Assembly (NCBI GenBank): GCA_016195985.1
Contig: JACPYP010000011.1
Coordinates: 496,001 to 560,000 of the forward strand
DNA length: 64,000 nt
Direction of reading: 5' to 3'
DNA from: Acidobacteriota bacterium
GTDB lineage: Bacteria > Acidobacteriota > Holophagae > Holophagales > Holophagaceae
The position numbers and the translations under genes are program-made. The notes below the pieces were generated by a model. It made no database searches. It saw only the letters and a list, made by a program, of their open reading frames with translations, and was not told the origin of the DNA. Shown in pieces: positions 1 through 64,000 of this stretch. Numbering within the stretch: the first letter of the stretch is position 1; each line of letters begins with the position of its first letter.

Positions 1-969
1 GGCCTTCAGGTACCAGATGAACGATTCCCGCTCCGCGGGTTCCCCCAGGCTGGCCAGCTTCTTGGCGACGGCCAGCAGGTCGGCGGTCTCGCCGGAAGCA
101 GCGGCTTCTCGCAGGGCCGCCAGTTCCCGCTGCGTCTCCGGGGCGTTGTATTCCGCCAGCGTCTCTTTCTGATACGCGGTCCAATCCCGGGTTTGGGGCA
201 TGGCATGGGGCATGGCGGGGCGAACGGCCAGGATGCCGCCGGATTCCAGATCCACCGCCAGCGCGTGCCCGCGACGGTTCTCCACCCAGAGGGCCTGCTC
301 GCTGAGGCTGATCCAGCTTGGCGCCTCGGTCTCGGTCCAGACCCGCCAAGTCCTCTGACTGGGGAAGCCCCGCTCCTTCCAGGCCCAGGCCAGATGCCCC
401 GGCGCCCAAAGCAGGCGCACGGTCTTCTTCCCCGCATCCAGATCCTGCCCCTCCTGGGGCCGGAGGAAGGGCTGCCAGTTCGCAGGCACGACCAGCTGGG
501 GCACCGGGCGCCTCAGGCTCTGGCCGATGGCGGCCAAGGCCCAGGTGAATCCGTCCGCCTGGCTCTGGGCGAAGGCCCCGCTTTTCGCGGCGCTGGCTGG
601 ATACATCAGCAACCCGGTTTCAGCATCCACTTCCGCCACGGGCGGAGCGGCCAGGCGCTCCACCCCTTCCGGCAGGGGCCCCATTCCCAGAGGCGCCATG
701 TCCGGCAGGTTCAGGACGGGCCGGAAGGGCCGTACGCCCGCCTTCAGGGATTGATGGACCATGGCCGCGCCATCCCCGAAACCCGCTTCATATTCAGCGC
801 GCTCGTCGGCACTGAGACCGGCCGCGCGCCCCGACAGGGCGGCCTGCACCTGCCGCGGCCAGACATCGGCCCGGGGCCGGTTGCAGCCGGCCAGCGCCAT
901 CAGCGTCACCAGCGCCACCTGCGGAAGCAGCGGCAGGGCAAGAAAAGATTTGAGCCAGGTGTTCACCAT
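1..969 (-). CDS. Putative lipoprotein, C-terminus cut by window edge
   Basis: The frame is open from the ATG at 969 to the left edge (323 codons seen), so the C-terminus is missing. The N-terminus is a lipoprotein signal: positively charged start, a hydrophobic run rich in Leu/Val/Ala, then LMALAGC with the lipobox Cys near residue 29. The mature part is rich in Ala, Pro and Trp and shows no family motif I recognise; residues about 255-320 look helical and charged. A GAGG stretch lies just upstream of the ATG, supporting the start. It probably sits on the periplasmic side of a membrane. It lies downstream of the M56/BlaI pair on the same strand with an 83-base gap, so cotranscription is possible but unproven. 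Confidence 0.7.
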   Translation of the reverse strand, partial: MVNTWLKSFLALPLLPQVALVTLMALAGCNRPRADVWPRQVQAALSGRAAGLSADERAEYEAGFGDGAAMVHQSLKAGVRPFRPVLNLPDMAPLGMGPLPEGVERLAAPPVAEVDAETGLLMYPASAAKSGAFAQSQADGFTWALAAIGQSLRRPVPQLVVPANWQPFLRPQEGQDLDAGKKTVRLLWAPGHLAWAWKERGFPSQRTWRVWTETEAPSWISLSEQALWVENRRGHALAVDLESGGILAVRPAMPHAMPQTRDWTAYQKETLAEYNAPETQRELAALREAAASGETADLLAVAKKLASLGEPAERESFIWYLKA

Positions 970-1052
970 CGACCTCGATCAGATGAAAGAAAGCCATGCC
1001 GTGGCACGGCCTCCGGGCGGCCGTATCGGCCACCCGGAGAAAGCCCGCAACG

Positions 1053-2489
1053 CTATCGCAGCCTGAAGGGCATGGTCAGTTTGAAGCGGGCGGGCACAGG
1101 CTTGCCCTTCAGCTTGGCGGGTTTGAAGGTCCAGGCCTTGGCGTAGTCCACCGCGCAGGGATGCAGCTCTTCGGGGCCGGAGATGGCCTCGGCGGAAGAT
1201 ACCTGACCCTCTTCATCAATGGTGATGACGACCTCGACCGTGCCCTGGATGTGTGCGGCCTTGGCCTCGAGCGGATAGGGAGGCGCCGGCGGCTGGTTCA
1301 GGATGCGGATGCGGCTGAATTCCATATCCACCGGTTTCGGGGCCCGCGCGGCAGCCTTTCCAGCGGGCTGGGGCGTTTCCGGGGCCTTGGTGATGATCTC
1401 GATCGTGGCATCGCCCCCGAGAGGATCGGAGGAAGCGGTCTTCGCGGCCTCCTGAGGTATGGGCTTGGCTTCCAGGCCGGATCTGGCGGAGAGGATGGTG
1501 CCTCCGATGGCGGCCGCGAGCAGCAAGGCGGGGACGAGGGCCGCCGCGGAGAACGTGGTTCCCCTGGAAGGATGGAGAGGAGGTTGGAGAAGGCGTTGAA
1601 TGCGTGACATGAGTCGGCCTCCACTGGCCGCGACGGCCAGATCGGGAATCAGCATGGGCTGGGTTCGCAGTTCCTCCAGCCCCAGGAGGGCGGAGGCGTA
1701 CAGGATCGGATCGCCGCAGGCCTGCACGGCCGCGTCATCGCAGCAGTGCTCGCGCTCCTGGCGGATGCGCCCGGAGAGCCACCAGACGGCGGGGTGGTAG
1801 AACAGGATGGACTCGGCGAGGGTCTGGACGAGGTTCGCCAGGTAGTCCCCGCGGCGGATATGAGCGAGTTCGTGGATGATCAGGGCTTCGAGAGAATCGG
1901 CGGGCATCGCGAGGAAAGCGCCCGCCGGCACGAGGATCACCGGCCGGAGCCACCCGAGTGCCAGAAGGGAATCCACGTGCGCAGAACGCGCGAAACGCAC
2001 CGCGCGGCGGATGCCCGATCTTTGCCGGAGCCTTTCAAAGCGCCCTTGCCAGTCCTCCGGAACGGGTCCGGCGCCGTTCAGGCAGGGCCCGTAGAGCCAG
2101 GCCACCCCCCCCGCGACTTTGAAGAGACGCAGGCAGAGTCCCACTCCCCAGGCCAGGGTCAGCCAGGGAACCCAGGCGGCGGCGGCGGCGCAGAACGAGG
2201 ACCATTTCCCGGCAAGCGGGACTGGCCCCAGAACCGGGACCAGCAGGAGGCCTTCTGCGGGAAGCGCCTGCTCCCCGTGAGGGAGCAACCAGACGAAGGT
2301 TGCTGCGAAGGCCAGGACGATGATGGCCAGGCTGGCCGCGGCCAGCCGGTAGCGACTGGAGGGCGGCCAGTGGCGGGCTGCCCGGAGAAAACCTGCCGCC
2401 AGGAGGCCGACCAGGGCCCCCTGCCAAAGGCTGTGCAGAAGAGCCCAGCCTAGAGCCCGCGCCATGGGAAGCAGACCGAACGGGTTCAT
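1053..2489 (-). CDS. BlaR1-type M56 family metallopeptidase with C-terminal TonB-like domain
   Basis: 478 residues. The N-terminal half has several hydrophobic membrane segments (about 10-35, 50-70, 80-130) and the zinc metallopeptidase motif HELAH at 206-210, followed by a conserved HCCDDAA stretch, typical of the M56/BlaR1 family. After another hydrophobic segment (about 315-335) a Pro/Ala-rich linker leads to a TonB_C-like domain (about 399-478; PPYP, QGTVEV, WTFKPA). Family members sense an external signal and cleave a cognate BlaI repressor. No penicillin-binding SxxK sensor domain is visible, so the signal is probably not a beta-lactam bound in the BlaR1 manner. The start overlaps the stop of the upstream BlaI-type gene by 4 bases, so the two are translationally coupled. 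Confidence 0.88.
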   Translation of the reverse strand: MNPFGLLPMARALGWALLHSLWQGALVGLLAAGFLRAARHWPPSSRYRLAAASLAIIVLAFAATFVWLLPHGEQALPAEGLLLVPVLGPVPLAGKWSSFCAAAAAWVPWLTLAWGVGLCLRLFKVAGGVAWLYGPCLNGAGPVPEDWQGRFERLRQRSGIRRAVRFARSAHVDSLLALGWLRPVILVPAGAFLAMPADSLEALIIHELAHIRRGDYLANLVQTLAESILFYHPAVWWLSGRIRQEREHCCDDAAVQACGDPILYASALLGLEELRTQPMLIPDLAVAASGGRLMSRIQRLLQPPLHPSRGTTFSAAALVPALLLAAAIGGTILSARSGLEAKPIPQEAAKTASSDPLGGDATIEIITKAPETPQPAGKAAARAPKPVDMEFSRIRILNQPPAPPYPLEAKAAHIQGTVEVVITIDEEGQVSSAEAISGPEELHPCAVDYAKAWTFKPAKLKGKPVPARFKLTMPFRLR

Positions 2490-2872
2490 GAAACCCTCCC
2501 CTTGGCGGCCTTCAACATCCGGCGGATGTCCTCCAACTCCTCGGCCGATGCCGGCTCGGCTTCGAGGGCCTGGAGGACGAGCTCCCGGCGGCTGCCCGAG
2601 AAGGCCTTGTGCAAGAGCTCCTTCAGCAGGCAGCGCTGAGTTTCCGCTTCGCTCTGGAGCGGCCCGTAGGTGTGGGAACGCGCGCGCTCGTCCCGCGCCA
2701 GCAGGCCCTTCTCCACCATGATCTGCATGAGCTTCAGCACGGTGGTGTAGCCCATGTCCCGGTCCTTCGACAATTCGGTGTGCACATCCCGAACCGTCGC
2801 GGGCCCCCGGACCCAGAGCACCCGGAGGATGGCGAGCTCGCCATCGGAGGGGCGGATGGGCGTGGTGGACAT
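2486..2872 (-). CDS. BlaI/MecI/CopY-family transcriptional repressor
   Basis: 128 residues from the ATG at 2872, chosen because a GGAGG lies about 5 bases upstream; an in-frame extension to 3019 would run through the promoter and is rejected. The N-terminal winged helix is recognisable (PSDGELAILRVLW, then TVRDVHTEL and MGYTTVLKLMQIM), as in BlaI, where it binds a palindromic operator as a dimer. The C-terminal part would hold the dimerisation helix and the site cut by the M56 partner. It overlaps the M56 gene by 4 bases. Two palindromes in its own promoter indicate autoregulation of the pair. Confidence 0.92.
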   Translation of the reverse strand: MSTTPIRPSDGELAILRVLWVRGPATVRDVHTELSKDRDMGYTTVLKLMQIMVEKGLLARDERARSHTYGPLQSEAETQRCLLKELLHKAFSGSRRELVLQALEAEPASAEELEDIRRMLKAAKGRVS

Positions 2873-2896
2873 GGAGCCTCCAGTGGGTCTGGAGAC

Positions 2897-2939
2897 AACA
2901 TACGAACCGGTTCGTAATTTGTCAACGAACTGGTTCGTA
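2897..2939 (-). promoter_or_regulatory. Promoter and two-palindrome operator of the blaI-M56 operon
   Basis: Read on the minus strand, TTGACA (2920-2925) and TATGTT (2897-2902) form a -35/-10 pair with an ideal 17-base spacer. The spacer contains most of a perfect 16-base palindrome TACGAACCGGTTCGTA (2901-2916). A second, near-perfect copy AACGAACTGGTTCGTA lies at 2924-2939, overlapping the -35; the two centres are 23 bases apart. A repressor bound here would block RNA polymerase. The BlaI-type protein encoded immediately downstream is the obvious ligand (inference). Confidence 0.85.
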
Positions 2940-2966
2940 CTTTTTGGAGCCAGCCTCTCCAGCTGG

Positions 2967-4238
2967 TCAGGGAACGCCGTTTCCGCTTTCCGTGTTGTTG
3001 GAAATGATGACGGTGGCATCGGCGACGATCTGCCAGATGCCGCGTCCGGCGTTGTTCGCGACGGTGTTCTGGGTGACGGTGGATCCGGCGCAGGTGCTGA
3101 TCAGGATTCCCGCCCCGGTCCAGTACTCGTCGCCGCTGACCGACTGGGTGCCCTTCACGGTGTTGCCCTTCACCAGCGTACGGGTGGCGCTGTCCGTGAG
3201 GCAGATGCCCTGGCCGATGTTGTCCAGCACCTGGTTGTTGGTGACCTGCACGCCGTCGAACACCGTGACTTTGACTGCCTGGCGGTACTTGCCGCCCACG
3301 GGATTCACACCATTTCCGTTGACGGTGTTCTGGTCGAACACGATGCCGGTGGCGGTGGCCGAGCCCGGGAAGGGCGTTCCGCACTGGAATCCGCCGCCGG
3401 CATTGTTCGTCAGAGTGCAACCGGTGATGAGCACGTTGCTGATGTTGTCGCCGCTGTTGGGTTCCACGTCGATCCCGGCCTCGGGCTCGGTTCCCCCCGT
3501 GTTCTTGAAGGTCGAATGCCTCACGGCCATGCCGTTCACGCTGGTGATGGACAGGCCCTGCCTCCGGTTGTGGTCTGAAACCACGTTGCAGAGCGTCACA
3601 TCGGAGCTGGCCCCGGACACGTAGAACCCGTCGCCCCAGCAATCCCGGGCCGTGACCCCTTCCACCGCCACGTGCTGGGCGCCCGTGATGAGCAAACCCA
3701 CCCCGCCCTCTCCCCCGGAACTCTGGTGGGCGCTTCGCTCTCCCAGCAGGGTGCCGCCCACCACGTTGACGTTGCTGACCCGGTTGAGGGCGAGAATGGC
3801 GTAGTTGTCGGATCCGTTCGGAATGGCCTTGAGCGCGGCCCCCTGCGACATCCGGAAGGTCATGGAGCTTCGCAGCCGGATTCCCATGCTGCTCTGGGCC
3901 ACGGCGTTCACCAGGTAGGTGCCGTCGGGGACCAGCACGGTCCCGCCGGTGCCCCCCACCGCATCCACGGCCCGCTGGATGGCGGCGGTGTCGTCGGCGA
4001 CGCCATCCCCCTTGGCGCCGTAGGGGGCGTCCCGGACATTCACCACCGACGGGGAAGTGGCCGCAGGTGTGCAGACGGTCGGAACGGGCCCCGGCCCCGG
4101 AGGCGTTGAACCCTCGGCTGGATCCCCTTTTTTGGCGCCACCGCAGGCCACCGCGAATAGAAGGGAAAGAAGGCCAGCGGCCTTGGCCGCAGCCGCCGCA
4201 CCACGACTCACTGGGCTCCCTAGGCTCCGGCTGGTCAT
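2967..4238 (-). CDS. Secreted right-handed beta-helix lipoprotein (pectate-lyase-3 / NosD-like fold)
   Basis: 423 residues from the ATG at 4238, which has GGAGG upstream. The N-terminus is a lipoprotein signal ending LLFAVAC. The mature protein starts with a NVRDAPYGAKGDGVADDTAA block, the classic N-terminal signature of pectate-lyase-3/GH28-like beta-helix proteins, followed by many Asn-rich coils (NNQVLDN, NTVANN, SNNT) that build a right-handed parallel beta-helix. Such proteins usually cleave or epimerise polysaccharides outside the cell; no catalytic residues can be assigned by eye. It is closely similar along its whole length to the protein at 13185-14525. The two bracket the first half of the polysaccharide locus, which suggests action on that polymer. 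Confidence 0.82.
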   Translation of the reverse strand: MTSRSLGSPVSRGAAAAAKAAGLLSLLFAVACGGAKKGDPAEGSTPPGPGPVPTVCTPAATSPSVVNVRDAPYGAKGDGVADDTAAIQRAVDAVGGTGGTVLVPDGTYLVNAVAQSSMGIRLRSSMTFRMSQGAALKAIPNGSDNYAILALNRVSNVNVVGGTLLGERSAHQSSGGEGGVGLLITGAQHVAVEGVTARDCWGDGFYVSGASSDVTLCNVVSDHNRRQGLSITSVNGMAVRHSTFKNTGGTEPEAGIDVEPNSGDNISNVLITGCTLTNNAGGGFQCGTPFPGSATATGIVFDQNTVNGNGVNPVGGKYRQAVKVTVFDGVQVTNNQVLDNIGQGICLTDSATRTLVKGNTVKGTQSVSGDEYWTGAGILISTCAGSTVTQNTVANNAGRGIWQIVADATVIISNNTESGNGVP

Positions 4239-4393
4239 CGGGAAATCCTCCGGGGTTATCAGGAAAGAACCATGATTTGCTATATTTGACTGAATTTTAC
4301 CAACACCCACGGTCTTGGCAAGCGCGAATCCGGCGCGCGGCGACCCACGCCCAGCCGAATAGGTATTTTCAGATCTATTTTTGAAGAGAAATT

Positions 4394-4421
4394 GTTTTGA
4401 TCTAACAGTTTTGATCTAACA
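4394..4421. repeat. Perfect 14-bp tandem duplication in the galE upstream region
   Basis: GTTTTGATCTAACA occurs twice head to tail (4394-4407 and 4408-4421), about 75 bases upstream of galE in the 257-base divergent spacer between the beta-helix gene and galE. The surrounding stretch (about 4350-4425) is clearly more AT-rich than the genome. It may be a pair of regulator half-sites or a recent slippage duplication. No other copy was noticed in the window. Confidence 0.75.
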
Positions 4422-4495
4422 TAGGCTCGTATCGATATGGCCCGCCCCGGGTTCGTTGAGTTCCCCACGTGTGTCCATCCAGGAGTAGCAGGTCG

Positions 4496-5515
4496 ATGGG
4501 GAAATCCATTCTAGTAACGGGCGGTGCGGGGTTCATCGGCAGCCACACCGTAGTCGAACTCATCGCCCGGGGCCATCACCCTTTGGTCTACGACAACCTT
4601 TGCAACGCCAGTCCCCTGGCGCTGGAGCGGGTGCGCGAGATCACGGGAAAGGAGATTCCTTTCGTCGAGGGAGACATCCGGGACCGCTCCGCCCTGGACG
4701 GCCTGTTCCGCGCCCGCAGGATAGACGCGGTCATCCATTTCGCGGGTCTCAAGGCCGTGGGCGAATCGATCCAGGTCCCCTTGGCCTACTACGACAACAA
4801 CCTCACGGGCACCGTCCACCTGCTGGAAGCCATGCGCGAGGCGGGCTGCCGCAACCTGATCTTCTCCAGTTCGGCCACGGTCTACGGCGATCCGGAGCGG
4901 ACGCCCGTCACGGAGGACATGCCCCTCTCCGCCACGAATCCCTACGGCCGGTCCAAACTCATCATTGAGGACATCTGCCGGGATCTGGCCCGGTCCGAAG
5001 AGGGATGGCACATCGCCCTGCTCCGCTATTTCAATCCCGTCGGGGCGCATCCCAGCGGAAGGATCGGCGAGGATCCTGGCGGCATCCCCAACAACCTGAT
5101 GCCCTATCTCCTGCAGGTGGCAGCCGGCCGCCTGCCGGAACTCCGGATCTTCGGCGCCGACTACCCCACGCCCGACGGAACCGGGGTGCGGGATTTCATC
5201 CACGTGGTGGACCTGGCGCGGGGCCACATCGCCGCCCTGGAGGCCCTGGAAACGGTCCGGGGGGCCGAGGCGTTCAACCTGGGCACCGGCCGGGGCCACT
5301 CGGTGCTGGAAGTCCTGCGCGCCATGGAGCGCTCGGTCGGGGCACCCATTCCCCACCGCTTCGCGCCCCGAAGGCCCGGCGACATCGCCTGCTGCTATGC
5401 CGCCCCCGCTCTCGCCGAGCAGCGCCTGGACTGGAAGGCGGAGCTGGGCCTGGAAACCATGTGCGCCGATGCCTGGCGGTGGGCGCAGGGCAACCCGGGG
5501 GGGTTCGGGCCATGA
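4496..5515 (+). CDS. galE: UDP-glucose 4-epimerase
   Basis: 339 residues from the ATG at 4496 (AGGAG lies 11 bases upstream; the in-frame upstream extension carries no homology). Short-chain dehydrogenase fold with the NAD-binding TGGAGFIG (8-15), the catalytic Ser region SSSATVYG (about 124-131) and the Tyr150-x3-Lys154 pair in NPYGRSK. Motifs such as YFNPVGAHPSG and DGTGVRDFIHVVDLA are diagnostic for GalE. It interconverts UDP-glucose and UDP-galactose (possibly the N-acetyl forms) in the cytoplasm, supplying the polysaccharide genes that follow on the same strand. Confidence 0.95.
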   Translation: MGKSILVTGGAGFIGSHTVVELIARGHHPLVYDNLCNASPLALERVREITGKEIPFVEGDIRDRSALDGLFRARRIDAVIHFAGLKAVGESIQVPLAYYDNNLTGTVHLLEAMREAGCRNLIFSSSATVYGDPERTPVTEDMPLSATNPYGRSKLIIEDICRDLARSEEGWHIALLRYFNPVGAHPSGRIGEDPGGIPNNLMPYLLQVAAGRLPELRIFGADYPTPDGTGVRDFIHVVDLARGHIAALEALETVRGAEAFNLGTGRGHSVLEVLRAMERSVGAPIPHRFAPRRPGDIACCYAAPALAEQRLDWKAELGLETMCADAWRWAQGNPGGFGP

Positions 5516-5587
5516 CGGCCTCCCGCGCCCTTCACCTCTGCCCCGGCCCCTCCGCCTTCCCGCCAGCGTCATCTCTCTGAGGTCCGA

Positions 5588-6538
5588 ATGTTCAAGACAG
5601 GCATCCACCACATCTCCCAGCTGGACGGGTCCGTGAGCCTCAAGAGCCTGCTGGGCAAGGACCGGGTCGTTTCAGTGACCCTGTACGACCAGATCCTCGA
5701 CTTCCCCAATGCCGATTTCCTGGCGGAGCGGATCCTGGACTGCTTCTCGGATGAACGCGGCGTCTACAAGCGCACCTACGCCAACCGCTTCGAGGCCTTC
5801 GACGCCCACCTCCTCCAGATGATGGAGGGACAGTTCGATCCCGCCTCCCCCATGGTGGTGGCGGATGTGTCCGTCAGCGACGGCCGCACGGCCTGCGATC
5901 TGTTCGAGCGGCTCGCTCCCCGCTTTCCCCGCATCGCCCACTACGCTTCGGACTTCAGCCCCCATGTGCTCGTCCTGAAAGAGGGGCGGTTCACCCTGAC
6001 CCTCAGCCGGAAGAACCGCATCCTGGAGATGATGTGGCCCCCCTTCGTGTTCAGCGCCATGAAGCCGGAAACGCCCCATTTCTACCCCTTGAACTTCGTC
6101 CTCAGGAAGTTCATGAGGCGGTTCCTCGCCGAACCGCTGCTCCGGAAGCACCTCGCCGGACAGGCGCAGACCCGGGAGATCCAGTTATTCTCGATGCGGG
6201 CGCTGAACCTGGTGCGGAAGGACGCGCGATTCCACCTGGGCGAACAGAACATCCTCGAACCCTTGATGCTCCCCGAGCCGGCGCACCTGGTCCGCTCCAT
6301 GAACGTGCTTAATCCCACCTATTTCACGCCCGCGGATCTGGCCCGAGTCGTGGGTAACTTCCACCGCGCGCTGCGCCCGGGGGGCTGGCTGGTGGCCGGT
6401 TCCAATGAAGATGCGGGTTCGGTGGTCCACGGGGCCGTCTACCGGAAGACGGAAGCAGGTTTTGAAAGGATCTGGCAGTCCGGCCAGGGCCTTGAGCTGG
6501 AGACCCATGTGCTTTCCTGGCAAGCGCCAGCCAAATGA
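5588..6538 (+). CDS. Uncharacterised protein with SAM-methyltransferase-like layout
   Basis: 316 residues; ATG preceded by GAGG five bases upstream. I do not recognise a named family. Residues about 88-100 (VVADVSVSDGRTACDLFERL) resemble a class I methyltransferase motif I with the Gly cluster eroded, and residues about 236-276 (SMNVLNPTYFTPADL, then LARVVGNFHRALRPGGWLVA) look like the CheR-type post-motif region, where a loaded residue is followed by an RALRPGG turn. Between them lies a helical, Arg-rich insertion. The gene sits between galE and the flippase, so methylation of a polysaccharide sugar or lipid carrier is a fair guess, no more. Confidence 0.65.
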   Translation: MFKTGIHHISQLDGSVSLKSLLGKDRVVSVTLYDQILDFPNADFLAERILDCFSDERGVYKRTYANRFEAFDAHLLQMMEGQFDPASPMVVADVSVSDGRTACDLFERLAPRFPRIAHYASDFSPHVLVLKEGRFTLTLSRKNRILEMMWPPFVFSAMKPETPHFYPLNFVLRKFMRRFLAEPLLRKHLAGQAQTREIQLFSMRALNLVRKDARFHLGEQNILEPLMLPEPAHLVRSMNVLNPTYFTPADLARVVGNFHRALRPGGWLVAGSNEDAGSVVHGAVYRKTEAGFERIWQSGQGLELETHVLSWQAPAK

Positions 6539-6595
6539 AAGCCCGCCGCCAGATCGAACCAGACTCAACGATCGACCAAGCCTGAGGTGATGCCC

Positions 6596-8110
6596 ATGAA
6601 TGCGATTCGCGGCTGGGTGGACCGCTTCAGGCGGATGCTCACCGGATCCTCCTTCGTCGGCCACGTGATGGTGGTGAGCGGCAGCGTCTTCGTCGGCCAG
6701 GCCATCAGCGTCCTCGTGGGGCCCATCAATTCACGCCTTTACAAGCCCAGCGACTATGGAACCCTGTCCCTGTTCGGGGCCATGGCCAGCATCATCGGCG
6801 TGGTGGGAACCCTGCAGTACGAGATGGCTTTCGGAACCATCGAAGACGATTCGGAGGCCTTCCACCTCCTGGTGCTCTGCATGAGCCTGACCGGGGCCTG
6901 GACCATCCTGTTCACCCTTCTCGCCGTCGTCGCCGGCGCCCCCCTTGCCCACTGGATCTCGAAGGACGATCCCCAGTTCCTCCGCTACATCTGGTTTCTG
7001 CCCTTCAGCATCCTGACCTACTGCCTGTTCTGCGTCTTCAACCGCTGGGCCATGCGCAAGCGGGCCTTTCCCAAGGCCTCCAAGGCGCAAGTGTTCACCA
7101 ACGTCATCGCCTCCTCCTGCACCGTGACCCTCGGCTTCCTCCACTTCGGCCTGCCGGGGCTGATCACGGGATCCGTGGCCGCCTCCCTCTACCAGGTGGG
7201 AACGCTGTCGACGCTGGCCATCCCCGAATTCCGCGCCCAGGGCCGCCACTTCAGCCTGGCGAAGCTCAAGGCCGTGGCGTTGCGCTACTACCGCTATCCG
7301 CTGTACACCACCTGGTCCGTGCTCCTGAACAGCCTGAGCGCCTACGTCCCCGTCCTGCTGCTCACCAAGGGATTCGGGAATGCGTGCACGGGCCAGTTCT
7401 CCCTCAGCCAGCGGCTGCTCTTCCTTCCCACCATGCTGATCAGCGGCGCCATCACCCCGGTCTTCTATTCCCGGGCCAAGCAGGCCCAGCTGGAAGGCAA
7501 ACTCACCAGCCTGACCCTCCGGTTGATCAACGGCATCAGCGGCATCAACGCCTTCTTCCCCGTCTTCCTCGCCCTCTTCGGGGAATCGCTCTTCGTCCTC
7601 GTGTTCGGCGCCCAGTGGCGGAGGGCCGGCCAGTACTCGGCCGCCCTGGCCCCCTGGGTCTTCTTTAGTTTCCTGGTCTATCCGCTCGAAGCGCTGCCGC
7701 TGATCCTCGAGAAGCAGCGCACCAGCTTCCTGTTCCAGATCGTCCAGTTCGCCCTGCGGGCCGGATCGATCATGGTGGGCATCGCCTTCAAGAACGACCT
7801 CCTGGCCATGTGGCTCTTCGGATCCACCAGCGCCCTCTACATGCTTTTCTACTTCATCTGGCTCTTCAAGCTGGTGGACGGCCCCGTAGGCAAGGTGCTC
7901 AGCAAGCTCGGCAAGGATCTGGCCTTGTCCCTGGCCTGCTTCGGCGTTTGCCGACTGATTCTCTGGTGGTCCCATGGCAATCTGATCCTCACCGGCTGCA
8001 TCCTCGTCCCGGTTCTCATCTACTTCAGCATCCGCGGTGTCCGCCAGATCCTCCTCGCCAAGCGGCAGGCCATCGAAGCGGTCGAACCCGCACCGGAGCC
8101 CCAGTCCTGA
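6596..8110 (+). CDS. Wzx-type oligosaccharide flippase / polysaccharide export membrane protein
   Basis: 504 residues from the ATG at 6596, which has GAGG 8 bases upstream; two earlier in-frame start codons overlap the ribosome site. Twelve or so hydrophobic segments alternate with short loops from about residue 20 to 490, the layout of the MOP/MATE-like polysaccharide flippase superfamily. The N-terminal stretch FVGQAISVLVGPINSRLY, followed by PSDYGTLSLF, is typical of Wzx-like proteins. It would flip an undecaprenyl-linked repeat unit across the inner membrane. The stop overlaps the start of the next gene by one base (TGATG). Confidence 0.88.
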   Translation: MNAIRGWVDRFRRMLTGSSFVGHVMVVSGSVFVGQAISVLVGPINSRLYKPSDYGTLSLFGAMASIIGVVGTLQYEMAFGTIEDDSEAFHLLVLCMSLTGAWTILFTLLAVVAGAPLAHWISKDDPQFLRYIWFLPFSILTYCLFCVFNRWAMRKRAFPKASKAQVFTNVIASSCTVTLGFLHFGLPGLITGSVAASLYQVGTLSTLAIPEFRAQGRHFSLAKLKAVALRYYRYPLYTTWSVLLNSLSAYVPVLLLTKGFGNACTGQFSLSQRLLFLPTMLISGAITPVFYSRAKQAQLEGKLTSLTLRLINGISGINAFFPVFLALFGESLFVLVFGAQWRRAGQYSAALAPWVFFSFLVYPLEALPLILEKQRTSFLFQIVQFALRAGSIMVGIAFKNDLLAMWLFGSTSALYMLFYFIWLFKLVDGPVGKVLSKLGKDLALSLACFGVCRLILWWSHGNLILTGCILVPVLIYFSIRGVRQILLAKRQAIEAVEPAPEPQS

Positions 8111-9381
8111 TGTTCGATTTCTCCGGCTTCTCCGAACGGGCTGCGCACGGACGCATCACCCTGGCCTACGTCCTGCTCGTCACCATCCTGGTGGTCATGC
8201 TCGGCGGCGCGCTGCCATCCGTACTCTTCGTGTTCGGGCGGAACGCGCTCTGGGGAGTCTGGGCGCTCCTCATCCTCTGCGTTTCCGTCCTGGGGCTCCA
8301 GCTCTCCCTTTCGCGCCTCATGCGGCCGGTCCTGCCCCTGGCGGCCTGGCTGCTGGTCTTCGCCATCTGGGGAACCCTCTGCGCGACCTACCCGATTCTC
8401 GCCTCAAGCCTGCGCCTCCTCATCCGGTTCATCTGCATCATGGCGGCCATCGCCATCGTGACCAGCCATCACCGGCGCCTGGCCTTTTTCGCGAACGCCA
8501 CCCAATGGGGGCTGGTCGGCAACCTCCTCGTCACCTGGCTGCTGATCACGTACCCGGAATACCAGCAGCATCCATTCTTCCTCCGCATGAACGCCACCAT
8601 CGGCTCCGACCGCTTCGCCGGACTCTGGGGAGACGCCAACCAGGCGGGGCTGGTGGCCCTGTTCATGCTCGCGCTCTCCTACTGGGCCAAACCGTGGATC
8701 GCCTGGGCGGGCAGGATCTCAGGGGCCCTCATCATCTATCTCACCGCCAGCCGCACGGCCTTCTGGATCGCGATCGCCCTGGCCCTGCTCCATCTCGTCT
8801 TCGCGGCCACCATGAAGAGCAAGCTCCGGGCGGTCCTGGTAGCCGCCGTCCTGATCATCGGCGGCGTGGGGTACCTCAATTCATCGAGGGAAAGCAGCTT
8901 CTCCTTCTTCAAGGACAACCCGACCTTCTCCCGGGTCTTCGACGTCAGCGAATCCAAGACCAAGGAGCGGGGCGAAGCCTCCCGGGTGGACCTCGCGAAG
9001 CAGTGGCTGGCCGTCATCGCCAAGGAGCCCTGGTACGGCTACGGCCTCTACAGTTCGGAAGGGGACACTTCCATCGAAACCCAAGTCAAGCGGGGTTTCC
9101 CCACCCAGGGCACCCACAACATGTACATGGCGATCTGGGTCGACACGGGATGGGTGGGCCTTTCCCTCTTCCTCATCACCCTCGGCATCCAGCTTTACCG
9201 GATGAGGCAGGTCCCCTTGGCTCCACCGGTCCACCGCATGCTGTTCGCCCTTTGCTTCATCATGCTGGTCTTCGCCCTGACCAGTCATCAGATGCTGACG
9301 GACTACACAGGATGGATGGGTTTTTCGCTCATCTTCCTGCTGCCCATGAGCCCCGCCCTGAGGAACGCGCCCTCCTGGTGA
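8110..9381 (+). CDS. O-antigen ligase / Wzy-type polymerase family membrane protein
   Basis: 423 residues starting at the ATG that overlaps the flippase stop by one base. About eleven hydrophobic segments with one larger extracytoplasmic loop near residues 250-350. The loop and its exit carry GTHNMYMAIWVDTGWVGL, matching the conserved His-Asn region of the Wzy_C/O-antigen ligase family. It would polymerise repeat units or ligate the chain to an acceptor on the periplasmic face. Coupling with the flippase supports a Wzx/Wzy pathway; ligase and polymerase cannot be told apart from sequence alone. Confidence 0.87.
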   Translation: MFDFSGFSERAAHGRITLAYVLLVTILVVMLGGALPSVLFVFGRNALWGVWALLILCVSVLGLQLSLSRLMRPVLPLAAWLLVFAIWGTLCATYPILASSLRLLIRFICIMAAIAIVTSHHRRLAFFANATQWGLVGNLLVTWLLITYPEYQQHPFFLRMNATIGSDRFAGLWGDANQAGLVALFMLALSYWAKPWIAWAGRISGALIIYLTASRTAFWIAIALALLHLVFAATMKSKLRAVLVAAVLIIGGVGYLNSSRESSFSFFKDNPTFSRVFDVSESKTKERGEASRVDLAKQWLAVIAKEPWYGYGLYSSEGDTSIETQVKRGFPTQGTHNMYMAIWVDTGWVGLSLFLITLGIQLYRMRQVPLAPPVHRMLFALCFIMLVFALTSHQMLTDYTGWMGFSLIFLLPMSPALRNAPSW

Positions 9382-9420
9382 TCGCATTCCCGCCCCGGCG
9401 TCGTCCATTGGAGAACCTTC

Positions 9421-10566
9421 ATGAAACTGGCCCTGGTCATCTACTCCCTGGGCGAAGGCGGGGCCGAAAGGGTGATGTCCTCCATGGCCAACCATTGGTC
9501 CCGGAAAGGCGCCGGCGTATCTCTGGTCACCCTCGATGCAGTGGCAGCCGACAGGTACCCGCTCGACCCTCAGGTCCGCCGGGTGGCCCTGGGCCTCTCT
9601 GGAGATTCCTCCAATCCCGTGCAGGGCATGGCCAACAACTTCCGCCGGGTGGTCCAGCTCAGGAAAGCCTTGCGGGAGCTCCGCCCGGAAGCGGTGATCT
9701 GCTTCATGGAATCCACCAACGTCCTCACCATCCTGGCCACCCGGGGCCTGGGCGTGAAGGTCATCGTGATGGAACACACCAACCCGGAGATCCACCAGGT
9801 GGGCCGCCTCTGGAACACCCTGAGGCGCTGGACCTACCGCTTCGCGGACCGGGTGGGCGTGCTGACGGAGCGGACGCGCCCATGGGCGGAAAAGCTCGCG
9901 GACCCGGGCGCCGTCTTCGTGCTGCCCAATCCGATCCAGATATCCCCACCCGGAGCTGCGGGGGACATGGACCTCCGGGCCTTCTCGAACCTGCCGGCCT
10001 CGGCGCGCATCCTGGTTTCCATGGGCCGCCTGGCTCCTGAAAAAGGATTCGACTTGCTGATCCGGGCCTTCGCGCCCCTGGCCGGGATCCATCCGGATTT
10101 CCACCTGGTCATCCTGGGGGAAGGGGTGGAGCGCGGCGCCCTGGAAGCGGCACGCGCCTCCTGCGGGCTGGAAGGAAGGGTCCATCTGCCCGGGCGCGTC
10201 GAGAACCCCATGGCCTGCCTGCGCCAGTGCGACCTTTTCGTGATGTCCTCCAGGTACGAAGGATTTCCCATGGCGCTCTGCGAAGCCATGGCCTCCGGGC
10301 TGCCCGTGATCAGCTTCGATTGCCCCACGGGGCCAGGGGAGATCATCCGGGACCAGGTGGACGGGATCCTCGTGCCCGCGGGAGATGCCCCGGCCTTGAC
10401 CCGGGCCATGGGGCGCCTGATGGGCGATGCCGCGGCCCGCGAGGCCATGGGCGGGCGGGGCCCCGAAGGCATGCTCCGCTTTTCGGAGGAAAGGATCATG
10501 GCCGAGTGGGACCGGCTTCTCTCGGACCTGAACCTTGGAACGGCGGCCCGCTCTCCGCGCTCCTAG
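9421..10566 (+). CDS. Glycosyltransferase family 4 protein
   Basis: 381 residues. GT-B fold of family GT4: the N-terminal YSLGEGGAERVMSSMANHW is the acceptor-side signature, and the C-terminal half has SMGRLAPEKGFDLLIRAF, then SRYEGFPMALCEAMASG with the EGxPxxxxE nucleotide-sugar motif. It probably adds one sugar to the lipid-linked repeat unit on the cytoplasmic face. Its stop codon overlaps the stop of the convergent regulator gene (10563-10566), so the two genes meet with no space for a terminator. Confidence 0.92.
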   Translation: MKLALVIYSLGEGGAERVMSSMANHWSRKGAGVSLVTLDAVAADRYPLDPQVRRVALGLSGDSSNPVQGMANNFRRVVQLRKALRELRPEAVICFMESTNVLTILATRGLGVKVIVMEHTNPEIHQVGRLWNTLRRWTYRFADRVGVLTERTRPWAEKLADPGAVFVLPNPIQISPPGAAGDMDLRAFSNLPASARILVSMGRLAPEKGFDLLIRAFAPLAGIHPDFHLVILGEGVERGALEAARASCGLEGRVHLPGRVENPMACLRQCDLFVMSSRYEGFPMALCEAMASGLPVISFDCPTGPGEIIRDQVDGILVPAGDAPALTRAMGRLMGDAAAREAMGGRGPEGMLRFSEERIMAEWDRLLSDLNLGTAARSPRS

Positions 10567-11918
10567 AACCTGGCCGAGTCCGGCGCGTAAACCTTGAGCT
10601 TCTGGTAGAGGGTGCTGCGGGGAATGTCCAGCCGCTTCGCCGCCCTTCCCACGTGTCCATCTTCCTCTTCAAGGATTTTGAGAACGTACTCCCGCTCGAG
10701 CTCCCTCAGGGTCAGATGGGTGGAATGTTCCTGCTGCTTTCCCCCGGGGCTCACGGCAAAATCCAGATCCCCGCCCTCGATCACTGAGGACTTCACGCCC
10801 ATCAGCGCCCGCTCCAGGACGTTCCGCAGCTCCCGGATGTTCCCGGGCCAGACGTGCCTCTGCAGCTTCGCCAGCGCGCCTTCCGAGAGGCGGATGGCCG
10901 CCCGCCCGCAGTCGCTCGTCAGACGGTTGAGGAGGATCTGCGCGAAAACGGGGATGTCCTCCGCCCGTTCGCGCAGCGGCGGCACCGCGATCTGGATGGC
11001 GCTGATGCGGTAGAAGAGGTCGGACCGGAACTGCTGGTCCTGCACCAGCTGATCGAGCTTCTGATGGGTGGCGGCGACCAGGCGGAAATCCACTTTGCGG
11101 TCCTGGACTTCCCCAAGCCGGCGGAAGCGTTTCTCCTCGAGCGCCTTGAGGATTTTCGGCTGGATCTGCAGATCCATGTCGCCGATTTCATCCAGGAACA
11201 CCGTGCCCCGGTGGGCGGCTTCCAGCAGGCCCACCTTGACGGCCGTGGCCCCCGTGAAAGCCCCCTTCTCGTGGCCGAACAGCTCCGTGTCCAGCAGCTC
11301 CTTGCTGAAGCCGCCGCAGTTGAGTTCAAGGAGGGGCTCGGAGGATCTGGAGCTGTTCCGGTGGATCCAGCGGGCCAATTCGCTCTTGCCCGTGCCCGTC
11401 TCGCCTTGGATGAGGATGGGGCTTTCGGTGGCCGCGGCGAGCTGGGACTGCTCCTGCAGGCGCCGTATGGCGGGGCTCTGGCCGATGAAGGGATCCACGG
11501 CCCGCTGCGGCTCGTCCACCGACTTGCGGGCCAGCTGCTTCCGCCGGTTCCGCTGGTTCTCCAGCACCCGGTCCAGCACCACCAGCAGGGCCGGGAGATC
11601 CAGCGGCTTCACCAGGAACTGCTCCGCCCCGAGCTGGATGGCCTGGACCGCCAGATCGATGCGCGCATGGGCCGTGAGCAGAATGATGGGCACCCCGTCG
11701 TCGATGGCCTTCAGCTTGGGGAGCAACTCCAATGCGTTGCCGTCCGGAAGGGAATAGTCCAGGGTCACGGCGTCGTAAACATCGGCGCGGTACCGGATCT
11801 CGGCCTCGGCGCAGGTCTCCGCCTCGTCGACGCTGTAGCCGTGGAGTTCGAGGTAGTCCTTCAGCGCGAAGAGAATGATCTCGTCGTCGTCCACCACCAG
11901 AATCTTCGATTTCGCCAT
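10563..11918 (-). CDS. NtrC/AtoC-type sigma-54-dependent response regulator
   Basis: 451 residues in three domains. Receiver (1-120) with acidic pocket VVDDD, phosphoacceptor Asp54 in TLDYSLPDG and the KP lysine near 104. AAA+ ATPase (about 145-375) with Walker A GETGTGK, the sigma-54 contact loop GAFTGA and FLDEIGD Walker B. C-terminal Fis-type helix-turn-helix ending VGRAAKRLDIPRSTLYQKLK. It should activate sigma-54 promoters when phosphorylated. It begins 7 bases after the histidine kinase gene, so the two form a two-component operon. Its position inside the polysaccharide region suggests that it controls these genes. Confidence 0.95.
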   Translation of the reverse strand: MAKSKILVVDDDEIILFALKDYLELHGYSVDEAETCAEAEIRYRADVYDAVTLDYSLPDGNALELLPKLKAIDDGVPIILLTAHARIDLAVQAIQLGAEQFLVKPLDLPALLVVLDRVLENQRNRRKQLARKSVDEPQRAVDPFIGQSPAIRRLQEQSQLAAATESPILIQGETGTGKSELARWIHRNSSRSSEPLLELNCGGFSKELLDTELFGHEKGAFTGATAVKVGLLEAAHRGTVFLDEIGDMDLQIQPKILKALEEKRFRRLGEVQDRKVDFRLVAATHQKLDQLVQDQQFRSDLFYRISAIQIAVPPLRERAEDIPVFAQILLNRLTSDCGRAAIRLSEGALAKLQRHVWPGNIRELRNVLERALMGVKSSVIEGGDLDFAVSPGGKQQEHSTHLTLRELEREYVLKILEEEDGHVGRAAKRLDIPRSTLYQKLKVYAPDSARF

Positions 11919-11925
11919 GGGTGCC

Positions 11926-13089
11926 TCAGGCTTGGGCGGCCGGTTGCGCGGAGGAAGCCTGGGCCGAGGGCAGCATGAAACTGATCCTCATGGTGCCGCT
12001 CGAAGGCCCGGGCCCGGCGGTGAGCGTGCCGCCGTGGGATTCAAACACGCGGCGGGCGCCCGGAAGGGTCAGGCGTCCCAGCCCTGAGGTGCGGAAGTAG
12101 AAGGGCTCGAAGAGCCTCGCCGGATCGACATTCTTGAACCTCAGGCTGGAGCAGTCCACATGCCCGCACACCACGGCCCGCTCGCCGTGGAGCCCGTTCC
12201 CCACGTGGAGGACCACCTGTCCGCCGGCCTCCTCCTGGTGCAGGGCGAGGTCGACCAGGCGCGTGAAGGAGGATTGCAGGCAATGCTCGTCCATGTTGAT
12301 GGCCGGTAGGGGCGCGTCGACTTTCAACTGGAGTCCCACGCGGGCTTTCTCCGCCTCGGCCCTATGGCAGTCGATGGCCTCCCTCAGCAGGGGTCCCAAC
12401 TCACGGATGGACCAGGAAAAGCGGCCCGGATCCCCATAGTCCCGCAGTTCCTCGTTGAAGGCGTTCATGCGGTCGAGGCTCCGCCGGATGTTGGCCCCAT
12501 ACTTCCGGACGTCTTCCAGGTCCGCGAAGCGCGCCTCGAAGGCGTCCAGGTTCGCCGAAATCCCGAAGATGAAACTCCCCAGTTCATGGACCAGCCCGGG
12601 CACGAAGGAGGTGGCTGAAGGGGCCCGGGGCGTCGCCCGGGTTTCCATCCGGTAGAGGTCCGTGGTCAGGAACGCTTCAATCTGATCGGCCGCCACTCTC
12701 AGCCCCTCCTTCTGCTGGGCCGTCAACGTCACCGGAGTGGTGGAAAGCGCGCAGAGGGTTCCGATGTTGCGCTGGTAGAGATCCATCATGGGCAGGGCCT
12801 CGAGGATCAGCAGTTCCTGCTCCTTCAGCAGGCGGGCCCTCGAGGCTTCTGTGGAACCCTGGGCCAGCGCCCATTCCAGCGCGGCCATCTGCTCCTCCGT
12901 CAGGCCGCTGCCATCGCGGTGCCAGACGCCGGAATCATCCTGGAGGATCAGCGCGATGGGGGTTCCCGTGAAGGCCGCGCCCAGCATGATCCAGTCGCGC
13001 AAGCGATTCTCCGAGTGCGATTCCGTGAACCCGTGCCTGGGGGAGATCTCGGACCTGGATGCTTCTGGCACTGGACCGTTGGAATTCAT
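11926..13089 (-). CDS. Histidine-kinase-like protein with degenerate ATP-binding domain
   Basis: 387 residues from the ATG at 13089; an in-frame TTG at 13116 is the alternative. Residues about 30-160 resemble a GAF-like sensor. A DHp-like helix follows with VHELGSFIFGISANLDAFE, where the His is in the phosphoacceptor position. The HATPase part keeps an F-box (LFEPFYFRTSGLG) and the final ESHGGTL...SGT strand, but the N-box reads RLVDLALHQ in place of the usual N-x-x-x-N pair, and the DxGxG box is absent. No membrane segments, so it is cytoplasmic. It is upstream of and nearly abuts the sigma-54 regulator, its likely partner. It may be an atypical or inactive kinase. Confidence 0.82.
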   Translation of the reverse strand: MNSNGPVPEASRSEISPRHGFTESHSENRLRDWIMLGAAFTGTPIALILQDDSGVWHRDGSGLTEEQMAALEWALAQGSTEASRARLLKEQELLILEALPMMDLYQRNIGTLCALSTTPVTLTAQQKEGLRVAADQIEAFLTTDLYRMETRATPRAPSATSFVPGLVHELGSFIFGISANLDAFEARFADLEDVRKYGANIRRSLDRMNAFNEELRDYGDPGRFSWSIRELGPLLREAIDCHRAEAEKARVGLQLKVDAPLPAINMDEHCLQSSFTRLVDLALHQEEAGGQVVLHVGNGLHGERAVVCGHVDCSSLRFKNVDPARLFEPFYFRTSGLGRLTLPGARRVFESHGGTLTAGPGPSSGTMRISFMLPSAQASSAQPAAQA

Positions 13090-13184
13090 GGGGACGCCCC
13101 GTCGAGACTGCTTCAATCGTCAGCTTGGCAGCCCTTGATGAGGTTGGGAATAACCTGCATAGATTCATCTGAAAAAAGGTTCAT

Positions 13185-14525
13185 TCAAGGCCTTTTCCCG
13201 TTCCCGGAGACGGCATTGGCTTTGTTCACGGCCTCGCTGGCCGCCACAGCGTGCCGGATCCCGGGACCGCCGTTCCCGGTCACGGTGTTGCCGCTGATGT
13301 CCACGCTGGGATCCTTGTCCACCAGCCAGATGCCGACGCCGGCGTTCCCATTCACCGTGTTGCTCCTGACCACCGAACCCGGGCATTGGGACACGTAGAT
13401 GCCGCCGCCCGACCAGGTGTCGTTCCCGTTGAACATGGCCGTGCCCGTGATGGTGTTGCCCGTCACAGTGGTGCCGGCGGAATACTCCATCAGCATGATG
13501 CCCTGCCCCATGTTCATGGAGATGGTGTTATTCGTGATGCGGGCGTCGCCGATGCAGTGGCTCACTTTCACCGCCGACCGGAACCCTCCGCCGGCGGGAT
13601 CCAGGCCATTCCCGGTGACCACGTTGCGGTCGAAGACCAGGTTCAGGATGCGCGGCGTCGTGAACCGGCTGTTGAAGCCGCATTGGAAGCCGCCCCCCGC
13701 GTTGCCCGCCAGGGTGCAGCCCGTGATCAGCACGTTGCGCACGGTCTCGCCGTCGTTGGGCTCCACGTCGATGCCAGCCTCGGGTTCGGTTCCGGAAGTG
13801 TTCTTGAAGGTCGAATTCCTCACCGCCACTCCGTCGGCGCTGGTGATGGACAGTCCCTGGCGCCGGTTGCGGTCGGCGACCACGTTGCACAGGGTCACGT
13901 CGGCGCTGCCCTCGGAGACATAGAAACCGTCGCCCCAGCAGTCCCTGGCCGTCACGCCCTCCACCACCACGTGCTGGGCTTTGGCGATGGACAGTCCCAT
14001 GCCCCATTCTCCGCCCTGGCCCTGGTGTGCGCCGCGCTCGCCCTGCAGGGTTCCACCCACCACGTTCACATGTTCCGCCCGGTGGATGGCGAGGATGGCG
14101 GAATGGGCCAGGCCATTGGGGATGGCCTTGAGCACGGCCCCCGGAGAAAGGCGCAGGGTCATCCGGCTTTTGAGGCGGAGGCCCAGGTTGCCCTGAACGG
14201 CGGCGTTCACGAGGTAGGTGCCATCGGGAATCAGCACGGTCCCTCCCGTGCCGCCCGCCGCGTCCACCGCGCGCTGCAGGGCCGCGGTGTCGTCGCTGAG
14301 GCCGTCCCCCTTGGCGCCGAACGGCGCCTCGCGCACGTTGAACACCCGGGGCGAAGCGGGAGGGGGCAGGCAGGACAGGGGCGCAGGAACTGGAGGCACC
14401 ACCGCGGCGACGGCCTGGGCGTCTCCTTGGGCCCGGGAGGAGCCGCGTCCAAGAGTGAACAGCAGGCCCATCGAACCGGCGGCCAGCACCCCCACCAGCC
14501 AAACCCGGATGTTCCGTGTGTCCAT
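13185..14525 (-). CDS. Secreted right-handed beta-helix protein, paralogue of the one at 2967-4238
   Basis: 446 residues from the ATG at 14525 (GGAGAG upstream). A signal-like segment (VWLVGVLAAGSMGLLFTLG) is followed by a Pro-rich spacer and the NVREAPFGAKGDGLSDDTAA block shared with the paralogue, then repeated Asn-rich coils such as NTISMN, NTITGTA and NTVNGN. This is a pectate-lyase-3-type beta-helix. Unlike the paralogue it has no clear lipobox Cys after the hydrophobic segment, so it may be anchored or released. The 251-base divergent spacer separates it from the sugar-nucleotide dehydrogenase. Likely polysaccharide-modifying; the reaction is unknown. Confidence 0.82.
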   Translation of the reverse strand: MDTRNIRVWLVGVLAAGSMGLLFTLGRGSSRAQGDAQAVAAVVPPVPAPLSCLPPPASPRVFNVREAPFGAKGDGLSDDTAALQRAVDAAGGTGGTVLIPDGTYLVNAAVQGNLGLRLKSRMTLRLSPGAVLKAIPNGLAHSAILAIHRAEHVNVVGGTLQGERGAHQGQGGEWGMGLSIAKAQHVVVEGVTARDCWGDGFYVSEGSADVTLCNVVADRNRRQGLSITSADGVAVRNSTFKNTSGTEPEAGIDVEPNDGETVRNVLITGCTLAGNAGGGFQCGFNSRFTTPRILNLVFDRNVVTGNGLDPAGGGFRSAVKVSHCIGDARITNNTISMNMGQGIMLMEYSAGTTVTGNTITGTAMFNGNDTWSGGGIYVSQCPGSVVRSNTVNGNAGVGIWLVDKDPSVDISGNTVTGNGGPGIRHAVAASEAVNKANAVSGNGKRP

Positions 14526-14776
14526 GCTTCTCTCCACCTGGGGCGCGGACATTGTCCCACGGAGAATTCCACCTCGAAGGGCCCCGATCGCCGGGCATGG
14601 AAAAAGAATGGACCCACCCCGCAACGCTCTTGTAAAAATAATTTATCTGGCCGGGGGTAAGTGAAAATTTATAAGATGATCCACCCACCTAAGAGGATTC
14701 CGCCCGCGTGTGACTCCGCTTTGAATGGGTGAACAAAACGGCCCTAGTTCACGTGCTTGGTTAGCGGAGGAGCATC

Positions 14777-16051
14777 ATGCGGATCGCAGTCATCGGCCTG
14801 GGTTATGTCGGGTTGCCACTCGCCCTGGAACTCGCGAAGAAATTCCCCGGGACCGTGGGATTCGACATCCACGAGGCCAAGATCGCCGAACTGAAGAAGG
14901 GGGTCGACCGCACCAGGGAAGTCTCGCCCGAGGCGCTGCGCACGACGACCCTGGCCATGACCAGCGACCCCGAAGGCATGCGCGGGGCGGACTTCTTCAT
15001 CGTGGCCGTGCCGACGCCCATCGACGGGTGGAAGCGGCCCGACCTGACCCCCGTCGTCAAGGCCAGCGAGACCGTGGGCAAGGTCATCGGCAAGGGCAGC
15101 ATCATCGTCTACGAATCCACAGTCTTCCCCGGCGTCACCGAGGACATCTGCGGCCCCATCCTCGAAAAGCAGTCCGGTCTGAAGTGCGGCATCGACTTCA
15201 AGCTCGGCTACTCGCCGGAGCGCATCAATCCCGGCGACAAGGTCCACACGGTGGACCGCATCGTGAAGGTGGTCTCCGGGCAGGATGCGGAAAGCCTGCG
15301 CGCCATCGCCGGAGTCTATGGCGCCGTCATCGCCGCGGGAGTCCACGAGGCCTCCTCCATCAAGGTGGCCGAGACCGCCAAGGTGATCGAGAACACCCAG
15401 CGCGACATCAACATCGCCCTGATGAACGAACTCGCCATCATCTGCGAGAAGGTCGGCATCCGCACCTCAGAGGTGCTGGCGGCGGCCCGCACCAAGTGGA
15501 ACTTCCTGCCCTTCAGCCCCGGCCTGGTCGGCGGGCACTGCATCGGCGTCGATCCCTACTACCTCACCACCAAGGCTGAGGAATTGGGCTACCACCCCCG
15601 GGTGATCCTCGCCGGCCGCCAGATCAACGACGACATGGGTGCCTACGTCGCGCAGAAGCTGGTCAAGCTGATGATCCAGCAGCAGATTCCCGTGAAGAAC
15701 GCCCGGGTCGGGATCCTGGGCCTCACCTTCAAGGAAAATGTCCACGACATCCGCAACAGCAAGGTGCCTGACATCGTGGCGGAGCTGCAGCAGTTCAACA
15801 TCACACCCCTGATCCACGATCCGATGGCGGACCCGGCGGAGACCCTGCACGAGTACGGCCTCCAGCTCTGCAAGCTGGAGGAGATCCGCGACCTGGATGC
15901 CTTGGTCCTGGCCGTCAACCACCAGGTGCTCCTGGACCTGGGCCTGGACGCCATCCGCGCCTGCATGAAGGAATCCGCCGTATTCATCGACGTGAAATCA
16001 GTCTTCGCCCCCGGGGACTTCCCGCAGGGCGTCGCCTACTGGAGCCTGTGA
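14777..16051 (+). CDS. UDP-N-acetylhexosamine 6-dehydrogenase (TviB/WbpO type)
   Basis: 424 residues, GGAGGAG upstream of the ATG. Rossmann motif GLGYVGLPLA (7-16), the YEST-x-PG substrate region (112-119) and the catalytic Cys255 in VGGHCIGVDPYYL mark the UDP-glucose/GDP-mannose dehydrogenase family. The sequence FSPGLVGGHCIGVDPYYLT and the absence of the short Ugd-type active site favour the N-acetyl-hexosamine branch (Vi antigen TviB, WbpO). It would make UDP-GlcNAcA or UDP-GalNAcA with two NAD. The next gene encodes the matching 4-epimerase, three bases downstream. Confidence 0.93.
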   Translation: MRIAVIGLGYVGLPLALELAKKFPGTVGFDIHEAKIAELKKGVDRTREVSPEALRTTTLAMTSDPEGMRGADFFIVAVPTPIDGWKRPDLTPVVKASETVGKVIGKGSIIVYESTVFPGVTEDICGPILEKQSGLKCGIDFKLGYSPERINPGDKVHTVDRIVKVVSGQDAESLRAIAGVYGAVIAAGVHEASSIKVAETAKVIENTQRDINIALMNELAIICEKVGIRTSEVLAAARTKWNFLPFSPGLVGGHCIGVDPYYLTTKAEELGYHPRVILAGRQINDDMGAYVAQKLVKLMIQQQIPVKNARVGILGLTFKENVHDIRNSKVPDIVAELQQFNITPLIHDPMADPAETLHEYGLQLCKLEEIRDLDALVLAVNHQVLLDLGLDAIRACMKESAVFIDVKSVFAPGDFPQGVAYWSL

Positions 16052-16054
16052 TTC

Positions 16055-17080
16055 ATGCGTTTTGACGAAACCCTTGCCGAATTGAAGGCCGCTCCCAAAA
16101 CCTGGCTGGTGACCGGCGTGGCCGGGTTCATCGGCTCAAACCTGCTGGAGGCCCTGCTGAAAGCGGGCCAGACCGTGGCGGGCCTGGACAACTTCGCCAC
16201 CGGATCCCAGGCCAACCTGGATGACGTGAAGGGCGTGGTCGGGCCCGAGGCCTGGGCGCGGTTCACCTTCATCCAGGGGGACATCCGGAGCCTGGCGGAT
16301 TGCCAGAAGGCCTGCGAGGGCGCCGACTATGTCCTCCACGAGGCGGCGCTCGGCTCGGTGCCCCGCTCCATCGAGGATCCCATCGCCACCAACCAGGCCA
16401 ACATCGATGGTTTCCTCAACATGCTGGTGGCCAGCCGCGACCAAAAGGTGAAGCGCTTCGTCTACGCCGCGTCCAGTTCCACCTACGGCGACCACCCGGA
16501 CCTGCCCAAGCGCGAGGACAAGATTGGACAGCCGCTGTCGCCCTATGCCGTCACCAAGCTGGTGAACGAACTGTACGCCAAGGTGTTCGGCAGCACCTAC
16601 GGCCTGCAGACCATCGGCCTGCGCTACTTCAATGTCTTCGGGCGCCGCCAGAGCCCCAACGGGCCCTACGCCGCCGTCATCCCTCTCTGGATCGCGGGAC
16701 TCATGCGCAGGAAGGCCGTGGCCATCAACGGAGACGGGGAGACCAGCCGGGATTTCTGCTACGTGGAAAACGTGGTCCAGGCGAACCTGCTGGCCGCCAC
16801 CGCCACCGATCCCGCTGCCACCAGCCAGGTCTACAACGTCGCCTTCGGCGGCCGAACCACCCTGAACCAGCTGCACGAAAAGCTGCGCTCCCGGCTGGCC
16901 CGCCATGATGCCGCCATCGGCGCCCTGGAGCCGGACTACCGCCCCTTCCGCGGCGGCGACGTCCGCCATTCCCAGGCCGACATTTCCAAGGCCGCCGGCC
17001 TTCTGGGCTATGCTCCGCAATTCGACGTGGACCGTGGCCTGGACGAAGCCCTGGCCTGGTACCGGGCGAACCTCGGATGA
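16055..17080 (+). CDS. UDP-N-acetylglucosamine 4-epimerase family (WbpP/TviC type)
   Basis: 341 residues. Extended SDR with NAD motif [13 protein letters not shown] (20-32), [10 protein letters not shown], catalytic Tyr-x3-Lys in [11 protein letters not shown], and [19 protein letters not shown], which is close to the WbpP/TviC consensus. The N-terminal extension before the Rossmann strand ([17 protein letters not shown]) is also characteristic of WbpP-like enzymes. It probably interconverts UDP-GlcNAc(A) and UDP-GalNAc(A). Its stop overlaps the next start by 4 bases. Together with the preceding dehydrogenase it gives a two-step route to a HexNAc uronic acid. Confidence 0.92.
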
Positions 17081-18189
17081 AGGTGGCCGTCTTCGGGAGC
17101 TACGCCCCGTCCCTGTGGCTGTTCCGCGCGCCCATGATGCGGGCCATGGTGGCCGCGGGCCATGAGGTGACCGGACTCGCTCCGAACGGCGATCAGGCCC
17201 TCATCGACAACCTCGCCTCCATCGGCGTGGCCTACCGGCACGTCCCCCTGGGCCGCACCGGGCTCAATCCCCTGGAGGACCTCCGCTCTCTCTTGGCCAT
17301 CCGCGCCGCGCTCAAGGACCTCCGTCCGGATGTCCTTCTGAGCTACACCATCAAGCCGGTCATCTACGGCTCCTACGCCGCGTCCATGGTCGGGGTTCCC
17401 CACTGCCACGCCATGGTGACGGGCCTGGGTTCCAGCCTCATGGGCGAAGGCTTCAAGCGCAAATGCATGGCCGCCCTCTCCAAGTGGCTGTACCGCCGCG
17501 GCCTTTCCGGCATCGAAGGGGTCTTCTTCCAGAACCCGGACAACCGGGCCTTTTTCGAAAAGCACCGCCTGCTTCCCGCCACCTGCCGGATCACGCAGAT
17601 CAACGGTTCCGGCGTGGACCTGGCGCAGTTCCCCTTCACGCCCCAGGCGGCGCCCCCCCTCACGTTCCTGCTGGTCGGGCGCGTGACGCGGGAGAAAGGG
17701 ATCATGGAATTTGTCGAGGCGGCGAGACGCCTCAAGGCCAAGCACCCCGGCACCCGGTTCCATCTGCTGGGCGGCTACGACACCAATCCCAGCGCCATTT
17801 CGAAGAGCCAGGTCCAGGCCTGGGTGGACGAGGGGACCATCGAGTACCTCGGCACGGTCAAGGATGTGCGTCCCATGCTGTCCGCCGCCCAGGTGGTGGT
17901 GCTGCCCAGCTACGGAGAGGGGACCCCCCGCTCTGTCCTGGAGGCCATGGCCATGGGCCGGGCGGTGGTGACCACCCTGGCCCCCGGCTGCAAGGAAACC
18001 GTCATCGAAGGCCAGACGGGCTTCCTGGTGCCCACTCGGAACGTCGAAGCCCTGGCAGAGGCCATGGAGCGCTTCATCACGGACCCCGGCCTCGCCATCC
18101 GCATGGGCGCGGCCGGCAGGGCCTATGCCGAAGAGAAATACGACGTCGACAAAGTCAACGCCGTCATCCTGAAGGCCCTGGGCCTTTGA
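17077..18189 (+). CDS. Glycosyltransferase family 4, PglA-like
   Basis: 370 residues, start overlapping the epimerase stop (ATGA). The N-terminus [19 protein letters not shown], the [13 protein letters not shown] block and the C-terminal [20 protein letters not shown] and [20 protein letters not shown] motifs match GT4 enzymes of the PglA/CapM type, which transfer GalNAc or a similar HexNAc to an undecaprenyl-diphosphate-linked sugar. Cytoplasmic or peripheral membrane. The E-G-T-P-R-S-V-L-E stretch holds the nucleotide-binding glutamates. Substrate is inferred from neighbours only. Confidence 0.9.
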
Positions 18190-18268
18190 TGGGCAGGCCG
18201 GACCAGCATGCTTCGGAATGCGGAAGATTCCCATTCGCGGGTATCTTGAATCGCCGCCAGGAGTGCTC

Positions 18269-20086
18269 ATGCGCATCGGCTTCATAGGACTCGGAACCAT
18301 GGGTCAGCCCATGGCCCGCAACCTCCTGGGCCTCGGACACGCGCTGACGGTCTACAACCGCACCCCTGGCCGCGCCAAAGCCCTGCTGGCGCTGGGAGCC
18401 AAGGAGGCGGCCACGCTGTCCGACGTGGTGCAGGAGGCCGAAGTCGCCATCACCATGGTTTCCGATGACCAAGCCGTCTCGGAAGTGGTATACGGTCCGG
18501 GCGGCCTGCTCCAGTGTCTCGCCCCCAAGGCCATCCACCTCTGCATGAGCACCATCGGCGTGGAAACCTCCGCGGCCTTGGCCTCGGCCCACGCGAAGGC
18601 CAACCAGGGCTACGTGGCCGCGCCCGTCTTCGGAAGGGCGGACAGCGTCGAATCGCGCCGGATTTGGATCGTGGCGGGCGGGCCCGAACCCCAGGTGAAC
18701 CGCTGCCTGCCCATCTTCGTGGCCCTGGGCCGAGACCACACCCGCGTGGGCTCCAAGGCCTCGCTGGCTCATGCCCTCAAACAGGGGGGGATGACCCTCA
18801 GCCGGGCCATGGAAGAGGCCGTGGCGCAGATCCTCACCTTCGCGGAGAAGGCTGGCATGGATCACTCCAACTACCTCCGCCTTCTGAACACGGCGATCTT
18901 CAAATCCCATCTGGTGGACGCCAATGGTGCCGTCAGCATCCGCCCCTCCTTCGATCCGAGGGATCAATCCCTGGACTTGGCCGCCAACGAGATGCTGTTC
19001 CATGCGGCCCGCCGGGTGGGCGTGCCCGTTCCGGCCGCGGATCTCCTCAACGCCCGGCTCCAGGCGGCCGGGGCCCGGGGCTGGGGGGAGCAGGATCTCG
19101 CCGCCCTTTCCGGAGACCCCGAACCGGCCGAAGCACCAGACCGGCCGGCCCCGCCAGCCCAGGCCCCGGCCCAGGCCCCGGCGCCGGCTCCAACGCCAGT
19201 CCCGGTTCCGGCTCCTGCCCCGGTTCCAGCTCCAGCTCCAGCTCCAGCTCCAGCCCCAGCTCCAGCCCCAGCTCCGGTTCAAGCTCCGGTTCAAGCCGCG
19301 GTCCCGACACCACCCCTGGCTTCAGAGGCTTCCCCCGCCCTGGCCAAGAAACCCATGAACGTGCCCGCTCCGACCCGCGGAGTGCCTCCCGTGCGAATTC
19401 CCACGCCGGTCTTCAAGCCGATCCCCCCGCCCACGCCGCCAGGGCCTCCCGTGCAAATCCTCTCCAGCCCTTCGCCGCAAGCGCCATCGGCGCCCACCCT
19501 GGTGCTGAAGGTGAACCCTTCCGCTCTTTCCGCGGCGCCAGGCGCCCCGGTCAAGACCCCGGCCACCCGGCCCCCGCGGCGGAACCCGGAACGGCGGAAA
19601 GGAAACGATCCGAAACGCTCCCAATCCCGGCGCCAAGAGGAGCGCAGGACCGCCCAGCCTCCGCCGATCGGGGCGCCAGCCCCGGTCCAAGCCCCGGTCC
19701 AAGCCCCGGCCCCGGCTCGGGCGCCTCAACCGCCCGTTCTTGCCCGGCGCCTCTCCTCCGACACCTTCCCGGCCCTGGAGGGCGGCTCCAAAGTGTTGAT
19801 GGATCTGGAGCAGACCAGCCATTTCGAAGTGATCCTGGGGCAGGTCTGGGCCTGGTCCCAAGGCAGGCGCTTCGCCACATCCTGGCACAGCCTGGCGGAA
19901 GTGGAAGGGGCCTTCAAACACGTGCTCTTCCTGCCCATCAAGCGCCACCTCCTCCTTCGCCCGGAAGCGGTCCAGAATCTGAAGCCCACCTTCGGCGGCG
20001 GGGCCAAGGCGGACATGGGCGCCAACCTGGAGATCGACGTGGGCCGCGCCGCCGCCCTGCGGCTCAAGGAGCTGCTCGGGCTCTGA
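18269..20086 (+). CDS. 3-hydroxyisobutyrate-dehydrogenase-like protein fused to a LytTR DNA-binding domain
   Basis: 605 residues from the ATG at 18269 (AGGAG just upstream). Residues 1-282 form a beta-hydroxyacid dehydrogenase: NAD(P) motif GFIGLGTMGQPM, STIG, AAPVFGR, then the second helical domain. The catalytic-lysine segment reads GSKASLAHALKQGG (161-174), in which the usual K-x3-N cannot be placed confidently. Residues 283-508 are a Pro/Ala/Gln-rich low-complexity linker, partly coded by CCAGCT-type repeats. Residues 509-605 fit a LytTR domain: MDLEQTSHFEVI, SLAEVEGAF, FLPIKRHLLLRPEAVQNLKP, EIDVGRAAALRLKELL. This suggests a metabolite- or cofactor-responsive transcription factor. An 80-base gap separates it from the glycosyltransferase. 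The LytTR call is by eye. Confidence 0.8.
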   Translation: MRIGFIGLGTMGQPMARNLLGLGHALTVYNRTPGRAKALLALGAKEAATLSDVVQEAEVAITMVSDDQAVSEVVYGPGGLLQCLAPKAIHLCMSTIGVETSAALASAHAKANQGYVAAPVFGRADSVESRRIWIVAGGPEPQVNRCLPIFVALGRDHTRVGSKASLAHALKQGGMTLSRAMEEAVAQILTFAEKAGMDHSNYLRLLNTAIFKSHLVDANGAVSIRPSFDPRDQSLDLAANEMLFHAARRVGVPVPAADLLNARLQAAGARGWGEQDLAALSGDPEPAEAPDRPAPPAQAPAQAPAPAPTPVPVPAPAPVPAPAPAPAPAPAPAPAPVQAPVQAAVPTPPLASEASPALAKKPMNVPAPTRGVPPVRIPTPVFKPIPPPTPPGPPVQILSSPSPQAPSAPTLVLKVNPSALSAAPGAPVKTPATRPPRRNPERRKGNDPKRSQSRRQEERRTAQPPPIGAPAPVQAPVQAPAPARAPQPPVLARRLSSDTFPALEGGSKVLMDLEQTSHFEVILGQVWAWSQGRRFATSWHSLAEVEGAFKHVLFLPIKRHLLLRPEAVQNLKPTFGGGAKADMGANLEIDVGRAAALRLKELLGL

Positions 20087-20144
20087 GGAATCACACCTCC
20101 ATGGGGCCATGGCCTACACACCCTAACGCCTATCCCGCCTTAGA

Positions 20145-20166
20145 CTGGCTTGGAAAATCAATTGCC
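20145..20166 (+). promoter_or_regulatory. Possible sigma-54 promoter upstream of the aminotransferase gene
   Basis: TGGAAAATCAATTGCC (20151-20166) keeps the invariant GG and GC of sigma-54 promoters with exactly 10 bases between them, and has the TTGC of the -12 element; the -24 element is TGGAA instead of TGGCA. The aminotransferase begins 85 bases downstream. A sigma-54 activator is encoded at 10563-11918, which makes the site plausible. One weak site in a 64 kb window could still be chance. Confidence 0.4.
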
Positions 20167-20250
20167 CATAAGATCAACATGTAGTTGTTTCATGATGGGG
20201 TGGATGTAGACGACCCGCCCTTCCCCGGAACCCTTTCGCTGGTAGCGCTC

Positions 20251-21477
20251 ATGGCCCTGACTCCCGCACCCACGCTCAATCCCACGCCCAATCCCACGCT
20301 CAATCGTTGCCCGCCCTTCTCGCCCTGGCCCCACTACGCTTCCGACGAGGTGGAAGCGGTGGCCCGCGTGATGGAAAGCGGCAAAGTGAACTACTGGACC
20401 GGATCGGAGGCGAGGGAATTCGAAACCGAATACGCCTCCGCCTCGGCCTGCGACAAGGCCATCGCGCTCTGCAACGGCACCGCCGCGCTGGAGCTGGCCA
20501 TCCAGGCCCTGGACATCCCGCCTGGATCGGAAATCATCACCAGCCCCCGCACCTTCATCGCCAGCGCCAGCTGCGCCGTGATGCGCGGCTGCACCCCCGT
20601 GCTGGCCGACGTGGATCCCGACAGCCAGAACCTCACCGCGGAAACCATCCAGAAGGCGATCACCAGCCGCACCAAGGCCATCATCCCCGTCCACCTCGCG
20701 GGCTGGCCCTGCGACATGGATCCCATCATGGAACTGGCTGCGCAGCATGGCCTGAAGGTCATTGAGGACTGCGCCCAGGCGAACGGAGCCACCTACAAGG
20801 GCCGCCCTGTGGGCAGCCTGGGCCACATGGGAGCTTTCTCCTTCTGCCAGGACAAGATCATCACCACCGGCGGAGAGGGCGGCCTGGTCACCACCAGCGA
20901 TCCCGATGTCTGGCGCCGCGCCTGGAGCTTCAAGGACCATGGGAAGAGTTGGGCGGCGGTCTACGAAGCCCAGCATGCGCCCGGGTTCCGGTGGCTGCAC
21001 GAATCCTTCGGGACCAACTGGCGCATGACCGAGATCCAGGCGGTCATCGGGCGCCTCCAGCTGAAGAAGCTGCCGGAGTGGACGCGGATCCGCCAGGAGA
21101 ACCTGGCCCGCCTCAACGCCGCCTTCCAGTCCTTCAGTTGCGTCCGCACCACGCCAGCCCCGGCCCACATCGGCCATGCGGCCTACAAGGCCTACGTGTT
21201 CGTGCGTCCTGGGCACCTGCGCGAGGGCTGGAGCCGCGACCGCATCATGGAGGAGATCAATGCCCGCGGCATTCCCTGCTTCAGCGGCAGCTGCAGCGAG
21301 ATCTACCGGGAAAAGGCTTTCACCCGGAGCGGCCTTGGCCCCAAGGAGCGCCTCCCCGTCGCACGGGAACTGGGCGAGACCAGCCTGATGTTCCTTGTCC
21401 ATCCCACCCTCACCCGGCAGAACCTGGACGACACCATCGCCATCGCCTCCGGCGTGTTCAGCCAAGCCTCCTGCTGA
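20251..21477 (+). CDS. DegT/DnrJ/EryC1/StrS-family sugar aminotransferase
   Basis: 408 residues from the ATG at 20251; the ribosome site is weak and the first 20 residues (Pro/Thr/Asn repeats) are low complexity, so the start is uncertain. PLP aspartate aminotransferase fold with NGTAALELAIQAL, the VIEDCAQANGA block carrying the PLP-contacting Asp, and the Schiff-base Lys in FSFCQDKIITTGGEGG. Family members aminate 3- or 4-keto nucleotide sugars using glutamate. The substrate may be the 4-keto product of the dehydratase at 42222-44333, as in bacillosamine-type pathways (inference). Four bases separate it from the next gene. Confidence 0.9.
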   Translation: MALTPAPTLNPTPNPTLNRCPPFSPWPHYASDEVEAVARVMESGKVNYWTGSEAREFETEYASASACDKAIALCNGTAALELAIQALDIPPGSEIITSPRTFIASASCAVMRGCTPVLADVDPDSQNLTAETIQKAITSRTKAIIPVHLAGWPCDMDPIMELAAQHGLKVIEDCAQANGATYKGRPVGSLGHMGAFSFCQDKIITTGGEGGLVTTSDPDVWRRAWSFKDHGKSWAAVYEAQHAPGFRWLHESFGTNWRMTEIQAVIGRLQLKKLPEWTRIRQENLARLNAAFQSFSCVRTTPAPAHIGHAAYKAYVFVRPGHLREGWSRDRIMEEINARGIPCFSGSCSEIYREKAFTRSGLGPKERLPVARELGETSLMFLVHPTLTRQNLDDTIAIASGVFSQASC

Positions 21478-21481
21478 TTCC

Positions 21482-22162
21482 ATGACCGCCCGCCGCCCCC
21501 TGTACCAGTTCATCAAGCGCGCCCTGGATCTGCTCTACGCGCTCCTGCTCCTCCCGGTCCTCGGCCCCGTGATGCTGATCGTCTGGGTCCTCGTGCGATG
21601 GAAGATGGGCAGCCCGGCGGTTTTCAAGCAGGTCCGGCCCGGACTGGATGCCCGCCCCTTCGTGATCCACAAGTTCCGCAGCATGATCGACGCCTGCGAC
21701 GCCGAAGGAAACCCCCTGCCCGACAAGGAGCGCCTCACCTCCTTCGGGCGCCTGCTCCGCCGCTCCAGCCTGGACGAGCTGCCCCAGCTGCTCAATGTGC
21801 TGAAGGGCGACATGAGCTTCGTGGGGCCCCGCCCGCTGCTCATGGAATACGTCCCCCGCTACACGCCCGAGCAGCGCCGGCGCCTCGACGTGCGCCCGGG
21901 CATCACCGGGCTGGCCCAGATCGCCGGACGGAACACCGTCGCCTGGGACGAGCGCCTGGCCCTCGACGTGAAATATGTGGACGAGGCATCCCTCTGGCTC
22001 GACCACCTCATCCTTCTCCGCACGGTCAAGAAGGTGCTCCGCTCCGAAGGGGTTCCTGCCTCGGGATTGGATCCGAACGAAAAATTCCAGGGCACATTCA
22101 AGCCTGGCGCCAGCCCAGCAGAGGCGCCGGTTCATCCAGAGAACAACTCCGGACAGCCCTGA
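21482..22162 (+). CDS. Initiating sugar-phosphate transferase (PglC/WcaJ family)
   Basis: 226 residues from the ATG at 21482. One N-terminal membrane (re-entrant) segment (about 12-38) precedes the bacterial sugar transferase domain: VFKQVRPGLDARPFVIHKFR, the SSLDELPQLLNVLKGDMSFV catalytic Asp-Glu region, GPRPLL and DVRPGITGLAQIAGRN. The short form without an extra N-terminal membrane domain is like PglC. It transfers a sugar-1-phosphate to undecaprenyl phosphate, starting the repeat unit. The C-terminal 25 residues are Pro/Ala-rich and unrelated to the fold. Confidence 0.93.
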   Translation: MTARRPLYQFIKRALDLLYALLLLPVLGPVMLIVWVLVRWKMGSPAVFKQVRPGLDARPFVIHKFRSMIDACDAEGNPLPDKERLTSFGRLLRRSSLDELPQLLNVLKGDMSFVGPRPLLMEYVPRYTPEQRRRLDVRPGITGLAQIAGRNTVAWDERLALDVKYVDEASLWLDHLILLRTVKKVLRSEGVPASGLDPNEKFQGTFKPGASPAEAPVHPENNSGQP

Positions 22163-22210
22163 ATCTCGGCCGGTCTCCCTCGGAAGAATTCCCGCGGGAC
22201 CAGCATGGTC

Positions 22211-22245
22211 CTGGCTTGAAAAATCAAAGACGAGATGGCTATTTT
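22211..22245 (+). promoter_or_regulatory. Candidate promoter of the OmpR-type regulator with motif shared with 20145-20161
   Basis: CTGGCTTGAAAAATCAA (22211-22227) matches CTGGCTTGGAAAATCAA at 20145-20161 in 16 of 17 positions. Within it TTGAAA (22216-22221) and TATTTT (22240-22245) give a -35/-10 pair with an 18-base spacer. The gene starts 22 bases downstream of the -10. Confidence 0.4.
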
Positions 22246-22266
22246 TAAGGAATCCAACAGTAGACT

Positions 22267-23091
22267 ATGGCTTCGATGCGCCCCTCTGGAAAAGGCCCCT
22301 TCCCCTCGCCCCAAGAATCAACCCCGCGCGCCTCTGGCTCACCGGCGCGCCGGCCGTTGGCGAGCCCGGCGCCTGCGCAGCCGAAGGCAGGCGGATCCCA
22401 GGCTGATGGGGGCGAGTGGTGCGTCCTGGTGGTCGAAGACGAGCCCTTGGCCCGCACCAGCATCCGCGCCACGCTGTCCAAAGAGGGCTTCAGAGTCGTC
22501 GAAGCGGAAAGCGGCGAGGAGGCGCTGGGGCTCTTCGATGCGGCCGCCCCCCACGTGGTGATTCTCGACATCGGCCTGCCCGGCCTCGACGGCTTCGAGG
22601 TGTGCCAGAAGATCCGCGCGAAACGGGTGGATACGGGCATCCTCATGCTCACGGCCCGGACCGATCCGGAAGACAAGATCACGGGACTCACCCTCGGCGC
22701 CGACGACTACCTGGTCAAGCCCTTCAATCCCGGGGAACTGATCGCCCGCATCCGGGCAGTGCTCCGGCGCTCCGTCCTGATGAACCAGGCCGAGGAGCCG
22801 CTGGCCTTCGGAGATCTCTGCCTGGATTTCCAGGCCCAGCAGGCGTTGAAGAAGGGTGTCGACGTGAACCTGTCGCCGAGGGAGTTCCTGCTCCTGGCCA
22901 TTCTCCTGCGCCACCCCGGCCAGGTCATGACCCGGGACCAGCTCGGCAAGGAAGTCTGGGGCGCCAACCATCATGGGAATGCCCGGGCCCTGGATGTCTT
23001 CGTGTGCAAGCTCCGCGAGAAGATCGAAGACGATCCCACCAACCCGCAGGTCATCCGCACCGTCCGCGGCGCGGGTTACGTCTGCGGCTGA
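22267..23091 (+). CDS. OmpR/PhoB-type response regulator with disordered N-terminal extension
   Basis: 274 residues if the ATG at 22267 is used. Residues 1-50 are Pro/Ser/Ala-rich and precede the receiver domain (VLVVEDEP; Asp101 in VILDIGLPGLDG; TARTD; the KPFNP lysine). A winged-helix DNA-binding domain follows (SPREFLLLAILLRHPGQVMTR, VFVCKLREKI, VIRTVRGAGYVCG). No kinase gene is adjacent, so it is an orphan. AAGGA lies about 13 bases before the ATG; a start nearer the receiver cannot be excluded. A likely promoter (TTGAAA, TATTTT) lies in the 104-base gap upstream. It may regulate the polysaccharide genes that precede it. Confidence 0.9.
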   Translation: MASMRPSGKGPFPSPQESTPRASGSPARRPLASPAPAQPKAGGSQADGGEWCVLVVEDEPLARTSIRATLSKEGFRVVEAESGEEALGLFDAAAPHVVILDIGLPGLDGFEVCQKIRAKRVDTGILMLTARTDPEDKITGLTLGADDYLVKPFNPGELIARIRAVLRRSVLMNQAEEPLAFGDLCLDFQAQQALKKGVDVNLSPREFLLLAILLRHPGQVMTRDQLGKEVWGANHHGNARALDVFVCKLREKIEDDPTNPQVIRTVRGAGYVCG

Positions 23092-23155
23092 CCGGAACCC
23101 TGCCTGCTGGGCTTCCGGGCCCGGGCGGTGGCTTCCGGCGGCGGATTGCGGTTCC

Positions 23156-24073
23156 ATGAAAGGCATGTCCCGCAAACTGCCCCGTCATCTCACTTGGCTC
23201 GAAGCCTTCGTGGCGGCAGTGGAGACAGGCTCGCTGGAAGCCGCCGCCCAGCATCTGGGCGTGGCGCGCTCGGTGGTGAGCGAGCATCTGCGAGCCCTGG
23301 AGGAAACCCTGGTCGAAGGCGAGCCGCTCGTGGAGCGGGGCCCTGGACGCCGCCTGCGTCTCACGCCCAGAGGCGAGCGCCTATTCGCCGGCGCCCAGGC
23401 CTCCTTCCACCAGCTGGATCTCAAGCGCCTTCGGGACCTGGCCGCGCCCGAGCCGGGCCTGCGCCTGGGCCTGAGCCCGACCCTGTCCGCGGCCCTGATG
23501 GAACCCTTGGCCAAGGCTTTGGCCGCGGCGGACCTCAAGCTGGAGGCGGCCTTCGGCGGCGCCCACGACCTGGTGCGGCAGATCCAGACCCGGCAGCTGG
23601 ATCTGGCCCTGGGCTTCACGCCCCTGCCGCCCCACCGCGGCGTGGAATACCGGGTTCTGGCCCGGCTTCCCTTCGTGGTGCTGGCCGGCCCGGGCTGCGG
23701 ATGGCCCAAGACGGCGCCCTTCCTCCGGGTGAAGGATCTCGCGGACCAGCCCTTCGTGGACTGGCTCCGGGATGATCCCTACGGCGGCGCCAACTCGGCC
23801 CGGTTTCAGGCCGCGGGCATCCAGGTGCGGGAGTCCGCGCGGGTGGAGAGTTTCCTGCAGCTCTACCCCGCGCTGAGAGCCTTCGGAGCCTGCGCCATCG
23901 CGCCGGACCTGAGGGCCCTGGGCCCCTTCCCCCCGGACATCCTGGTCTGGCCCTTGAAGGAGCGGAAATCCCAGGTCGTGGAAGTGGTCGCCCTCTGGCC
24001 CTCGGGCGGGGCCTCCCCCGCCGCGGAGACCTGCCTGAAGGCGCTCGCGGCCCATTTGAGAAAACGTCGATAA
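23156..24073 (+). CDS. LysR-family transcriptional regulator upstream of phhAB
   Basis: 305 residues from the ATG at 23156 (a second ATG at 23165 is possible). The N-terminal helix-turn-helix is clear: LTWLEAFVAAVETGSLEAAA, then LGVARSVVSEHLRALEETL, followed by LTPRGERLFAGA. The rest is a LysR substrate-binding domain, somewhat short, with GLRLGLSPTLSAALMEP beginning the first lobe. It lies 78 bases before the phenylalanine hydroxylase gene on the same strand rather than divergently, so the usual divergent-target rule does not apply; phhAB remain the most likely targets. Confidence 0.88.
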   Translation: MKGMSRKLPRHLTWLEAFVAAVETGSLEAAAQHLGVARSVVSEHLRALEETLVEGEPLVERGPGRRLRLTPRGERLFAGAQASFHQLDLKRLRDLAAPEPGLRLGLSPTLSAALMEPLAKALAAADLKLEAAFGGAHDLVRQIQTRQLDLALGFTPLPPHRGVEYRVLARLPFVVLAGPGCGWPKTAPFLRVKDLADQPFVDWLRDDPYGGANSARFQAAGIQVRESARVESFLQLYPALRAFGACAIAPDLRALGPFPPDILVWPLKERKSQVVEVVALWPSGGASPAAETCLKALAAHLRKRR

Positions 24074-24151
24074 TCCGACGATTGATTCATAATTTTTTGG
24101 ATTTTCGTCTATTTGTTCAGACACTAGGCTGGGGACAGCCCGGAGTCTCGT

Positions 24152-25750
24152 TTGACACCCCCATCGACCCTCAACCCCCGCCTCAGCCCCACCCAGCGCG
24201 CCATCGAGCGCCTGCCCGCGCACCTGCGCCGCTACGTGGTGGACCAGGCCCACGATGCCTACACCCCGCGCGACCACGCCGTATGGCGCCACATCCTCCG
24301 CCAGCTCACGGCCCGCCTGAAGGATACGGCCCATGCCAGCTACCTGTCCGGCCTGGCGGCGACGGGCATCGGCCTCGACCGCATTCCCAGCCTGGACGAG
24401 ATGAACGAGAAGCTCGAAGCCCTGGGATGGTGCGCGGTGGGCGTCCGGGGCTTCATCCCGCCCGCGGTGTTCACCGAATTGCAGTCGCTGGGCGTGCTGG
24501 CCGTGGCCGCCGACATCCGCAGCCACGAACACATCGAGTACACCCCTGCGCCGGACATCGTCCACGAGAGCGCGGGCCATGCCCCCATCCTGGCTGACCG
24601 CCGCTACGCGGAATACCTGAAACGCTGCGGCGAAGCGGGCTTCCGCGCCATCGCCTCCGTGGAGGACCAAGCCGTCTACGAGGCCATCCGCAACCTCAGC
24701 GTGGTGAAGGAGGACCCCGCGGCCACCGGCGAGGAGCTCCGCCTGGCCCAGGAGCGGCTGTCAGCGGCCTGCGCCAGCCGCCGCTACGTCAGCGAAAGCA
24801 CCAAGGCCAGCCGCCTCTACTGGTGGACCGCGGAATACGGCCTGGTGGGCGAACTCTCGGATCCGAAGCTCTATGGCGCCGGCCTGCTGAGCAGCCTGGG
24901 CGAGGCGGCGCACTGTCTCACGGAGTCGGTCAGGAAGGTGCCGCTGAGCCTCATCTGCGCCGACACCGAGTACGACATCACCCAGATGCAGCCTCAGCTG
25001 TTCGTCGCCCGGGATTTCGATCACCTCTTCGAGGTGCTGGAGGCCTTCGAGGCCACGCTCGGCTGGCGCCGGGGCGGAGACCACGGCCTGGAGGAGGCGT
25101 TGCGCGCCCGCACCGTGAACCACCTGGCGCTGGACGGCGGCCTCGAACTCACGGGCAGGGTCGTGGCCCGAATCCCGGCCCGCGGCGAGATGGCGCCGGG
25201 CCTCTGCACGGCCCTGGCAAGGGTGGAAGGCCCCATTCAGATCTCCCGCGAAGGCAGGGCCCTCGACTGTCCCTGGTCTGGCGAGGCCCTGGTGGCCTTC
25301 GGCAGCGGGGTACTGCCCCACCGGGGAGCCTTCAGCCTGGATCTGCCCTCGGGGCTGTTCCTCACCGGCTTCCGCGTGGGCGAACACGAGGTGATCAACC
25401 TGCGGGGCCACCAGGATGGGCGGCCCCTGGACCTGCCCAGTTGGGCCCTGCTCTTCCTCAGCGCCGGCCTGCCTTCCGTGGCCGGCGGCCCGGCGGATCC
25501 CGGTGCCTGGGACCGCTGGTTCGGCGATCATTCGGCCCTGGCGGAAGGGGAGGCCGAGGCCCAGGCCCGGGACCGGAAGGCCACGGCCCTGCCCCGGGAA
25601 CTGGCCGGGCTCTATGTGGAGGCGGATCTCCTCAGGCGAAGCGGGCCGGTCGCCCCCTCGCGTTTGACCGCCCTGCGGGAACGGGCCGTGAAGTACCCTG
25701 GCGAGTGGCTGCTGCAGACAGAGCTCGCGGAATTGGAGGCCATGCCATGA
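24152..25750 (+). CDS. phhA: Aromatic amino acid (phenylalanine 4-) hydroxylase, long form
   Basis: 532 residues starting at TTG 24152 (GGAG six bases upstream; no ATG nearby in frame). Residues about 20-300 are the pterin-dependent hydroxylase core: SLDEMNEKLEALGW, the iron-binding PDIVHESAGHAP with its two His, and the Glu ligand in YWWTAEYGLVGE. It converts phenylalanine to tyrosine using tetrahydrobiopterin-type cofactor and O2. Proteobacterial PhhA is about 260-300 residues, so the extra 230 C-terminal residues are unusual, though long forms occur in other phyla. The stop overlaps the pterin dehydratase start by 4 bases, confirming the pathway. Confidence 0.93.
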   Translation: MTPPSTLNPRLSPTQRAIERLPAHLRRYVVDQAHDAYTPRDHAVWRHILRQLTARLKDTAHASYLSGLAATGIGLDRIPSLDEMNEKLEALGWCAVGVRGFIPPAVFTELQSLGVLAVAADIRSHEHIEYTPAPDIVHESAGHAPILADRRYAEYLKRCGEAGFRAIASVEDQAVYEAIRNLSVVKEDPAATGEELRLAQERLSAACASRRYVSESTKASRLYWWTAEYGLVGELSDPKLYGAGLLSSLGEAAHCLTESVRKVPLSLICADTEYDITQMQPQLFVARDFDHLFEVLEAFEATLGWRRGGDHGLEEALRARTVNHLALDGGLELTGRVVARIPARGEMAPGLCTALARVEGPIQISREGRALDCPWSGEALVAFGSGVLPHRGAFSLDLPSGLFLTGFRVGEHEVINLRGHQDGRPLDLPSWALLFLSAGLPSVAGGPADPGAWDRWFGDHSALAEGEAEAQARDRKATALPRELAGLYVEADLLRRSGPVAPSRLTALRERAVKYPGEWLLQTELAELEAMP

Positions 25751-25992
25751 GCTGGATCGAAACCGACGGCGCCCTGGTTCGCACCTTCCAGACGCCGGAC
25801 TTCCTGACCGCCTACAACCTCGTCAGCGCCCTGGTGAGGCCCGCCGAAGACCTGAACCACCATCCAGACATCGCCTTCGGCTGGGGCTATGTGCGGGTCA
25901 CCTTGACCACCCATGATGCGGGCGGCATCACAGAGTTGGACCACCGCTTGGCCCAAGTCATAGATCTTGTTGTTAAAACTCTAATATTGTAG
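25747..25992 (+). CDS. phhB: 4a-hydroxytetrahydrobiopterin dehydratase (pterin-4a-carbinolamine dehydratase)
   Basis: 81 residues, start overlapping the hydroxylase stop (ATGA). The family signature is intact: DLNHHPDIAFGWGYVRVTLT with the catalytic His pair, then GGITELDHRLAQVID. It recycles the oxidised pterin produced by the hydroxylase, and may act as in DCoH-type proteins. At 81 residues it is slightly short because the N-terminal helix (MSWIETDGALVRTF) starts directly at the strand; the fold should be complete. Confidence 0.93.
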   Translation: MSWIETDGALVRTFQTPDFLTAYNLVSALVRPAEDLNHHPDIAFGWGYVRVTLTTHDAGGITELDHRLAQVIDLVVKTLIL

Positions 25993-26036
25993 AACTTAAT
26001 TCATATCGACCTTGTTCAGACACGGGAAGGTCAGCT

Positions 26037-26741
26037 ATGCTGGAGCGTTCATCGAGGAGTCCCTTGTCGAAGCCGTCGACCGTCCCCCGTCGTTTCCGCC
26101 ACGCCCTGCTCGGGACCCCTCTTGTCCTCGGCCTCGGGCTGCTCGGCCTGGCCATCGGATGCAGGTCTGATCAGGTGGCCCACTACCGCGTGCCCAAAGA
26201 GGCCGCGTCCGTCCATCCTGATCACGCGGATCACGCGGACCATGCGGAAGAGGCCATGCCCATGCCGGGCGGCATGCCCGCCGGCCAGGACCCTGCGGCC
26301 AACGTGCCTCCGCCGCCGGCCCCCAAGGGCGCGTTGAAGTGGTCGCTGCCCAAGGGTTGGAGCGAGCTACCCGGAGGCGGCATGCGATTCGCCACCTTCA
26401 AGGCCCCTTTCCAAGGGAAGGTGGAAGCCACCGTGGTGGTGCTGCCCGGGCCCGCCGGCGGCGAATTGGCCAACGTGAACCGGTGGCGCGGCCAGATCGG
26501 CCTGCCCGCCATGGACGAGGCCTCGCTGGCCAAGGCCCGCGCGACGGTCAAGTCCAGGGCCGGCGCCGTGAGCGTCTACGACTTCACCAGCGAGGGCCAG
26601 GCCAAGAGCCGCATGGTGACAGGCACCATCGCCACGCCCGACGGCAACACCTGGTTCCTGAAGCTGAACGGCGATGCCGATCCCGTGGCCAAGGCCAAGC
26701 CCGACTTCATGACCATCCTGGGGAGCCTCCACCTTGACTAA
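26037..26741 (+). CDS. Putative lipoprotein of the cytochrome c maturation cluster
   Basis: 234 residues. Basic N-terminus, hydrophobic segment ending LGLAIGC (lipobox, Cys near 42), then a His/Asp-rich stretch HPDHADHADHAEE coded by a near-perfect short repeat, a Met/Pro-rich segment, and a globular domain (about 95-234; LPKGWSELPGGGMRFATFK, VVVLPGPAGGELANVNRWR). I do not recognise a named family. The His/Asp/Met-rich linker could bind metal or heme. It overlaps resB by 8 bases, so it belongs to the Ccs operon and probably acts on the periplasmic face. Confidence 0.75.
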   Translation: MLERSSRSPLSKPSTVPRRFRHALLGTPLVLGLGLLGLAIGCRSDQVAHYRVPKEAASVHPDHADHADHAEEAMPMPGGMPAGQDPAANVPPPPAPKGALKWSLPKGWSELPGGGMRFATFKAPFQGKVEATVVVLPGPAGGELANVNRWRGQIGLPAMDEASLAKARATVKSRAGAVSVYDFTSEGQAKSRMVTGTIATPDGNTWFLKLNGDADPVAKAKPDFMTILGSLHLD

Positions 26742-27906
26742 GCCCTCCGCCTCCCGGACGAAGACGCTCGCCTTCGGCGCATGGTCCGTCCTCAAGTCCT
26801 TCCAGTTGACCATCGTGTTGCTGGCCCTCCTCATGTGCCTGGTGGTCTTCTGCACCTTGGCCCAGGTGGAGATGGGCACCCAGGGCGCCGTGAACGCCTA
26901 CATGCGCAGCTTCGTCGTCTGGAACCAGCCCCTCCTCCTCCGCCTGCCCTTCCCCGGCGGCGCGCTGGTGGGCCTGCTGCTCACCCTCAACCTCATCGCC
27001 AAGACGATCGACATCAAACTCAGCTGGCAGAAGGCCGGCATGTGGCTGGTCCATGTGGGGCTCGTGGTGCTCTTCGCGGGCGAATTCGTGGCCGGCATGA
27101 TGCAGGTGGACACGAACATGTCCATCGAGGTGGGCCAGACCGTCAACTACGTGCAGAGCTACAAAGAAATGGAACTGGCCGTCATCGACGTCACCGATCC
27201 CGTCTGGGACGAGGTGTACTCCGTGCCGGACACCATGCTGTCCAAGGGACGGGACATCGCCATTCCCGGCACGCCCGTCACCCTGAAGGTCAAGCGGTTC
27301 TTCCGCAACGCCCAGCTCAGCAACCTCATGCCCGGCGCGCCTCCCTCCGTGGCCACCATGGGCGTGGGGCCGGGCGTGTCGGTGGTCGAAGCGCCCGTGG
27401 TGTCCGCCGACAACGAGATGAACCAGACCTCGGCCTTTGTCGAGCCCGTGGCCGGCGGCCGCAGCTACGGCGTCTGGCTCGCCTCCGTGGCCATCGGGGC
27501 GCCCCAATCCTTCACCCACGAAGGGCACACCTACGCGCTCGTCATGCGCCTGCGCCGCCAGTACCTGCCCTACGCCTTCACCCTCAAGCAGTTCCGCCAC
27601 GATGTGTACCCGGGCACCGACATCCCCAAGAATTTCTCAAGCCTGGTCCAAGTGGTGAACCCTTCGCAGAAAGAATCCCGCGAGGTGCTCATCTACATGA
27701 ACCAGCCACTCCGGTACGAAGGCAAGACCTTCTACCAGGCGAGTTTTGGCAAGAACGACACGCTGTCCGTCCTTTCCGTGGTTGAAAATCCCGGCTGGCT
27801 TCTCCCCTATGTGTCGTGCGTGCTGGTCTCCCTGGGCCTGCTCGTGCACTTCGCCATCGTCCTGCGCCGCTCCCTGAAGCGCCGCCAGGACAAGAAGGAG
27901 GGCTGA
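26734..27906 (+). CDS. resB: ResB-family cytochrome c biogenesis protein
   Basis: 390 residues from TTG 26734, preceded by GGGAG about 9 bases upstream and overlapping the lipoprotein gene. Hydrophobic segments near 20-40, 75-95 and 105-125, a large periplasmic domain (about 130-345; includes ITLKVKRFFRN-type strands and QPLRYEGKTFYQASFGK), and a last segment near 355-380 match ResB, which binds apocytochrome and heme with CcsA in system II cytochrome c maturation. Three bases separate it from ccsA. Confidence 0.88.
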   Translation: MTKPSASRTKTLAFGAWSVLKSFQLTIVLLALLMCLVVFCTLAQVEMGTQGAVNAYMRSFVVWNQPLLLRLPFPGGALVGLLLTLNLIAKTIDIKLSWQKAGMWLVHVGLVVLFAGEFVAGMMQVDTNMSIEVGQTVNYVQSYKEMELAVIDVTDPVWDEVYSVPDTMLSKGRDIAIPGTPVTLKVKRFFRNAQLSNLMPGAPPSVATMGVGPGVSVVEAPVVSADNEMNQTSAFVEPVAGGRSYGVWLASVAIGAPQSFTHEGHTYALVMRLRRQYLPYAFTLKQFRHDVYPGTDIPKNFSSLVQVVNPSQKESREVLIYMNQPLRYEGKTFYQASFGKNDTLSVLSVVENPGWLLPYVSCVLVSLGLLVHFAIVLRRSLKRRQDKKEG

Positions 27907-27909
27907 TCA

Positions 27910-29682
27910 ATGACCTTCGTGCAGAAATACCTCGCCTGGGGCGCCGGCGCGCTGGCCCTCATCATCGCCCTCGTCTTCGCGCTGCCCACGGGCAAGGCCC
28001 GGGGCTTCGACGTCAGCGGCTTCGGCACCCTGCCCATCCTGGAAGGCGGCCGCGTCAAGCCGCTGGATTCACTGGCCCGCAATTCCCTGCTGGTGATCCA
28101 TAGCCGCCAGGGCTTCCGGCACGACAACCGCGTGGTGGGCCCCGACGAGTGGATCCTGGACGTGCTCTTCCGGCCCCAGGTGGCCGATCAGCAGCCCATC
28201 TTCGTCATCGACGATCCCGATGTCATCGGCCTCATCGGCGCCAAGCAGACCAAGAACCGCAACTACTTCAGCTTCGCGGACCTCTCCTCGCACCTGGAGG
28301 AGATCCAGAAGCAGGCCACCAACGCCCAGCCCATCCCCGCCCAGAAGCGCACCCGCTTCCAGAGCGCCATCGTCAACCTGTTCGACCGCGTCTACCTCTA
28401 CTACAAACTGCGCAACACCCTGCAGCTGGCGGGCTCCCCGGGCCTGGGATGGGAGCTGCAGTCCTTAGGCTCGCCCGATGCGCCCTTGCGCCATCAGGAT
28501 CTCATGCAGCTGGCCCAGTTCCGCATGCTGCCGCCCCCAGGGGGCGCCGGCCCTGACGGCTGGCAGAATGTGGGCCAGGCCCTGAGCGCCAGCCAGGCCG
28601 GGGCTCCGCTGCATCCCGGCCTCATCCCCCTGGCCAAGCTGAACGCCGCCTATGTGGCCAACGACGCGGCCACCTTCAACCAGACCCTCCGCGACATGAA
28701 CGCTGTGGTGTCCCAGCTGACGCCGGGCGCCCTGGCCCACGCCTCCAACGAAGTCGTCTTCAACCGGGCCCAGCCCTTCTTCGTGGGCCTGTCCATCTAC
28801 TTCGTGGCCTTCCTCACGCTCTGCATCTCCTGGATCTACAAGCCCGATCTCCTCCGCCCCACGGCTTACGCGCTGCTCTTCTCCGGCGCCATCGTGCACA
28901 CCCTGGGCCTGGCCGCCCGCATCATCCTGCAGGGCCGCCCCCCGGTCACCAACCTCTACTCCTCTGCCATCTTCGTGGGCTGGGGCGCGGTGATCCTGGG
29001 CCTCATCATCGAGCGGATGTACCGGAAGGGCTTCGGCACCGCCGTGGCCGCCGCCGCCGGGTTCGCTTCCCTCATCGTGGCCCAGAACCTGGGCACCGAA
29101 GGCGACACCATGGAGATGATGCGCGCGGTGCTGGATTCCAACTTCTGGCTGGCCACCCACGTGGTGACCATCACCATCGGCTACGCAGGCACCTTCCTCG
29201 CGGGCTCCATCGCCATCGCCTATGCGCTGCGCAAGCACATCGCCGCCAAGCCCGACGCGGAGGCGGAGAAGGCCCTGGTCGACATGGCCTACGGCATCAT
29301 CTGCTTCTCCCTGTTCTTCAGCTTCGTGGGCACGGTGCTGGGCGGCATCTGGGCCGACCAGTCCTGGGGCCGATTCTGGGGCTGGGACCCCAAGGAGAAC
29401 GGCGCCCTGCTCATCGTGCTGTGGAACGCCATCATCCTCCACACCCGCCTGGGCGGCTACGTCCGCGACCGCGGCCTCATGGTGATGGCCATCTTCGGCA
29501 ACATCATCACGGCCCTGTCCTGGTTCGGCGTGAACATGCTGGGCGTGGGCCTGCACTCCTACGGCTTCATGGACAAGGCCTTCGCCGCGCTCACCCTGTT
29601 CTGCCTCAGCCAGCTGCTCCTCATGGGCATCTGCTACGCCCCCGCGCGCTTCTGGACGCAACGGCCGCCCTCCAAGGCTTAG
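27910..29682 (+). CDS. ccsA: CcsA-family heme handling / cytochrome c biogenesis protein with long N-terminal domain
   Basis: 590 residues. The C-terminal half (about 290-585) has eight hydrophobic segments and the tryptophan-rich heme signature WADQSWGRFWGWDPKENGAL with conserved His residues before and after it (LATHVV, IILHTRLGG), as in CcsA/CcmC-type proteins. The N-terminal 290 residues hold one membrane segment and a large soluble domain (RVKPLDSLARN, then QFRMLPPPGG) that ordinary CcsA proteins of about 320 residues lack. With ResB it would deliver heme for covalent attachment outside the membrane. A strong terminator follows 17 bases after the stop. Confidence 0.92.
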   Translation: MTFVQKYLAWGAGALALIIALVFALPTGKARGFDVSGFGTLPILEGGRVKPLDSLARNSLLVIHSRQGFRHDNRVVGPDEWILDVLFRPQVADQQPIFVIDDPDVIGLIGAKQTKNRNYFSFADLSSHLEEIQKQATNAQPIPAQKRTRFQSAIVNLFDRVYLYYKLRNTLQLAGSPGLGWELQSLGSPDAPLRHQDLMQLAQFRMLPPPGGAGPDGWQNVGQALSASQAGAPLHPGLIPLAKLNAAYVANDAATFNQTLRDMNAVVSQLTPGALAHASNEVVFNRAQPFFVGLSIYFVAFLTLCISWIYKPDLLRPTAYALLFSGAIVHTLGLAARIILQGRPPVTNLYSSAIFVGWGAVILGLIIERMYRKGFGTAVAAAAGFASLIVAQNLGTEGDTMEMMRAVLDSNFWLATHVVTITIGYAGTFLAGSIAIAYALRKHIAAKPDAEAEKALVDMAYGIICFSLFFSFVGTVLGGIWADQSWGRFWGWDPKENGALLIVLWNAIILHTRLGGYVRDRGLMVMAIFGNIITALSWFGVNMLGVGLHSYGFMDKAFAALTLFCLSQLLLMGICYAPARFWTQRPPSKA

Positions 29683-29699
29683 CCCTTCCCGGCGCAAGA

Positions 29700-29727
29700 A
29701 ACGGCCCCCGGATCCGGGGGCCGTTTT
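29700..29727 (+). terminator. Rho-independent terminator of the ccs operon
   Basis: A perfect self-complementary 26-base sequence (29700-29725, centred on GGATCC) with GC-rich arms is followed by TTTT. It lies 17 bases after the ccsA stop. Confidence 0.9.
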
Positions 29728-29886
29728 CATGCCGCGAAGAGCGCTTCATGCGGATTTGAGTTCAAAAGACAAGGAACACCCCCAAACCCCCCGGCCGGGA
29801 TGCCTGGGGGTGAATGTCCTTTTCTATTGGATTGAACGCAACTCTTTAGCCAGATCGCACCAACGATAGAAATCCCCCGCGGAGAC
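29728..29886. other. Intergenic stretch between convergent units, no gene seen
   Basis: The sequence between the two facing terminators is less GC-rich than the coding DNA around it. It contains the palindrome-like CACCCCCAAACCCCC / GCCTGGGGGTG (29776-29812), which can form a hairpin. No open frame with a ribosome site and no RNA gene is recognisable. Confidence 0.5.
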
Positions 29887-29923
29887 AAAAGCCCACGGAG
29901 GCGGCACGAGGCCTCCGCGGTGG
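29887..29923 (-). terminator. Rho-independent terminator downstream of murD and the secreted small protein
   Basis: Read on the minus strand, a hairpin with arms CCGCGGAGGC / GCCTCCGTGG is followed by GCTTTTGT. It lies about 30 bases after the stop of the gene at 29952-30476 and faces the ccs terminator. Confidence 0.75.
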
Positions 29924-29951
29924 ATCCTTTACGACTGCTGGCGAGACGGTA

Positions 29952-30476
29952 TCACTTCACCTTGCGGGTATCGGCTTCCAGGTAGGTCTTGAAGGCCTCC
30001 GGCGCCTGGGGCGGCGCGATCTCGAAGCGCACCGTCACCATGGAGGCCGACTTGGGCAGGTAGCTCAGGCGGAATCGCGGGCCCGGGGCCGCTTCGCTGG
30101 TGAACGTGACGCCCGAGGGCGACGATGCCACCAGGTAGCGGATGACATGATCCTCGTTGTCCACGTACAGGGCCTTCAGCTGCCCGCCTTCGGTGAACAC
30201 GGTCATGAAGTCTTCATGGTGCGAGGCCGGGCGGCCGTTCGAGGCGACGCTGTCGGCATAACTGCGGCGGGCGAGCACCCTTCCATCCGATTCAAAGCGG
30301 AAGGTGGCCGCGCCGGAAGGCCCGCCCCCTTCCGCCTTCCACTCCCCTTCCAGGAAGCGCAGGGCGGCGAAGGCGTCCGGAGTGGCGCGCGGAGCTGGCG
30401 GCCGAGTTGGCGGCGGAGTGGGCGATTGGGCTCCCAACGCGCCGAGGGCGGTCAGGATCAGGACGAGTTGTCGCAT
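29952..30476 (-). CDS. Small secreted protein, DUF1579-like beta-barrel (tentative)
   Basis: 174 residues from the second ATG (30476): AGGAGGG ends directly at an earlier ATG (30482), so the later one has the proper spacing. A signal peptide (RQLVLILTALGALGAQS) is followed by a Pro-rich spacer and a domain beginning FAALRFLEGEWKAEGGG, which resembles the opening of DUF1579/THAP4-like lipocalin barrels, with alternating strands to the end. Function unknown. It follows murD by 12 bases on the same strand and is probably cotranscribed. Confidence 0.7.
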   Translation of the reverse strand: MRQLVLILTALGALGAQSPTPPPTRPPAPRATPDAFAALRFLEGEWKAEGGGPSGAATFRFESDGRVLARRSYADSVASNGRPASHHEDFMTVFTEGGQLKALYVDNEDHVIRYLVASSPSGVTFTSEAAPGPRFRLSYLPKSASMVTVRFEIAPPQAPEAFKTYLEADTRKVK

Positions 30477-30488
30477 GGGCATCCCTCC

Positions 30489-31829
30489 TCAGGTCAGTGC
30501 GGGTGATTGGCACCAGGTCTGGGCGAGTTTTTCAAAACGGTCGCCTCGCTGCTCAAAGTTATCGAACTGGTCGAAGCTGGCGCAAGCGGGACTGAGCAGC
30601 ACCTGGTCGCCGGGCTGGGCCAGGGCGAAGGCGGTCCGGACCGCATCGTCGAACCCGGGCACCACCTCGTGGGGCAGGTCCGCCAGATCCCGAGTGAGCT
30701 GCGGAATGGCCTCGCCCAGGAAGACCAGGCGGCGCAGCTTGCCCGCCAGGGCCTCGCGCATGGGCTCGTAGCTGGCGCCCTTGTCGGTACCACCCAGCAG
30801 CAGCACCAGGGGCCCCGGCAAGGCGCGGATGGCCGTGAGCGTGGCGTCCACGTTGGTGCCCTTGGAATCGTTGTAGGCCCTCACGCCGCCCTTCTCGCCG
30901 CAGAAGGCGATGCGGTGGGCCAGCCCCGGATAGCTCTTCAAGCCCTCGCAGAGGCGCTCGCGGGACGCGCCCGCGTGGCTCGCCAGCAGGCAGGCGGCCA
31001 GGGCGTTTTCCACGTTGTGGTCCCCGGGAATGAGCAGCTCCGAACGGGAGACCAGGGGCTCGCCGTGCAGGCGCAGCAGACCCGAGCCGTCGCACCAGGC
31101 CTCGCAGGCCGACCAGCCGAAACGCGCCGTCCGCGCGGATCCCGGAGCATCCTCCCACCATTCTGGATGGGCCGCCGGCACCACCCGCAGGTCGGCGGCG
31201 CCCTGTCCTTCGAAGATCCGCAGCTTCGTCCGGCGGTAGGTCTCCATGGTGCCGTGGCGGGCCAGGTGATCCGGCGTGAGGTTGAGGAAGGCCGCGCCTT
31301 CCGCGTGGAAGGCCCGCGTGGATTCCAGCTGATAGCTGCTCAGCTCCACCACGAACACCGTGCCCGGCGCCGCCGCCTCCACCGCCTCGATCATGGGCGT
31401 GCCCAGGTTGCCGCAAGCGACGGAGGGGATGCCCGAAACGTTGAGCAGGTGCGCCGCCAGATCCGTGGTGGTGCTCTTCCCGTTGGTGCCCGTCACCGCC
31501 AGCACCCGGCTTCCATCCGCGCGTTCGCGCAACACCCGGTGGGCCAGCTCCACTTCGCCGACCACGGGAATGCCTTGTTCGATGGCCGCGGCCACGAAAG
31601 GCACGCTGCGGGAAATGCCCGGACTGAGGATCAGCTCCTCGCAGCCGTCCAATAGTACGAAAGGATGATCTCCCCATACGCCTGGAATGCCCAGACCGGT
31701 CAGTTCCGCCTCCAGCACGGGCCCAGGGTCCGGGCGCTTGTCCGTGACCAGCACCGCCTGCCCGCGCTTCGCCAGATGGCGCGCCGCCGCCAGCCCCGAC
31801 CGTCCCGCTCCCATGACCACGGTGCGCAT
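30489..31829 (-). CDS. murD: UDP-N-acetylmuramoyl-L-alanine--D-glutamate ligase
   Basis: 446 residues. N-terminal Rossmann-like strand VVMGAGRSGLAAARHL, ATP-binding VTGTNGKSTTTDLAAHLL (Mur ligase P-loop), NLTPDHLARHG and the C-terminal domain with YNDSKGTNVDATLTAI, diagnostic for MurD. It adds D-Glu to UDP-MurNAc-L-Ala in the cytoplasm. It is separated from the rest of the dcw cluster by the EAL gene on the opposite strand, so it must have its own promoter in the 137-base gap upstream. Confidence 0.96.
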   Translation of the reverse strand: MRTVVMGAGRSGLAAARHLAKRGQAVLVTDKRPDPGPVLEAELTGLGIPGVWGDHPFVLLDGCEELILSPGISRSVPFVAAAIEQGIPVVGEVELAHRVLRERADGSRVLAVTGTNGKSTTTDLAAHLLNVSGIPSVACGNLGTPMIEAVEAAAPGTVFVVELSSYQLESTRAFHAEGAAFLNLTPDHLARHGTMETYRRTKLRIFEGQGAADLRVVPAAHPEWWEDAPGSARTARFGWSACEAWCDGSGLLRLHGEPLVSRSELLIPGDHNVENALAACLLASHAGASRERLCEGLKSYPGLAHRIAFCGEKGGVRAYNDSKGTNVDATLTAIRALPGPLVLLLGGTDKGASYEPMREALAGKLRRLVFLGEAIPQLTRDLADLPHEVVPGFDDAVRTAFALAQPGDQVLLSPACASFDQFDNFEQRGDRFEKLAQTWCQSPALT

Positions 31830-31966
31830 GCGCCGCCTCCTCCTTTCAGACTAGAAGCCTGTAGATGGATGTGAAAGACCCTCACTGAGCGCAGATGCGG
31901 CGGGCATTTCCGTCAATGGCCAAGCTACAATGACGAAGTGCCCCAAGGATCGAGCGCGGAGTGAAC

Positions 31967-32734
31967 ATGCCCAAGGGCATTCTGGAAAGCATGCTGAGCG
32001 GCGAAGGCCTCATTGTGCCGCACGTGCAGCCCATGTACCGCCTCAACGACAACCGCCTGATGGCCCGCGAGTACCTCGCCCGGCACATCGACGCCGAGGG
32101 GCATGCCCATGCGGTGGGTCCCCTGCTGCAGGATCCGGCGCTCAGCCCCTCGGACCGGCTCTTCCTGGATTTGAAATTCCTGGAATCCACCTTTCAGACG
32201 CTGACACGAACGGGCGACGCCGCCTACCTCCACTTCGTGAATCTGGAGCCAGTGAGCCTTGAGGCCGCAGGTTTCTGGGACTGCCTGCCCCGCTGGCTGG
32301 AGGCCCTGCCCTTCGCCCCAGACCGCGTGGTCATGGAATTCACGGAATCCCAGGGCGTCCACGACCTGGAGGCGCTCCAGGGCTTCGCCAACCGCCTGCG
32401 CGACATGGGCCTGCAGGTGGCGGTGGACGATCTGGGCGCCGGCGTGGCCAGCCTCACCCACATGGCCCGGCTGGCCCCGGATTTCATCAAGGCCGACCGC
32501 AGTCTGGTGGAGCAGGTGCACCGTCGCCCCTACCAGGCCGCGCTCCTGAATGCGCTCGCGCACTTCGCCGAACGCATGCGCATCGGCTTCATCGCCGAGG
32601 GCATCGAAACCCTGGAAGAACTCCAGGCGGTCATCGACGCCGACGTGCCCTGGGGCCAGGGCTACGTCCTGGGCCAACCCTGGCCCACGCGACCCCGGCC
32701 CCTGGTTTCGCCTACCTCAGCTTCAGGGAGCTGA
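31967..32734 (+). CDS. EAL-domain protein (c-di-GMP phosphodiesterase)
   Basis: 255 residues from ATG 31967 (GGAG five bases upstream). Stand-alone EAL domain. The name motif is AREYLAR, keeping the catalytic Glu and the Arg; further key residues are present: LHFVNLEP (Asn), VVMEFTES (Glu), VDDLGAG (Asp-Asp), FIKADRSLV (Lys, Asp) and AEGIETLEEL (Glu). Activity, hydrolysing c-di-GMP to pGpG, is therefore plausible. No sensor or membrane segment. It lies between murD and mraY on the opposite strand, and its 3' end overlaps the end of mraY by 23 bases. Confidence 0.9.
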   Translation: MPKGILESMLSGEGLIVPHVQPMYRLNDNRLMAREYLARHIDAEGHAHAVGPLLQDPALSPSDRLFLDLKFLESTFQTLTRTGDAAYLHFVNLEPVSLEAAGFWDCLPRWLEALPFAPDRVVMEFTESQGVHDLEALQGFANRLRDMGLQVAVDDLGAGVASLTHMARLAPDFIKADRSLVEQVHRRPYQAALLNALAHFAERMRIGFIAEGIETLEELQAVIDADVPWGQGYVLGQPWPTRPRPLVSPTSASGS

Positions 32735-33800
32735 GCGCCAGGATCGAGCAGACGATGGCCGTGATCCACATGCGGATGACGACCTTGGTCTCCTGCAGGC
32801 CGCCCAGTTCCAGGTGATGGTGGAAGGGGGCCATGCGGAAGATGCGCTTGCCGCCGCGCAGCTTGAAGCTGCCCACCTGCAGGATGACGCTGACCGCCTC
32901 CAGCACGAAGAGTCCGCCCGCGATGACCAGCAGCAGCTCCTGCTTGATGACCACCGCCACGGTCCCCAGCGCCCCGCCCAGCGCCAGCGAGCCGGTGTCG
33001 CCCATGAACACTTCGGCCGGGTGGGCGTTGTACCACAGGAAGCCCAGGCAGGCTCCGGCCATGGCGCCCATGAAGACGGACAGCTCGGCGCCCCCGGGCA
33101 CGTGCGGCACCACCAGGTAGGCCGCGATCTTCGCGTGGCCGACGATGTAGGCCAGGATGGCGAAGGTGAGCGACACGATGAGCGTGCCGCCGATGGCGAG
33201 GCCGTCCAGACCGTCCGTGAGGTTCACGGCATTGCTGGTGCTCACCATCACCAGCCAGATCCAGGGGATGAGGAAGATGCCCACATTGGGCCTGAAGTTC
33301 TTGAAGAAGGGCACGGAAAGCTGGCTGGTGGCCGAACCCCGGATGCCGAAATGCAGGATGAGCCAGGCCACCAGCAGCGAGATGCCCGTGAGCAGCGCCA
33401 TCTTCTGCCAGCTGGTGAGGCCCAGGTTCTGCTTCTTGAGCAGCTTCTGGGCGTCGTCGAAGGCGCCCACGGTGCCGAAGCCCACCAGCGCCAGCAGGGC
33501 CACCCAGATGGCGCCGCTCTTCAGGTCGCACCACAGCAGGGTGGACACCGTGATCACCAGCAGGATGAGGATGCCCCCCATGGTGGGCGTGCCAGCCTTC
33601 TTCTGGTGGTTCTCGGGGCCCACATCCCGGATGTGCTGCCCCATTTTCAGCGCCGTCAGGGTGCGGATCACCAAGGGCCCCAAGAGCAGGCTGAGCACCA
33701 TGGCCGTGGCGGCGGCCATGGCCGTGCGGAAGGTCACGTAGCGGAAAACGGAAAAACCCGGGACGAGGTCGCGGTAAGGGAAGAGGAGCCAAGGCAGCAT
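32712..33800 (-). CDS. mraY: Phospho-N-acetylmuramoyl-pentapeptide-transferase
   Basis: 362 residues from the ATG at 33800 (the in-frame upstream extension overlaps murF and is rejected). Ten hydrophobic segments; motifs AGTPTMGGILIL, the catalytic NLTDGLDGLAIG Asp-rich loop, GDTGSLALGGALG and the terminal RMAPFHHHLELGG are all diagnostic of MraY. It makes lipid I on the inner membrane. It is preceded by murF with a 26-base gap. Confidence 0.97.
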   Translation of the reverse strand: MLPWLLFPYRDLVPGFSVFRYVTFRTAMAAATAMVLSLLLGPLVIRTLTALKMGQHIRDVGPENHQKKAGTPTMGGILILLVITVSTLLWCDLKSGAIWVALLALVGFGTVGAFDDAQKLLKKQNLGLTSWQKMALLTGISLLVAWLILHFGIRGSATSQLSVPFFKNFRPNVGIFLIPWIWLVMVSTSNAVNLTDGLDGLAIGGTLIVSLTFAILAYIVGHAKIAAYLVVPHVPGGAELSVFMGAMAGACLGFLWYNAHPAEVFMGDTGSLALGGALGTVAVVIKQELLLVIAGGLFVLEAVSVILQVGSFKLRGGKRIFRMAPFHHHLELGGLQETKVVIRMWITAIVCSILALSSLKLR

Positions 33801-33826
33801 GAGTCGTCCAGAAGCAGGGCGTTCAG

Positions 33827-35176
33827 TCAGTGGGCGAGAAGCCATTCCACGGCGCGTTCGGCGCGCCAGAACCGGCTTCCCTTCACCAGGATACGGGCTC
33901 CGGGCGGAATTGCGGAGAGACCGGCCGCATCGTCCCGCAAGAGTTCGAAATCCGGGAAGGCCTGGGACCGGTGGCCAAAGCCGTCGGCCAGCTCTTCGGC
34001 GAATTCCCCGTAGGCCCAGAGCCGGGACAGGCCGAGGGCCTTCAACGCCGCGCCGGTCGCCCGGTGGATTTGCGGCGCTTCCGGCCCCAGTTCGCGCATG
34101 GACCCCAGCACCGCCACCGCCTCGCCGCCAGGCAGGTGGAGCAGGGCCCGGGCGCAGGCCAGGATGGAATCCACACTGGCGTTGTAGGTCTCATCCAGCA
34201 GACAGCCGCCCTTGGGAAGCCCATGAAGGCGGCCCCGTCCGGGTTCCGGCTCCACGGAACCCAGGCCCCCCGCCACCCGCTCGGGGTTGAATCCCAGGTG
34301 AATGGCCAAGGCCGCGGCCAGGGCCGCGTTGCGGACCTGGTGTTCGCCTGGAAGTTTCAAACGGATGGACAGTGGCCCCGAAGGCGTGCGCAGCTGGAAG
34401 GCTTCGCCCGCCGCGCCCAGGGATTCGACCGCCTCCCATCCGTAGGCCTGGCCCTCCCCCACCGGAAGGGCCCGGGCATGCTGGGCCCAGGGTTGTTCGG
34501 CGATCCAGCGGCACCAGGCGTCCGAGGCCAGGTGGGCCCAGAGGCCGCCCCGGTTCAGCCCTGACACCAGCTCACCTTTGGCGGCAGCCACGCCTTCCTG
34601 GCCCCCGGCGAAATTCTCCATGTGGGCCGTGCCCACCAGGGTGATCAGGCCCGCGTCCAGCGGGGCGATTTCCGTGAGCCGCCGGATCTCTCCGGGCGTG
34701 CTCATGCCCATCTCCAGCACCGCGGCGCCAAGGCCCTCCGGCAGGGTCGCCAGGGCTTCGGGCAGGCCCAGGGTGTTGTTCCGGTTGCCGGGCGTTTTCC
34801 AGCCATCCACAGCCGCGGCCAGCAACTCCTTGGTGCTGGTCTTCCCCACGCTGCCCGTGACGCCGAACACCACCTTGGGCCGCACCGCCTCCAGGCGCGC
34901 CTGGCCCCATCGCTGCAGGGCGGCCAGCGTGTCCGGCACCACCAGCTGGGGACAATCCAGCGGCAGGGCGTGGTCCACCAGCAGGGCGGCCGCGCCCTTT
35001 TCCACGGCCTGGGCCGCAAAAACATGGCCGTCCCGCTCCGCGCGGAGGGCCACGAAGCAGGCCCCGGGGCCGAGGGTCCGCGTGTCCAGGGACAGCGAGC
35101 CCGGCATCACGGAACCCTCGCCCAGGATCTCTCCCCCCACGTGCGAGGCGACCTGGAAGAGAGACCACTGGCTCAC
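33827..35176 (-). CDS. murF: UDP-N-acetylmuramoyl-tripeptide--D-alanyl-D-alanine ligase
   Basis: 449 residues. Mur ligase with SLDTRTLGPGACFVAL, P-loop VTGSVGKTSTKELLAAA, GNRNNTLGLP and LEMGMSTPGEI, the characteristic MurF sequence, then DETYNASVDSILACARAL in the C-terminal region. It adds D-Ala-D-Ala to the UDP-MurNAc-tripeptide. It lies between tsaC and mraY on the minus strand, 88 bases after tsaC. Confidence 0.96.
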   Translation of the reverse strand: MSQWSLFQVASHVGGEILGEGSVMPGSLSLDTRTLGPGACFVALRAERDGHVFAAQAVEKGAAALLVDHALPLDCPQLVVPDTLAALQRWGQARLEAVRPKVVFGVTGSVGKTSTKELLAAAVDGWKTPGNRNNTLGLPEALATLPEGLGAAVLEMGMSTPGEIRRLTEIAPLDAGLITLVGTAHMENFAGGQEGVAAAKGELVSGLNRGGLWAHLASDAWCRWIAEQPWAQHARALPVGEGQAYGWEAVESLGAAGEAFQLRTPSGPLSIRLKLPGEHQVRNAALAAALAIHLGFNPERVAGGLGSVEPEPGRGRLHGLPKGGCLLDETYNASVDSILACARALLHLPGGEAVAVLGSMRELGPEAPQIHRATGAALKALGLSRLWAYGEFAEELADGFGHRSQAFPDFELLRDDAAGLSAIPPGARILVKGSRFWRAERAVEWLLAH

Positions 35177-35264
35177 GCGGCACCTCCATCTAATGCACGC
35201 GCACCTAACGCACGCGACACGTGCTTCGGCTTCGCCAAAGTGGCGCTTCGCTCATGCTCTGTGC

Positions 35265-36251
35265 TCATGCCGACTCCTTCGCGGAAGCCCGCCTCAACCG
35301 GTCCCGGACCGCCATCCAGGTTTCCCCGTCCGGGGGCCGCTCCACCAAGATACGTTCGAAGCCGGCATCGTCCAGATCGTGCAGCAACGCATACAAGCGC
35401 GCTCCCACGGCCTCGGCGTCCAGGGGCAGGCTGATCCCGCGTACCCCTTCAGGCAGGGCGGGCAGCGCGCCGAAGGCCACGTAGGCGAGGCGGCTCCCGG
35501 AGGAGACGCAACCCCTTCCCGGCTCCACCAGTTCCAGCCGCGCCCTGGGGGCGTAGTGGCGTTCGGCCATGCCCGGCGCCGATTGCATGTCCCCCATCTT
35601 CACGGCCCCTTCCCAGATATCGATGGAACCAATGACCGCCTCGATGTCGGCCGGAGCGACGGGCCCCGGACGCAGGACGCGGGGGCGCTCCCCGCAGAGA
35701 TCGAGGATGGTGGATTCCAGTCCCGCCTCCGTGGGGCCCCCGTCAAGGATCAGGTCCACGGCCTCGCCCAGGCTCGAAGCCACGTGCTCAGGGCGGGTGG
35801 GCGACAGATGCTGGCTGCGGTTGGCGCTGGGCGCGGCCAGAGGGCGGCCCACGGCGCGGATGAGGGCCAGGGCCAGGCGGTGGGATGGGCAGCGCAAGGC
35901 CACGTTGGGCCCCTGCGCCCGCACGATGGCTGGCACCAGCCCAGATGCAGGCAGCACCAGGGTGAGAGGCCCGGGCCAGAAGCGCTCCGCCAGCCGCTGG
36001 GCGGCCTCCGGCCACTGGGACACCAGCACCTTCGCCGAGGCGATGCCTTCCACGTGGAGGATCACCGGGTTGGTGGCGGGCCGTCCCTTGGCCGCGTAGA
36101 TCTTGGCCACGGCCTCGGCGTTCAACCCATCCGCGCCAAGGCCGTACACGGTCTCCGTGGGAAAGGCCACCAGGCCGCCCGAGGAAAGGATGGCCGCGGC
36201 CTCCCGCAGCACCGGCGAATCGGCCCCGGAGGCCTTGAGGATGCGGGCCAT
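35265..36251 (-). CDS. tsaC: L-threonylcarbamoyladenylate synthase (Sua5/YrdC family)
   Basis: 328 residues from the ATG at 36251, six bases after a GGAGG; a preceding in-frame ATG abuts the GGAGG. YrdC domain (about 10-195): GGLVAFPTETVYGLGADGLN, IYAAKGRPATNPVILHV and the APSANRSQHLSPT block that binds threonine/ATP, followed by a C-terminal Sua5 domain (about 215-328; SAPGMAERHYAPRARL). It makes threonylcarbamoyl-AMP for the t6A modification of tRNA. The length marks the two-domain Sua5 form. It interrupts the dcw order between murE and murF. Confidence 0.94.
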   Translation of the reverse strand: MARILKASGADSPVLREAAAILSSGGLVAFPTETVYGLGADGLNAEAVAKIYAAKGRPATNPVILHVEGIASAKVLVSQWPEAAQRLAERFWPGPLTLVLPASGLVPAIVRAQGPNVALRCPSHRLALALIRAVGRPLAAPSANRSQHLSPTRPEHVASSLGEAVDLILDGGPTEAGLESTILDLCGERPRVLRPGPVAPADIEAVIGSIDIWEGAVKMGDMQSAPGMAERHYAPRARLELVEPGRGCVSSGSRLAYVAFGALPALPEGVRGISLPLDAEAVGARLYALLHDLDDAGFERILVERPPDGETWMAVRDRLRRASAKESA

Positions 36252-36322
36252 CAGCATCCTCCCAGCGGCCCGGGCCGCGATTCGGTCAGGGCGGAGTGGT
36301 TCTGATTCCTGAAGAAAGGGAG

Positions 36323-36449
36323 AACGCAGAGGGCCGCAGGAGGCACAGAGAAACGCCCTGGGGCGCCTGGCCTTCCTCCAGCCTTCAGAGGAGCCAAGCT
36401 CTGCCCGCTTTTCTCTGCGTCCTCTGAGGTTCTCTGCGTCCTCTGCGTT
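36323..36449. repeat. Intergenic inverted repeat built from CTCTGCG units
   Basis: In the 205-base gap between tsaC and murE, a left arm (36323-36353, starting AACGCAGAGGGCCGCAGG) is complementary with gaps to a right arm (36409-36449), which itself is a short-period repeat (TTCTCTGCG, TCCTCTGAGG, TTCTCTGCG, TCCTCTGCGTT). The two arms flank about 55 bases of GC-rich spacer containing smaller hairpins. Transcribed, it would fold into a long stem within the dcw transcript. Similar CTCTGCG-type intergenic repeats are dispersed in several bacterial genomes (general knowledge). Confidence 0.75.
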
Positions 36450-36456
36450 CCGCTTG

Positions 36457-37926
36457 TCATGCCTGCCCCTTTCCAGGGCAACCAAGGGCCGCTTCCACGG
36501 CGGCGCGGTCGCTGTAGGGGTGCTTCACGCCGTGGATTTCCTGGTAAGGCTCATGCCCTTTCCCTGCCAGCAGGAGCAGGTCGCCGGGCCGGCAGTCCGC
36601 CAGGGCCTGGGCCACGGAGGCCCGGCGGTCGGCGTCGCGGTGGTACCGGGCGGCATCCTTGCGAAGGGCCTCGGGAATGCCCGGCGCGGCGTCGTCCAGG
36701 ATGCGATCGGGATCTTCGGTGCGAGGATTGTCGCTGGTGTGCCAAAGCACGTCTGCGCCCGCGGCCACCGCGGCGGCCATGAGGGGGCGCTTGGCGCGGT
36801 CGCGGTCGCCGCCGCAGCCGAAAAGCACGTGCAGGCGAGCTCCCGGCGGCAGCAGCCGACGGCCCTCTGCCAGCAGCTTCTCCAGGGCGTCCGGCGTGTG
36901 GGCGTAGTCCACCATGACGCCGAAGGGCTGGCCGCAGTCCACGCGTTCCAGGCGGCCCGGGGCTCCGGTCAGGCGGGCGACGCCGGGCAGCAGGCGGCCC
37001 AGATCGAAGCCCGCCTCCGCGCAGGCCGCCAGGGCCGCCAACAGGTTGTAGGCGTTGAAGCGGCCCAGGAGCGGGCTCTCCACCTGGAAGCTGCCCTGGG
37101 GCGCCTGCAGGTGGAAGCGGGTGCCCGTGGGGCCCAGCTCCAATTCCGTGGCGCGGTAGTCCGCTTCGCCGTCGATGGCGTAGCTCCAGCAGCGCCCGCC
37201 TTCCAGCAGACGGCGGCCATAGGCGTCATCGGCGTTCACCAGGAAGCGGCCGCATTGGTTCCGCAGCAGCGCCTTGGCTTGGAAATAGGCCTCCAGGGTG
37301 CCGTGGTAGTCCAGATGATCCTGGGTGAGGTTCGTGAACACGCCCACCTTGAACAGGGCGCCATGCACCCGCCCGAGGCACAGGGCATGACTGCTCACCT
37401 CAACCGCCGAGGCTGCATCGCCCGCATCCACACTGCGGCGCAACCAGCGGTAGAAGGCTGGGCTTTCCGGCGTGGTGCGGACAGCCTCTTCTTCCCAATC
37501 GCCCGCCGCGTTGAGCACCGTGCCCACCAGGCCACAGCCGGTGCCCGCGGCGCGGAGCAGCTGGCGGATGAGGGTGGTGGTGGTGGTCTTGCCGTTGGTG
37601 CCCGTCACGCCGATGAGCGCCAAATGCTCATCGGGCGTGCCGTGCAGCCGGCGCGCCATCTCCGCCATGCGCAGCCTGGGGTCGGCCATGAAGGCGCAGC
37701 CGGTCACGCCTTCGGGCACTTCTACCGGCGTCTCGCTCAGCACCGCACAGGCGCCCAGAGCGAGGGCCTGATGCACGAAGGCCGCGCCATCCGCCTTTTC
37801 GCCCTTGAGGGCCAGGAAGGCCCAGCCCGGGCGGATGTCGCGGCTGTCGCTGCTGAGATCCTCCACTTCCACGTCCGGTCCTGAAATCCGCGTGGCGATG
37901 CCGTCGATGAGCTTGTCGAGATTCAT
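36457..37926 (-). CDS. murE: UDP-N-acetylmuramoyl-L-alanyl-D-glutamate--2,6-diaminopimelate ligase
   Basis: 489 residues. SSDSRDIRPGWAFLAL, P-loop GVTGTNGKTTTTTLIRQLL, NLTQDHLDYHGTLEAY and, near 405, the DNPRTEDP motif that selects meso-diaminopimelate rather than lysine. It adds meso-DAP to UDP-MurNAc-L-Ala-D-Glu, so the peptidoglycan is of the DAP type. Its start overlaps the stop of ftsI by 4 bases. Confidence 0.97.
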   Translation of the reverse strand: MNLDKLIDGIATRISGPDVEVEDLSSDSRDIRPGWAFLALKGEKADGAAFVHQALALGACAVLSETPVEVPEGVTGCAFMADPRLRMAEMARRLHGTPDEHLALIGVTGTNGKTTTTTLIRQLLRAAGTGCGLVGTVLNAAGDWEEEAVRTTPESPAFYRWLRRSVDAGDAASAVEVSSHALCLGRVHGALFKVGVFTNLTQDHLDYHGTLEAYFQAKALLRNQCGRFLVNADDAYGRRLLEGGRCWSYAIDGEADYRATELELGPTGTRFHLQAPQGSFQVESPLLGRFNAYNLLAALAACAEAGFDLGRLLPGVARLTGAPGRLERVDCGQPFGVMVDYAHTPDALEKLLAEGRRLLPPGARLHVLFGCGGDRDRAKRPLMAAAVAAGADVLWHTSDNPRTEDPDRILDDAAPGIPEALRKDAARYHRDADRRASVAQALADCRPGDLLLLAGKGHEPYQEIHGVKHPYSDRAAVEAALGCPGKGQA

Positions 37927-40064
37927 GGGTTGCCCGCCTTGATCTTCACCACCGTGCCCGGTTCCAGGGGAGCGCCCGGATCGGGGCTCTGCCCGAGCAC
38001 GCGCGTGGCCAGGCCCCCCGGAGCTGCCTCAATGCGAGGAATTCCGCCCACCAGCACCACGCGGTGGATGGCCGCCTTGAGACTGAGGCCCTTGAGGTCA
38101 GGCACGCGGCCCCGCTCCACGTGCACGGTGGCCTCGTCCGTTTCGCTCACGGGCCAGTCCCGCAGGGAGAGCTTCAGATCCGCCTCGCGGTCGGGATCCG
38201 GCGAGGTCTCCCGGAAGCGCATGATGTTGTCGCCGATGCGCTTGAAGAGGGGCGCCGCCACGTCGCCGCCCGTGGTGTCGCCGGCGGGATCGTCCAGCAT
38301 CACCAGCACGCCGTACTGAGGCTTATCCGCGGGGAAGAAGCCCATGAAGGAGGCGAAGTGGCGCCTGGGATCGTACTTGCCGTCGATGAGCTTGCGGCTG
38401 GTGCCGGTCTTGCCGAAGGCCTCCACGCCGTTGTCCAGCACGGCGCGCTTGCCGGTGCCGCGGGTGAGGACGCCTTTCAGGGTCTCCTTCATCAGGTTGG
38501 CGGTTTCCTCGCTCAGCACCTGGCCGCGCACCGTGGGCTTGAATTCCTTCAGCAGCAGGCCTTTGTCGTTGTAGATGCGCTGCACCAGGATGGGCTGCAT
38601 GAGCTTGCCGCCGTTGGCCAGGGCGCAGCCCGCCATGAGGATCTGCAGGGGCGTGGTGTTCAGGCCGTAGCCGTAGGAAAAGGTGTACTGGGTGGGCACG
38701 GTCCAGCGGTCCGGCGCGATCATGCGGCCGGCGCTCTCACCTGGGAAATTCAAGCCTGTGGCATCGCCGAAACCGAATTTGCGCAGGTACGAGTAGTGCA
38801 CCGCGGGATCGAGGCGGATGCCCATCTTGGCGGCGCCCACGTTGGAGCTCTGCCAGAGCACCTCCTCGAAGGACAGGACACCGTGGTGGTGCGTGTCCGT
38901 GATGGGCGGCGCCTTCGAGCTGTACTGCCAGCGCCCGCCCATGCAGTCGATGCCTTCGCCCAGGCGCACCTTGCGCTCCTCCAGCGCGATGGCGGCGGTG
39001 AAGATCTTCATGGTGGAGCCGGGTTCGTACACATCCTCAATGGGATGCACCTTGCGCGCGGCCTTCTGGCGCTCCAGCTCGCGGCGCAGTTCGTCCCGTT
39101 CGAGGGCGCTCAGTTCGGATTCGCCCCGGTTGCGGAATTTCTTGGGCAGGATGTGGTTGGGATCGAAGGTGGGCGTGCCGGCGATGGCCAGGATCTCGCC
39201 GGTCTGGGGATCCACCACCACCGCGTAGGCCGTGGCGGGGCGGGAGACCCGCACCCCTTCTTCCAGCGCGTTTTCCACGATGTGCTGGATGGAGGCGTCG
39301 AGGCTCAACTGCAACGAGGCGCCGTTCACGGGGATCTGGCTGTAGTTCTCCTGCAGGATGAGCAGTTTCCCATGGGCGTCCCGCGGCGCGATGAGTTCGC
39401 CCTTCACGCCGGACAGCTGCTTGTCGTAGGTCTGCTCGATGCCCAGCTGTCCGATGCCGTCGATGTTGGTGAAGCCCAGGATCTGGGCTGCCAGGCTGCC
39501 GCGCGGGTAGAAGCGCTGGCTCTCGGGTTGGAATTCGATGCCGTCCAGGTCCAGCGCGCGCACGGCCGCCACCTTCACCGGCGGCAGGTGGCGCTCCAAA
39601 TAGACGAAGGTCTTCTTGCGGAGGAGCTTCTCCAGCACCTGGGCCTTGGTCTGCTCCAGGATGGGCGCCAGCTTGGCCGCGACCTCCAAAGCGGCCTTGC
39701 GGTCCGGATTGCCCCAGTGGCGCTCCTCGCCCTTCCCGGCCTTGAAATCCGGGTAGAACACCCGGGGATCGGCGAAGAGGCTTTCCACCTTGATGGAAAT
39801 GGCCAGGGGCTCTCCGCGGCGGTCCCGCAGCTCGCCGCGGATCGGGGGCACGGGCACGATGGTGGTGTGCTGCTGGTCCGCCTTGGCCTGGTAGCGCTTG
39901 TGCTCCACCCCCTGCAGCCAGAGCAGCCTCAGCAGGATGAGCAGGGCCCAGAGGGCCATGCCGCCCATGATCCAGGGCATGCGCTGGGGCAGCAGGTCCT
40001 GGGGGTCCTGCCGCCCCAGCAGGCGCCGGGAGACATGGGGTTCAGTGGCGAAGCGGAGAGACAC
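37923..40064 (-). CDS. ftsI: Division transpeptidase, penicillin-binding protein 3 (FtsI) with PASTA domain
   Basis: 713 residues from GTG 40064; no ribosome site is visible, so the start is uncertain. Membrane anchor at about 31-51, PBP dimerisation domain, then the transpeptidase with Ser350-TMK353, S406SN408 and K552TGTS. A C-terminal PASTA-like domain (about 650-713; VPDLKGLSLKAAIHRVV and VVKIKAG) is more common in Gram-positive and some deep-branching lineages than in proteobacterial FtsI. It cross-links septal peptidoglycan. It lies between ftsL and murE, as in the usual dcw order. Confidence 0.95.
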   Translation of the reverse strand: MSLRFATEPHVSRRLLGRQDPQDLLPQRMPWIMGGMALWALLILLRLLWLQGVEHKRYQAKADQQHTTIVPVPPIRGELRDRRGEPLAISIKVESLFADPRVFYPDFKAGKGEERHWGNPDRKAALEVAAKLAPILEQTKAQVLEKLLRKKTFVYLERHLPPVKVAAVRALDLDGIEFQPESQRFYPRGSLAAQILGFTNIDGIGQLGIEQTYDKQLSGVKGELIAPRDAHGKLLILQENYSQIPVNGASLQLSLDASIQHIVENALEEGVRVSRPATAYAVVVDPQTGEILAIAGTPTFDPNHILPKKFRNRGESELSALERDELRRELERQKAARKVHPIEDVYEPGSTMKIFTAAIALEERKVRLGEGIDCMGGRWQYSSKAPPITDTHHHGVLSFEEVLWQSSNVGAAKMGIRLDPAVHYSYLRKFGFGDATGLNFPGESAGRMIAPDRWTVPTQYTFSYGYGLNTTPLQILMAGCALANGGKLMQPILVQRIYNDKGLLLKEFKPTVRGQVLSEETANLMKETLKGVLTRGTGKRAVLDNGVEAFGKTGTSRKLIDGKYDPRRHFASFMGFFPADKPQYGVLVMLDDPAGDTTGGDVAAPLFKRIGDNIMRFRETSPDPDREADLKLSLRDWPVSETDEATVHVERGRVPDLKGLSLKAAIHRVVLVGGIPRIEAAPGGLATRVLGQSPDPGAPLEPGTVVKIKAGNP

Positions 40065-40109
40065 AGGAGGGACCGGAGGAACGTGGGGCCATCAGGGCCC
40101 GTCTCTAGC

Positions 40110-40478
40110 CTACAGCCCCTCAGAAGAGACAGGGCGGAGCTTGGCGATGCGCTGATCCTCGGGCGTGAAGGCCCGCTGGATCATGTGTCCCTGCTTGCGG
40201 GGCTGGAGCCCCGCCTTCTGGGCGTAGACCTGGACTTCCTCGTCACGCTGGTAGCGGCTGCGCTCCAGCATGAGCTTGCGCTGCAGCTCCTCTTCCTTGT
40301 GGATGCGCTCCTTGACCTCTCCCATGGCGTAGCTGAGGCGGGTGCTCTGGATCTTCAGGTAGGCCAGCGTGGCCAGCGGCATGGCCAGGGCCAGCACCAG
40401 CAGGAGGGTGCGGAGGATGCCCTCGCTTTCCACCGTGCGGGTGGGTGCGGCAGAGCTGGACAGGTTGCCGGCGTTCAT
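40110..40478 (-). CDS. ftsL: Cell-division protein FtsL-like
   Basis: 122 residues: short N-terminal tail, one membrane segment (about 22-42, LRTLLLVLALAMPLATLAYL), then a helical heptad-rich stretch (about 45-80, MGEVKERIHKEEELQRKLML) and a short tail. This single-pass coiled-coil layout and its place between rsmH and ftsI identify it as the FtsL position gene, although FtsL sequences are poorly conserved. It would form the FtsQLB divisome subcomplex. Confidence 0.82.
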   Translation of the reverse strand: MNAGNLSSSAAPTRTVESEGILRTLLLVLALAMPLATLAYLKIQSTRLSYAMGEVKERIHKEEELQRKLMLERSRYQRDEEVQVYAQKAGLQPRKQGHMIQRAFTPEDQRIAKLRPVSSEGL

Positions 40479-40489
40479 GGGGACCTCGT

Positions 40490-41446
40490 TCAGGCGATCC
40501 GCTCCGCCACGCGCAGGCGGGCGGACCGGGAGGGGGGATTCGCGGCGGCTTCGGCCTCGCTGGGCGCGATGCCGCCGGCATGGATGAGTTTGAGAACCTT
40601 GGGAAGTTCGATGGGAGCAGTGCGTCCCGGGCCGTCGTAGATGCCCGCCAGGCGCCGCAGGGTCTGCTTGACGATGCGGTCCTCCAGGCTGTGGAAGCTG
40701 ATGACCGCCAGGCGCCCGCCGGGCCTCAGGTGGGAAACCGCCGCCTCCAGGGAGGCGCCGAGGCGGTCCAGCTCGCCGTTCACGGCGATGCGGATGCCCT
40801 GGAAGGTGCGGGTGGCCGGATCGCTGTGACCCTTGCGCTTGGCGGGCTCCCGGGGGATGACGGTGTAGACGGCCTTGGCCAGATCATGGGTGGTTTCCAG
40901 GCGCCCTTCGTGCAGCGCCCGCAGGATGGCGCGAGCGATGGGACGGCTGGCCCGCTCCTCGCCGTACTGGTAGATGGCGTCGGCCAGGCTTTCATCCGTC
41001 TGCTCGGCGATCCAGGCACGGGCGGAAAGGCCGTGTTCCTGGTCCATGCGCATGTCCAGGGGCCCCTCGTCCCGGAAGCTGAAGCCCCGTTCGGGGCTCC
41101 GGAGCTGAAGGGTGGACACGCCCAGGTCGGCCAGGATGGCGTCGAAGCCATCGGGGGCCTGGGCGGCCTTCCAGGCCTGGAAATGGCCGTCTTCCCAGAG
41201 GTCCTCGTAGGCGCTGGCCAGGAGGCTGAACCGGCCGTCGGAGCCCAGCCGCTTGGCGGCCAGGGCGCGAGCCTCGGGATCGCGGTCCACGCCCAGGTAG
41301 CGGGAGGCGGCATCGGCCTTGGCCAGCAGGGCTTCGGCATGGCCGCCCAACCCCAAGGTGAGGTCGAGGATCCGCGCGGCCGGGGGCAGCGCCAGGTGGT
41401 CGAGCACCTCCTGAAGCAGCACGGGAACATGAACCGGGGTCGCCAT
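40490..41446 (-). CDS. rsmH: 16S rRNA (cytosine(1402)-N(4))-methyltransferase
   Basis: 318 residues from ATG 41446. HVPVLLQEVLDHL, SAM-binding DLTLGLGGHAEALL, ADLGVSTLQLRSPERGFSF, DMRMDQ, TFQGIRIAVNGELDRL and ISFHSLEDRIVKQ are all diagnostic of RsmH (MraW). It methylates C1402 in the ribosomal P site. It begins two bases after mraZ ends and is 11 bases before ftsL, so these genes form one operon. Confidence 0.97.
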   Translation of the reverse strand: MATPVHVPVLLQEVLDHLALPPAARILDLTLGLGGHAEALLAKADAASRYLGVDRDPEARALAAKRLGSDGRFSLLASAYEDLWEDGHFQAWKAAQAPDGFDAILADLGVSTLQLRSPERGFSFRDEGPLDMRMDQEHGLSARAWIAEQTDESLADAIYQYGEERASRPIARAILRALHEGRLETTHDLAKAVYTVIPREPAKRKGHSDPATRTFQGIRIAVNGELDRLGASLEAAVSHLRPGGRLAVISFHSLEDRIVKQTLRRLAGIYDGPGRTAPIELPKVLKLIHAGGIAPSEAEAAANPPSRSARLRVAERIA

Positions 41447-41448
41447 TG

Positions 41449-41943
41449 TCAGATCCCCAGATCCGCGAGCTGGGCCAGATCCTCGGCATTGAGGGGTTCG
41501 GCCGCCAGACGGCGCTCGAAGCCGGCCTTGTTCCACAGGGCCAGGTGGTCCATCTGCCCCAGCACCGCGACCTCGCCCATGAGCTGGGCCGCCTCCCGGA
41601 GGATGGGCGGGATGACGAAACGGCCCTGGGCGTCGGGCTCCACCTCGCTGCCGAAGTAGGCGGTGGTTTCCAGGAACTTGCGCTTGGCGGGGCTGGTGGA
41701 CGGCAGGGCGGCCAGGCGGGCCTCGATGGCCTCCCAGACCGGCAGAGGATAGAGACGGGCCGAACGGCCATCCAGCGAAGTCAAGTAGTGCCGGAGGGAC
41801 CCGGCACCTTCGTGCAAAGCTCCGCTCCCTTCGCCTTGAGCGAAGGCCTCCAACTCGGCCTTGAAAGAAGAGGGCAGCTTGAGGCGGCCCTTCTCATCCA
41901 CTGTGGCCGGTGAGTTTCCGCGAAGTCGCAGCACCGGTAACAC
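41449..41943 (-). CDS. mraZ: Transcriptional regulator MraZ
   Basis: 164 residues if the GTG at 41943 is used; another GTG three codons later has better spacing from AAAGG and would give a start closer to the usual MraZ. Two AbrB-like half domains are seen: GNSPATVDEKGRLKLPSSFK and later EVEPDAQGRFVIPPILREAA, the paired DxKGR/DxQGR motifs of MraZ. It is the first gene of the dcw cluster and binds repeats in its own promoter; five candidate repeats lie 46 bases upstream. Confidence 0.95.
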   Translation of the reverse strand: MLPVLRLRGNSPATVDEKGRLKLPSSFKAELEAFAQGEGSGALHEGAGSLRHYLTSLDGRSARLYPLPVWEAIEARLAALPSTSPAKRKFLETTAYFGSEVEPDAQGRFVIPPILREAAQLMGEVAVLGQMDHLALWNKAGFERRLAAEPLNAEDLAQLADLGI

Positions 41944-41988
41944 CTTTCAACCATCCGCCCAATCGAGAGGTTTTGAACCGGAGTTGGA

Positions 41989-42033
41989 CCACTTTGATCC
42001 ACTTCAGACCATTTTTCTCCACTGAGAACCACT
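41989..42033 (-). promoter_or_regulatory. MraZ operator: five direct repeats with 10-bp period
   Basis: On the minus strand AGTGG, AGTGG, AATGG, AGTGG, AGTGG occur at exact 10-base intervals (plus-strand CCACT/CCATT at 41989, 41999, 42009, 42019, 42029), each separated by five unrelated bases. MraZ is known to bind short GTGG/TGGG-type direct repeats at 10-base spacing in front of the dcw cluster. The repeats lie between an AT-rich promoter-like stretch (TTGTTGACT, TTTATAGACT on the minus strand, about 42035-42065) and the mraZ start. Confidence 0.9.
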
Positions 42034-42064
42034 TCAAAGTCTATAAACACTAAGAAAGTCAACA

Positions 42065-42125
42065 AGTGGAAATAAAAACGAAAAGGCCCTTGCCCCCCTC
42101 TGCTCAAAAGGGGATGCAAGGGCCT
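42065..42125 (-). terminator. Rho-independent terminator of the nucleotide-sugar dehydratase gene
   Basis: On the minus strand the 10-base arms AGGCCCTTGC / GCAAGGGCCT (outer ends 42125 and 42084) close a hairpin that is followed by TTTTCGTTTTTATTT. It lies 97 bases after the stop of the gene at 42222 and insulates the dcw promoter. Confidence 0.9.
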
Positions 42126-42221
42126 GCGAATGCTGGCTCTCTGAGGAATGGACGCCGAAAGAAGGGCGAAAATGAGGGCGAACCCAGCCCGCCCTATCCG
42201 ATCAGGCTGCGCGTTTGCCGC

Positions 42222-44333
42222 TCAGGCGTCGTGTTCGTCGAGGGTCGTCCAGGGCTCCAGTGAATAGATGGAGCGGCTGGCGGTATCGTCTTTGATGTGG
42301 ATCCTGGCCTTGTTGGCCACCAGCCAGGGTGCGGTGGCGTCCTTGCTGGGCGGGTTCTTCCGGCGGCAATTCTCCGGTGGAACGGCGCTGTTCACCTTCC
42401 GCCGGTTCCATGCGTGGCCACCGTAGCGGCCCACCCCAAGCAGGGAGGGGGTGTAGGTGGGCACCATCCACTTGAGCAGGCGGACGATCTCAGGCTGCCG
42501 CTGCCGGAAAGGCAGGGTGATGGCCTTCCGGAAGGCCTCCATGCCCTCCTGCAGCTTCTCGGGCGGAATCCCGTGCGGATTGGTTTCGAAGACTTTGGCG
42601 TGCAGGGTCGTGCTGGACCGCTCGGAATCCAGGAAGAGCTCCTCATGGAGCTTCTCGCCGGGCCGGAGCCCCGTGAACCGGATCTCGATGTCCCGCCCGG
42701 GCGCGAGCCCCGAAAGCTTGACCATGTCCGAGGCCAGGTCCGCGATCTTCACGGGTTCGCCCATGTCCAGGACATAGACCTTACCGGTGCCGCCCAGGAG
42801 ACCCGCCTGGAGGACCAGCTGGCTGGCCTCGGGGATGGTCATGAAGTAGCGGGTCATTTCCGGATGGGTGACGGTGATGGGGCCGCCGCGCTCGATCTGC
42901 TCCACGAAGATGGGCACCACGCTGCCCCGGCTGCCCAGCACATTGCCGAAGCGCACGCTGACGAAGCTCTTGCCGGGCTGGGCCTTCTTGGAGGCCTCGA
43001 GCACGATGCACTCGGCGATGCGCTTGGAAGCCCCCAGCACGTTCGTGGGGTTCACGGCCTTGTCCGTGGAGATGCTGACGAGGCTCCGCACCCCGGATTC
43101 CAGGGCCGCCTCCACCACGTTCTTGGTGCCGAAAATGTTGTTGAGCACCGCTTCAGCCGGGTGGGTCTCCAGGAAGGGCACGTGCTTGTGGGCGGCGGCA
43201 TGAAGCACGATGTCGGGCCGGTAGATCTGGAAGAGCTCCCGCAGGCCCGAGCGCTTCCGGATGTCCATGAGTTCAAGGGAATAGGGCTGGGTGGGGAAGA
43301 GCCGCTGGATCTCCTGCTGGATCATCCACAGGCTGTTCTCGCCCCGGCCCAGCAGGACGAGGTGCTTGGGCTTGAAGTTGCAGATCTGCCGCGCAAGTTC
43401 GCTGCCGATGGAGCCGCCGGCCCCGGTGATGAGCACCACGGATCCTTCCACCGCCTGGAGCATGGCCGAATGGTTGAGGCGGACAGGATCGCGGCGGAGC
43501 ACATCCTCAATGGAGACATCGCGGATGACTGGCTTCCAGACCTGGGTTCCCAGAAGGTTGTAAAGGCCCGGCACCGTCTTGATCTGGACGCGCAGCCCCT
43601 GGAGCGTCGCGTTCAGCTTGCGGACCACCAGGCCCGAGGCGCTGGGGATGGCCAGGACGGCGTGGGTCACGTTGTGCTTGCGCACGATGATTTCCAGGCG
43701 GTCACTCCCCCCCAGGACCCGGACGCCGTGGGCCCGCTCCCCGTGAATGGTGGGGTCATCATCCACGAATCCGATGACGTCGTAGCCCAGCTCGGGGTGG
43801 CGTTCCAGTTCCTGGAGCACCAGGGCCCCGGCCTTCCCGGCTCCCACGATGAGGGTCCGGTTCCGGCGCTGCTCGGACGGGGCAGGAATGGCCGCGGGCT
43901 GGACATGGGTTTCCCGCCACCAGCGGCAGCCGATCCGCAGGGCGCTCCAGAAGACGCCGGTCAGGACCGCCGCGCCGAAAGCGATGTTCGGCATCAACGG
44001 GTACAGGTTCAGGGGCCCGGCCATCACCTTCATCACCAGGGCCACGGCCGCGAGGGCGATGGCCGCCGTCGCCAGGCGCAGCGCATCCCGCAGGTCCGTC
44101 AATCTGTAGACGTGGCGGGTCAACTGGAACAGCCCCCCCACCGCCAAGGCCGTCAGGGCCCATAAGATCATGCGCTTGAGGGACCAGTCGGAGCCAGCCA
44201 CCAGGGATTCCATGATCACCCAGGCCAGGGCCGCCAGGCATCCATCCATCAACTGCTTCGCGGCCTGCCGCAGAAAGGGACTCACAAAGAACGGGGCCAT
44301 CGGCTTCACGGCGGGCTTTGACGTGACTTCCAT
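42222..44333 (-). CDS. Membrane-bound nucleotide-sugar 4,6-dehydratase (CapD/WbpM/PglF family)
   Basis: 703 residues from the ATG at 44333 (GAGGA 8 bases upstream). Four hydrophobic segments in the first 150 residues, a Rossmann domain (TLIVGAGKAGALVLQEL) and a C-terminal SDR dehydratase domain with LITGAGGSIGSELARQI, HAAAHKHVP, STDKAVNPTNVLGASKR and SVRFGNVLGSRGSV. These match large WbpM/PglF proteins, which convert UDP-GlcNAc to the 4-keto-6-deoxy sugar. The last 60 residues are basic and Lys/Arg-rich. It stands alone on its transcript and may supply the aminotransferase at 20251. Confidence 0.93.
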   Translation of the reverse strand: MEVTSKPAVKPMAPFFVSPFLRQAAKQLMDGCLAALAWVIMESLVAGSDWSLKRMILWALTALAVGGLFQLTRHVYRLTDLRDALRLATAAIALAAVALVMKVMAGPLNLYPLMPNIAFGAAVLTGVFWSALRIGCRWWRETHVQPAAIPAPSEQRRNRTLIVGAGKAGALVLQELERHPELGYDVIGFVDDDPTIHGERAHGVRVLGGSDRLEIIVRKHNVTHAVLAIPSASGLVVRKLNATLQGLRVQIKTVPGLYNLLGTQVWKPVIRDVSIEDVLRRDPVRLNHSAMLQAVEGSVVLITGAGGSIGSELARQICNFKPKHLVLLGRGENSLWMIQQEIQRLFPTQPYSLELMDIRKRSGLRELFQIYRPDIVLHAAAHKHVPFLETHPAEAVLNNIFGTKNVVEAALESGVRSLVSISTDKAVNPTNVLGASKRIAECIVLEASKKAQPGKSFVSVRFGNVLGSRGSVVPIFVEQIERGGPITVTHPEMTRYFMTIPEASQLVLQAGLLGGTGKVYVLDMGEPVKIADLASDMVKLSGLAPGRDIEIRFTGLRPGEKLHEELFLDSERSSTTLHAKVFETNPHGIPPEKLQEGMEAFRKAITLPFRQRQPEIVRLLKWMVPTYTPSLLGVGRYGGHAWNRRKVNSAVPPENCRRKNPPSKDATAPWLVANKARIHIKDDTASRSIYSLEPWTTLDEHDA

Positions 44334-44696
44334 TGCCTGCTTCCTCTGGGTAAAGGCCCAGACATCGCTGAGCCGAAGAGTGTATGCGGTGACTGCCCAC
44401 AGAATGGAAAAAGCCATTCCAAATGGCAGCCGCTATCACTCTGACACAAGTCTCGATTTTCTGATTCCGAAAGCCATTGAAACCAGGATAAAAACCGCAA
44501 GTTCACACCATTGGAACGGTCACTACCCAGGAAAACCCTGGAGAAAACCAGGGATCCATGGCGGAGGCGGACGGCGGCTGGACCAGCGTTCCAGGATTGA
44601 TCACAACCTGATCTTTAAACTTCAGTTCCGAAGAGGCTCCGGCGATGAGTAGGAGGCCTTCCCGGGGAAGCCGGGCTTCGAACAAGGAGTTGGCGC
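44334..44696. other. 363-base divergent intergenic region with short inverted repeats
   Basis: No gene is seen. The region contains GAATGGAAAAAGCCATTC (about 44402-44419), clustered CCTGG/CCAGG hairpins (44527-44552) and an inverted repeat GATCA-N5-TGATC (44599-44613) about 85 bases before the hemerythrin gene. The base composition is less GC-rich than the flanking genes. These are likely promoter and operator elements for the two divergent genes. Confidence 0.6.
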
Positions 44697-45107
44697 ATGG
44701 CCTACATGCATTGGCGGATCGAACTGGAAGTCGGCCATGGCCAGATCGACAACGAGCACCGGTCCCTGGTGGACGTGCTCAACCGCCTGCACGCCGCCAT
44801 GAAACAGGGCAAGGGCAAGGATGAGATCGAAAGGGTGCTGGTGTTCCTCAAGGACTACACCGTCGGCCACTTCAAGGCTGAAGAAGCCCTGATGATGACC
44901 CATGGGTACCCGGGGGCCCAGGCGCACATGGCCATCCACGCAGACCTGGTGAAGCAGGTGAAGGATCTCATCGAGGGCTTCCAATCGGGAAAGACCCTGC
45001 TCACGGCTTCGATGCTGGCATTCCTGGAGGAATGGCTGGTCAAGCACATCATGGGCGAGGACAAGGCTTTCGGCGCCTTCCTGAAGAGCAAGGGCGTCGC
45101 CGCCTGA
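44697..45107 (+). CDS. Bacteriohemerythrin
   Basis: 136 residues; AAGGAG seven bases before the ATG. All diiron ligands are in place: His in NEHRSLVDVL, HFKAEE (His and Glu), HMAIH (two His), and HIMGED (His and Asp), with the hydrophobic N-terminal strand MHWRIELEVGHGQID carrying the first His. It is a soluble O2-binding protein used for oxygen sensing, storage or delivery in microaerobic bacteria. It appears to be a single-gene unit; a possible FNR/CRP-like operator lies upstream. Confidence 0.95.
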   Translation: MAYMHWRIELEVGHGQIDNEHRSLVDVLNRLHAAMKQGKGKDEIERVLVFLKDYTVGHFKAEEALMMTHGYPGAQAHMAIHADLVKQVKDLIEGFQSGKTLLTASMLAFLEEWLVKHIMGEDKAFGAFLKSKGVAA

Positions 45108-45125
45108 GGGCCTCCGCCCGGTTTC

Positions 45126-45485
45126 CTATTGGCAGAGCCTCCCGCCCAGGGCCTTGCCCCCCAGCAGGTGGAAGTGCAGGTGGAAGACCGTCTGGCCTGA
45201 ATCGGGGCCGCAGTTGCTCAGCAGACGCCACCCCCCGTCCATGACGCCCAGGTCCCGGGCCAACTGGGCCGCCATCTGGAGGATGCGGGCCGCCGCCGCG
45301 GCCGTCTCCGGCGTGAGGTCCCCCAGCCCCTCGCAGTGGGCCTTGGGAATGATCAGCACATGCACCGGCGCCTGCGGGAAGATGTCCTTGAAGGCGAGCA
45401 GCGTATCGTCTTCGTACACGACAGCGGAGGGGATCTCCTTCCGTGCGATCTTGCAGAACAGACACTCGCTCGTATGGGCGCCCAT
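45126..45485 (-). CDS. HIT-family (histidine triad) nucleotide hydrolase, HinT type
   Basis: 119 residues. CLFCKIARKEIPSAVVYEDD at the N-terminus, then HVLIIPKAH and the catalytic triad HLHFHLLGG; these are the HinT signatures, including the zinc-type Cys-x2-Cys. It hydrolyses AMP-linked conjugates such as adenosine phosphoramidates. It is convergent with the hemerythrin gene (18-base gap) and divergent from trmL. Confidence 0.94.
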   Translation of the reverse strand: MGAHTSECLFCKIARKEIPSAVVYEDDTLLAFKDIFPQAPVHVLIIPKAHCEGLGDLTPETAAAAARILQMAAQLARDLGVMDGGWRLLSNCGPDSGQTVFHLHFHLLGGKALGGRLCQ

Positions 45486-45496
45486 CAGGACCTCCG

Positions 45497-45952
45497 ATGT
45501 TCCACATCATTCTGCACCAGCCTGAAATTCCCCAGAACACCGGAAGCATCGGCCGGCTCTGTGTCAACAACGGCGCCAAGCTGCACCTGGTGCATCCCCT
45601 CGGATTCGAGACCACGGACTACTACCTGCGCCGGGCGGGCCTCGACTACTGGGAAAAGCTCGACCCCACCCACTATGCCGACTGGGGCGACTTTCTGGCG
45701 CGGAACCCGGCCCAGCGCCTGTGGTTCTTCACCACCAAGGGGGCCCGGCGCCACACCCAGGTGCCCTGGGCCTACGGCGACGGCCTGGTCTTCGGCAAGG
45801 AGACCAAGGGCCTGCCCGAAGACATCCTCGACGCCCACAGCGGCAATCTGGTGCGCATCCCCATGCTGGGCGACCACCACCGCAGCCTCAACCAGGCCCA
45901 GGCCGCGGCCATTGGCCTTTATGAGGCCCTGAGGCAGACTGAGAGCTGGTAA
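45497..45952 (+). CDS. trmL: tRNA (cytidine/uridine-2'-O-)-methyltransferase, TrmL type
   Basis: 151 residues from ATG 45497. Single SPOUT domain with HQPEIPQNTGSIGRLC, LHLVHPLGF, DYWEKL, LVFGKETKGLP and IPMLGDHHRSLNQAQAAAIGLYE, forming the deep knot. The short length without an N-terminal RNA-binding domain and the HPLGF segment match TrmL (YibK). It methylates the 2'-OH of position 34 in tRNA-Leu. It is divergent from the HIT gene with an 11-base gap and 12 bases before the next gene. Confidence 0.94.
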   Translation: MFHIILHQPEIPQNTGSIGRLCVNNGAKLHLVHPLGFETTDYYLRRAGLDYWEKLDPTHYADWGDFLARNPAQRLWFFTTKGARRHTQVPWAYGDGLVFGKETKGLPEDILDAHSGNLVRIPMLGDHHRSLNQAQAAAIGLYEALRQTESW

Positions 45953-45964
45953 CCCGGAGTTTCC

Positions 45965-46363
45965 ATGAGCCCAGCCCCCATCCGCGTCGTCATCGCCAAG
46001 CCCGGCCTGGATGGCCACGACCGCGGCGCCAAGGTGGTGGCCCGGGCTCTGAGGGACGCCGGCATGGAAGTGATCTACACGGGCCTGCGCCAGACGCCCG
46101 CACAAATCGTGGCGGCGGTGGTGCAGGAGGACGCCCAGGTATTGGGCCTCAGCATCCTCAGCGGCGCCCACAACCAAATCTTCCCCGAGGTGCTCCGCCT
46201 CCTGAAGGCCCAGGACGCCGAGGACGTGCTGGTGTTCGCCGGGGGCATCATTCCCGACGAGGACGTGCCCGGCCTCAAGGCCCAGGGCATCCGCGAGATC
46301 TTCCAGCCCGGCACCAACACCGACGACATCGTCGCCTTCATCCGCAAGGAAATCTCCGCCTGA
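45965..46363 (+). CDS. Cobalamin-binding domain protein (methylmalonyl-CoA mutase small subunit type)
   Basis: 132 residues forming one B12-binding Rossmann-like domain. [20 protein letters not shown] holds the DxHxxG motif whose His coordinates cobalt; GLSILSGAH and the [11 protein letters not shown] block are the remaining cobalamin-contacting strands. This is the C-terminal half of a methylmalonyl-CoA mutase encoded separately; no catalytic subunit gene is seen in the window, so its partner must lie elsewhere. Its stop shares one base with the radA start. Confidence 0.92.
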
Positions 46364-47727
46364 TGGCCAAGCTCAGCCCCATCTTCGAGTGCACCGCATG
46401 CGGCGCCCGCCACCCAAAAGCCTTGGGCAAGTGCACGGCCTGCGGCGCCTGGGAGAGCGTCCAGGAAGTGCGGGGCGCCCTGAAACGGGACCTGCAACGG
46501 GCCGGATCCGCCTACGCGCAGGGCCACTATGCCGGCCCCGTGGCCCTGCCCGACGTGGACGTGCGGGACACGGAGCGGAACGCCACCGGCCTCCAGGAGC
46601 TGGACCGCGTGCTGGGCGGCGGCGTGGTGCCGGGCATGGTGGCCCTGCTGGGCGGCGAACCGGGCATCGGCAAGTCCACCCTGCTGCTGCAGTGGGCCGC
46701 TACCACTCAGGGCACGGTGCTCTACGCCAGCGGCGAGGAAAGCGAGCGGCAGATCAAGCTGCGCGCCCAGCGCCTGGGCGCCGAGAACCCGGGCATCCAC
46801 CTGCTGGCGGAAACCGACGTGCGGCGCATCCTCGAAGAAGCCGAGCGCATGAAGCCCAGTCTGCTGCTGGTGGACAGCATCCAGACCCTCTTCGATCCGG
46901 AATTCGAGAGCAGCGCGGGCAGCGTCAGCCAGGTGCGCGGCTGCGCGGCCCTGCTCACCCGCTGGGCCAAGGCCACGGGCACGCCCCTGGTGCTGGTGGG
47001 CCACGTCACCAAGGACGGCAGCCTGGCGGGCCCGAAGGTGCTGGAGCACCTGGTGGACACCGTGCTGGCCTTCGAAGGCGACCGTCACCATCACCACCGC
47101 CTGTTGCGGGCCCTGAAGAACCGCTTCGGCGCGGCGTTCGAGCTGGGCGTCTTCGCCATGACCGAAAAGGGCCTGGTGCCCGCCGAAGGCAACCCCTTCT
47201 TCCTGGACGCGGAACCCCGCCCCGGCTGCGCCGCCACCGTGGTGCTCAGCGGCACCCGCCCCATGGTGGTGGAGATCCAGGCCCTGGTGGCCGCCGCGGG
47301 CCTGGGCATCCCCCGCCGCACAGCCCTCGGCATCGATGGACAGCGGTTGTCCATGCTATGCGCCGTGGCCGAACGGCGCGGCGGCGTTCAGCTGCATGAC
47401 CGCGACGTCTACGTGAACGTGGCCGGGGGGCTGGAAATCGAGGATCCGGCGGCGGACCTCGCCGTCATCGCCGCGCTGTGCAGCAGCGCCGGAGGACGCC
47501 TGCTCGCGGAGAAATGCCTCTTCATGGGAGAGGTGGGACTGACCGGCGAGGTCCGCCCCGTGGCCCAGCTGCCCCTCCGGCTGCAGGAGGGCGCCCGCCT
47601 GGGCTTCGCCGCCGCCGCCGTGCCCCGCCTGGGCCTGGAAGGCAAGAGCCCGCTGGAACTCTACGCCGAGACCAGCGTGGAGCGCCTGCGGAGCAAGGCC
47701 TGGCTCAAGGGCGTGGTGGAAGAGTGA
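46363..47727 (+). CDS. radA: DNA repair protein RadA
   Basis: 454 residues. N-terminal C4 zinc finger (CTACGARHPKALGKCTACG), RecA-like ATPase with Walker A GGEPGIGKSTLLLQ and LLLVDSIQTLFDPE, the RadA-specific KNRFG motif, then the C-terminal Lon-protease-like domain (FMGEVGLTGEVRPV). It promotes branch migration in recombination. It overlaps the B12-binding gene by one base and ends one base before the convergent gene on the other strand. Confidence 0.97.
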   Translation: MAKLSPIFECTACGARHPKALGKCTACGAWESVQEVRGALKRDLQRAGSAYAQGHYAGPVALPDVDVRDTERNATGLQELDRVLGGGVVPGMVALLGGEPGIGKSTLLLQWAATTQGTVLYASGEESERQIKLRAQRLGAENPGIHLLAETDVRRILEEAERMKPSLLLVDSIQTLFDPEFESSAGSVSQVRGCAALLTRWAKATGTPLVLVGHVTKDGSLAGPKVLEHLVDTVLAFEGDRHHHHRLLRALKNRFGAAFELGVFAMTEKGLVPAEGNPFFLDAEPRPGCAATVVLSGTRPMVVEIQALVAAAGLGIPRRTALGIDGQRLSMLCAVAERRGGVQLHDRDVYVNVAGGLEIEDPAADLAVIAALCSSAGGRLLAEKCLFMGEVGLTGEVRPVAQLPLRLQEGARLGFAAAAVPRLGLEGKSPLELYAETSVERLRSKAWLKGVVEE

Positions 47728-47728
47728 A

Positions 47729-48310
47729 CTAGAAAGTCAGCGGCGTAAGCACACCATTCTTCTTCACCCCCAACCGAATGGGCCGCAGGGGCCCCTTCTT
47801 CGGAAGAGTCACCTCCACCCATAATTCCTCGCCCGGGCCGCGGCGCGAGGGATCAGGCACATGTTCGGGGATGAAGCAGGCCAGCGGTTCGCGAAGGCGC
47901 ACGACCCATTGATCCTTGGGCAAGGCACGGTTGCCTTCGGGGAGGATCGCGTTGCCGGCGTAGGCTTCGTCCCCTTTCCCGCTCGGAGGGGCCTTGCAAG
48001 CCGTCAATCCAGCCGAGGAGGGAACCAGGTCCACCTGGACGTTATGCGTTTCCCACACGGGGGGCCAGGGATCCGCATCCTTGAGGTGGGAAGGCCGGGG
48101 CCGCAGCGCAGGCAGGTCCACCCCCGTGACGGGCACCTCCACCTGCAGGCTCACATAACGCCCGCGGATGGGGAGGGAGGGATCCACGGGCACGGTCTTA
48201 ACCCACAGGCGGGGCCGCGTGGCGCGGTCCACCAGCAGCTTGGCGCCGAGGCTGAGCACAAGCGCCAGATGCACACCCGCAAGCAGGCCCCCCTTGCTCA
48301 GGCCGTTCAT
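47729..48310 (-). CDS. GDYXXLXY-type membrane-anchored protein
   Basis: 193 residues from ATG 48310 (GGAGG seven bases upstream). One N-terminal membrane segment, then PVDPSLPIRGRYVSLQVEVP, which matches the GDYxxLxY signature with Arg at the second position (GRYVSLQV). The rest is Pro-rich with charged strands, ending LGVKKNGVLTPLTF. Proteins of this family are typically coded next to DUF2157 membrane proteins, as here, where the start overlaps the DUF2157 stop by 4 bases. The function of the pair is unknown. Confidence 0.8.
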   Translation of the reverse strand: MNGLSKGGLLAGVHLALVLSLGAKLLVDRATRPRLWVKTVPVDPSLPIRGRYVSLQVEVPVTGVDLPALRPRPSHLKDADPWPPVWETHNVQVDLVPSSAGLTACKAPPSGKGDEAYAGNAILPEGNRALPKDQWVVRLREPLACFIPEHVPDPSRRGPGEELWVEVTLPKKGPLRPIRLGVKKNGVLTPLTF

Positions 48311-49434
48311 CGGGCACCTCCAGCTGCGATGCGGGCGTTGAGGTTCCGCCGCAGACGTTCCAACTGCCATCCACCCAGCAGGAAGAGCAGGCCGAGGCCC
48401 ATGAGGCCGAAGGAGCGCCCAAGTTTGTCCATGACGGAACTGAAGTAGAAAAAGAGGAGGGTGAGCGCAAACCCCACCACGCCCAGATTCACCCGCTCGC
48501 GCCGCGACTCGTGCAGGCCCCAAAACACCAACCCCACGGCCCCAAGCGCACACCATGCATACAGCGGCAATTCGCTGCTGGGCATGATGCCGAGCATCCA
48601 GGCCCAACCGGCCGCGACGAGGTTCATCCAGGCCGCCTTCCCGCGCAACCTCCAGGCCAGCACCAGGGGCCCGAGAAGGGTTACGGACCAGCCCAGGGCC
48701 AGCAGCCCCTCCTGTCCAGGTGCTTCCAGGGTCAACGGGTGCCCCCAGGATGAAGCGACGGTGGCGAACACGGCAGGCAGCAGGGCCAGGCCCCCCACCC
48801 ACATGAGGGCGCGCCGGAGGAGGCCGTCTTCTTCCCCGCGGCGAGCCGTAAGGTAGGTGAAGGCCAGCAGGAGCGCGCCGAAGGTCAGCACGCGCTCCTC
48901 TCCAGCCCAGGAACGCCAGTGGTCGGTGGCCACGATCCATTCTCCCGCGAGCCAGCAGGGGGTGAGCAGAGCGGCCAAGAGGCCTTGCACCCAATCCCGA
49001 AGCAGCGCGAAGCCGATCCAGGCACCCAGGGCCCAGAGCAGCACGCCACCGGGCCAATGCTCTTCCAGGTTGAAGATCTGCCCTGCGAGGAAGATCCCCG
49101 CCCCCAGCGCCAGGGTGCCGAGGCCATGGAAGGCCGTGGACAGCCTGGGCGACCGTTCCGCCAGCAGGGCCCCGGCCAGGTGGAGCGCGATCACCTTGGC
49201 CAGCACCGTGAAGAAGCGCATGGAGGGCGACATGGTCTCCCAGTGGGCCGCGACGAAAAGCATCAACCCGCCCCCCACCATGAGGGCACCGAAGGCGATG
49301 GCCAAGATGGCGGGCCAGCGCAAACCGCGATCCGGGTTTCGCTCGGATTCAAAAGCCCGGATGCCCTCCGCAGTGGGCCCATCGACCAGGCCCGCCGCCA
49401 GCCAGCGGTCCAGGAGAGATTCCAGGGATTCCAT
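48307..49434 (-). CDS. DUF2157-family integral membrane protein
   Basis: 375 residues from ATG 49434 (GGAG seven bases upstream). A short soluble N-terminus (ESLLDRWLAAGLVDGPTAEGIR, a DUF2157-like start) precedes about eleven hydrophobic segments spaced by very short loops, including LAIAFGALMVGGGLMLFVAA. It ends with a basic helix (QLERLRRNLNARIAAG). Function unknown. It is followed by and overlaps the GDYXXLXY gene. Confidence 0.82.
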   Translation of the reverse strand: MESLESLLDRWLAAGLVDGPTAEGIRAFESERNPDRGLRWPAILAIAFGALMVGGGLMLFVAAHWETMSPSMRFFTVLAKVIALHLAGALLAERSPRLSTAFHGLGTLALGAGIFLAGQIFNLEEHWPGGVLLWALGAWIGFALLRDWVQGLLAALLTPCWLAGEWIVATDHWRSWAGEERVLTFGALLLAFTYLTARRGEEDGLLRRALMWVGGLALLPAVFATVASSWGHPLTLEAPGQEGLLALGWSVTLLGPLVLAWRLRGKAAWMNLVAAGWAWMLGIMPSSELPLYAWCALGAVGLVFWGLHESRRERVNLGVVGFALTLLFFYFSSVMDKLGRSFGLMGLGLLFLLGGWQLERLRRNLNARIAAGGAR

Positions 49435-49556
49435 AAACGACTCCGATCCCAACAAGAATGGAGGATGAACAGATCCCATTTTTGGCGCATCCCGATCCAC
49501 AAGGGAAGCGGGAACGCACGAGAGCATTTCGGCACGCGCGGCCCTATGCTCATTGA

Positions 49557-50531
49557 ATGACCTGGAAGCCCACTCCCCGGGCGGAGGCGGAGCACCTCCA
49601 CCTTCCCCTCGATCCCATGCAGGGTTACCTTCTGTCCCGGATCGACGGCACCCTGGACGTGCCCACCCTGGCCGCGCTCATGAACCTGGAGGAGCAGCAC
49701 GTGGCCGGCATGCTGGACCAGCTCGTCCATCTCGGCGCCGTGATGCCGGAGAATGCCCCGCCGCCGGAGACCCCACCCCCGGTTCAGGCCGGCGAGGATC
49801 CCCTCGACAGCGGGGGCCCCGCCGAAGAAGAAACCCCGATGGCCGCCGCCAAGTCCGCCTCGTACCGCCAGCTCTTCGAGCAGCACCTGCACCGGCGCCC
49901 CCTGGACCTGCGGGTGGCCCAGGCGCAGGTGGCCGTGGAGCCGGATCTCACCGCCTGGTGCTTCGATCCCGCGACCGAGGTCGTCCGCGCCCTGCTGGAG
50001 AACCCCCGCACGGCCGGCCTCCACGCCCGCCTGGTGGCCAGCCACCACCGCACCTCGGCCGGCCTGGAAGCCCTTTGCGCGCGGCCAGGCTTCGCCAACG
50101 ACGCCGGAGTGCGCCGCGCTCTGCTGCAGAACCCGGTCCTGCCCACTGGCATCTTCCGGCGGCTGTGGTCCACCAAGCGGCTTCTCGATCAATTCCTGGT
50201 GGCCACCTCGCACGAAGTCACTGATCAAACCCGCGCGGCCGCCCGCGACCTGCTGCGGGCCACCTTCAACCAGAGGGCGGGCGAGGAAAGGGCGGAGCTG
50301 ATCCTCAGCACCGATGGGCGCTGCCTGGCCAGCCTGGTGGGATGCACCATCGACAGCCACGCCACGGCCATTCTCTGCCGCCGCACCTACACCTCCACCC
50401 TTCTCGTCCAGAACATCGCCCGCTGGAGCGCCGCGCCGCCCCAGCTCATCGCGCACCTGCGCCGCCAGGATCTGGTGAAGCGGAACCCCGTCCTGCGCCA
50501 GATGCTGGAGCGGCATCCCAACGCCGGCTAA
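49557..50531 (+). CDS. Uncharacterised protein with winged-helix-like N-terminus
   Basis: 324 residues; no clear ribosome site. The first 65 residues (LPLDPMQGYLLSRIDGTLDV, LAALMNLEEQHVAGMLDQL) look like the small helical domain often found at the N-terminus of Myxococcus-type regulatory or motility proteins. A Pro/Glu-rich linker (about 66-98) leads to a helical repeat-like region of about 220 residues (ALLENPRTAGLHARLVASHH, ALLQNPVLPTGIFRRLW, RKNPVLRQMLERHP-like end) that may be HEAT-like. No enzyme motif is seen. It is divergent from the DUF2157 gene. Confidence 0.72.
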   Translation: MTWKPTPRAEAEHLHLPLDPMQGYLLSRIDGTLDVPTLAALMNLEEQHVAGMLDQLVHLGAVMPENAPPPETPPPVQAGEDPLDSGGPAEEETPMAAAKSASYRQLFEQHLHRRPLDLRVAQAQVAVEPDLTAWCFDPATEVVRALLENPRTAGLHARLVASHHRTSAGLEALCARPGFANDAGVRRALLQNPVLPTGIFRRLWSTKRLLDQFLVATSHEVTDQTRAAARDLLRATFNQRAGEERAELILSTDGRCLASLVGCTIDSHATAILCRRTYTSTLLVQNIARWSAAPPQLIAHLRRQDLVKRNPVLRQMLERHPNAG

Positions 50532-50620
50532 ACCCGCGCCTCCGATCCGACGAACCCCTCGGGTGCGAGACCGCCAACCGCTCGTGCGCCGCCCCTCACG
50601 TCTCAGTCCCGGGAGATCTC

Positions 50621-51661
50621 ATGCAGCGCCTCGCCCTGGTCATGCTCCTTGGCCTCTCCGCAAGCGCCCAGACCAGCACTCCGGACGCCCCCTCGGCCGC
50701 CCCGGCGGCCATCACTCAGGTCCTGGCCCGGTGGGACGCGGAAGCCGACAAGGATTTGAAGGCGGTGGTGGTCCGTCAGCGCGGCCGCATCATCGCTGAG
50801 CGGTACTACAACGGCGAGGCTCCCGCCACCCTGCACGACGTGCGCTCCGCCGGGAAAAGCATCACCTCTCTCCTGGTGGGGGCCGCCCTGGACCGGAAGT
50901 GCATCCGCTCCCTGACCGATCCGCTGGAACGCTACGTGACCGAGGCGAAGGGCCGCCCCTCCGGAACCATTTCCCTGGACCAGATCCTCACCATGCGCTC
51001 CGGACTGCAGGCCGATGACCGGGATCCCGAGTCGCCCGGCCACGAGGACCGGTTGGACGCCAGCCCGGATCCGTTTCAATTCGCCCTCAGCCTCCCGGTC
51101 CTGCCAGGACGGGACCATCGCTACGTCTACAATTCCGCCACGGCCTACCTGGCGGGCCTGGCCGTGGAAGGGGCCACGGGTCGATCGCTCGAAGCCTTCG
51201 CGGCCGAAGCGCTCTTCAAGCCCCTGGGCATCACGCGGTGGCACTGGGCGAAGGACGCGGCGGGCCACGCCAAGGGCCAGGGCAACCTCAGCCTCACCGC
51301 CCGTGACTTCAGCAGCATCGGCCAGCTGGTCCTGAACCGGGGAACCTACGAATCGCGCCGCATCCTCAGCGCGTCCTGGATCGAGGAAAGCCTCCGGCCG
51401 CGGGTGGCCATCGGCATCTGGGATCCCTACGCCGATCACTACGGCTATTTCTGGTACTCGAAAACCCATGCGGCCAGGGGCGAGCCGGTCCAGGTGTCCT
51501 TCGCCTCCGGCAATGGCGGCAACAAGATCTACGTGGTGCCCTCCCGGGATCTCGTGGTGGCCATCACCTCAAGCGCCTACGGCCAAGCCCGGGGCCAGAG
51601 GCGGTCTGAAGCCATCCTCAAGGCCCTGCTGGAAGCCATCCCCTCCAAAGAGCCGCGCTGA
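50621..51661 (+). CDS. Secreted serine hydrolase, beta-lactamase/class C family
   Basis: 346 residues from ATG 50621 (GGGAG upstream). A signal peptide (LALVMLLGLSASAQT) is followed by a beta-lactamase-type fold: the SxxK motif appears as RSAGKSITSLLVG, the YxN as YVYNSATAYL, and a late GNGGNKIYVVP strand corresponds to the KTG-like element. The motifs suit an esterase, peptidase or D,D-peptidase-like enzyme rather than a true beta-lactamase. It acts outside the cytoplasm. Its only near neighbours are convergent. Confidence 0.88.
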   Translation: MQRLALVMLLGLSASAQTSTPDAPSAAPAAITQVLARWDAEADKDLKAVVVRQRGRIIAERYYNGEAPATLHDVRSAGKSITSLLVGAALDRKCIRSLTDPLERYVTEAKGRPSGTISLDQILTMRSGLQADDRDPESPGHEDRLDASPDPFQFALSLPVLPGRDHRYVYNSATAYLAGLAVEGATGRSLEAFAAEALFKPLGITRWHWAKDAAGHAKGQGNLSLTARDFSSIGQLVLNRGTYESRRILSASWIEESLRPRVAIGIWDPYADHYGYFWYSKTHAARGEPVQVSFASGNGGNKIYVVPSRDLVVAITSSAYGQARGQRRSEAILKALLEAIPSKEPR

Positions 51662-51677
51662 ACGGAACCGGCCGGCT

Positions 51678-53405
51678 TCAGGCGTAGACGCGCTGCAGTC
51701 CGGGGTCCTGGGTCAGCTCTTCGATGAGATCCCGGACGCTCACCAGTTCGCGAAGCTTGGCGCCGTTGCTGCCTGTGAAGAAGAGGCCATTCTCCTGGTC
51801 GCCCTTCATGGCGTCCGCCAGGCGGTCGGCGATGCAGTAGCCCACGGCCATGGCGCCCTTGCCGTGGCCGCAGGGCGAGAGGCAGTTGCTCACGCAGCGG
51901 ATCTGGGGCGCGGTTCCGTCTTCGATGCGCCGCTGCAGCGAGGTGCGCACGCCCCGGGCGGGCAGGCCCACCGGGGATTTCATGAGACCGATGTCCTCAG
52001 CCTTGGCGCGGAGGATGACTTCCTTGAACAGGGGCGAGGCGTCGCACTCGAAGGTGCCGATGAAGCGGGTGCCCATCTGGACGCCGTTGGCCCCCAGGGC
52101 CAGGAAGCGCTGGATGTCGGCGTGATCCCATACGCCGCCCGCCACCAGCACGGGGAAGTCGCCCCATTTGTCCCGCTCGGCGATGACTTCCGGAAGGATG
52201 TTCTCCAGCGTGTGGGCCGGGTCATGACAGCCCTCGTGGCTGAAGCCCTGGTGGCCCCCGCTCTCGGGCCCTTCCAGCACCACCGCATCCGGCAGGCGAT
52301 CGTATTTCCGCTGCCACTGCTTGCAGATCACCTGCAGGGCCCGGCCCGAGGACACGATGGGCACCAGGGCCACGTCCGCGTCGCCCACGTAGCCCGGCAA
52401 CGCCAGGGGCAGGCCCGCGCCGGACACGATCATCTGGGCCCCGCCCGCGAGGGAGGCCCGCACGGCGGATTCGTAGCCTTCGATGGCGCAGAGGATGTTC
52501 ACGCCCACGGCCCCCCGCCCTTCAGCGCGCTCGCGGGCCGCGCGGAGGATCCATTCCAGGGCCTTGGGCGGATTCAGCGAATCGGTGCCGTCGGGACGGC
52601 CCAGGCGCATCTTGGGGTTGGCGGAACCGTGGTAGCCAGTGCCGATGGCTGATACCAGGCCCACGCAACCCTCGTGCGCCACGGCGCCCGCGAGTCCCTC
52701 CCAGGAGATGCCCACGCCCATCCCGCCCTGCTGGATGGGGTAGGCCAGATCGAGGTTGCGGATGCGCAGGCGAGGCAGCGTGCAGGCCCCCTTGCGGACC
52801 AGGGCCTGGGCCATGGAATCCAGGCCGGCCATGAGCCGCGTCCGGAAAGCCGCCAGCGGGGAGGAATCCAGCAGCGAAGGCGTGCGCGGCTGAAGGCCGA
52901 AAGCCCCGTCGGCCATGGCCTGCTTGGCCTCGGCATCCGTGTCGGCCACAGCCATCACCGGCAGCCCCAGGGAACGGAGCGCGGACACCAGACCCGCCCT
53001 GGCCAGCAGGGCCGAGGCGCCGCCGGCCTTGGCCTGGGCAGCCTCCTCGGGGTTCTGCACGGCGACGATGCGGGGCATGTTCACATGGCGGAGCATGGCC
53101 AGGGAGGGCGGCAGCTCGGCGGTGTGAAGCAGGAAGGCCACGCCCGCTTCGCGCGCCGCGGCCATGACCGCGTCCGCGCTGTCCCTCAGGCCGCGGAGGT
53201 CGAGGCCGATCTTGGCGCCGTCTCGCATGGAGGCCTTGAGCTCCTCCAGCCGGGCCCGCAGCTTGGTGGCGTCCGGAAAAGCGTCTGTGCGGGGCAGGGC
53301 CCAGCCGCCCGCGCGAAGGAAGGCGGCCTGGAAATCGAGCGAGCCCGGCGCCTGCCAGCCCTGCATGGTCGGCGAGGTGGCGGTCTGAAGGAAGGGCTCG
53401 GCCAT
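51678..53405 (-). CDS. Nitronate monooxygenase-like FMN protein with extra N-terminal domain
   Basis: 575 residues from ATG 53405 (GGAG six bases upstream). Residues about 225-560 are a nitronate monooxygenase/2-nitropropane dioxygenase barrel: YPIQQGGMGVGISWEGLAGA, SGAGLPLALPGY, GPESGGHQGFSH, PVLVAGGVWDHADIQRFLA, GANGVQMGTRFIGT. The first about 215 residues form a separate alpha/beta region (LDLRGLRDSADAVMAAAREA, LLARAGLVSAL) looking like a degenerate second barrel half. A Cys cluster CVSNCLSPCGHGKG near the C-terminus may bind metal. The substrate is unknown. It follows ilvC after a structured spacer. Confidence 0.85.
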   Translation of the reverse strand: MAEPFLQTATSPTMQGWQAPGSLDFQAAFLRAGGWALPRTDAFPDATKLRARLEELKASMRDGAKIGLDLRGLRDSADAVMAAAREAGVAFLLHTAELPPSLAMLRHVNMPRIVAVQNPEEAAQAKAGGASALLARAGLVSALRSLGLPVMAVADTDAEAKQAMADGAFGLQPRTPSLLDSSPLAAFRTRLMAGLDSMAQALVRKGACTLPRLRIRNLDLAYPIQQGGMGVGISWEGLAGAVAHEGCVGLVSAIGTGYHGSANPKMRLGRPDGTDSLNPPKALEWILRAARERAEGRGAVGVNILCAIEGYESAVRASLAGGAQMIVSGAGLPLALPGYVGDADVALVPIVSSGRALQVICKQWQRKYDRLPDAVVLEGPESGGHQGFSHEGCHDPAHTLENILPEVIAERDKWGDFPVLVAGGVWDHADIQRFLALGANGVQMGTRFIGTFECDASPLFKEVILRAKAEDIGLMKSPVGLPARGVRTSLQRRIEDGTAPQIRCVSNCLSPCGHGKGAMAVGYCIADRLADAMKGDQENGLFFTGSNGAKLRELVSVRDLIEELTQDPGLQRVYA

Positions 53406-53457
53406 GTGGGCTCCGGGGCGCGGGCGTTCGCGCCACACGCCCCATCATTGTGGGGCC

Positions 53458-53517
53458 AAAAAGCTGTGACGGGCTTCAAGCATTTGACCCGGGGTCAGGA
53501 AACTCTCATCCCGTCAC
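53458..53517 (-). terminator. Nested inverted repeat after ilvC, probable terminator
   Basis: GTGACGGG (53466-53473) pairs with CCCGTCAC (53510-53517), and inside it TGACCCGGGGTCA (53485-53497) pairs with itself; both are centred on about 53491. On the minus strand a TTTTT run (53458-53462) follows three bases after the outer stem. It begins 10 bases after the ilvC stop. The internal loops of 11 and 12 bases make it an unusual terminator. Confidence 0.55.
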
Positions 53518-53526
53518 GGATATTCC

Positions 53527-54543
53527 TCAGGCCTTGACCGCAGGGGCAGGCGTTTCGACGGGGTCAAGGAAAGGCATCATGCGCCGCAGCTTCCGCCCCA
53601 CCACCTCGAGGGGGTGCTCGTAATCCGCGGCCCGCTGGGCCTCGAACCAGGGGCGGCCCTGGCGGTTCTCCTCGATCCAGGCATTGGCATAACGGCCGTC
53701 CTGGATCTCCTTGAGGATCTCCTTCATCTCGGCCTTGGTCTGCTCCGTCACCAGGCGGGGTCCGCCGGTGTAGTCGCCGTACTCTGCCGTGTCGCTGATG
53801 CTGTATCGCATGTAGCTGAGGCCGCCCCGCTGCATCAGGTCCACGATGAGCTTCAGTTCGTGGAGGCACTCGAAATAGGCGATCTCGGGCTGGTAGCCCG
53901 CCTCCACCAGGGTTTCAAAGCCGGCCTTGACCAGGGCGCTGGCTCCGCCGCAAAGCACCGCCTTCTCGCCGAAGAGGTCGGTTTCGGTTTCTTCCGTAAA
54001 GGTTGTCTCAAGGACTCCTGCCCGAGTGAGGCCAAGGGCGGCGGCATAGGAGAGGGCCAGGGCCAGGGCTTGGCCGCTGGCGTCCTGGTGGACGGCCACC
54101 AGGGCGGGCGTGCCGCCCCCCTCCACGAAGACTTCGCGGACGCGGTGGCCCGGGCTCTTGGGCGCCACCAGGCTCACGTCCACGCCCGCAGGGGGCTCGA
54201 TGCAGCCGTAGCGGATGTTGAAGCCGTGGGCGAACATCAGCGTCTTGCCCGCCGCGAGGTTCGGCGCGATAGCCTCTTGATACAGAGCGCCCTGCCCCGT
54301 GTCAGGTGTGAGCACCATGATGACGTCCGCCCAGGCCGCCGCTTCGGCGGGGCTGGTGACCGTGAGCCCCTGGGCCTCGGCCTTGGCCCGCGACGCGGAG
54401 CCCGCGTGCAGGCCCACGCGGACATGGACGCCGCTGTCGCGGAGGTTGAGGGCGTGGGCGTGGCCCTGGGATCCGTAGCCGATGATGGCGACTTTCTTGG
54501 CGCGGATCAGGCCGAGGTCGGCTTCGTAGTGGATGGTGGCCAT
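53527..54543 (-). CDS. ilvC: Ketol-acid reductoisomerase (NADP+), class I
   Basis: 338 residues from ATG 54543 (GGAG upstream). Rossmann motif [20 protein letters not shown] (18-37), [27 protein letters not shown] and the knotted C-terminal domain with [15 protein letters not shown]. The length fits class I. It converts 2-acetolactate to 2,3-dihydroxyisovalerate. It is last in the ilv series, 192 bases after ilvN, with a repeat element in between. Confidence 0.97.
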
Positions 54544-54593
54544 GGTGGCTCCTTGTTTAGGTGTTTCGGTGGTTGAGAAATAAGAAAAACGGA

Positions 54594-54699
54594 TCACCAC
54601 CAAGACACGAGGACACCAGGAAAAGCCAAAGCGCCTTCTTTTGCCGTTCTTGGTGACTTGGTGACTTGGTGTCTTGGTGACTTGGTGTCTTGGTGGTGA
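54594..54699. repeat. Intergenic inverted repeat with six CTTGGTGN units
   Basis: Between ilvN and ilvC, six 8-base units CTTGGTG[A/T/G] run from 54649 to 54696. A shorter left arm (54594-54620, starting TCACCACCAAGACACGAGG) is complementary to the end of this array, with a 28-base loop. It could fold into a long stem inside the ilv transcript. CTTGGTG-type repeats occur as dispersed intergenic elements in unrelated bacteria (general knowledge); the design parallels the element at 36323-36449. Confidence 0.8.
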
Positions 54700-54735
54700 A
54701 TGGTCTTGTCCATGGAGGTATCTCGCGGATTGGAT

Positions 54736-55296
54736 CTAGACGGACATGGCTTCGGGGCTCGTGCCCGTGCGCAGGGGCACGGCGCGGCGGGCGGGCTTCA
54801 GGGCGCGGCTGCCGCGGGCCATGGCCACGGCGCCGGTGCGGCCCATTTCGAGAATTCCGTAGGGCCGCATGGAATCCACCAGGGCGTCGATCTTGGCCAG
54901 GCTCCCCGTGCATTCGATGACCAGGCTGTCGTCGGCGATGTCCACCACGGCCGCCCGGAACACCTGGGCCAGCTGCAGCACCTCGGCGCGCACCTCCGGC
55001 GCCGTGGCCACGCGCACCAGCACCAAGTCTCGAAGCACCGAAGGCACCTCGCCCAGCTGTTCGACTTCCAGCACGTTGACCAGCTTGCGGAGGTGCTCCA
55101 CGGCCTGGCGCACGCGGGCGGGCTCCGAGTCCACCACGATGGTCATGCGGGAGACCCCCGCTCGCTCCGTGGGACCCACCGTGAGGGAGTGGATGTTGAA
55201 GCCGCGGCGCCGGATCAGCGAGGCCACCCGCGTGAGGACGCCTGGCTCGTCATCGGTGTAGACCACCAGGACTTGATGGGCATGGATCTGGGACAT
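54736..55296 (-). CDS. ilvN: Acetolactate synthase small (regulatory) subunit
   Basis: 186 residues. ACT domain at the N-terminus: LVVYTDDEPGVLTRVASLIR, GFNIHSLTVGPTERAGVSRM, where valine binds for feedback control, then the IlvN C-terminal domain (LRDLVLVRVATAPEVRAEVL). It activates and regulates the large subunit. It follows ilvB by 11 bases. The last 25 residues are Arg/Pro-rich and non-conserved. Confidence 0.96.
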   Translation of the reverse strand: MSQIHAHQVLVVYTDDEPGVLTRVASLIRRRGFNIHSLTVGPTERAGVSRMTIVVDSEPARVRQAVEHLRKLVNVLEVEQLGEVPSVLRDLVLVRVATAPEVRAEVLQLAQVFRAAVVDIADDSLVIECTGSLAKIDALVDSMRPYGILEMGRTGAVAMARGSRALKPARRAVPLRTGTSPEAMSV

Positions 55297-55307
55297 GCAG
55301 CCTCCTC

Positions 55308-57032
55308 TCAGTGGGGATCTGAGCCGGTTTCAGCCAGAGCATTCGGCCGCCGGATCATCTCGTGGAGCGCCGCGCCCGCCGGCACCATGGGATAGACACT
55401 GTCTTCCTGCTCGACCTTGAATTCGATGAGGGCCGTACCCTCCTCGGCCCGGGCCTGGGCCACCGCCGAAGCCAGATCACCCCGGCATTCCACCCTCTGT
55501 CCGTGGACGCCGAAGGCCTCCGCCAGTTTCACGAAATCCGGCGAGAGGATGGGCGTGGCGGCGTAGCGGCCCTCGTAGAACATGGCCTGCCACTGGCGAA
55601 CCATGCCCAGGTAGCCGTTGTTGATGATGGCGATGTTCACCTTCACCTGCTCCTGCACGGCGGTCATCAGTTCGGCGAAGGTCATCTGGAAGCCGCCGTC
55701 CCCCGCCACCACCCATACTTCAGCCTCGGGCCGGGCCACCTTGGCGCCGATGGCCGCGGGCAAGGCGAAGCCCATGGTGCCGGCGCCGCCGCTGGTGATG
55801 AGGCTGCGGGCGCCGTCGTGCTTGTAGTACTGGGCCTCCCACATCTGGTGCTGGCCGACGTCCGTCACCACCACCGCCTCGCCCTTGGTGAGGCGCCAGA
55901 GATCGTGCATGACGTGGGCCGCGTACAGATGTCCGTCATCGGGCATGTTCTTGATGTCGCGCACGGCGGAATCGCCGCGCCATTCGCGGATGGTGTCCAG
56001 CCAGGCCGAGCGGTCCGCCACGGGCACTTGGGGGAGCAGCGCGCGCAGGGTGTCGCCCAGGTCCGCCGCGATCGCCACATCCACGGGCACGTTCTTGTTG
56101 AGCTCGCTGGCGTCGATGTCGATGTGTATCTTCTTGGCGTGGGGGGCGTATTCCTTGAGCTTGCCTGTCACCCGGTCGTCGAAGCGCATGCCGAGGGCCA
56201 GCAGCAGGTCCGCCTCCTGGATGGCGCGGTTCACCCAGGCCTCGCCGTGCATGCCCATCATGCCGAGGCTGAGGGGGTGCGTGGCGGGTACGGCGCCCAG
56301 GCCCAGCAGCGTGAGCGCGAAGGGGATGTCGGCGCGTTCGGCCAGGGACAGCACCTCGGCGCGGGCGCCGGCCAGCTGGATGCCGTGGCCCGCCAGGATG
56401 ATGGGCCGCTTCGCGCTCCGGATGAGATCGAGGGCCTGGGCCAGCGCCTCGGGATCCAGGGCCGCCGGGAGGTGGCGCTGGTGCCGCTTGGGCGCGGCGG
56501 CTTCCCAATCCAGGGCCGACCGGGACTGCTGGGCGTCCTTGGTGATGTCCACCAGCACCGGGCCGGGGCGGCCGCTGCGGGCCACGGCGAAGGCCTCGCG
56601 GATGGCAGGGACGATGTCCTCGGCCCGGGTCACCAGGTAGTTGTGCTTGGTGACGGGGATGGTGATGCCCGTGATGTCCACTTCCTGGAAGGCGTCGGTG
56701 CCCAGGAGCGCCGAACCCACCTGCCCCGTGATGGCCACCAACGGTGTGGAATCCAGCATGGCCGTGGCCAGGCCCGTCACAAGGTTCGTGGCCCCAGGGC
56801 CCGAGGTGGCCACCACCACGCCCACGCGGCCGCTGGCGCGGGCGTAGCCGTCCGCCATGTGGCAGGCGCTCTGCTCGTGGCGCACCAGGATGTGGCGGAT
56901 GGGGTAGCTCACCATGGCGTCGTAGGCAGGCAGGATGGCGCCGCCGGGATACCCGAACACGGTGTCCACGCCTTCGCGGAGGAGGCTTTCCCAGATGAGC
57001 TGGGCGCCGGTGCAGGTGGATGCTTCGGACAT
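55308..57032 (-). CDS. ilvB: Acetolactate synthase large (catalytic) subunit
   Basis: 574 residues from ATG 57032 (GAGG upstream). TPP enzyme with VFGYPGGAILPAYDA holding the region before the catalytic Glu, ATSGPGATNLVTGLA, and GDGGFQMTFAELMTAVQ with the later NNGYLGM that together bind Mg-TPP. The FAD-type central domain is present (GMRFDDRVTGKL). It condenses two pyruvates to acetolactate, the first step to valine and leucine. It lies 11 bases after ilvD. Confidence 0.97.
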   Translation of the reverse strand: MSEASTCTGAQLIWESLLREGVDTVFGYPGGAILPAYDAMVSYPIRHILVRHEQSACHMADGYARASGRVGVVVATSGPGATNLVTGLATAMLDSTPLVAITGQVGSALLGTDAFQEVDITGITIPVTKHNYLVTRAEDIVPAIREAFAVARSGRPGPVLVDITKDAQQSRSALDWEAAAPKRHQRHLPAALDPEALAQALDLIRSAKRPIILAGHGIQLAGARAEVLSLAERADIPFALTLLGLGAVPATHPLSLGMMGMHGEAWVNRAIQEADLLLALGMRFDDRVTGKLKEYAPHAKKIHIDIDASELNKNVPVDVAIAADLGDTLRALLPQVPVADRSAWLDTIREWRGDSAVRDIKNMPDDGHLYAAHVMHDLWRLTKGEAVVVTDVGQHQMWEAQYYKHDGARSLITSGGAGTMGFALPAAIGAKVARPEAEVWVVAGDGGFQMTFAELMTAVQEQVKVNIAIINNGYLGMVRQWQAMFYEGRYAATPILSPDFVKLAEAFGVHGQRVECRGDLASAVAQARAEEGTALIEFKVEQEDSVYPMVPAGAALHEMIRRPNALAETGSDPH

Positions 57033-57043
57033 GTGGCCTCCTC

Positions 57044-58744
57044 TCAGCCTGCGACCGTGATGGCGCCTTCCGCGGCGCTGGCCACGGTGGCGGCGTACTT
57101 GGCGAAGACGCCCCGGCGGTAACGGGGCGCCGGAGCCTTCCATTCGGCCCGGCGCTTGGCCAATTCCCCGCCGGAGACCTTCAGATCGAGACGGCGGGTG
57201 GGGATGTCGAAGACCACGGTGTCGCCCTCCCGCACCAACGCGATGGGCCCGCCCACGGCGGCTTCCGGGGCCACGTGGCCCGCCATCAATCCCCGGGTGG
57301 CGCCGGAAAAGCGGCCATCCGTGAGCAAGGCCACGGACTCGCCCAGGCCCGCGCCCATGAGCGCCGCCGTGACGCCCAGCATCTCGCGCATGCCCGGGCC
57401 CCCGCGGGGGCCCTCATAGCGGATCACCAGCACGTCGCCGGGATCGATGCGGCCCTCCTGCACGGCGGCGAAGGCCTCGTCCTCGGTCTCGAAGACCCGG
57501 GCTGGCCCTGTGTGGTGCAGCCGTTCGTGGCCGGCCACCTTGATGACGCAGCCCTCGGGAGCCAGGCTGCCCTTGAGGATCACGAGACCGCCGCTGGCCT
57601 TGATGGGACTCGCAAGGGAGCTCACCACCTGCTGGCCGGGCGTTTCCTGGGTCGAGGCAAGCTCCTCCGCCACGCTGCGGCCGGTGACCGTCATGGCCGC
57701 GCCGTGGAGCTTGCCGCCCTCCAGCAGGCGCCGGGCCACCAGGCGGATGCCGCCTGCGGCATGCAGGTCCGGCGCCGTGAAGCGGCCACCGGGCTTGAGA
57801 TCCGCCAGCAGCGGCGTGCGGGCGCTGATGGCGTCGAAGTCATCGATGGTGAGGGGCACCCCCGCTTCCCGGGCCAGGGCCAGGTAGTGCAGCACCGCGT
57901 TGGTGGAACCGCCTGTGGCGGCCACGGAGGCGATGGCGTTCTCGAAGGCCTCGCGGGTGAGGATGGCGCTGGGGCGGAGATCCTTCCGCACCAAGTCCAT
58001 CACCAGGCGGCCGCAGGTTTCCGCCGCCTCGCCCTTGAGCGGATCCACCGCCGGAATGCCGTTGAGGCCCATGGGGCTGAGGCCGATCAGCTCCAGGCTG
58101 GCGGCCATGGTGTTGGCGGTGAATTGGCCGCCGCAGGCCCCGGCGCCGGGACAGGCGGCGTCCTCCACCTTCCTCAGGCCCGCATCGTCGATGCGGCCGG
58201 AGCTGTGGGCGCCCACGGCCTCGAAGACATCTTGCACCGTGAGGTCCTTCCCATCGCACTCGCCGGGCGCCGTGGAGCCGCCGTAGAGGATGAGGCCTGG
58301 GATGTCGAGCCGGGCCAGGGCCATGGCCACGCCGGGGTTGGTCTTGTCGCAGCCCGACAGGCAGACCAGGCCGTCGAAGGCGTTGCCACGCGCCACCAGC
58401 TCGACGGAATCCGCGATGACTTCGCGGCTCACCAGGGAGGCCTTCATGCCTTCGGTGCCCATGGTGATGCCGTCGCTGATCGACACCGTGTTGAATTCCA
58501 TGGGTGTGCCGCCCGCGGCCCTCACGCCCGCCTTCACGCGCTCGGCCAGCTCGCGCAGGTGGTAGTTGCAGGGCCCCACTTCGATCCAGGTGTTCGCAAT
58601 GCCGATGATGGGCTTGGCCAGATCCTCGTCCGTGAAGCCGACGGCCTTGAGCATGGCGCGGGCGGGGGCACGGTGGGCGCCCTGCGTGATGACCCGGCTA
58701 CGCCAGTTGAGGGGCCGGTTGGGGGATTGTCCTGCGTCCGTCAT
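57044..58744 (-). CDS. ilvD: Dihydroxy-acid dehydratase
   Basis: 566 residues. [25 protein letters not shown] and [15 protein letters not shown] carry cluster Cys ligands; [18 protein letters not shown] and [17 protein letters not shown] complete the IlvD/Edd pattern. The Fe-S enzyme dehydrates 2,3-dihydroxyisovalerate to 2-ketoisovalerate. It is the first gene after the attenuator, so leader-controlled transcription would determine ilvD, ilvB, ilvN and ilvC together. Confidence 0.97.
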
Positions 58745-58794
58745 GGTCTTCCTTTTGGGGAAGGCGCCGACCTCGTGATGGCAGGACCGAATTG

Positions 58795-58825
58795 AAAAGG
58801 CCCCGCATCGTGGAGGTGCGGGGCC
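58795..58825 (-). terminator. Attenuator terminator in front of ilvD
   Basis: On the minus strand a 9-base-pair hairpin, GGCCCCGCA / TGCGGGGCC with a 9-base loop (58799-58825), is followed by TTTT (58795-58798). It lies after the leader peptide stop and 51 bases before the ilvD start, an intrinsic terminator inside a 5' leader. The leader segment GGTGGGGGCC (plus-strand 58853-58862) resembles the 3' arm and could pair instead with the 5' arm, giving an antiterminator. Confidence 0.85.
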
Positions 58826-58846
58826 GGTTTCGGTGTCAGTTCCGAA

Positions 58847-58984
58847 CTAGGGGGCCCCCACCTCGCCGCTAATAATCAGCACGGCGGGAATGGTCACCAG
58901 GCCTACCACCAGGCGGACGGCCGGACCCACAGACGCGGGCGAGATCGCCGCGGCTGCCAGGTGGTTGAGGTGATGGGGGGTCAT
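58847..58984 (-). CDS. Putative ilv leader peptide
   Basis: 45 codons from ATG 58984 to TAG. Residues 23-38 read VRLVVGLVTIPAVLII, with eleven Val, Leu or Ile codons in 16, the sign of ribosome-mediated attenuation of branched-chain operons. The stop lies 22 bases before the terminator hairpin at 58795-58825. Stalling on these codons when any of the three aminoacyl-tRNAs is scarce would free the segment 58853-58862 to form an antiterminator. The ribosome site is weak. A perfect -35 hexamer TTGACA (59016-59021) lies 31 bases before the ATG but with no good -10. Confidence 0.75.
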   Translation of the reverse strand: MTPHHLNHLAAAAISPASVGPAVRLVVGLVTIPAVLIISGEVGAP

Positions 58985-59047
58985 GGCGTTCGAGTTTCCG
59001 TGGTTGCATCGGGGCTGTCAAGACAGGAGTCGGACCGCCATCCTGAA

Positions 59048-60127
59048 TCATGGTTGAGGCACGGCGGCGCCAAGGCGCTGAAGGATGCAGGCGCCCAGGC
59101 CGCGGGTGCCCTGGGGGTGGCGCGCGCCCTTGAGATCGCCGGTGCCATGACCCTCCAGGAGGGTCTGGTGCACTGCGGTTTCGATTTCCTGGGCCTCGGC
59201 CGGAAGGTTCAGCGCATGGCGCAGCAACATGGCGGCGGACAGGATCGTTCCAATGGGGTTGGCCCGGTTCTGGCCCGCGATGTCAGGCGCCGAACCGTGG
59301 ATGGGTTCGAAGACGCCCACGGTTCCGCCCAGGCTGGCGGAGGGCAGCAGCCCCAGGGAGCCGGCCAGCACGGCGGCTTCATCGGTGAGGATGTCGCCGA
59401 AGAGGTTCTCGGTGAGCACCACGTCGAAATCCCGAGGCCGGGTGATGAGGGCCATGGCGAAGCTGTCCACATAGGCGTGCTGGACTTTCACCGCCGGGTA
59501 GAGCGGCGCCATGTCGTCGACCACCTGGCGCCACAGGCGCGAGGTCTCCAGCACGTTCGCCTTGTCCACGGAGACCAGGCCCTTGCGGCGGCTCAGAGCC
59601 AGTTCGAAGGCCACCTTGGCCACCCGTTCGATCTCAGGCCGGGTGTAGGGCAGTGTGTTCACAGCGCATTGATCGGAGTAGGAACGCGGTTCGCCGAAAT
59701 AGAGCCCGCCGGAGAGTTCGCGCACGAACATCACGTCCGTGCCCCGCACCACTTCCGGCTTCAGGGGCGACGCGTCCTCCAGCGCCGGATGCACGGTGAC
59801 CGGGCGGAGGTTCGCGTACAGGCCCAGGGCCTTGCGAAGGCGCAGCAGGCCCGACTCCGGACGCTGGCGGCGCGGGTGTTTGTCCCAGGCCGGACCGCCC
59901 ACGGCGCCCAGCAGCACGGCGTCGCTGGCGCGGCAGAGGTCCAGGGTGGCTTCGGGCAGCGGATCGCCCGTGGCATCCACCGCCGCACCGCCGATGAGGG
60001 CCTCATGGAAGTGGAGACGGTGTCCGAAACGCTCGGCCACAGCCTTCAGGCAGGCCACGGCCTCGGCCGTGACTTCGGGACCCACCCCATCGCCGGGTAG
60101 AACGCAGATGCGGGCTTCCACGGTCAC
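59048..60127 (-). CDS. leuB: 3-isopropylmalate dehydrogenase
   Basis: 359 residues from GTG 60127, following [47 protein letters not shown] and the active-site [12 protein letters not shown] and [24 protein letters not shown]. It oxidatively decarboxylates 3-isopropylmalate with NAD. The start overlaps the stop of the small ORF upstream by 4 bases. Only 63 bases separate its stop from the ilv leader. Confidence 0.96.
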
Positions 60128-60264
60128 ACCCCCCAGCCGTACTGATCAGGATTCGTCTCGGTCCCCTCTGCAGGGGGAAGGGCGGCGGGTTTTGGCGTGG
60201 TCTTGGCAGCGGCCTTGCCGGGTTCTGCGGCCTCGGGTTTGGGTTCAGGCATCTTGTCCTCCAT
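60124..60264 (-). CDS. Small conserved-looking ORF between leuA and leuB
   Basis: 46 codons from ATG 60264 (or 42 from 60252), each with a GAGG-type ribosome site. It starts two bases after the leuA stop, and its GTGTGA end overlaps the leuB GTG start by 4 bases. The protein is Pro/Ala/Lys/Glu-rich with a distinct end, [12 protein letters not shown] do not recognise the family. The tight coupling on both sides indicates real translation, perhaps only to couple leuB to leuA, or a small partner protein. Confidence 0.6.
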
Positions 60265-60266
60265 GG

Positions 60267-61814
60267 CTACCTCGCCTCGGCTGCCAAGGGCACGGCCGTG
60301 GCGCGGCGCGAAAAAAGCACCTTGTTGGCCGCGTTGAGGTAGGCGCGCACGCTGGCCTCCACGATGTCCGTGCTGGCTCCCTTGCCGCCGTGGGCCACCC
60401 CGTCGAACTCGACCTGGATGAACACCTCTCCCACGGCATCGGCGCCGCCGGTGATGGCGTGGATGCGGAAATCCAGCAGGCGGCCCTTCAGGCCCGTGAG
60501 CTTGTCCACCGCGGCGAACACAGCGTTCACGGGGCCGTCGCCCATGGCGGTCTCCGTGAACTCCCCCTCCTCGCTGGCGAGGGTCACCAGGGCCGTGGCC
60601 CACATGGAGGTGCCCGCCGTGGCCTGGAGGGCCCGCAGTTTGTACGTTTCAGGGATGTGCGTCAGGCCGTCCCTCACGATGGCCAGCAGATCCTCGTCGA
60701 AGATCTCCTTCTTCTGGTCGCTGAGCTTGGTGAACAGCTTGTAGGCCTTGTCCAGCTCGACGCGCTCCAGCGGATAGCCCAGCTCCTCGAAGCGCTTGGC
60801 GAGGGCATGGCGGCCCGAATGCTTGCCCAGCACCAGGTGGGTCTGGCGCACGCCCACGGATTCAGGCGTCATGATCTCGTAGGTGGAGCGGTGGCTCAGC
60901 ATGCCGTGCTGGTGGATGCCGCTTTCGTGGGCGAAGGCATTGCGCCCCACGATGGCCTTGTTGGGCTGCACCTCGATGCCCGTGATATTGGCCAGGGTCT
61001 GGCTGGTGCGGTAGATGGCCTCCTGCTCCACCCCGGTGCAGTAGGGCATGGCGTCCCGGCGCACCGAAAGGGCCATCACCACTTCTTCGAGCGCGGCGTT
61101 GCCCGCGCGTTCGCCGATGCCGTTCATGGTGCATTCCACCTGCCGGGCGCCGGCCGCCACGGCGGCGAGGGAGTTGGCCACGGCCAGCCCCAGGTCGTTG
61201 TGGCAGTGCACGCTGATGGTCACCCCATCGATGCCCGGCACGCGCTCGCGCAGGTAGGTAATGAGCTTCGAATACTCGTCCGGCACCGTGTAGCCCACGG
61301 TGTCAGGCACATTGAGCACCGTGGCGCCGGCCTCGATGGCAACGGCGAACACCTGGACCAGGTAGTCCCAATCGCTGCGGGTGGCATCCTCCGCGGAGAA
61401 CTCCACATCCGGGCAGTGCGACTTGGCCCGGGCGATGCCCTCCCGGACCATCTGCAGGGCCTCTTCCCGGCTCTTCTGCAGCTTGTAGGCGAGGTGGATG
61501 TCCGAGGTGGCCAGGAAGGTGTGGATGCGGGGCCGGGCCGCCTCCCGCAGGGCCTCCCAGGCGCGGTCGATGTCCCTGGGGATGGTCCGGCACAGGGCCG
61601 CAATGATGGGCCTGCGGCATTCCCGGGCGATGGCCTGCACCGCCGCGAAGTCGTCGTCCGAGGCCACGGGAAAGCCCGCCTCGATGACATCCACGCCGAG
61701 GGCTTCCAGCTGCAGGGCCATCTGCAGCTTCTCTTCCAGGTTCATGCTGCAGCCGGGCGACTGTTCGCCGTCGCGGAGGGTGGTGTCGAAGATGGTGATC
61801 CTCTGAGTGCCCAT
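60267..61814 (-). CDS. leuA: 2-isopropylmalate synthase
   Basis: 515 residues from ATG 61814 (AAGGAG about 10 bases upstream). HMGL-like TIM barrel: [44 protein letters not shown] (metal His), [18 protein letters not shown], and a C-terminal allosteric domain (about 390-515) with [20 protein letters not shown], where leucine binds. It condenses acetyl-CoA with 2-ketoisovalerate. It is first in leuA-small ORF-leuB and divergent from a LysR gene. Confidence 0.97.
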
Positions 61815-61950
61815 GGTGCGGGTGCTCCTTGATCCGGAACGGCCGGGGGGATCACCTGAAGATGGCGTCACTCGAACCATAAATACATTTAATTTTTTTT
61901 ATAATTCCATAAGATATGCTTCTAATTCTACACTTCACCACGGAGCGGCC
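61815..61950. promoter_or_regulatory. Divergent leuA/LysR promoter region
   Basis: 136 bases between divergent starts. The middle (61876-61935) is very AT-rich, includes a T8 run and TAAATACATTTA, a short inverted repeat, and resembles T-N11-A type LysR binding DNA. The arrangement is the classic one for a LysR regulator acting on the divergent gene. Confidence 0.6.
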
Positions 61951-62871
61951 ATGGACCTGGGACAGCTGGAGACTTTCCTGGTGGTGGCGCGTGAAAAGAG
62001 TTTTTCGCGCGCCGCGGAACGCCTGTACCGCACCCAGCCCGCCATCAGCCTGGCCATCAAGCGGCTGGAAGACGAGCTGGGCGAGACGCTGCTGGACCGC
62101 ACCACCAAGGGAGGCACCCTGACCGACGCTGGCGCCACGCTGCTGCCCATGGCCCAGCGGATGATGGACCTCCGCAAGCAGGTGCTCGACACGTTCGGCG
62201 CCTTGAAGGGCCTTCAGCAGGGGCGCCTCAACATCGGAGCCAACGAGAGCGTGTCGGAGTTTCTGCTGCCCAGCGTCCTGCTGGCCTACCAGCAGACCCA
62301 CCCGGCCATCCGCATCCAGGCCTATCGCCAGAGCTCCGAACGCATCCCCACCGAAGTGCTGGAGCGCCGCCTCGACATCGGCTTCGTCTCCTATGACCCC
62401 CTGCATCCCGAACTCCAGAGCGAAGTCATCCTGCGCGACCACATGGTGCTGGTGGTGCCGCCGGGCCACCGCCTGGCCCGGAAGAAAGAAGTGAGCTTGC
62501 AGGTTCTGGGCCAGGAGACCTTCGTGGCACACAACGCCATCACGCCCACCCGCAACGCCATCATCGATCTCTTCGCCAAGTGCGACACGCCCTTGCGCAT
62601 CACCATGGAGCTGGGCTCCCTGGCCACCATCCAGGACTTTGTCGCCCTGGGCGCGGGCCTCGCCATCCTGCCCCGCATGACCGTGCAAGACGGCGTCCGC
62701 GGCGGCAAGCTCGTGGAAGTCGCCGTGAAGGAGCTTCAGGTGGAGAAGCTCATCCGCATCGTCACCCGGAGGGAGGAGGCCATGTCCCATGCGGCCAAAG
62801 CCTTCCTCCAGCTCATCCGCGCCACGGATTTCACCCGCCGCGCCGCTCCACCCAGGAGGAAGAATCCATGA
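61951..62871 (+). CDS. LysR-family regulator, divergent from leuA and overlapping leuC
   Basis: 306 residues from ATG 61951 (GGAG five bases upstream; the in-frame extension runs through the promoter). Helix-turn-helix: [59 protein letters not shown]. The ligand-binding domain starts [20 protein letters not shown], as in CysB/CbbR-type LysR proteins. It is coded divergently from leuA and overlaps leuC by 4 bases, so it should regulate leucine synthesis, probably responding to an isopropylmalate-type intermediate (inference). Confidence 0.93.
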
Positions 62872-64000
62872 ATCCCCGCACCCTCTACGACAAGATCTGG
62901 GATGAGCACCTCGTCGCCACGCGCACCGACGGCACCAGCCTGCTCTACATCGACCGGCATCTCGTTCATGAGGTCACCAGCCCCCAGGCCTTCGAGGGGC
63001 TGCGGGAAGCGAAGCGCGCGCTGCGCCGGCCCCAGGCCATCCTTTCGGTGGCGGACCACAACGTGCCCACCCTCGATCGGGAGAAAGGCATCGCCGACGA
63101 GACCTGCCGCCTGCAGGTGGAGGCGCTGGAGCGCAACGTGCAAGCCTACGGCGTGCCCTACCTGCCTCTCCTGGACGAACGCCAGGGCATCGTCCACGTG
63201 GTGGGCCCCGAGCAGGGCTTCACGCTGCCTGGCACCACCATCGTCTGCGGCGACAGCCACACCAGCACCCACGGCGCCTTCGGAGCCTTGGCCTTCGGCA
63301 TCGGCACCAGCGAGGTGGAGCACGTCATGGCCACCCAGACCCTGCCCCAGCGCAAATCCCAGAACCTGCGCGTGCGCTTCGAGGGGGCTCTGCCTCCGGG
63401 CCTGGGCGCCAAGGACCTCGCCCTGACGCTCATCGGCCGCATCGGCACTGCCGGCGGCACGGGCAGCGTCATCGAATTCACCGGTGCGGCAGTGCGGGCC
63501 CTGAGCATGGAGGGCCGCATGACCCTCTGCAACATGAGCATCGAGGCAGGCGCCCGGTCGGGCCTCATCGCCCCCGACGAAACCACCTTCGCTTACTTGA
63601 AGGGCCGTCCGCTGGCGCCTCAGGAGGCGGTGTGGGAACAGGCCCTGGCCCACTGGCACACCCTGGCCTCGGACGAAGGCGCCCGCTTCGACGCGGAGGT
63701 GAGCATCGATGTCACCGGCCTGGCCCCCCAGGTGACCTGGGGCACCAGCCCCCAATGGGTGACCGACATCGGCGGCCGCGTGCCCGACCCCGAAGCCGCC
63801 GCCTCTGCCGAGGACCGTCAGGCCATCCAGCGGGCCCTGGATTACATGGGCCTGAAGCCGGGCACCCGGATCGCCGACATTCCTTTGGAGGCCGTATTCA
63901 TCGGGTCCTGCACCAACGGTCGCATCGAGGATCTGCGCGAAGCCGCCGCCGTGGCCCGGGGCCGCAAGGTGGCCTCCGGCATCCGCGCCCTGGTGGTGCC
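62868..64000 (+). CDS. leuC: 3-isopropylmalate dehydratase large subunit, 3' part beyond window
   Basis: 377 codons seen from ATG 62868 (AGGAGGA upstream); the end is cut at the right edge, where a full protein of about 465 residues would continue. [56 protein letters not shown] and [17 protein letters not shown] with the first cluster Cys are aconitase-superfamily LeuC signatures. It isomerises 2- to 3-isopropylmalate with LeuD, which is likely just outside. It is translationally coupled to the LysR gene. Confidence 0.97.

Follow-up and report, generated by a model that had tools for sequence, protein, structure and literature searches.

LytTR domains form the DNA-binding part of response regulators of the AgrA, ComE and AlgR/LytR type, in which they are combined with a receiver domain. 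LytTR regulators without a receiver are also known, and these have gas-sensing inputs. RcoM and CoxC, for instance, are CO-responsive one-component regulators. In RcoM, the input is a PAS module. In CoxC, an MHYT sensor is followed by a disordered linker and a LytTR domain, showing that an input other than a receiver can switch LytTR output (PMC11347149). Dehydrogenase folds have also been found in regulatory chains. GLYR1 contains a catalytically inert beta-hydroxyacid dehydrogenase (bHAD) tetramer that still binds NAD(P)H and functions as a scaffold (PMC13144531), and PutA combines a dehydrogenase (PRODH-P5CDH) with an RHH DNA-binding domain in one chain (PMC5293562). We analysed a gene of the Holophagaceae in which a bHAD module is joined by a long linker to a LytTR domain. 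The original prediction had called a bHAD unfamiliar as a sensing module for LytTR, and our literature search (LytTR with Geothrix or Holophaga, or with dehydrogenases) likewise found, among the papers listed, no description of a bHAD-LytTR architecture, nor of any dehydrogenase input to a receiver-less LytTR regulator. The gene represents a real, conserved and apparently undescribed domain combination, and a variant of the one-component LytTR regulators.

The protein resembles CoxC and RcoM in having an N-terminal non-receiver sensor, a C-terminal LytTR domain and no phosphorelay, and it shares a disordered linker with CoxC (PMC11347149). It differs from both in its input, which is a soluble bHAD instead of a membrane MHYT module (CoxC) or a haem PAS module (RcoM), and its linker is three to four times longer than that of CoxC. 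Compared with the LytTR response regulators, the DNA-binding domain is homologous, but their receiver domain is missing. With eukaryotic GLYR1/N-PAC (NP60), the fusion shares a bHAD with a degraded active site, a linker and a putative nucleic-acid-binding part in one chain. However, the domain order is opposite, and GLYR1 carries a PWWP domain and an AT-hook where the fusion has LytTR; no PWWP domain was found in the Pfam scan of our protein. Moreover, the catalytic lysine is a methionine in GLYR1, whereas the fusion keeps the lysine and loses the N/E/F/K/D residues described below. The identity between the two proteins is 27%, over the bHAD only. PutA similarly unites a dehydrogenase and a DNA-binding domain in one chain, but there the enzyme is complete, the DNA-binding domain is of the RHH type and the folds are unrelated to those of the fusion.

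The window, i.e. the whole stretch of 64,000 nucleotides that was analysed (G000:C18:496001-560000), comes from a genome of 4.26 Mb. Within it, the fusion gene is an uninterrupted open reading frame on the forward strand (18269..20086) of 605 codons followed by a TGA stop codon. An AGGAG sequence precedes the ATG at 18269 and all relatives share an N-terminal M/V-R-I, so that this start is the right one, not the longer alternative at 18218. The encoded chain consists of a bHAD module of the 3-HIBDH/GLYR1-like type (residues 1-282; 18269..19114), a Pro/Ala-rich linker (residues 283 to about 508; 19115..19792) and a LytTR domain (residues 496-605; 19754..20083), so that in the window and in its relatives Pfam places an input module and an output domain within one chain.

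In total, we found 11 complete single-ORF fusions in three genera of Holophagaceae. In the genus of the window these are G000 itself, G030 (82% identical), G015, G024, G027, G029, G041 and G043. The second genus contributes G063, with two LytTR domains after the bHAD, and the third (g9) contributes G066 and G070. The dehydrogenase-linker-LytTR order that had been read from one gene is thus borne out by its single ORF, by the domain matches and by the 10 further complete ORFs. A LytTR match, an unbroken frame and homologues of the same architecture, the lack of any of which had been named as fatal to the original prediction, were all found. Incomplete copies are present as well: those of G039 and G067 leave their contigs within the linker, and the halves of the G068 copy lie on two contigs. 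In G065, a one-contig genome, the bHAD and LytTR parts (L138:8455-10105) are in different frames within a repetitive Pro-rich linker, as would result from gene decay, from an error in sequencing or from slippage. This copy is what could be cited for an artificial joining of two genes by frameshift, misassembly or read-through. The single ORF is complete in 11 independent genomes, which rules this out, and the linker stays in frame despite its fast evolution; we consider the probability of such an artefact negligible.

Outside Holophagaceae, the whole architecture was not found at strict thresholds in 93 genomes of the class and 396 of the phylum. The strong matches outside the family are standalone bHADs with open frames of about 290-355 codons. 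In a scan of the GTDB species genomes, from which close relatives of the window's genome may be missing, one (the G027 contig) among the 80 bHAD loci listed had a LytTR tail. In a maximum-likelihood tree of 69 bHADs, all 15 fusions form one group with a support of 100/100, beside 12 standalone bHADs of the window genus. The simplest interpretation is that the fusion arose once. A different combination was seen in Cohnella sp. REN36 (L062:9001-10272), in which a bHAD is followed by a C-terminal PilZ domain (Pfam 2.5e-10, 41.0 bits with a cutoff of 22.5). Here a bHAD has become linked to a regulatory domain a second time, independently of the LytTR fusion.

Residues 1-282 match NAD_binding_2 with E-values of 1.5e-35 to 8.4e-35 (Pfam). 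The match to NAD_binding_11 is weak in the window fusion (23.5-25.5 bits, cutoff 30), and the fusions of G063, G066 and G070 reach 33.8-50.8 bits with this profile. Sequence matches in the PDB are bHADs and 3-HIBDHs (E about 1e-28). AlphaFold2 (AF2) modelled residues 1-180 with a pLDDT above 90 and the remainder of the module with 72-92, and the best PDB fold for the full fusion model is N-PAC/GLYR1 (2uyy; TM 0.89, normalised to the length of the target). Among the NCBIfam models, those for 2-hydroxy-3-oxopropionate (tartronate semialdehyde) reductase, sulfolactaldehyde reductase and HIBADH come nearest. Since all of these matches are far below the equivalog cutoffs, we gave the module no substrate name.

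The active site was compared with those of 42 bHADs from other bacteria, the 15 fusions and the 12 standalone sister bHADs of the window genus. The window bHAD retains the GLGTMG Rossmann motif (G7-G9-G12), R31 (NADP-type), P119, G122 and K171. The original prediction had considered the catalytic lysine poorly placed. This was incorrect: K171 aligns with a column that is lysine in 42/42 of the unrelated bHADs, so that a misplaced lysine is ruled out. Other positions are replaced in the window protein, which has M175, Q187, Q233, N240 and E241 in place of N175, E187, F233, K240 and D241. In the unrelated bHADs, position 175 is N or Q and position 187 is E in 42/42, and F233, K240 and D241 are each found in 41/42. 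All these active-site residues are kept in the 12 standalone sisters. The fusion module thus has the fold and the K171 of 3-hydroxyisobutyrate, tartronate semialdehyde and gamma-hydroxybutyrate dehydrogenases, but differs from them in its added C-terminal part and, in the window, in the five replaced residues. Among the fusions, GxGxxG is retained in 15/15, and R31 and K171 in 14/15 each. N175 is retained in six of the 15, K240/D241 in five and F233 in none. K240-D241 survives only in genus g9, in which some members also keep N175. From residues other than K171, impaired catalysis of the window bHAD is plausible. The proposal of binding rather than catalysis is therefore still favoured through the loss of N175, E187, F233, K240 and D241, but not through the lysine argument on which it had been based.

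Next to this pattern stands the selection acting on the gene. Between G000 and G030, the bHAD, LytTR and linker have dN/dS values of 0.040, 0.135 and 0.35, respectively, compared to 0.05-0.12 for four neighbouring genes. The fusion is under purifying selection and the bHAD is its most constrained part, and because of this low value in spite of a partly lost active site, the fold and a binding site seem to be what is selected. The same constraint could also point to a trigger enzyme, i.e. an active NADP(H)-dependent reductase or dehydrogenase with an altered active site that, by virtue of its LytTR domain, would also control the pathway in which it works, in the manner of PutA with its RHH domain. 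The near-universal K171 and R31, the latter contacting the NADP phosphate, would allow residual or altered catalysis, the g9 fusions have kept K240-D241 and partly N175, and no other bHAD of this type was detected in the G000 genome at E <= 0.001. Nevertheless, F233 is lost in 15/15 fusions, N175 in nine and K240/D241 in 10, E187 is lost too in the window, and the standalone sisters of the same genus retain all of these residues; we regard an active enzyme as unlikely. Loss of catalytic residues under strong constraint would also be expected if the bHAD were only an oligomerisation core that raises avidity or loops DNA, with no ligand switch, as in the GLYR1 scaffold, the structure that it matches best. 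One relative carries two LytTR domains per chain, which fits such a core. A pure scaffold would not need GxGxxG and R31, which are retained nearly everywhere, and this makes a core devoid of sensing quite improbable in our view.

The linker comprises about 220-225 low-complexity Pro/Ala residues, and most of residues 322-508 have an AF2 pLDDT below 50. It is therefore predicted to be disordered for the most part, consistent with the long Pro/Ala linker that had been described from the sequence. Within it lies a basic motif, PPRRNPERRKGNDPKRSQSRRQEERRTA (19571..19654, forward strand), for which AF2 suggests a short helix at residues 449-460. Motifs resembling ERR..RK..ERR were also seen in the linkers of G030, G066, G070, G065, G067 and G068 (loci including L136, L137, L138, L139 and L141). 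The motif persists in several linkers that otherwise evolve fast, and it may contact nucleic acids.

The C-terminal domain of the window protein, searched in isolation, matches LytTR (PF04397) with 21.2 bits (E 3.4e-4, profile positions 33-97 of 98), 1.4 bits short of the Pfam cutoff of 22.6. Whole fusions of relatives pass this cutoff (G063 45.0, G070 25.8 and G066 25.4 bits), and 14/14 C-termini of the family match LytTR at E <= 0.01 and no other Pfam domain. Over its whole length, the domain can be aligned with the LytTR domains of REC-LytTR response regulators from the same genome, genus and family, mostly with 39-50% identity. The AF2 model of the lone domain has low confidence (pLDDT 58), because the alignment contained only the window and related-locus sequences. 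In a Foldseek search with this model, PDB ranks 1-13 were all LytTR (ComE, AgrA-DNA, 3d6w), with E-values above 0.001, and a profile search of PDB sequences with the LytTR alignment gave no matches. We identify the C-terminus as a LytTR domain from the family rather than from the window score, in agreement with the LytTR pattern noticed at first. We found no Pfam match to a receiver domain (Response_reg) in the window fusion. Seven other proteins with LytTR were found in the G000 genome and all appear to be REC-LytTR regulators, leaving the fusion as the only one without a receiver.

Two arginines of the domain, the HRS-like R69 and the SR-like R103, are invariant in our alignment A6 of fusion and response-regulator domains (16/16). 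In the window domain, an arginine is present at the QRH/KRH position and at the (S/G)R position. In AgrA, the residues at these positions (N201 and R233) contact DNA. A motif arginine is lost in some fusions, namely those of G024 (QHH), G065 and G063, where each of the two domains lacks one. In the tandem of G063 (L135:359-2473), one domain keeps the first arginine and has SW for SR; in the other, the first motif reads QSH and SR is intact.

The fusion gene is surrounded by polysaccharide genes on the same strand. Upstream are genes for a member of the UDP-glucose/GDP-mannose dehydrogenase family (14777..16051; Pfam), a TviC-like NDP-sugar epimerase (16055..17080; NCBIfam 5.5e-147, below the equivalog cutoff) and a GT4 glycosyltransferase (17077..18189; Pfam). 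As the fusion starts 79 bp past the stop codon of the latter, co-transcription is likely. Downstream follow a DegT/DnrJ/EryC1 aminotransferase (20185..21477; Pfam 3.3e-90), a bacterial sugar transferase (polyprenyl glycosylphosphotransferase; 21395..22162; Pfam 3.7e-60) and an OmpR-type response regulator (22267..23091), assigned by Pfam and by the loci of relatives. G000, G030 and G024 have in common the upstream genes for UDP-sugar dehydrogenase, TviC-like epimerase and GT4 as well as the downstream DegT and sugar-transferase genes. Upstream of the fusion, Wza- and Wzc-like genes are found in G041 and G043, and a CapD-like gene in G029. The OmpR-type regulator is located immediately 3′ of the fusion in G015, G027, G041 and G043 and two genes later in the window. 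Most loci of relatives also retain, beyond the response regulator, the gene for a biopterin-dependent aromatic amino acid hydroxylase that lies downstream in the window (24152-25750). In genus g9 (G065-G067 and G070), a gene for a periplasmic binding protein adjoins the fusion, in most cases together with a cytochrome c3 gene, and in G063 the neighbour is a porin gene. No exopolysaccharide (EPS) or capsule genes were seen beside the fusion in these two other genera. The proposed link to a polysaccharide locus consequently stands for part of the window genus (G000, G030, G024, G041, G043 and G029), and because of the different neighbours in g9 and G063 a role in EPS is not general.

A LytTR-like domain that no longer binds DNA and instead makes a protein-protein contact, in a protein acting in polysaccharide metabolism, would agree with the EPS neighbours, the marginal LytTR score of the window and the motif arginine missing in some members. 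Against this, both motif arginines are present in the window and most relatives, the EPS context is not seen in the other genera, and to our knowledge all characterised LytTR domains bind DNA. We judge this explanation very improbable.

Furthermore, we searched 11 local intergenic stretches for 9-mers repeated with a period of 19-23 and at most one mismatch, and scanned them for the RcoM pattern TTCNNGCA, the CoxC pattern TTNNNGC and a LytTR consensus. No LytTR-like direct repeats were found in the promoter regions of the fusion itself and at 14.6 kb and 20.1 kb, in a near-perfect 9-bp search that divergent sites would escape. Two overlapping GC-only repeat pairs are present upstream of the response regulator at 22.4 kb. 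Downstream of a CcsB-like gene at 29.7 kb (29726-29753), we observed a TTCATGC pair, TTCATGCCG and TTCATGCGG, 19 bp apart, which resembles the LytTR repeats of RcoM and CoxC; 0.2 such pairs are expected by chance in the stretch.

Since a cofactor-binding bHAD module is joined to LytTR, the protein probably switches genes in response to a metabolite or redox cofactor. We favour, with a probability of roughly 0.6, a soluble one-component regulator of the LytTR class in which the bHAD core is a cofactor- or ligand-binding and oligomerisation module like that of GLYR1/N-PAC. The architecture and its conservation, the domain assignments, the pattern of retained and replaced residues and the purifying selection are results of the analysis, whereas oligomerisation, ligand, DNA binding, targets and the sign of regulation are inferred for this regulator. 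The bHAD would have lost part of its catalytic machinery and kept the Rossmann cofactor site, and it is probably a dimer or tetramer, as is usual for bHADs. Its shape or state of oligomerisation would depend on the binding of NAD(P)(H), perhaps alongside a hydroxy acid or sugar acid. Two to four LytTR domains, displayed on long flexible linkers, would then occupy direct repeats in promoters, which in some species may be those of the surrounding EPS genes. Ligand binding would alter the spacing or state of the tethered LytTR domains at such operators. The sub-cutoff LytTR score of the window, the lost motif arginines, the kept K171, the lack of repeats at the promoters searched and the genus-variable context would speak against a sensor-regulator.

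More tentatively, and at somewhat less than even odds, the fusion may represent a new class of bacterial transcription factor that senses metabolites or the redox state. In this class, a degenerate bHAD that became joined to LytTR once, within Holophagaceae, would respond to NAD(P)(H) or a sugar acid and control the tethered LytTR domains. This would be an independent bacterial counterpart of dehydrogenase regulators of the GLYR1/CtBP type, and a parallel to eukaryotic GLYR1, in which a dead bHAD has come to serve as a scaffold on chromatin. The intact standalone bHADs, the nearly intact g9 fusions and the eroded fusions of the window genus can be arranged as graded steps leading from an enzyme to a likely sensor. 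If the bHAD binds its cofactor and controls LytTR, the family would offer a bacterial example, open to direct testing, of an enzyme that has become a sensor.
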